Source: a virus. Taken from it: a DNA stretch of 25,267 bases. The notes under the pieces are model-generated. The model made no database searches and was not told the origin of the DNA. It worked only from the letters and a program-made list of their open reading frames with translations. The DNA lies in IMG/VR virus record IMGVR_UViG_3300030090_002542, positions 1-25,267 of that record; one strand, written 5' to 3'. Shown one piece after another: positions 1 through 25,267 of the stretch. Position 1 is the stretch's first letter; every line of letters begins with the position of its first letter. A program made the position numbers and the translations under genes.

Positions 1-3000
1 GACACCGATCCTAGACTATTGAAGAATGGTGATTATCACTATGCTTTAAATATAAGGAATATATCTTCTGAGTCAAATACAGAGGGTGTTATAGAGAATA
101 TAAAGGGAAATAAAATAGTTTCTTATGAGTTTCCTAATTTAGTTGGAAAGTGCACTCCTCAAAGAACAATTCTTTTTATGCCTTCTAATAATTATTATTT
201 AAATTATTCTGGGTACAATGAAATACCAGATGCTTATGAATACGCTTTTCAAACAAATCCTGAAGCATTTTTTAATGGTCAACTTATAGACAACCCTATA
301 TCTACTTATGTTTCAGATACAGAGCAGGGCTATTATCCAGCAAATTTTATTATAGGACTTACAAGTTCTTTATCAAATGTAAACACTCCAGAAATACAGG
401 CCCCTATAGAATATGAGGGATCTACTGCTGAAAATCAATTATCGTTTTTAACAGATTTTGTAAATACTTATGGGTCAATGTTTTCAAATGCAGGGGTTTC
501 TGTTTCTATTATAGATAATAACTCTGAATACTGGAATGATGATGACTGGTTTGTTTACCCTGAAAATATAACAAATCACCCAAATTATATACCAGGACAA
601 ATATATGCTTATGCTTTACTATTTGAGGGCACTTGTAACGTTTCTGTTGATCAGTTTCATATAAACATATTAACTCAAGGGAGTCCTGATGTTAACGTAG
701 TAAATGGTCCATATGGAGATAGTGATCAGTTATTAACACCTGATAATGGTTTTGTTTCTATGGGTTGGAATGTAATAGATCAAGCAAATAAAAATTACAT
801 GGAGGGTGGTTTTAAAGCATTAACTAATTTAGGTCAACATCCAGAAATAACTCCTGTAAACTATTCTTGTATAGGTTATTATGAAGATACTAAAAATGAT
901 CATATATATTATATGATTGCTAGCGATCCTGGTGCAGGTCTTCATCATATATTAAGATATAATTTACAAACTAATACTATACAAACTATTTTTAGAGACA
1001 GCGGTAATCCAGGAACAAGTGTATTTAATTGGAGAAAAGAGTTTTTAATAAACGATATAGATAAAGTTGGAGATGTTTTATACTGGACCTCAAGGCAATA
1101 TGGGGAGCCAAATGCTCTTAATGTTATAAAATCTAGAGCTAGCATGGCTTTGATTGATGGGATAGTGGGCCCATACCAAGTAAATGAAGAGGGTGTTGTT
1201 ACTGGATATTCATTAAGTGATTATTACCCATACCAACTATATGACCCAACTTATCCATCCGCAAAGAAAAAACAATATGTAGAGGTTATTAAAAGACCCC
1301 CTCTTGACTATCCTACATACACATACTCAACGGACCCAAATTTTAAAAAAAATAATTTATACGGCCATATGTGGCAATTTAAGTATAGATATCATTTCTA
1401 TGATAAAGAGGTAAGTGCCTGGTCCCCTATTAGTGATATTGCTATTTCTCAATCTAGCATAAATAATATACCTCAACAAAACAATCAATCTTTTGATAAT
1501 AAAATAGAGGTAACTGTAAAAAACTCATCTGGTATTGTTGAGTTCATTGAAGTGGCTGTATTAAAGTGTAAAGATATTGGGAATTTTCCAAAAGGAAATA
1601 GAGGTAATTTTAAAAGTATAGCTAAAATAAAAAATGATTATGGTGCTTGGTTAATGAGTCAAGATTCTACACAAACAATTAGTTTTTATAACGATAAAAT
1701 GTATACTGGTATAGATAGTAATGAAAGTTTAAAGCTTTTTGATAATGTCCCTAGATCAGCTACAACTCAAACTGTTTTATCTAACAATAGAATAGCTTAC
1801 GGTAATTATACAGAGGGTTTTGATGTTCCTTTAACAAACACATCTTTAACAACTCAATATGGGTTTACTTCTAACCCAACATCTTTAACTGGTCAAGAAG
1901 CTCAATCTTTTGTTTTACATCCTTACTGGACTACTAATCAACAGTCTAATACTAATGAATTAGCTTACACACTTGGTAGTATTTTAAATACAATTAATGC
2001 TCCAACTTTAACTATAGACCCATTAAGTAATCAGTCAGATGAAGATATGATAAACGCTTGGTGGGGAGCGGATCCACTTGGTCTTGGTAATCCACTTGGG
2101 ACGGACACAGACTCAGATGGACTTGTAGACACAATACCTAGTGATAGCACAGCTAATATAAGCTTTAGTTCTCACAGTTTAAATACAGTGGGTCAGTCAA
2201 CACAAGTTGTTATTGACACCTCAAACCCATCATTAGTAGAGTCTTCTATAGACAACCCACTTGGAAACGGTGTTTATACAGGTTCTAACGCTGGTGGTGC
2301 AGAGGGTTTTCCTAGAGTTAAGTTATTATTTAACTTTGGTTTAGTTAACTGGGGAGGTGGTGCCACAATCAATATAGATCTTAATTGGAAGTTTAGAGTA
2401 AGAAGAGAGTTTAATCAATTTGGAACAGCTAAAGCTCAAAATTCTCAGGAACATGTTTGTAGGTTTAGTTATACAATACAGACTCTTCCTGGTGAAACAG
2501 ATGTAGCCGCACAAATGAATCATGTTGCGGAACAATTAAGAGCCGCTATCAATCCTAATACAGGAAGCGATATACCCTCTTATAATGATGAAACTGATAT
2601 AGATGGCTCTGGAACAGATAAACCAGAACAAGCAAGTGACTTTGATTTTTCTTGGCACAAAAGACCTATTGTTGATGGTAACACATTAATATTGGAATGG
2701 GTAGCTCCAAAGAAAAATGTATTTCCTTCAGCACCCCCTAATATATCTAGTTATGAATATAGAATGGTTAGCTCTAATGGTAGTAACGTTCCTGGATATA
2801 GTTTTTTAATTAATAACATAAATGCTAATTTACCAGCATCTAATAATAATTTTAAAAACACAGCAACACTTACTTATGGAACAATGCCTTATAATAATTA
2901 TGGGGGAGGTGTAAATGCAGTTTCTTCATTTAAAAGTGGAGCTTTTCATAACTTTGGGCTTGTTTATTACGATGAAAAAGGTAGATGCTCTACAGTTCTT

Positions 3001-5541
3001 GTAGACGATGAGTCAAAAGTTTATGTTAAGTTTCCCACAGAAAGAACAAATGCGGATGTAGATATAGACAGTGATCTTATAGATGATGCAAATATAGATA
3101 TAAATGGACCAGTAAGTATATTATGGAAAATAAATCATCAAGCCCCTGATTGGGCTAGTCATTATAGATGGTTTTATTCTAGGAATAATACTGTTGATGA
3201 GTTTGTTCAATTTAGAGCACTAAAGGTTCATGTTAATCAAAGTGATGCTGTTGATGATGATCGTATATTTATAAGTATGGCTGGTTTAAAAGGTAGAGAT
3301 GATTCTTATATACCACTTGATGCTGTTAGCGAAGAGGGTGTACCTAATCCAGATGTTAATATATTTGACTATAAATTTGTAAAAGGAGATAGGGTTCGTT
3401 TTTTAACAACAGGATCTCAATCAGCATTATCTCCTAGTGAGGAACAAAACAACCTTATTTCAGATCAATATATAGATGTTCATATTTCAGGCTTTAAGTA
3501 TTACGATGCTTTTAGTGAAGCATCTCCTATACAAAACGCTTCAGAACTAAATACATTAAATTCAGATGGATCAGAAGATGCTTTCTTTTTAATTATACAT
3601 GAAGTAAAAGATGCAGAAGGTAACCCAGTTCCTGGATATTCTAAACAAGATGTTATAAATGGCACTGATAATTTTAGGCAAGCTATTTTAGAAATATATA
3701 GACCTAAAAAAGAAACAGATGCTGAAGAAACTATATACTATGAGTTTGGAGAAAAATATGAAATAGACCAAGCCTCAAGAAGACATAGGGCTCCTATAGC
3801 GGATCAAGGTGGTGGTTTTAGTGAAGATGTGTTTGGTAATATTACATCAAACAATCCAGCTGTTGGTCAATTTACAACAGGTGATATTTATTATAAACCT
3901 AGAATAATGAAACAGGTTACAGGTAGTGACGTGCCTTTTATTGTGGAGGATTATTATTTAAATGATTATCAAGAAACTAATCACTTTAATATAGGTAGAG
4001 CTAATATATATTCTGTAAATTATAAAGAGGATAATAGAGAGGCTTCTATCACTTATTCAGATGTTTATCAGCCAGATACCTCTTTTAATGGATTAAGCTC
4101 ATTTAACTTAGCTTTATTTAATTGGGAGGATTACGATAGAATAGATGGTGGTATACAAAAAATAGAGTCTAGAGACACAGATCTTGTTATGATTCAGGAA
4201 GATAAAACTTACAGAATACCTGTTCAAAAAGATGTTATATTTAACGCTAAAGGAGAGGCTAATGTTGCTTTATCTAATAAAATTCTTGGAACAAAAGAGT
4301 CTTTCTTTTATCATTACGGTATAAGTAAAAATCCAGAGTCATTTGTAAAAAATGGAAACGTTCTTTATTGGACTGATATAAAAAGAGGTGCTGTATTAAG
4401 GTTATCTAGAGATGGATTTACGGTGTTGTCAGATCTTAAAATGGCGGATTATTTTAGAGATAGATCCAGTGACTACGATAAGTACGATCCACAATATAAC
4501 TGGGAGACAAATTACGGAACTATTACAGGTGCTATGTTAATGTCTGACAATAAACACTTTAGAATTAAGGGTGGCTGGAATCCTAAACACAATGAATATG
4601 TTATACAGTTTCCTGAGATAATGCAGAATCAAGATGAGTGGGAATATTATGAAACCGTTTTTGAAGGCTCTGATGAGGAATGGCAAGATTATCTAGCTGA
4701 TCACACAACAATAACAGAAGGTTCTGTAGTTTCTTTTGCTGAAAAACAAAAAAGATGGGTGACTTTTTATTCTCATGTTGCTGATTATTATGGTAAGATA
4801 AATAGAAAATTTGTATCATGGAAAGATGCGGGTCTTTATATTCACGATGAAGATGAAGAGAACTACAACACATTTTATGGAGTCTTATATAAAACTATGT
4901 TAGACTTTTATTTTAATAAAGGTCCATCTACCGTTAAGGGTTATAAATCAATAACCTTAGAGTCTACTCAAAATGCTGATGTAGATTTAAATACAGACCT
5001 ATCTTCTACCTCTATAAATCAAAACAATTTTGACGAAAGAGAAGGTAAGCTTTATACACAAATACCCTTTGTAACGCAAAATGGAGTCGGTGGAGAGATG
5101 ATTGGTGTTGGCACGGGATCCACTACGGTAGATAACGATGGTGTTCTTACATCCACTATAATTGGTTCAGGTACAAGTTTTACTAATTCTAACCTTATAA
5201 TAGGAACTTCAGATGACCCCACTTCAAATGAGTATGGAGATCAACTTTTTTACTTTGATGAGAACACTCAGCAAAACGTTTTAGTTGGGACAATATCTGC
5301 TATAATAAGTGACACAGAATTAACATTAGTAGAGCCACCAACAACACTTGATGAGGACGGTAACACTATTGATTTGGTAATTGATGGATTGTTTTTATTT
5401 GTCATTAGAAATGCTTTCGCAGAAGGTGATAGAATGAAGGGTAGATATATGGAGACAAAGCTTAGTAAACTAACTAATCAACCTATGGAAATATTTAGTG
5501 TAGGATCTACTGTGTTCAATAGTGAACTTAGCGATGATTAA
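1..5541 (+). CDS. Phage virion 'stabilization'/tail structural protein, 5'-truncated
   Basis: The reading frame is open from base 1 to the TAA at 5539-5541 (1846 codons visible). The TTG at base 19 is therefore not the true start: conserved sequence (DTDPRL) runs in from the window edge. Codons 9-17 (NGDYHYALN) and the following ENIKGN match the N-terminus of a family common in crAss-like and other Bacteroidetes podoviruses, often called stabilization protein. Further family hallmarks are YYDEKGR near codon 990, a Trp-rich stretch with WASHYRW near 1050, GISKNPESF near 1440, KRGAVLRLS at 1461-1469, and the C-terminal GRYMETKLS at about 1814-1822. Codons 702-710 (DTDSDGLVD) form a calcium-loop-like motif. 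Around codons 1700-1780 is a small Gly/Thr-rich beta domain of a type common in tail proteins. No signal peptide or membrane helix is seen. The likely place is the portal-proximal or tail part of the virion. The family match is from memory of motifs; the exact virion position is inference. Confidence 0.75.
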   Translation, partial: DTDPRLLKNGDYHYALNIRNISSESNTEGVIENIKGNKIVSYEFPNLVGKCTPQRTILFMPSNNYYLNYSGYNEIPDAYEYAFQTNPEAFFNGQLIDNPISTYVSDTEQGYYPANFIIGLTSSLSNVNTPEIQAPIEYEGSTAENQLSFLTDFVNTYGSMFSNAGVSVSIIDNNSEYWNDDDWFVYPENITNHPNYIPGQIYAYALLFEGTCNVSVDQFHINILTQGSPDVNVVNGPYGDSDQLLTPDNGFVSMGWNVIDQANKNYMEGGFKALTNLGQHPEITPVNYSCIGYYEDTKNDHIYYMIASDPGAGLHHILRYNLQTNTIQTIFRDSGNPGTSVFNWRKEFLINDIDKVGDVLYWTSRQYGEPNALNVIKSRASMALIDGIVGPYQVNEEGVVTGYSLSDYYPYQLYDPTYPSAKKKQYVEVIKRPPLDYPTYTYSTDPNFKKNNLYGHMWQFKYRYHFYDKEVSAWSPISDIAISQSSINNIPQQNNQSFDNKIEVTVKNSSGIVEFIEVAVLKCKDIGNFPKGNRGNFKSIAKIKNDYGAWLMSQDSTQTISFYNDKMYTGIDSNESLKLFDNVPRSATTQTVLSNNRIAYGNYTEGFDVPLTNTSLTTQYGFTSNPTSLTGQEAQSFVLHPYWTTNQQSNTNELAYTLGSILNTINAPTLTIDPLSNQSDEDMINAWWGADPLGLGNPLGTDTDSDGLVDTIPSDSTANISFSSHSLNTVGQSTQVVIDTSNPSLVESSIDNPLGNGVYTGSNAGGAEGFPRVKLLFNFGLVNWGGGATINIDLNWKFRVRREFNQFGTAKAQNSQEHVCRFSYTIQTLPGETDVAAQMNHVAEQLRAAINPNTGSDIPSYNDETDIDGSGTDKPEQASDFDFSWHKRPIVDGNTLILEWVAPKKNVFPSAPPNISSYEYRMVSSNGSNVPGYSFLINNINANLPASNNNFKNTATLTYGTMPYNNYGGGVNAVSSFKSGAFHNFGLVYYDEKGRCSTVLVDDESKVYVKFPTERTNADVDIDSDLIDDANIDINGPVSILWKINHQAPDWASHYRWFYSRNNTVDEFVQFRALKVHVNQSDAVDDDRIFISMAGLKGRDDSYIPLDAVSEEGVPNPDVNIFDYKFVKGDRVRFLTTGSQSALSPSEEQNNLISDQYIDVHISGFKYYDAFSEASPIQNASELNTLNSDGSEDAFFLIIHEVKDAEGNPVPGYSKQDVINGTDNFRQAILEIYRPKKETDAEETIYYEFGEKYEIDQASRRHRAPIADQGGGFSEDVFGNITSNNPAVGQFTTGDIYYKPRIMKQVTGSDVPFIVEDYYLNDYQETNHFNIGRANIYSVNYKEDNREASITYSDVYQPDTSFNGLSSFNLALFNWEDYDRIDGGIQKIESRDTDLVMIQEDKTYRIPVQKDVIFNAKGEANVALSNKILGTKESFFYHYGISKNPESFVKNGNVLYWTDIKRGAVLRLSRDGFTVLSDLKMADYFRDRSSDYDKYDPQYNWETNYGTITGAMLMSDNKHFRIKGGWNPKHNEYVIQFPEIMQNQDEWEYYETVFEGSDEEWQDYLADHTTITEGSVVSFAEKQKRWVTFYSHVADYYGKINRKFVSWKDAGLYIHDEDEENYNTFYGVLYKTMLDFYFNKGPSTVKGYKSITLESTQNADVDLNTDLSSTSINQNNFDEREGKLYTQIPFVTQNGVGGEMIGVGTGSTTVDNDGVLTSTIIGSGTSFTNSNLIIGTSDDPTSNEYGDQLFYFDENTQQNVLVGTISAIISDTELTLVEPPTTLDEDGNTIDLVIDGLFLFVIRNAFAEGDRMKGRYMETKLSKLTNQPMEIFSVGSTVFNSELSDD

Positions 5542-5542
5542 C

Positions 5543-5573
5543 TTGTTTAAATAATTTTAAAAAACTATATTTG
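5543..5573 (+). promoter_or_regulatory. Bacteroidetes-type promoter upstream of the 376-aa gene
   Basis: A TTG at 5543-5545 is followed after 20 bases by TATATTTG at 5566-5573. This fits the Bacteroidetes consensus TTG, 17-23 bases, TAnnTTTG. The ATG at 5588 lies 14 bases beyond the -7 element, so the leader would be short. The core AACTATATTTGTA is repeated exactly upstream of the gene at 21878, which supports a real shared phage promoter rather than a chance A/T match. Confidence 0.7.
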
Positions 5574-5585
5574 TAAATAATTTTA
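5549..5585 (+). repeat. Two 11-bp direct repeats flanking the -7 element
   Basis: AAATAATTTTA occurs at 5549-5559 and again at 5575-5585, one copy in the promoter spacer and one between the -7 element and the ATG. The copies are offset by 26 bases. This placement could suit a regulator-binding site, but in such A/T-rich DNA chance is a serious alternative. Confidence 0.35.
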
Positions 5586-5587
5586 TT

Positions 5588-6718
5588 ATGAAAAGAAACA
5601 GAAAAGTATATAAACCATCTGCGATACCTACTTACAAACCAGGGGGTAAGGTTGGAAAATACTCTACAAAAGGATATGATAAACAAGAGAAAAAAGGTGG
5701 TTTATCAAAATATCTTATTCATCATCAACCTGGTATTAATATACCTTTTCAAGAAATTATTGGAGCAGGGCTTGATATATTTGCTTACCAACAACAACAA
5801 GCTGCTCTACAGGATCTGTTAGCTGGTGTGGAGGATCCATCACAAGTTGTACAGGGTACTACAGGGGCTCTTGGTGCTATTCCAGGGGGTGCTACACCAA
5901 CACCTAGCACTGCTATTACAGATTTAATAGGCGAGGTAAAAGAAAAACAAACAGATGTAGATATAGATGACTCTGCCCTTGAGATAGCATCAGATGCTTC
6001 AGAGCAGGTTACGGCAGATGCTATTTCAAATATATCTAAAATGGGAACTAAAGGTCAAGCTGGCTTGGCAAACGTTTTAAAGCAAGCCGATAAAACAGAT
6101 TTAGGTATAGCTGAACAAGGCCTTGGTTTAGCTAAAACAGAAGCTGAATTAAGTGAGCGAGCAGAGCAAAATCAAATGAGCACTGTAGCAGACTTAACAA
6201 ATTTATTTGGCCAACAAGAGTTTGCTGGTAGCCAAGATCTTTTTGAGACCTATACAGACGATTTAGCTTCAGCAGCACAGTTTGAGCAACAACTACAACT
6301 TGGTCTAGCGGGACTTAGTTTACCAGGGGTTTTGAGTGCAAATTTAGCTAAAGAAGGAATGAAAACTCCTGAAGGAAAGTCTACTATGGAGGAGGGTGAA
6401 GAAATTATGCCAGCTGGTGAGGCTGATATATCCCCAGGAGAAGAGGAACATGCAACGAATCCTATAGACCTTGTGAAAGATGGAAAGAAAATAGGAGAGA
6501 TGACAGGTGGTGAGGTTATTATGCCTTCAAAAGATGTAGAATTATTAGAAGCTTTATTAGCAAAAGGTGATGCTAAAAACATTATGAAGATGATGGGTAT
6601 GTTAATGATGAAGTGGAATAAAAAAGCACAAGAATACGCAGAAAAAGAAATAGGTGGAGTAGAGGAAGCAAGAGAAGGAGCTAAAGTATACAAGCCTGTT
6701 TCTAAAATAAAATACTAA
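5588..6718 (+). CDS. Bacteroidetes-phage structural protein with GEMTGGE motif (376 aa)
   Basis: The start is the first ATG after the promoter at 5543-5573. The N-terminus is very basic and Tyr/Gly-rich (KVYKP, YKPGGK). Residues about 54-80 form a helix ending in a run of glutamines. The middle is Ala/Asp/Glu-rich and probably helical, and residues 288-310 carry HATNPIDLV followed by GEMTGGEVIMP. That last motif recurs, from memory, in structural-region proteins of uncultured marine Bacteroidetes phages. A Met-rich amphipathic stretch follows (MKMMGMLMMKW, about residues 335-345). The pentapeptide KVYKP appears near both ends (residues 6-10 and 366-370). There is no signal peptide. It lies directly between the tail-type structural gene and two further late genes, so a virion or assembly role is likely, but no biochemical function is known to me. 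Confidence 0.65.
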   Translation: MKRNRKVYKPSAIPTYKPGGKVGKYSTKGYDKQEKKGGLSKYLIHHQPGINIPFQEIIGAGLDIFAYQQQQAALQDLLAGVEDPSQVVQGTTGALGAIPGGATPTPSTAITDLIGEVKEKQTDVDIDDSALEIASDASEQVTADAISNISKMGTKGQAGLANVLKQADKTDLGIAEQGLGLAKTEAELSERAEQNQMSTVADLTNLFGQQEFAGSQDLFETYTDDLASAAQFEQQLQLGLAGLSLPGVLSANLAKEGMKTPEGKSTMEEGEEIMPAGEADISPGEEEHATNPIDLVKDGKKIGEMTGGEVIMPSKDVELLEALLAKGDAKNIMKMMGMLMMKWNKKAQEYAEKEIGGVEEAREGAKVYKPVSKIKY

Positions 6719-6722
6719 AAAA

Positions 6723-8792
6723 ATGGGAATAACAGTAGGTAAACCAACAGGTCCAATACAACTTCCAGATATCGCTAAAAACAGATTAGCTTACAAAGAG
6801 TTTGGTTTAAAAAGAAGGCGACTTGAGTTAGAAGAACAACTTGCTCAACAAAAATTAAATCAAGGTAAAGGGGGTGTATCAAAACCTACTAAACCTGAAA
6901 TTTCTAAAATTAAACCAAACTTTAACGAAAAATTTCAACCTTTACATGATAGTATTATGAATCAAATAGACTCTTATTACTTTCAGTATGCAGATGAATT
7001 AAACCCTAATAATACAGCTGATGACAACATACCTGGTGTATTTAATCCACAAAGAGCTAGGTACATTTCTAATTTTGAAGAAAGTGCTTTATCTTTTGCA
7101 CAGCATAGTAATGATTGGACGGAACAGGCAAATAATATGTTTGGAGCTATGACTGAACTAGATGAAAAAGGTAATCCAAAACTAGATCTTAGTTTATTTG
7201 AACAACACCCTGTTTATTTATCGGTAGATAGAGTTAATGAAAGGATATCGGGTATAAGTGGTTATGTGGGTATTGATGATCCTCAAGTTAAGTCTTTGTG
7301 GAACGGTAATCCAGAGAATGGTGGTAAAACACAAAGCCTTGTTCTTAAAGAAGGTGGGGACCCTAATGATATAAATGATTATCTTTCTAAGGATGGTTAT
7401 TTTATAGATAATAATGGTAATCGTATTATAGAACACGGTGCATATGGTAAGCCTGCACAATCTAACCAATACTTAATTAGTGATGTTTTTAATCAAACTA
7501 TAGACCCATCTTTTTTAGGTGTTGATAACAATGGAAATATAACATATAAAGGTCAGTATTATTACGATTATTTTGACAAAAAAATGTGGGATCAAGGTAA
7601 GTATATAAGAAAAGAACAAACAAATTATATTCAAGATTTTGCTGAAAAAATTAAATATACTGGACTTTTAGAAGTTGACCCAACTCAACCTAACAGAAAA
7701 ATAGTTACCTCAAAAACATTTAATAACTTAAGAACTCAAATAATAGATGGTTTTAAATGGGATCAAAACTTAAACCAAGGTAAAGGTAGTTGGTCGAGTG
7801 AGACAAGTCAGCAGATAGCTGAACAAATAGCTAGGATATCTTTGGAGATGCAAGGTATTTCTAATCCATCTAAAGGAAGGGTTGAGGACGAGTATTTTAA
7901 AATTATGAGAAACGATGAGCTTCCTGGCGGTAAGAATGGTTTAATAAGAACATCTCAATATGATGGCTATGAGTTAAAAACTTATAACGATCTTGTATCA
8001 GAACTTATTTTAGAACAATTTAATGGGTACAAAAACTTTGAGCAATTTAATAGCTCTGCAAGCACGGATGCTGCCTCAAAAAGAAACTCTAGTGATTGGA
8101 GTGATATGATGGATAATGTTAGTGACATGGCTTTTGATACATATAACATATTAGGCAATCAAATAAAAACAGGTTATGGGGGTGCCCCTCCTCAAGCAGT
8201 TGTAAGCAAAATTAAGGCAAATCAAACTTGGCAGCTACATCAACCAATTCCAGATGGTGACGTTAGTGATCAAACTTATATGAATACAGGATTTATAACA
8301 GGAAGTCCTGAAATATCAAGTGCTATAACTGGTAGAGTTGGTAATTTTAAACAAGGTAATCAAGTGTCTCTTGTTGCTATAAATAGAGAAACAGGTGAAT
8401 TAATGTTAGGAAAATGGGATAAAGCTAACCAAAAGTTTGCTGTTAGTAATCAATATACTAAAGAACAAGCTAGTAAGTGTATTGTGGTGCCTTGTTATTA
8501 TGGTGAGTTTCAGATAAGCAAAGAAGAAATGAAGGGTATTATAGCTAATACACCAGCTGAAGATTTAACTCCAGGAACACCCCTTAATCAATTTCTTACT
8601 GGTGATGGAACTGTGGCTACATTTGTACCTATACACAGGATTCACTCAAAAGACACATACGATTACCATTATAAAGAATATATAGAAATGTCTACTGGAA
8701 TTAGTAACAATGGTATATATTATGGTGATTTTAACACAGATTTAACACCTTCGTCTGGATATAAATTTCCAGGTGGAGTTTTTAATAATTAA
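6723..8792 (+). CDS. Hypothetical late/virion-associated protein (689 aa)
   Basis: I do not recognise a named family. The gene starts 4 bases after the preceding stop, in an A-run with no Shine-Dalgarno sequence, which suggests co-transcription with the 376-aa gene. The N-terminus is a short basic region with a likely coiled coil (about residues 22-47, KEFGLKRRRLELEEQLAQQK). The rest is soluble, rich in Asn, Asp, Gln, Tyr and Lys, with no signal peptide or membrane helix. Residues around 150-270 are rich in short turn-forming DNNGN-type segments, and the C-terminal third looks mixed alpha/beta. Its place between two virion-type genes and the giant polyvalent protein gene suggests a structural, internal-virion or assembly partner. 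It has only two cysteines close together near residues 585-590 (CIVVPC). Function unknown. Confidence 0.7.
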   Translation: MGITVGKPTGPIQLPDIAKNRLAYKEFGLKRRRLELEEQLAQQKLNQGKGGVSKPTKPEISKIKPNFNEKFQPLHDSIMNQIDSYYFQYADELNPNNTADDNIPGVFNPQRARYISNFEESALSFAQHSNDWTEQANNMFGAMTELDEKGNPKLDLSLFEQHPVYLSVDRVNERISGISGYVGIDDPQVKSLWNGNPENGGKTQSLVLKEGGDPNDINDYLSKDGYFIDNNGNRIIEHGAYGKPAQSNQYLISDVFNQTIDPSFLGVDNNGNITYKGQYYYDYFDKKMWDQGKYIRKEQTNYIQDFAEKIKYTGLLEVDPTQPNRKIVTSKTFNNLRTQIIDGFKWDQNLNQGKGSWSSETSQQIAEQIARISLEMQGISNPSKGRVEDEYFKIMRNDELPGGKNGLIRTSQYDGYELKTYNDLVSELILEQFNGYKNFEQFNSSASTDAASKRNSSDWSDMMDNVSDMAFDTYNILGNQIKTGYGGAPPQAVVSKIKANQTWQLHQPIPDGDVSDQTYMNTGFITGSPEISSAITGRVGNFKQGNQVSLVAINRETGELMLGKWDKANQKFAVSNQYTKEQASKCIVVPCYYGEFQISKEEMKGIIANTPAEDLTPGTPLNQFLTGDGTVATFVPIHRIHSKDTYDYHYKEYIEMSTGISNNGIYYGDFNTDLTPSSGYKFPGGVFNN

Positions 8793-8811
8793 ATAAATAA
8801 ATAAACAAAAA
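8790..8811 (+). promoter_or_regulatory. All-frame stop cluster and A-rich leader of the giant gene
   Basis: Four TAA triplets occur at 8790, 8794, 8798 and 8802, spaced by 4 bases so that all three frames are stopped just before the giant gene. The following ACAAAAA leads into ATG 8812. There is no Shine-Dalgarno sequence; an A-rich leader is the usual initiation context in Bacteroidetes. The first TAA is the stop of the 689-aa gene. Confidence 0.5.
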
Positions 8812-11800
8812 ATGGCAGTAATTTATCAAAAGGATAAGAACGCTATTAGGTGCATAACTGAGTTTTACTCACAGTTTACAAAGCACAAGCTTTCTGAATA
8901 TGAAATAGACAGTATATTAGCTCAATATGACGGGGACTATGAGCAGATGATTAAAGATGCTTACGCACAGTTTTCTAAACACACACCCACTCAAAAAGAA
9001 ATTACCTCTATAATAAACCATTATGGTTTAAAAAAAAAAGACTCGGCAGATTCTACATCAGATTCGGAAGGTGGTACATCGGATTTATCAAAAACGAAAA
9101 CAGACCTTAATTTAAGCACAGAAAAAGAATTAACAAAAGGGTTAGAGGGTGCTAAACCAGGAACTTCAGCTACTTTTAATTTTAAAGATAAAAAGTCACG
9201 AATTTTTGAAGGAAGGCAAAGTTACCCTGTAGATGTTTATGCTGATGGAAAGTATGTAGGTGTTTTAAATCCTGGAGAGACAATAAATACCCCCCCATCA
9301 TCAGTTGTAGTAGAGTTACCTACGGGTAAAAAACCATTTAAAGCTCAAGAGGGTGCTATAGTTCCTCAAACCCAACAAGAAGAGGAAGAGTATAATCCAC
9401 AATCAGTTACTAAAGAAGAGGAAATAAAGGAAGATGATAATATAATAGAGCCAACTAAAAAAGTAGAAGGGCCGCCAGTAGTAGAAGAAATACCAGAAGA
9501 TTTTTGGGTTATTAGTCGTGCTGATGGTTCTATATTTAAAAATGGAAATAAGGTAAATGATAATGATGTTCCTGAAAACATAAGAACAAACTTAATAAAA
9601 GACGCTTTAAATAATAATCAAGAAAAAAGAGAAGAGTCTTTAAAGAAAGAACTAGACGACAATTTAAATATACTTTCAGGTTTTTATAGTGCACCAAACT
9701 CTTATCAAGAAGATGAGGATGGTAATAGGCTTTATGATTTTTTTATTCCAGATAATAAAGATCAAATAGAAGCTTTACAAAATGCTCTTATCAATGATTA
9801 TTCTATAGAAAAATTAGGACTTAGTGATTTAAATGAGTTTGAGATACAAAATTATAGAAATAAATTAGATAAAGCAGAAAACGAATTACCATATCTAAAG
9901 CAAAACCTTTCAAAAGAAGTTCTTTTAAAAGAATTAGAAAATAAAGATGAATTAAATGGGTTTAATAATACACCTAGAATTAATAAAGCTATAAATAATA
10001 ATATACTAGACACAAAAGGAATAACAGCTACACACAACTCGGTTAACATAAATGGTGAGCGTATATATGTTATGGGTAATCCTGCCACAATAGATGTAAA
10101 CAAACCATCTGGAACATTATATAGAGAGTCTAGGTCTGGAGATGAACAAATTAATGTATATAATATACCTACAGAAAGTATTATTTTTAATTTGGAAGAA
10201 TTTCAAGGTATACCAGTTAATGAATATGGCACACCTATTAAAAGCTCTCAAATAAGTGGTAGTGGACTAGATTCTTATAATAATCTTATAAAACTATTAA
10301 ATAAACAAAGTAGAATTAATGCAGAGAAAAAAGCGATTATAGCAGAGAATGTTGGAAAAAGAGATGATAAAGAGGCTATAGAAAGTTTAGGAGAAGGTGC
10401 GGAATACACTATTGAGCAAAGTTATTTTTATAATTTACCAGAAGAAGATCAAATTGAATATGAAGCTCTTAATGAAGAATATCACTCTTTAACAGATCAA
10501 ATTAAAAAATTAACTTTAGATGTTAAAAATAATATAAATGAAACAAATGTACAAAAAATAAGATCTCAAAAAGATAATCAACTTACCAGCCTATCTTATC
10601 CATCAGATAGTGGTCTTTTAGAGAGTGAAATGTTTTCAGATTTATTTTTATTCCCAGTAGATAGGTCTACATATAAACTTCGTGGTATATCAGAAATAGG
10701 TTTAGGTACTGATGAACAAGAGGTTAATGTAATGAATATACTTCCAACATATAAAGATGAGACTTATGGATTTGACCTAACACTACCTGGTGCCGAAGAC
10801 GCTTTAAAAGAAATACAAATGGAAATGTTGTATGATGCGGGTGGTTTATTTACAGCTCCTAATTTAGTTTATGAGGGAAATAGAAATCTTATTTTAAAAA
10901 ATGTTGATTGGGCTAAAAAATATGGTTATGGAGATTTGTTTGAACAAGGCGTTAATTTAAGTAGTAGAATAAAACAATATGAAAACATTAATGATGCTAT
11001 AGAAAAAGACCCTAAACTAGCTGAAGATCTTAATGCCTTTAATTACTTTTTTGAATTAAAATTATACAATAATCTTAGCTCATGGGCCCTAGTAAAAGAG
11101 GGTGAACATAGGCTAAATAAAAACGATGCTCACGTAACTTTATTTAAATATAATTATGCGTATAAAGATCTTACAAAAAAAATTGATAACATTAGTGCTC
11201 AACTTAATAATCAAGAGTTATCAAATAAAGAAAGAAAAGATTTAGAAGAACAATTTACAAACCTTAGTAATGATAGAATTACTTTAGGTAATGAAATAAA
11301 TAAACTTAGAAAAGAAAAAAAGGGAAGTATTGAGGAACTGTACAGTAAAGTCACAGGAGAGGGTCCTCAAGTGTCGCAAAATGAAGAGTACGTAAATAAC
11401 GTTCTTAAGAAAAAACAAGCCTTTGATAATGTATGGAATCAAGAGGTTCAGGTTTATGGCCAAAACACTGCTTTAAGTAAATTTCAAAACCAATTACAAG
11501 TTTTTAATGGGGTTAATTTATATTACAAACATTTATTTGATACTAAAGTGGTAAAGCTTCCTAGTGGGCAAAAAATACTACTTAGAGACCTTATAGATTT
11601 AGTTTATGCAGACACGGATAATGGGTATATAAGAAGAGCTGTGTACACAGATACGGGATCTGAAGTTGTTTGGAGCGATAAAGATGGTAAATTTATTCCT
11701 CAGTTTTCTTTAGATAATGAATATGGATATTCTTCTGACCCCAATGATATTAATAATAATCAATACTTAAGATCCCTTGAGCTTCCTGATAAAAACTTAT

Positions 11801-14800
11801 ATTATACAATAAATACAGAAAGTGGGGTGCCAGGATCTAATAGCACAAGTAGAGTCCAAAACGCAAAAGATTTAAATTTTACATACGGAGATATATATGG
11901 TGTATCTACTGAAGGAAAAACCCCAGGTTATATAGTTAAATTAGAATTAGATGAATATAACTTTGACCAAACTGGTAATCTTGCTTCTAACGCAAATGCT
12001 ATTTCAATGATGACAGGCGGAGAAACTCTTTATGAAAGAGAGGACAGGGTTTATATGTATGATGTAGCAGAAAAATTTGCACAAGGTTATAATGAAAATT
12101 GGTCTAACATGGTTTCTTTGGCTGATATAATAGCGTTTAATTATGACCCCACAGCGGCTTTAGCAGATAAATCTGAATTTGACAAAAGTGTGGACGCTTT
12201 CTTTCAAAATTTTATGAGTGGATTCGGTGACACTTTAGGTTTTTTTGGAGCAACTGTAACAGATCCTCCTGACACTGAAAGAACTGTACTACAAAAAACA
12301 GCAAACATCATGCAAACCTCTGGAGTAGAGGCTACTGAAAACGCATTAAATGCACAAGAACTTACTTTTAATGAAAAATTAGGTGGGGGAATAGGTTACA
12401 CTCTTTCTTTTATAACAGATATTTTACTAACCTATCCTATAGCTGGTTCGGGATTAACCGCAGTTGCAAGTGGGTCTAAAAAAATACCTGGTGTCAAAAA
12501 GGTTTATGATGCAATAAATAGCACTAAGATAGGTAGATTTGCTTTAAAAACCACTTATGATGGTATTCATGCGGGTGTTGCTTATGAAATGGCTGATTCA
12601 GACGTTGGTTTTGATAGAGGAATGGTAGAGGGTAGTGTAATGAGTGTTTTTAATCAGTTGTTTATGAAAGGCCCTTATGGAAGAATGCTTGTAAATTTAT
12701 ATCAAAAAAACCCAGGATTAGGAGCCGCAGGATATCATGGGACAAGAATTGGTCTTGGTGGTACAGCAGAAATAGTTGCTGAGTATGGTGGTGAGTTAAT
12801 GGCTAATTTAGATGATTTTAATGGTGATTGGGAACAGGCTTGGCTGGAAACTATAGGTAGAACAGAAGATGAAGTGGTAGAAAGATTCCTTTTAACAGCG
12901 GTTATGTGTTATGGTATGTCGGCAGGTTTTAGTGTTATGACTGGTAATATTGCAGAGGTAGAGTTAAATAACATGAAAAACACTGGTAAAAACTATAAAG
13001 GTGAAGAGTTGACTCCAAAAACCATGCAAGAAGTTGAAAGTGCTTTAGAGGTTATAAATAATTTTAAAAACAGTGAGGCTGGAGCTCATTTGAAAAATGA
13101 CCTTTCGGGTATGACTTTTGAGCAATTATTACAATCATCTCCTATGGATGTTGATTACAGTCAGATGCAGATGGATATAGAATGGTTAGATGCTACTGTA
13201 AAAAGTATGGATGATCAACGGTTTCAAAATTTTATAGAGTGGTTTAGAAAAGGTGGTGGTGGTGGACCTGGCGGTCCTCCTTCTGCTGGTGTTACCGTTA
13301 TGGATCCAGTGGCTGTTAGAGCTATGGAATTAATGTCAGAGGGCGTGTCTAGAGGTGATGCTATAAATCAAGCCTCAAGAGAGGCTAAAGAGGCTAGAGA
13401 TAAAGGTCCTCAAGATTTAACAATAAAACCATATGAATTTAATGTAGATTACACCCATGACCTTGCTATAGAAATAGGTGATACCCCTGGACAGACTGTA
13501 AGCTCGGAACATGTTTCTACACCAGGAATATCTACTGTAGACCCTACTTATTCATTAAATGGTAAAGATGTTTCTAAACAAGAAATGACTAATTTTCTTT
13601 CTGATGATAATAACAAAAGTTCTACAAATTTAAAAATAAGTATTACTGGAGATCATCAAATGCAAAATGATTTAGTTAGTTTTTTAAATTTAAAAACACC
13701 TCCACCTGGTGATGATGGCCCACCTTTAGCACCTGTTCTTGTAATAGATCCAGTGGCAGCAAGAGTAGAGCAGTTAATGTTGGAGGGCATGTCTAGATTT
13801 GACGCTATTACTCAAGCATCAAAAGAGGCTAGAGAAAAAAGAGAGGATTCTGGTGTTACAGAAATAAAACCTGAATTAGGTATGGCTCCTAGCACAGGTA
13901 GAAATATTAATATTTTTGAAGAAGAGTCTATTAGAAACTCTGCGGGATCAGAAACAAATGTTCCTGCTGGACAAAGATTATTTAACGACCCTAATCCAGG
14001 AACATCTGAATCTTCTCAAAATTATATTGTACAAAATTCTGAACAATTAGGTATTGATTATAGTAGCCCCACCCCTGTAACAAAAATAAATGAAAACAAC
14101 TCTATAGAAATAGCAGATGCTTACGATGCTATGGAAAATAATCCTAATAATCCTAGGGTTAAACAGGCTTATAATGACTTAACTAAAGAGGTTGGTATGC
14201 AATATAATCAATTAGTTAAAGATGGTATTGAGGTAGAGATGTGGGAAGGAAAAGGAGAGCCTTATGCTAATAGTGATGAGATGGTTAAGGATGTTAGGGA
14301 TAATAAACATTTATATATATTTTCTACACTAGAGGGTTATGGTGAAACCCAAATATCAGAAAAAGCTATGGAGGACAATCCTTTGTTAAAGCCAACTGAA
14401 TATACAGATGTAAATGGAAAACCACTTCTTTCTAATGATTTATTTAGAGCGGTTCATGATTATTACGGACACACAGAATTAGGTAATGGTTTTGGCCCTA
14501 TAGGTGAAGAAAACGCTTGGTTAAACCACTCTAGAATGTTTAGTCCAAACGCTAGAAGGGCTATGACTACAGAAACTAGAGGTCAAAACTCTTGGGTTAA
14601 TTTTAATAAAAACTTAAGAAATCCAGACGGAACTATTCCTAAAAAGGGCGATGATAATTATGTGTCTCCTAAAGATAGGCCGTTTGCTGATCAAAAAATA
14701 GGATTATTACCAGATCAATTTGTTTTTCAAAAACCACCTTCATTTACAACAAGCCCAGATAACACGGGTTTTAGGTTAGACTGGAAAACTGGTATTCATA

Positions 14801-17800
14801 AAGGAGTTGTTAATGGTCAAAGCGTTAGTCTTTTTGTAAACCCAGTAACTAAAGAATGGATAGACCTTTCTACAAAACAAGTGGTTGGTAAAACAAGAGG
14901 TGAGTCTATAGCTAATGTTAGGAAAATGTTAGGAGGAATGACGGGTAATATATTATCAACCCCAATAGACTTAACTACAGGATCTTCTCAAACTGCTAAA
15001 ATAATTTTAGAAGCATCAACTGGGGAGTCAACAGCTAGTCAACCTAAAGGAGACATAAAACCACCTAAAGATAAAAAATCTCTTATAGATAAAATGATAT
15101 CTAATATAGATAGCGAGCTTAATAGGTTACAAAGAAATAAAGGAAAAAGCTTTAACTCAGATATTACAATGGGTATGGGTGTGGAAGCTTGGAAGTTGTT
15201 TTTAAATACATTAAAAGCTGGACTTAAAGCGGGTCAAAAAATGAGTGTTGCATTTAATAATGCGGTTGAGTCTATTAAGGGCACAACAAAATTTAATGAA
15301 TCAGAATTAAGGAAAAAGTTTTTATTTGGTGATGACTCAGCTACTAATTATGCGGAAAGTGTATTAAAAAATGGAGTTAAAGAAAAGCAATTACAATTAG
15401 TATCATATTCTAAAAAAGAAATAGAATCTGAATTATCTAGATTAAAAGATAAAAAAGCTGATTTAGAGGCTTTAGGTATTGATTTTAACAACCCTAGTGG
15501 TGATTATGAAATTTCAAAATCAGAATACTATAACTTTATTAATAGTGAAATAAAAAGATTTGAAAAGCTTTTAAAAGAAAAAGGAGGTGTAAAAGAAATA
15601 AAACCTGAAGGATTTTTAATAGATGTAGTAACTGGAGAAAGGGTTGATATAGGTCCCCCTTCTAATAATATTACAAATAAAGAATTTAACACAGCTTTAG
15701 AAGAAAGGTTTCCAGGAGAATATACCAATAAAGAGTCTAATGAGCTATACGAAATAGCTAATAATAAATTAAGTCCTATTATGTCAAGGGGGGATTATAA
15801 TAACTCTGAATGGGAATTAGTTAAAAGTGCTATAGAAAAAGTAAGTGTTGGTAGAACAGATCCAACTTTAGTACCACTGGAGATAGTGATTGATGGTGAC
15901 GGTAAGGCGGTTATAAACACGAAAGGAAAGGTTCTTTTTAAAACATATAATTACGATCTTAGCGAAAGCCCAGCTTTAAAAGGAATGAGCGAAGAGCAGA
16001 AGATTGATGTCTCTTCAGATAGAATGGTTCAAGAGTTTAATCAAAATAAGGGTATTACTGAAAGTAGTTTTGGTTGGTATAGTAAAACAAAAGATCTTAT
16101 ACAAAAAAAGTTTGGATCTAATTCTAATTTATTTATTGAATTATTAGGAGTTACTTCACCACAATCAACACCAAAAGCTAATTTTCAAAAAGCCACAGAA
16201 GCTATAGAAATGTATAGCCAAGGTTATTTTGATCAAGCTTTAGAATCTTATAATACAGATGTTCAAAATATAACACAACAGTTTGAGACGGGTGTTTTTG
16301 GTAATCCAGACCTAGTAAAAACTAAAGATATATTTATAAGTAAAATTAAACAAGCTTCCGAAAACTCTGGTATAAGAAAGTCAAACGGAATGATGTTTGG
16401 TATAACTGGAACAACGGGTGCTATAACAAGGGTTTTGTATGGAAACTGGATGAATATGCAACCAGGGCCTAAAACTAAACAATTTACAGAAAATCTTTCT
16501 GGAAGAAATAGAAGAGCTACCATAGATGTCTGGGCAGGTAGAAACCTTAGAAGATTATTATACCAAGACTCAGGTACTCCTTGGAGATTTAGTTCTTCAC
16601 AGGAAAATGGGGTTAGTGCTAAAGATTTTGCGTTTGCTCAAAGTGTCTATCAAAAAGCTGCTGAAAAATTAGGAATAGAAAACGCAGAGGATTTACAAGC
16701 TGCTATGTGGTTTATAGAAAAAGATACTTGGTTTAAGAACCAATGGGACTCTAGTAAATCTGGTTTTGAAAAATCCACAATGGAAGAACAGGTTATTGCA
16801 GCTCAGGCTACAGAAAGGTTAATGGTTGGTGTTACAGCTTACATAGGTAACTTAACGGAACAACAACAAACTAGAATGAATAACCTTATAGCAGATGCCA
16901 TCGCTGACGCTCAAGCTAAAGGTTTACCTGAAATGGAAATAGAGGCTATGATGATTGATAAGCTTAATGGAGAAGTTAGGTTAGATCAGGCTATAAATGA
17001 TCTTAATGAAGCTATATTAAAAATAAATCCTTTAGCGGGTAAAGCTTCTGTGTCAGAGGGTATGTATATGGGTCAAGCTGAGCCAAATATAGATGCCGAG
17101 ATTGTTTTTGGTAAAGACGCAGATATTTCAGGAGTTGTGGATCAGGTTATAAAAATAGGATCTAATAATAATCAGAACGAAGTTTTTGTTTCCAAAACAA
17201 CAGATTCTTCTCATCCAAACGCAAGACCTTTTACTAGAATAGAATTTAACAACCCTGTCAACGAAACTGAATTACAAGATATTTCAAATGCACTTCGTAA
17301 CAATGAAATAGATGGGTTCTCTATTCACAAAAATCAACAAGGTGAAACTATAGGTTTATCATTTCAATTTATACCAGAGTTTTTAATGGAAGATGGTTTA
17401 ACTATAGATAATGTAAAAGAGTTTGAAGAAAAATATTTAAATAATACAGCCTCGGCTTTGGCGGAAATTAAAGCTACCTTTGGTGAGGGTATTTTTAACA
17501 CCATAGAAAAAGGACATGTTAACACTAAAATTTTTACAAATGGCGAATACGAAACAATTACATCAGAAGAAAAGTCGTTTAAGACTGACATCAAAACAGA
17601 GCTTACCAGAAAACAAAGAACGGCTGACTATGGGGACAGTTCCAAGGATATCATCGATAAACGAACAGGAGATGCACTTAATGAGCGAGGCATTCAAAGA
17701 TTTCAAATCTTAATTGATTTCGCTAAACAGCTTAAAAAACTACGTGAAGACTTAGGTAACAGGCTATACAACGATCCGTTTATGATAACGCCAGTTGTTA

Positions 17801-20800
17801 AAGCTGGGTTATTTGTAATGGAAAAAACCCTTAGAGCCACTAATAATGTTTTAGCGTCTATAGATGCTGGTATAAATTATATTAAGGCTAACTCAAAAAA
17901 AGGTGATGTTTTTGATAAATCTGTTGAAGACAAAATAAGAACTTTTTTTCAAAATCACGTAGACGATATAGTAAACCCTGAAGGACTTTCAGAGTTTGGA
18001 ATGTCTGCTAATAAGGATGGTACTTTAGATATGACTGAAGAAGAGTCTCATCAAGAAAATATTAATGAGGATATTGTAAATGAATCTGTTAAAAATGAAA
18101 AACCTAAATCAAAAAATATAGGGCCTGAAAGAAAGTATACAGAACAAGAAATTTTAGATATAGAAAAATCTATAAAAGATAAACATGATGCTGATATTTC
18201 TGGTAACAAAAAAAAGGGTTTTGCTAGATTATTAGAATTTGCAAAGGGCGAAAAGTTTATGGTGGGAACGGTTGAATCTAAATATGTCATTAGAAAGAGA
18301 ATAAGAAGTATGGCTAAAGAGTACAATCTTTCAGAAAGCGATATGATGGTTTTAGTAGAAATGACACTACAACTTCAAGCACCAGGTGCCGCTAAAGAAT
18401 ATGCTAAAGATGTTGAAAATCGTATATGGAGAGATGAGGAAAATAGGGTATACCCTATACATAAATATGGCTATCTTGGTGGACTTATTACTAGAACGGG
18501 AAAAGCTTTAACTAAGGAACAAATAAAAGATATTGGTTTCGTAAATATGTTATACAGAGTAATTCAACTAGATCAATTATCAGATCAAAACAAATCTGTT
18601 GCTGACGCTGTTATAACAGAGATAAATAAAACTACTGACAAAAAACAAATTAAATCTTTAGAAAAAGAATTAGATAAGTTGATAGATAAAATGGGTGTTA
18701 AAGATAAAATGTCATATGTTGTTGAAAATGGTCAATATAAATTAGTTGCTAAAGATTCTGATGGAGAAACTGTTGATGTTCCTTCTGGCTCTAATTATGC
18801 TGGAGAAAAATTTCATAGAAGAAAACATCCTAAAATTCCAAATCTTTCTATTGATAATGAAACGAGTCATGGTATGACTAAAGAGTGGGCGGAAGAAATA
18901 ATTAAAACTAAAGAAAATACTGATCCAGGATGGGAGCTCACTAAAAGAAAGAGTGATCAATTATTTGATGAGTATAAAAAAATATTAAAATCCGAGTTTG
19001 ATGAGGGTCTTATTGATCCTAATGTTTATGAGGAAATAAAAGATATAAACTATAATCCTAGATTATTTATAGATCATTTATTATTTGCGGAGACCAATGT
19101 TCATAGAACTAGAAAGGCAGACTCCCCTATGGTAGATAATTTAGATGGTCCTTTAAAAAAGTTATCACATGGTAGTGATGAGATATTGTATATGGACCCA
19201 GTAAGACTTTTACAAATGCGTATAGCATCTTCTTATAAAATAAGATTTGAAAACAGATCTAGAAAAAAATTAGCTGATTTTATTAAGTTAATAGAGGAGG
19301 TAGAGACTGGTAAGAGTCCTGTAAAAACCAAAAGTTTATTCAATATATTTGGGTCTATAGATGGTAAGGTTAATAAAGTTAAAGATGTTATTGGTTACAC
19401 CATTACACCAGAGTCACCTATCGATACGCAAAATTATGTGGAGATGAGTTATTATGAAGGTGGTAAAAAAATAAAATTTGCTGTTTTAAAATCTGTTTAC
19501 AAAAGCTTTAATAATGGGCCTAAAAGTAATTACAATAGGCCTTGGGTACAAGCTTCTAGAAACCTTGCGTTTCCTAGACTTTTTTCTACAACAATAAAAA
19601 CGGGTGCAACTGGTTTCGCTGCTCCTAAATTCTTTTTAAAAAACATGCCTTTAGATTATTTGCAACAAGTTTTCTTTACAAAAACGTATTATGGAAATCC
19701 TGTTACAAAATATTTTCTTCCAGCTAGAATGGGTTTAGCTACTTATGATTGGTTGAGTGTGGCAAAAGATGCGGCTTTTGATGGGCCTTTATGGAAAGAG
19801 TTTTCTGAACTAGGTGGTAGCTTAGATTTTTATTACACTTATTCTAGAAGAGGTGGTTACGGAGATCTTCTTCAGGAGAGTAAAGATATGGTAACAAAAA
19901 GAATAGAAGATATAATGGCTAAAAACCCGAACATATCAGAAGCTGATGCAGTTCAACAAGCTTTAAAAGAAGAGGCTGCGGGTAAATTACCAGGCATGGA
20001 TACACCATTTTCAAATCCTGTAGACAGGGGGTCATGGGAATCTACTAAAAGGTTTTTAGGTTTTATGAATCAATTTTCTGAGAAAATGGGACGTTTAGCC
20101 GCTTATAAAAGAAATTTAGCTAGATATGAAAAAAGATATAAAAAACAAAACGGAGGTAAGGAACCAACAGGTGATGACCTTATAAATTTAAAAAAACAAG
20201 CCGTTAGAGCATCTGTAAACACAGCAAACTTTAATAAAGGGGGTGATGCTGTAAAAGCTTTAGATCATGCTGGCTTTCCTTATTTGAACGCTGGGTGGCA
20301 AACTATGTATAAGCCCGCTAAGCATATATCTCAAAACCCCGTTAATTTTACCCATGACATGGTTCAACTGGGTATGATGTTTGGGGCTGGTTTAATGGCC
20401 GCTAATTTAATGTTATACAAATGGGTTGGGGAAGAAGATGAGGATAAGTTAAGGGGCCTTTTAGAAAAAGCTAGAGATGAGGGTAATAAAGATGAGATAG
20501 AAAGATTAGAGATGTTATTACAAGAGAGTATAGAATATCAGTATGATAAAATACCAGATTATGTTTTAGATAAATACTTTGTTTACCTAACTGGTTATTA
20601 CGATGATGAAGGAAACCCTCAATATATTAAAATACGTAAACCAGAAATAATTGGTTTTGTCTCCACTCTTTTTGAAGATTATGCTTACAATAGAATAACA
20701 GGAAAAAGGTTAGGTAGGGGTGTTCGTAATTCTTTATGGGAAGCCTTACCTTTTGTTCCTGAATATTTTTTTGATCAAGGTGTTTATTTAAGAAGGTTTA

Positions 20801-21828
20801 AAAACGCACTTCCTCCTGGTTTAGGTAGTATTGAAGATTTTATTACATCATATCCAGCTATAAATTTAGTATTAAAATGGGCAGCTAATTATGACGCTTT
20901 TAAAAATAGAAGAATATATATGGATGAAAGAATTATAGAAGGCCATAATCAAGTTGAAAAACTTAGTGATAAGAAAGATGTTATACTAAGAGATCTTAGT
21001 GAATATGTTACTGGTTGGGATGTTATTAAAACTAAAGAGATACTAGGATCTATATTTACTAATTTAGATAATAATTTTATATATCAATTTTTTGATGCAA
21101 CATATAAAATAAGTAAAGGTTTAAGTAAAGAAGAAAGGCTTGAGTTTGATAATGTTGTACAAAGGTATATTAATGATATAGGTAAAGTTATTGGTGGAGA
21201 TGATTTTGTAAGTTATAAAGTTAGTGACAAAAAAAGTGAGTCACAAAGAAGGGCTGATGAAATAATTAAAAATAAAAAAAATCAAGTAGCTATAAGGCAA
21301 AAGTCAGTTAAAGAGGCTTTAGATTTTTATGAGTATAAAATTGTAGAAAAAGAAGGAGAGAAATACTTTTTTAATTCAAGAACAAATCAAGAAATACCGT
21401 TAAATTTAAGTGTGGGTGAGATCATGAATTTTATAGAAAAAGATGTAATTGATATGGCTAAAAGAACATTTGTTGATTCGATGGGCCTCAGTGAAGAGGA
21501 TTTATTAGATGAAGAGTTTGATATTCAAACAGAAAAATATATTAAAAAAGAAATTCAAAAAATAATAAATTACGAGTTGGGTATAGAAAGAGTTAGTCCT
21601 CAGTTGGAAGATATTTATGAAATGTTTGAAAAACGAGGAGAGCATGAGGCTGCTGCTTATCTTCTTCATCAAGAGTGGAAAAAATATAACGAGTTAAAAG
21701 GAGAAGGATTTCCTGAAGAATTATGGAAAGAGATTAATGATCTTCGTGCTAAATGGATATTAGAGAATGATGACTTTGAAAAATATTGGAATGAGTTGAT
21801 GGAAGAGTACATGGAAGAAAAACAATAA
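8812..21828 (+). CDS. Giant phage large polyvalent protein (4338 aa) with DUF7178-like and LPD38-like regions
   Basis: This is an uninterrupted mosaic gene. Residues 19-72 hold two related helical units (QFTKH and QFSKH, 32 residues apart). Hydrophobic helices lie near 1191-1222 and 1355-1382. A GGGGGPGGPP linker near 1481 introduces a motif at 1495-1530 that is repeated at 1643-1678. Residues 1744-1935 contain HDYYGH (1882-1887) and TETRGQNSW (1920-1928). A coiled coil lies near 2185-2260. Residues about 2414-2645 (TSPQSTPKANF, TIDVWAGR, AAMWFIEKDTW) resemble DUF7178, and about 2760-2900 (NARPFTRIEF) a module often found next to it. Residues about 3577-4110 (SRNLAFP, MNQFSEKMGRLAAY, NTANFNKGG) resemble LPD38. 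The C-terminus is charged and helical. Such proteins, from knowledge of the class, are often virion-packaged and injected, with several effector or structural domains. No DxDGD-type polymerase motif is visible. Function as a whole is inference. Confidence 0.75.
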   Translation: MAVIYQKDKNAIRCITEFYSQFTKHKLSEYEIDSILAQYDGDYEQMIKDAYAQFSKHTPTQKEITSIINHYGLKKKDSADSTSDSEGGTSDLSKTKTDLNLSTEKELTKGLEGAKPGTSATFNFKDKKSRIFEGRQSYPVDVYADGKYVGVLNPGETINTPPSSVVVELPTGKKPFKAQEGAIVPQTQQEEEEYNPQSVTKEEEIKEDDNIIEPTKKVEGPPVVEEIPEDFWVISRADGSIFKNGNKVNDNDVPENIRTNLIKDALNNNQEKREESLKKELDDNLNILSGFYSAPNSYQEDEDGNRLYDFFIPDNKDQIEALQNALINDYSIEKLGLSDLNEFEIQNYRNKLDKAENELPYLKQNLSKEVLLKELENKDELNGFNNTPRINKAINNNILDTKGITATHNSVNINGERIYVMGNPATIDVNKPSGTLYRESRSGDEQINVYNIPTESIIFNLEEFQGIPVNEYGTPIKSSQISGSGLDSYNNLIKLLNKQSRINAEKKAIIAENVGKRDDKEAIESLGEGAEYTIEQSYFYNLPEEDQIEYEALNEEYHSLTDQIKKLTLDVKNNINETNVQKIRSQKDNQLTSLSYPSDSGLLESEMFSDLFLFPVDRSTYKLRGISEIGLGTDEQEVNVMNILPTYKDETYGFDLTLPGAEDALKEIQMEMLYDAGGLFTAPNLVYEGNRNLILKNVDWAKKYGYGDLFEQGVNLSSRIKQYENINDAIEKDPKLAEDLNAFNYFFELKLYNNLSSWALVKEGEHRLNKNDAHVTLFKYNYAYKDLTKKIDNISAQLNNQELSNKERKDLEEQFTNLSNDRITLGNEINKLRKEKKGSIEELYSKVTGEGPQVSQNEEYVNNVLKKKQAFDNVWNQEVQVYGQNTALSKFQNQLQVFNGVNLYYKHLFDTKVVKLPSGQKILLRDLIDLVYADTDNGYIRRAVYTDTGSEVVWSDKDGKFIPQFSLDNEYGYSSDPNDINNNQYLRSLELPDKNLYYTINTESGVPGSNSTSRVQNAKDLNFTYGDIYGVSTEGKTPGYIVKLELDEYNFDQTGNLASNANAISMMTGGETLYEREDRVYMYDVAEKFAQGYNENWSNMVSLADIIAFNYDPTAALADKSEFDKSVDAFFQNFMSGFGDTLGFFGATVTDPPDTERTVLQKTANIMQTSGVEATENALNAQELTFNEKLGGGIGYTLSFITDILLTYPIAGSGLTAVASGSKKIPGVKKVYDAINSTKIGRFALKTTYDGIHAGVAYEMADSDVGFDRGMVEGSVMSVFNQLFMKGPYGRMLVNLYQKNPGLGAAGYHGTRIGLGGTAEIVAEYGGELMANLDDFNGDWEQAWLETIGRTEDEVVERFLLTAVMCYGMSAGFSVMTGNIAEVELNNMKNTGKNYKGEELTPKTMQEVESALEVINNFKNSEAGAHLKNDLSGMTFEQLLQSSPMDVDYSQMQMDIEWLDATVKSMDDQRFQNFIEWFRKGGGGGPGGPPSAGVTVMDPVAVRAMELMSEGVSRGDAINQASREAKEARDKGPQDLTIKPYEFNVDYTHDLAIEIGDTPGQTVSSEHVSTPGISTVDPTYSLNGKDVSKQEMTNFLSDDNNKSSTNLKISITGDHQMQNDLVSFLNLKTPPPGDDGPPLAPVLVIDPVAARVEQLMLEGMSRFDAITQASKEAREKREDSGVTEIKPELGMAPSTGRNINIFEEESIRNSAGSETNVPAGQRLFNDPNPGTSESSQNYIVQNSEQLGIDYSSPTPVTKINENNSIEIADAYDAMENNPNNPRVKQAYNDLTKEVGMQYNQLVKDGIEVEMWEGKGEPYANSDEMVKDVRDNKHLYIFSTLEGYGETQISEKAMEDNPLLKPTEYTDVNGKPLLSNDLFRAVHDYYGHTELGNGFGPIGEENAWLNHSRMFSPNARRAMTTETRGQNSWVNFNKNLRNPDGTIPKKGDDNYVSPKDRPFADQKIGLLPDQFVFQKPPSFTTSPDNTGFRLDWKTGIHKGVVNGQSVSLFVNPVTKEWIDLSTKQVVGKTRGESIANVRKMLGGMTGNILSTPIDLTTGSSQTAKIILEASTGESTASQPKGDIKPPKDKKSLIDKMISNIDSELNRLQRNKGKSFNSDITMGMGVEAWKLFLNTLKAGLKAGQKMSVAFNNAVESIKGTTKFNESELRKKFLFGDDSATNYAESVLKNGVKEKQLQLVSYSKKEIESELSRLKDKKADLEALGIDFNNPSGDYEISKSEYYNFINSEIKRFEKLLKEKGGVKEIKPEGFLIDVVTGERVDIGPPSNNITNKEFNTALEERFPGEYTNKESNELYEIANNKLSPIMSRGDYNNSEWELVKSAIEKVSVGRTDPTLVPLEIVIDGDGKAVINTKGKVLFKTYNYDLSESPALKGMSEEQKIDVSSDRMVQEFNQNKGITESSFGWYSKTKDLIQKKFGSNSNLFIELLGVTSPQSTPKANFQKATEAIEMYSQGYFDQALESYNTDVQNITQQFETGVFGNPDLVKTKDIFISKIKQASENSGIRKSNGMMFGITGTTGAITRVLYGNWMNMQPGPKTKQFTENLSGRNRRATIDVWAGRNLRRLLYQDSGTPWRFSSSQENGVSAKDFAFAQSVYQKAAEKLGIENAEDLQAAMWFIEKDTWFKNQWDSSKSGFEKSTMEEQVIAAQATERLMVGVTAYIGNLTEQQQTRMNNLIADAIADAQAKGLPEMEIEAMMIDKLNGEVRLDQAINDLNEAILKINPLAGKASVSEGMYMGQAEPNIDAEIVFGKDADISGVVDQVIKIGSNNNQNEVFVSKTTDSSHPNARPFTRIEFNNPVNETELQDISNALRNNEIDGFSIHKNQQGETIGLSFQFIPEFLMEDGLTIDNVKEFEEKYLNNTASALAEIKATFGEGIFNTIEKGHVNTKIFTNGEYETITSEEKSFKTDIKTELTRKQRTADYGDSSKDIIDKRTGDALNERGIQRFQILIDFAKQLKKLREDLGNRLYNDPFMITPVVKAGLFVMEKTLRATNNVLASIDAGINYIKANSKKGDVFDKSVEDKIRTFFQNHVDDIVNPEGLSEFGMSANKDGTLDMTEEESHQENINEDIVNESVKNEKPKSKNIGPERKYTEQEILDIEKSIKDKHDADISGNKKKGFARLLEFAKGEKFMVGTVESKYVIRKRIRSMAKEYNLSESDMMVLVEMTLQLQAPGAAKEYAKDVENRIWRDEENRVYPIHKYGYLGGLITRTGKALTKEQIKDIGFVNMLYRVIQLDQLSDQNKSVADAVITEINKTTDKKQIKSLEKELDKLIDKMGVKDKMSYVVENGQYKLVAKDSDGETVDVPSGSNYAGEKFHRRKHPKIPNLSIDNETSHGMTKEWAEEIIKTKENTDPGWELTKRKSDQLFDEYKKILKSEFDEGLIDPNVYEEIKDINYNPRLFIDHLLFAETNVHRTRKADSPMVDNLDGPLKKLSHGSDEILYMDPVRLLQMRIASSYKIRFENRSRKKLADFIKLIEEVETGKSPVKTKSLFNIFGSIDGKVNKVKDVIGYTITPESPIDTQNYVEMSYYEGGKKIKFAVLKSVYKSFNNGPKSNYNRPWVQASRNLAFPRLFSTTIKTGATGFAAPKFFLKNMPLDYLQQVFFTKTYYGNPVTKYFLPARMGLATYDWLSVAKDAAFDGPLWKEFSELGGSLDFYYTYSRRGGYGDLLQESKDMVTKRIEDIMAKNPNISEADAVQQALKEEAAGKLPGMDTPFSNPVDRGSWESTKRFLGFMNQFSEKMGRLAAYKRNLARYEKRYKKQNGGKEPTGDDLINLKKQAVRASVNTANFNKGGDAVKALDHAGFPYLNAGWQTMYKPAKHISQNPVNFTHDMVQLGMMFGAGLMAANLMLYKWVGEEDEDKLRGLLEKARDEGNKDEIERLEMLLQESIEYQYDKIPDYVLDKYFVYLTGYYDDEGNPQYIKIRKPEIIGFVSTLFEDYAYNRITGKRLGRGVRNSLWEALPFVPEYFFDQGVYLRRFKNALPPGLGSIEDFITSYPAINLVLKWAANYDAFKNRRIYMDERIIEGHNQVEKLSDKKDVILRDLSEYVTGWDVIKTKEILGSIFTNLDNNFIYQFFDATYKISKGLSKEERLEFDNVVQRYINDIGKVIGGDDFVSYKVSDKKSESQRRADEIIKNKKNQVAIRQKSVKEALDFYEYKIVEKEGEKYFFNSRTNQEIPLNLSVGEIMNFIEKDVIDMAKRTFVDSMGLSEEDLLDEEFDIQTEKYIKKEIQKIINYELGIERVSPQLEDIYEMFEKRGEHEAAAYLLHQEWKKYNELKGEGFPEELWKEINDLRAKWILENDDFEKYWNELMEEYMEEKQ
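13294..13845 (+). repeat. Duplicated 36-residue motif inside the giant gene
   Basis: Two in-frame copies, near 13294-13401 and 13738-13845, encode DPVA..R....LM.EG.SR followed by DAI.QAS.EA. Each copy comes just after a Gly/Pro-rich linker (GGPPSAG and PPGDDGPPLAP). The DNA is also visibly similar (both contain GATCCAGTGGC and GAGGCTA). This is an internal duplication of a short helical motif together with its linker, probably an inter-domain tether. Confidence 0.75.
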
Positions 21829-21839
21829 ACATCTAATAA

Positions 21840-21873
21840 TTCAAGGTGTTTTTGTAAAAAATAACTATATTTG
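21840..21873 (+). promoter_or_regulatory. Promoter for the envelope/lysis genes, near-leaderless
   Basis: TATATTTG at 21866-21873 lies in the same 13-base core (AACTATATTTGTA) as the promoter at 5543-5573. No TTG occurs at the usual 17-23 base spacing; TTC at 21840-21842 is the nearest candidate, and a TTTTTG lies too close. Only 4 bases separate the -7 element from ATG 21878, so transcription would begin at or very near the start codon. Confidence 0.6.
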
Positions 21874-21877
21874 TAGC

Positions 21878-22939
21878 ATGAAAAAATTTATAATAATATT
21901 ATTAGTATTACTAATATCATGTGCTGTGCCAAAAAAATGTTGTGCACAAATAGAGGATTTTTTTAAATATTCTACTTTTTACACTTCAGTAACAGTTGGC
22001 ACTCCTTTTACAGAAAGGGAAGATTATATAGCGGTAGACAAGGGTTATGAGGATGTAACGTGGGTCTCTCCTTATGATTATAATTTAACTATAGGGCTCA
22101 GAAAAATAGCAAGATTTGATTATGAAACAAAACGCCAAACATGGTATTATGGTACTGAAAGAAATACTGCGGACAACGTTACTATTGGTAACGCTAATGG
22201 TTGGGAGTATCTTTTTAATTATTCTTTTATACGCAATAGGGGTGATAAGTTTACTGAGCAAAATTTCTGGCTTAGATACCTTGGAAATAAATTCGTTGTC
22301 AAAGCACAATACACAGACAACCAAAGAGTAGGTTTAAAGTACACCTCTTTAGATTATAGGTTTAGATTAAATAAAGGTAATTGGGATCTAACTATTGGTA
22401 GTACATTCAGAGTTCATCCAGTATACGGGATAAATCCTATTGAAGATTTTTGGGTACCTGGAGAATCTACATTTCAAGATTTAGCAGAAGACTTTGGTTA
22501 TGCTTCAGAACAGTGGGTACAAGGTTTTTATGTAGATCAAAACTGGTATGACGTTAGTAGCGGTGATTCTATATTGATTGCTACGTCAAATGATGAATTT
22601 TATAATTGGTGGTTTGGTGATGCTGTCGCTAGATTTAATGAGCAGGAATTAGATAAGTTAGGTTTACAAAAAGAAATTAGTGCTGTAATAGGATTAGCTT
22701 ATTATAAGTACACACCAACAACATGGATTCATGGTTGGTTTAATTGTTTACCATATCACTATGGATTAGATGAATATTCTTATGAGTACGATGGGGATAA
22801 TATAGAGTGGGACGCTGGCTTAGTGTTTGGAACTAGAATAACTAAAAACTTAGGTTTATTTGTAGAGGGTACTCACATGAGGTATTGGGGTAAAGAGATT
22901 TACGAAGTAAAGTTTGGGTTTAACTATTTAATATTTTAA
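21878..22939 (+). CDS. Signal-peptide-bearing outer-membrane beta-barrel candidate (353 aa)
   Basis: Residues 1-24 form a signal peptide: MKK, a long Ile/Leu/Val core, then a boundary ending CCAQ. LISC at 12-15 also fits a lipobox, so lipoprotein processing is possible. The mature part alternates polar and hydrophobic residues with many Tyr, Trp and Phe (for example YNLTIGLRKI, FVVKAQYTD, GLKYTSLDYRFRL, AGLVFGTRI, LFVEGTHMRYW). It ends in FGFNYLIF, with the C-terminal phenylalanine typical of barrels recognised by the BAM machinery. I infer a beta-barrel in the host outer membrane; I do not recognise a specific family. It is the first gene behind the promoter at 21840-21873, and the next gene begins 2 bases after its stop. 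The low-GC coding style matches its neighbours. Possible roles are receptor masking, superinfection exclusion or help in outer-membrane breakage. A secreted beta-sandwich is the alternative. Confidence 0.65.
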   Translation: MKKFIIILLVLLISCAVPKKCCAQIEDFFKYSTFYTSVTVGTPFTEREDYIAVDKGYEDVTWVSPYDYNLTIGLRKIARFDYETKRQTWYYGTERNTADNVTIGNANGWEYLFNYSFIRNRGDKFTEQNFWLRYLGNKFVVKAQYTDNQRVGLKYTSLDYRFRLNKGNWDLTIGSTFRVHPVYGINPIEDFWVPGESTFQDLAEDFGYASEQWVQGFYVDQNWYDVSSGDSILIATSNDEFYNWWFGDAVARFNEQELDKLGLQKEISAVIGLAYYKYTPTTWIHGWFNCLPYHYGLDEYSYEYDGDNIEWDAGLVFGTRITKNLGLFVEGTHMRYWGKEIYEVKFGFNYLIF

Positions 22940-22941
22940 TT

Positions 22942-23685
22942 ATGAAGAAATACATTATAATACTATTTGCATTTATAAGTTCGTTTTCTTATTCGCAATT
23001 TGATTTTCAACAATTATGTTTACAATGTGCTGAGGCAGAAGGTTTTTATTGTGGAGATGATCCAGCAAACTGGACTCAATACTCACCAAATGGATGTGTA
23101 CAAACATCTTGGATTAACGATGGGTGGGTCGATTGTGTGGATGCCAGCGATGAGGGAGAGGATGTAGTGCCAACATTACCTTTAGATTGTATACCACCCC
23201 CACCACTTTGTGATACTGTATATGTAGATGTACCAGTTTATATATATGAAACTATTTTCCAAACAGACACTATTTATAACACAGAGTATATTACACAAAT
23301 AGTTTTTGACACCATAGTAGAGATTGAATACGAAACTATATTTGAAGAGATATTTGTTACAGATACTTTATATATGGAAGGAGCCTTAGATACTTTATTT
23401 GTAGATGTTATTGAGTATGTAGATGTATTTGTGTTTGACACAATAGTAGAGATAGAAACAGAATACATAGAATTTTTTACTACAGACACTATAATAGAGT
23501 ATGTAGAAATAATTAACACAGAATATTTAGATTGTGATACAGGGCTTCCTTGTACATCTAATATACCTGAGTTGTTAAATCAACACAAAAAAGAAAGTAA
23601 GTTATATAACTTATTGGGGCAGGCCATAAAAGAACCTAATGGAATTTACATTGAAGATGGCCAAATTAAATATGAACTTAAATAA
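22942..23685 (+). CDS. Secreted repeat protein with LDLa-like motif and T9SS-like C-terminal signal (247 aa)
   Basis: Residues 1-19 form a signal peptide with a Bacteroidetes-type end (SYSQ). The next region is Cys-rich, and residues 57-71 (WINDGWVDCVDASDE) align with the calcium-binding half of an LDL-receptor class A repeat, W.CD...DC.D.SDE. Asn59 sits where the first cysteine would be. After a PPPP hinge (85-88), residues 90-198 are beta-prone imperfect repeats built on DT(I/V/L), including DTIVEIEYE and DTIVEIETE. The final 30 residues (KLYNLLGQAIK, then GIYIEDGQIKY) resemble the end of a type A T9SS sorting domain, which normally directs export across the outer membrane and surface attachment. 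The true domain is usually longer, so this is a short or degenerate version. It lies 2 bases after the barrel candidate and probably in the same message. Function is unknown; a cell-surface role is inferred. Confidence 0.6.
   Translation: MKKYIIILFAFISSFSYSQFDFQQLCLQCAEAEGFYCGDDPANWTQYSPNGCVQTSWINDGWVDCVDASDEGEDVVPTLPLDCIPPPPLCDTVYVDVPVYIYETIFQTDTIYNTEYITQIVFDTIVEIEYETIFEEIFVTDTLYMEGALDTLFVDVIEYVDVFVFDTIVEIETEYIEFFTTDTIIEYVEIINTEYLDCDTGLPCTSNIPELLNQHKKESKLYNLLGQAIKEPNGIYIEDGQIKYELK
23269..23519 (+). repeat. Imperfect coding repeats (DT-rich) in the surface protein gene
   Basis: Short degenerate in-frame units encode DT(I/V/L) followed by alternating hydrophobic and acidic residues. The clearest pair begins near 23307 and 23437, where GACAC(C/A)ATAGTAGAGAT is shared. 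They would form an acidic beta-rich stalk between the N-terminal Cys-rich part and the C-terminal sorting-like tail. Confidence 0.6.
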
Positions 23686-23692
23686 TTATTAT

Positions 23693-23932
23693 ATGAATAT
23701 TTTTAAAGACAACAATGATTGGAACGAAAAAGCTATAGTTGGTTTTATAGCGTTCCTTATTATGTGCGTAATCATGATGGCTGATATGATTACAGGATGG
23801 GTTGGTGCAGACTTAGTTATAAACGAGTTTGTGTATGACTCATTTGTATGGATCGTACTTGGTTGTTTTGGTATTAGTGGAGTTGAAAAATTCGCTAAGA
23901 AAAATTGCGACAAAGTTTGTGACAAAAAATAA
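23693..23932 (+). CDS. Two-helix small membrane protein, holin-like (79 aa)
   Basis: The ATG at 23693 is preferred because it lies 7 bases after the preceding stop, and the protein then starts cleanly (MNIFKDNNDW). An in-frame ATG at 23639 would overlap the previous gene by 47 bases. Two hydrophobic helices are visible at about residues 14-33 and 45-64, joined by a short loop (GADLVINEF), with a Lys/Cys-rich C-terminal tail (KKNCDKVCDKK). This size, the two-helix layout and the charged tail fit class II holins, which permeabilise the inner membrane at lysis. From memory, similar small proteins recur in late regions of Bacteroidetes phages. A terminator-like hairpin follows directly. The holin call rests on topology and on the endolysin-like gene three genes downstream; an accessory membrane protein is the alternative. 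Confidence 0.6.
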   Translation: MNIFKDNNDWNEKAIVGFIAFLIMCVIMMADMITGWVGADLVINEFVYDSFVWIVLGCFGISGVEKFAKKNCDKVCDKK

Positions 23933-23950
23933 ATAACAAGTATTTAAAAT

Positions 23951-23975
23951 ATCCCCCTTTTATTAGGGGGGTTTT
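23951..23975 (+). terminator. Rho-independent terminator-like hairpin
   Basis: CCCCCT at 23953-23958 pairs with AGGGGG at 23965-23970 around a 6-base loop (TTTATT), followed by TTTT at 23972-23975. It is a GC-rich stem in very A/T-rich DNA, 20 bases after a stop codon. The T-run is short and the next gene starts only 11 bases later, so termination may be partial. Confidence 0.6.
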
Positions 23976-23986
23976 AAAAAAGTAAA

Positions 23987-24331
23987 ATGACAAAAGAATT
24001 TTCAGAAGACAGTAAATTTAAAATAAGTATTAAAACCCTTGCTTGGATTGTAGCTGGGGTAGCTACCTTAATAGCGGGTTATTATGGAATGCTATCTAAT
24101 ATAAATTCTAAATTTGTAGAACTAGAGTCAAAAGTTGAAGAGGCTTTAGAAAAACCTAAACCAGGAACAGGAACTTATACTATAGATATGGGAGACCCTG
24201 CTGCTTCACAAACGTGGCCTCCTACAAGAATGGAGTTTAACATGAAAGATGAGATGGCTAGACAGAAAATTGATAATATTATAAAAGAGTTAGACGAACT
24301 TAAAGATGAACTTAAAGACTTAAAAAAATGA
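23987..24331 (+). CDS. Single-span membrane protein with C-terminal coiled coil (114 aa)
   Basis: A short charged N-terminus (residues 1-16) precedes one hydrophobic helix (about 18-36, including AWIVAGVATLIAGYYGML). Then come a first charged helix (about 38-56), a Pro/Gly-rich break (KPKPGTGTY), and a C-terminal coiled coil rich in Lys, Glu, Asp and Leu (about 85-113). The topology fits an inner-membrane anchor with a periplasmic coiled coil, as in i-spanins, or a virion or lysis scaffold. I recognise no named family. It starts just after the hairpin at 23951-23975. Its stop overlaps the next gene by 4 bases (ATGA), so those two are translationally coupled. The spanin-like reading is inference from topology and neighbours. 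Confidence 0.6.
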   Translation: MTKEFSEDSKFKISIKTLAWIVAGVATLIAGYYGMLSNINSKFVELESKVEEALEKPKPGTGTYTIDMGDPAASQTWPPTRMEFNMKDEMARQKIDNIIKELDELKDELKDLKK

Positions 24332-24729
24332 CAAAAAGAATAGATATTACAGGTTTTGTTTACATAATATTAATGATATTAATATTTACCTGTGGTACTG
24401 CTTTTAGTCAAGAGTTTTTATCCTCTGATAATTTTAAAAATAAAATAGCAAAAGATATTGTTGTTGTAGAATTTTGGGCTGGATGGAATGCTCAGAATGA
24501 ATTTAAAGAATTAACAAAATTAAATGATTGTATGATTTATAGAATAGATATATCAAAACATATGGATATTCAAATGAAATATGATGTATCTGCTATACCT
24601 ACAGTTATTATATTTGATAACGGAATACAAAAAGAAAAATTTGGAGCCACTGTTATGTTTCAGTTAGATGCTGATAAAAAAACTGTACAGAACTCTATAG
24701 ACACATTGTTGTTAAATAAATTTAATTAA
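24328..24729 (+). CDS. Exported thioredoxin-fold protein lacking catalytic cysteines (133 aa)
   Basis: Residues 1-27 form a signal peptide with a hydrophobic core (VYIILMILIF) and a Bacteroidetes-type end (AFSQ). The mature part follows the thioredoxin pattern. VVVEFWAGW (45-53) is the strand leading to the active site, IYRIDISKH (70-78) matches the next strand, and AIPTVIIFDNG (89-99) carries the cis-proline loop (Pro91). At the active site, where thioredoxins read WCGPC, this protein reads WNAQN (53-57), so both catalytic cysteines are asparagine and redox activity is not expected. The one other mature-region cysteine is Cys68. The gene is coupled to the coiled-coil gene by a 4-base ATGA overlap, and the endolysin-like gene starts on its last stop base. 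A binding or chaperone role in the periplasm is inferred. It cannot act like T7's thioredoxin processivity factor if it is exported. Confidence 0.75.
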   Translation: MTKRIDITGFVYIILMILIFTCGTAFSQEFLSSDNFKNKIAKDIVVVEFWAGWNAQNEFKELTKLNDCMIYRIDISKHMDIQMKYDVSAIPTVIIFDNGIQKEKFGATVMFQLDADKKTVQNSIDTLLLNKFN

Positions 24730-25267
24730 TGGTTTTATTAAGTAAAAATAAAAAAAAAGGACCAAAGGTTAATAAAGACGATAAAAAATCTAAAAACCAA
24801 AGAAATAAAGAAATAATGGAAGCTATAAATGAGGTTATAGCGAATGATGACACTCCAGAAGAAAATAAAAAACAACTATCAGCATTAATGATAAGCACTG
24901 CTTTTTTAGAAAATTCTTTAGGTTTTTATGATCCTGCCTATAATAGAACTTATACCAGTGGTCAATGGTCTATTGATGAACCCTTTCTTAATCAAATATT
25001 AGAAAAAAGTGGTTTTGCGGTAGATGAACTTGGAAACAAAACAGATAAACTTAGAGATAATAATTATAATAAGTTTTTAATTAGGGCTGGTTATGATCCT
25101 GCGGACCCCAAAAGTATGGATAAATTTGTTAAGGATTTAAAAAACTACGATCCTTTAACAGGTGCTTATATGGCTAGATTAAAATATTCACTTGATCCCA
25201 AGCCTTTACCAAAGTTAACTAAAGAAGATATTTGGCAAACTTGGTATTTAGGTTATAATGGTAAAGG
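24729..25267 (+). CDS. Lysozyme/transglycosylase-like endolysin, 3'-truncated by the window
   Basis: The ATG at 24729 overlaps the preceding TAA by one base (TAATG). The frame stays open to the right edge (179 full codons). A Lys-rich N-terminus (residues 6-27) is followed by a helical domain. ALMISTAFLENSLG (52-65) resembles the catalytic-Glu helix of phage lysozyme/transglycosylase-like enzymes, with Glu61 as candidate acid. GQWSIDEPFLNQI (78-90) occupies the place of their GIFQIEP-type motif. Residues 141-179 (DPLTGAYMARLKY, then WQTWYLGYNGK) fit the later part of such domains. No signal peptide is present, so release would need a holin, consistent with the two-helix protein three genes upstream. 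Peptidoglycan cleavage is inferred. An internal virion peptidoglycan hydrolase is the other reading, and the missing C-terminus prevents a firmer call. Confidence 0.55.
   Translation, partial: MVLLSKNKKKGPKVNKDDKKSKNQRNKEIMEAINEVIANDDTPEENKKQLSALMISTAFLENSLGFYDPAYNRTYTSGQWSIDEPFLNQILEKSGFAVDELGNKTDKLRDNNYNKFLIRAGYDPADPKSMDKFVKDLKNYDPLTGAYMARLKYSLDPKPLPKLTKEDIWQTWYLGYNGK

Follow-up and report, generated by a model that had tools for sequence, protein, structure and literature searches.

Does a phage place a protein of its own on the surface of the infected cell through the type IX secretion system (T9SS) of its host? The question is raised by a gene in a 25,267-nucleotide stretch of viral DNA (hereafter referred to as the window), which corresponds to positions 1 to 25,267 of the 33,824-base IMG/VR record IMGVR_UViG_3300030090_002542; features are given in window coordinates. 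An earlier note, made from the sequence alone, had described an ORF at 22942-23685 whose product would combine a Sec signal peptide with a C-terminal tail like a T9SS type A sorting signal. The ORF was confirmed at exactly these coordinates on the plus strand, and homologues and a family alignment support it. It encodes a predicted exported protein of 247 amino acids, hereafter the cargo protein, which starts with the signal peptide MKKYIIILFAFISSFSYSQ and ends in SKLYNLLGQAIKEPNGIYIEDGQIKYELK. From the signal peptide and the tail, we infer transport by the host T9SS.

The Sec signal peptide spans residues 1-18 (22942..22995, plus strand) and places Q19 at the predicted +1 position, in agreement with the Bacteroidota Q-rule, by which signal peptidase I cleaves with Q at +1 (PMC5837995). 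Q19 is at least 90% conserved among 56 aligned members and the signal peptide is family-wide, which upholds this part of the earlier description. Q at +1 is common to the cargo protein, the neighboring barrel protein, and a thioredoxin-like protein encoded nearby. Relatives were collected from IMG/VR as 34 loci found with the cargo protein as query and 80 found with its upstream neighbor, giving 112 distinct locus entries, some of which share a contig. Homologues range from 148 to 310 amino acids in overall length because a middle region of DTI/EYVE repeats expands and shrinks; the parts retained are the N-terminal Cys-rich domain, a DCDTGLPC motif, and the C-terminal 27 residues. In two loci (L034:5971-6686 and L100) the cargo gene is broken into two overlapping frames, as a result of a frameshift or an assembly error. 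Searches of phages and plasmids by tblastn with the cargo protein and with its tail returned no match, a search that is uninformative for a 30-amino-acid query.

The tail, YNLLGQAIKEPNGIYIEDGQIKYELK, comprises residues 221-247 (23602..23682, plus strand) and can be read as a minimal T9SS type A-like signal, with motif B (YNLLGQAI, 23605-23628), motif D (GIYI, 23641-23652), and motif E (23659-23682), all on the plus strand. It is present in all complete IMG/VR homologues (approximately 80) notwithstanding their differences in length, and motifs B, D, and E are conserved at the extreme C-terminus of every complete member. In the alignment of 56 members, G226, I237, and G240 never vary, and conservation reaches 90% or more at Y222, I229, G234, and Y236. 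Region-wise dN/dS, computed on cargo pairs that are 75-97% identical, was 0.16 for the tail, indicating purifying selection, versus 0.39 for the linker before it; the values for the Cys-rich domain and the middle region were 0.15 and 0.10, respectively. AF2 predicts the tail as a beta hairpin (pLDDT 72-78). Overlap with the following gene was considered as a cause of tail conservation and rejected because the likely start of that gene, at 23693, lies past the cargo stop codon. We found no further convincing tail-bearing protein in 29 related phage contigs.

The curated profiles do not recognize this tail. TIGR04183, the type A profile, gave no match to the window protein at E ≤ 10, and neither it nor the Pfam type A model (PF18962) matched any of the 56 family members, even at an E-value of 10. 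The two models likewise matched nothing in the 33.8-kb record as a whole, in 30 related phage records, or in two cultured relatives. TIGR04183 performed as intended on other proteins, scoring 45.4 bits for a cohesin protein of phage immuto and 52.6 bits for a Chryseobacterium plasmid protein, against a cut-off of 23. The full seven-strand Ig-like domain with its motif A (PNP) is missing from the cargo sequence, in which the structure prediction shows no more than a terminal hairpin. With 0/56 matches, the tail does not qualify as a type A domain by the curated models. The earlier description of a phage protein with a Sec signal and a type A-like tail thus stands for the signal peptide and for a likeness of the tail that emerges from tests independent of TIGR04183, and falls short where the curated model and the front half of the domain are concerned. 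The negative TIGR04183 result also favors another explanation, in which the tail is a hairpin that serves folding or assembly and the protein remains periplasmic or is bound through its tail to the adjacent barrel, as part of a lysis or envelope module that also includes the barrel, the small membrane proteins, and the thioredoxin-like protein. We regard this explanation as possible but doubtful, and evidence that bears on it is given with the comparisons below.

Thirty genuine type A tails, each scoring above the TIGR04183 cut-off, were used to build a tail HMM. We applied it to the ORFs of the phage loci, whose 1,514 distinct C-termini yielded 1,364 scores. Cargo family tails occupied ranks 1 to 25 of the 1,364. 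Family tails had a median score of 6.1 versus -0.9 bits, a comparison among related rows whose Mann-Whitney p-value is not to be taken literally; the best other C-terminus scored 7.4 bits, and the 99th percentile of shuffled tails was 6.0 bits. An hhalign comparison of the phage-tail profile with the type A profile scored above 199 of 200 column-permuted controls. The individual E-values of the HMM were weak (best, 0.0085), and the hhalign alignment covered 13 columns around motif B with a probability of 20%. These weak single scores would suit a likeness that arose by chance, or by convergent evolution of a Y-x-x-x-G ... G-x-Y-I beta hairpin, which we nevertheless consider very improbable in view of the HMM ranks, the controls given here and for Prevotella below, and the exclusively C-terminal position of the tail pattern in DNA, also described below.

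For the reverse test, we took 914 ORFs in 1.2 Mb of Prevotella sp. oral taxon 299 and searched their last 45 residues with an HMM made from the phage tails alone. Six matches were obtained at E < 0.01, compared with none among internal 45-mers and none among reversed C-termini. The best eight proteins all had signal peptides, as judged by a simple pattern, and carried tails such as VYDLSGVKVGNTNSLSNLPKGVYIVNGKKVMN. The phage-tail HMM thus also picks out C-termini of exported Bacteroidota proteins that are not related to the cargo family, which argues against a hairpin that serves only folding or assembly of the phage protein. The replicon encodes 10 proteins above the TIGR04183 cut-off and has a PorV-family match of 80 bits (cut-off, 90); a search of it for SprA/Sov was empty with a model that also matched none of the controls. 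Only two of the eight best Prevotella proteins reached TIGR04183, and weakly, from which it appears that this profile generally misses short tails. The best cellular matches to the phage tails are thus short Prevotella tails, mostly missed by TIGR04183 as well, and their use of the T9SS is putative. Comparable short tails are also known from Bacteroides species that have no T9SS, so such a tail is no proof of T9SS transport.

A degenerate DNA pattern shaped on the tail was scanned over all of IMG/VR with no positional requirement. It matched 90 stretches; ORFs could be read for 83, and 81 of these belonged to the cargo family. In all 83 (83/83), 25-30 codons separated the beginning of the match from the stop codon, i.e., the match lay at the extreme C-terminus. 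Together with residue conservation and purifying selection, this constant position bears out the claim of a C-terminal motif beyond chance. The two non-family matches are exported Bacteroidota-type proteins. One of them (L262:779-2095), encoded on a 412-kb IMG/VR contig, is an exported Peptidase_C10 in which a Spi inhibitor prodomain is combined with a short tail of the T9SS-like type. Because a terminase is encoded on the same contig, the peptidase may be phage-borne, and the contig is possibly that of a jumbo phage with a T9SS cargo of its own. The same kind of tail on this unrelated exported peptidase again speaks against retention of the cargo protein by a dedicated hairpin. A search of PDB sequences with the tail profile gave as its best full-motif match residues 656-679 of a ruminal arabinanase (RIYDLSGRLVTTPLQKGIYIRNGK; E 0.3, not significant alone). 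One DNA form of the tail with fixed B-D spacing, beginning TATAAY, matched 43 phage loci and had zero matches in 84,980 bacterial and archaeal species genomes, so no cellular protein with precisely this tail is known here. Pattern scans of genome contigs yielded 592 matches, none of which was confirmed by tblastn.

What would be displayed is a Cys-rich head on a variable stalk. The head (residues 26-92, core approximately 37-72; 23017..23217, plus strand) resembles an LDL-receptor class A (LDL-A) domain. Its core has an invariant NDGW.DC....DE, and in the family alignment C37, C52, C65, D60, D64, D70, and E71 are invariant, the four acidic residues falling at the LDL-A calcium-site positions (DGxxDCxDxSDE). 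Pfam Ldl_recept_a matched 45 of the 56 members (best E 4e-4), with the window protein itself at 15.5 bits against PF00057, under the 24.1-bit cut-off. The family head profile recovered almost exclusively LDL-A modules from the PDB (best E 0.0046), and Foldseek placed LDL-A structures in its top ranks without significance (E 0.86); the AF2 pLDDT of the head is approximately 88. The stalk of acidic DTI/EYVE beta-type repeats (residues 93-196; 23218..23529, plus strand) has a pLDDT below 50, with values below 35 over most of this middle region of the protein. It is followed by the two-cysteine motif DCDTGLPC (residues 197-204; 23530..23553, plus strand), in which D197, C198, and C204 are invariant and for which dN/dS is 0.04. 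A repeat stalk of variable length is fibre-like, and the gene lies downstream of virion protein genes; the cargo protein could accordingly be a virion fibre or adhesin with the tail as its trimerisation or attachment tip. We judge this to be highly unlikely, as a Q-rule Sec signal peptide conserved throughout the family is hard to reconcile with virion assembly in the cytoplasm, and the cultured relatives Panino and phi38:1 encode the structural module while the tail was not detected in them.

The gene directly upstream (21878..22939, plus strand) encodes a 353-amino-acid partner with a signal peptide, a predicted outer-membrane beta-barrel, and a terminal Phe. The AF2 model of the barrel has a pTM of 0.70, and the nearest structures in a fold search were Tsx, KdgM, and NanC, 12-strand-type barrels, with Z scores of 13-15. 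A possible identity as PorV or PorP/SprF drew no support: relevant NCBIfam or Pfam matches were absent, and the fold search gave other barrels. Of the 105 locus entries that are informative about the sequence beyond the barrel gene, 104 have the cargo gene next, usually after a gap of 1-4 nt. Downstream, the conserved block continues on the plus strand with a small membrane protein (23693..23932), for which the start at 23693 is likelier than that at 23639 since a 79-amino-acid relative in L003 starts at the corresponding codon, a small membrane-anchored protein (23987..24331), and an exported thioredoxin-fold protein without CxxC (24328..24729; Pfam Thioredoxin E 8e-10; EFWAGWNAQNE). The last is kept in the same block across relatives. 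The one exception to the pairing is a locus (L110:7980-11461) with a divergent barrel, 49% identical, and no cargo gene, followed by the small membrane proteins, a thioredoxin-like protein, an M15 peptidase, and a three-TM holin-like gene; this gene order suggests that the block borders lysis genes.

Such tight coupling of cargo and barrel would fit a tail that holds the protein in the periplasm or at the barrel, as would the M15 peptidase and holin-like gene close to the block in L094 and L110 and the holin-like gene further on in G000. Yet the barrel can do without the cargo, since L110 keeps it together with the small membrane proteins but has no cargo gene, and in several relatives unrelated genes stand between the cargo gene and the rest of the block. 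We retain transport by the host T9SS as the preferred reading.

The host probably belongs to a group in which this system is in use. A 1,840-amino-acid virion protein of the same record matched 87 phage records, 86 of them named for Flavobacterium (68), Cellulophaga (15), Tenacibaculum (2), or Maribacter (1) and the remaining one as Caudoviricetes only; the host of the window phage is therefore probably a member of the Flavobacteriaceae. All four are T9SS-using genera. The loci of the cargo family are presumably marine, to judge from their sample series. Upstream of the cassette, a giant protein of 4,338 amino acids (8812-21828) occupies a place that matches that of the largest structural protein of phi38:1 (gp101). 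A further small exported protein (MYYMKKTMLIAIMLGSQLFAQ...), with no Pfam match, is encoded in the opposite direction on the same record (L113:8078-8467, minus strand).

We lean toward the reading that 22942-23685 encodes a Sec-exported phage protein whose tail is read by the host T9SS. The protein would first be exported by Sec and cleaved before Q19, a step that the sequence supports well. The T9SS of the host would then recognize the last 27 residues as a stripped-down type A tail, and the LDL-A-like head and its stalk would reach the cell exterior. More speculatively, the cargo protein and the adjoining barrel, probably made from one transcript, may alter the surface of the infected cell. 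As to function, we tentatively suggest superinfection exclusion, by a block of adsorption or injection, or a masking of receptors that spares progeny from binding to debris. This suggestion rests on analogy with other phage outer-membrane proteins. In sum, many marine phages akin to those of Flavobacteriaceae have this pair of genes for exported proteins and probably re-coat infected cells by means of a host secretion machine. A bolder version, in which this is the smallest natural T9SS signal described, with a collapsed B-D linker, and the phage barrel acts as a dedicated anchor or shuttle so that the host translocon alone is borrowed, appears unlikely. If the preferred reading is true, phages of a widespread marine group remodel the surface of infected flavobacteria through a secretion system that is confined to Bacteroidota and related phyla, a natural minimal signal becomes available for asking which motifs of the C-terminal domain (CTD) the translocon reads, and the standard profile under-counts T9SS cargo of phages.

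Comparison with known systems sets the cargo family apart in several respects. Like proteins with a T9SS type A CTD (TIGR04183/PF18962), it has a Sec signal and, at the C-terminus, a motif B resembling YDLxGK, a motif D of the form GxY[IV], and a Lys-bearing motif E; it differs in a tail of 27 rather than approximately 70-80 residues that falls under the detection of the curated models, lacks the PNP/first-strand half, and has a B-D linker of 4 residues instead of at least 10. Closer in shape are the short tails of exported Prevotella proteins (e.g., ...YDLSGVKVGNTNSLSNLPKGVYIVNGKKVMN), in which the D-E end extends 12-13 residues from the motif D Gly compared with 14 in the phage; these putative T9SS signals belong to cellular proteins, and the B-D linker is longer in most of them. 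In Porphyromonas gingivalis HBP35, the last 22 residues, comprising motifs D and E, carry GFP to the surface in a PorT-dependent manner, and motif E matters for export (PMC3120885; review PMC10202324). Length should therefore, in principle, be no obstacle for a 27-residue tail that has motifs B, D, and E; in both cases the C-terminal D-E part alone would be enough, but the HBP35 signal is an experimental truncation (PMC3120885) and not a natural protein. The head shares with the LDL-A module (PF00057) its Cys pattern and the invariant DGxxDC....DE residues resembling a calcium site, and differs in its phage origin and in the score of the window protein below the Pfam cut-off. Phage-encoded T9SS cargo is already on record and the cargo protein is not the first of its kind: Cryophage has been proposed to carry such cargo, with a suggested role in competition between strains or in the control of superinfection (PMC7468147), and in gut BACON phages T9SS sorting domains have been described next to the BACON genes (PMC6949934). 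The cohesin protein of Flavobacterium phage immuto (L117:2506-3237), annotated merely as cohesin domain-containing, has a Sec signal and a full TIGR04183 tail. All three are phage genes with T9SS sorting domains, but these domains are seen by standard models and, in Cryophage, lie on variable genes, whereas the cargo proteins form a single conserved, barrel-paired family with a minimal tail. What seems new is this conserved, core-like cassette, with its minimal tail and LDL-A-like head, in approximately 100 marine phage loci.
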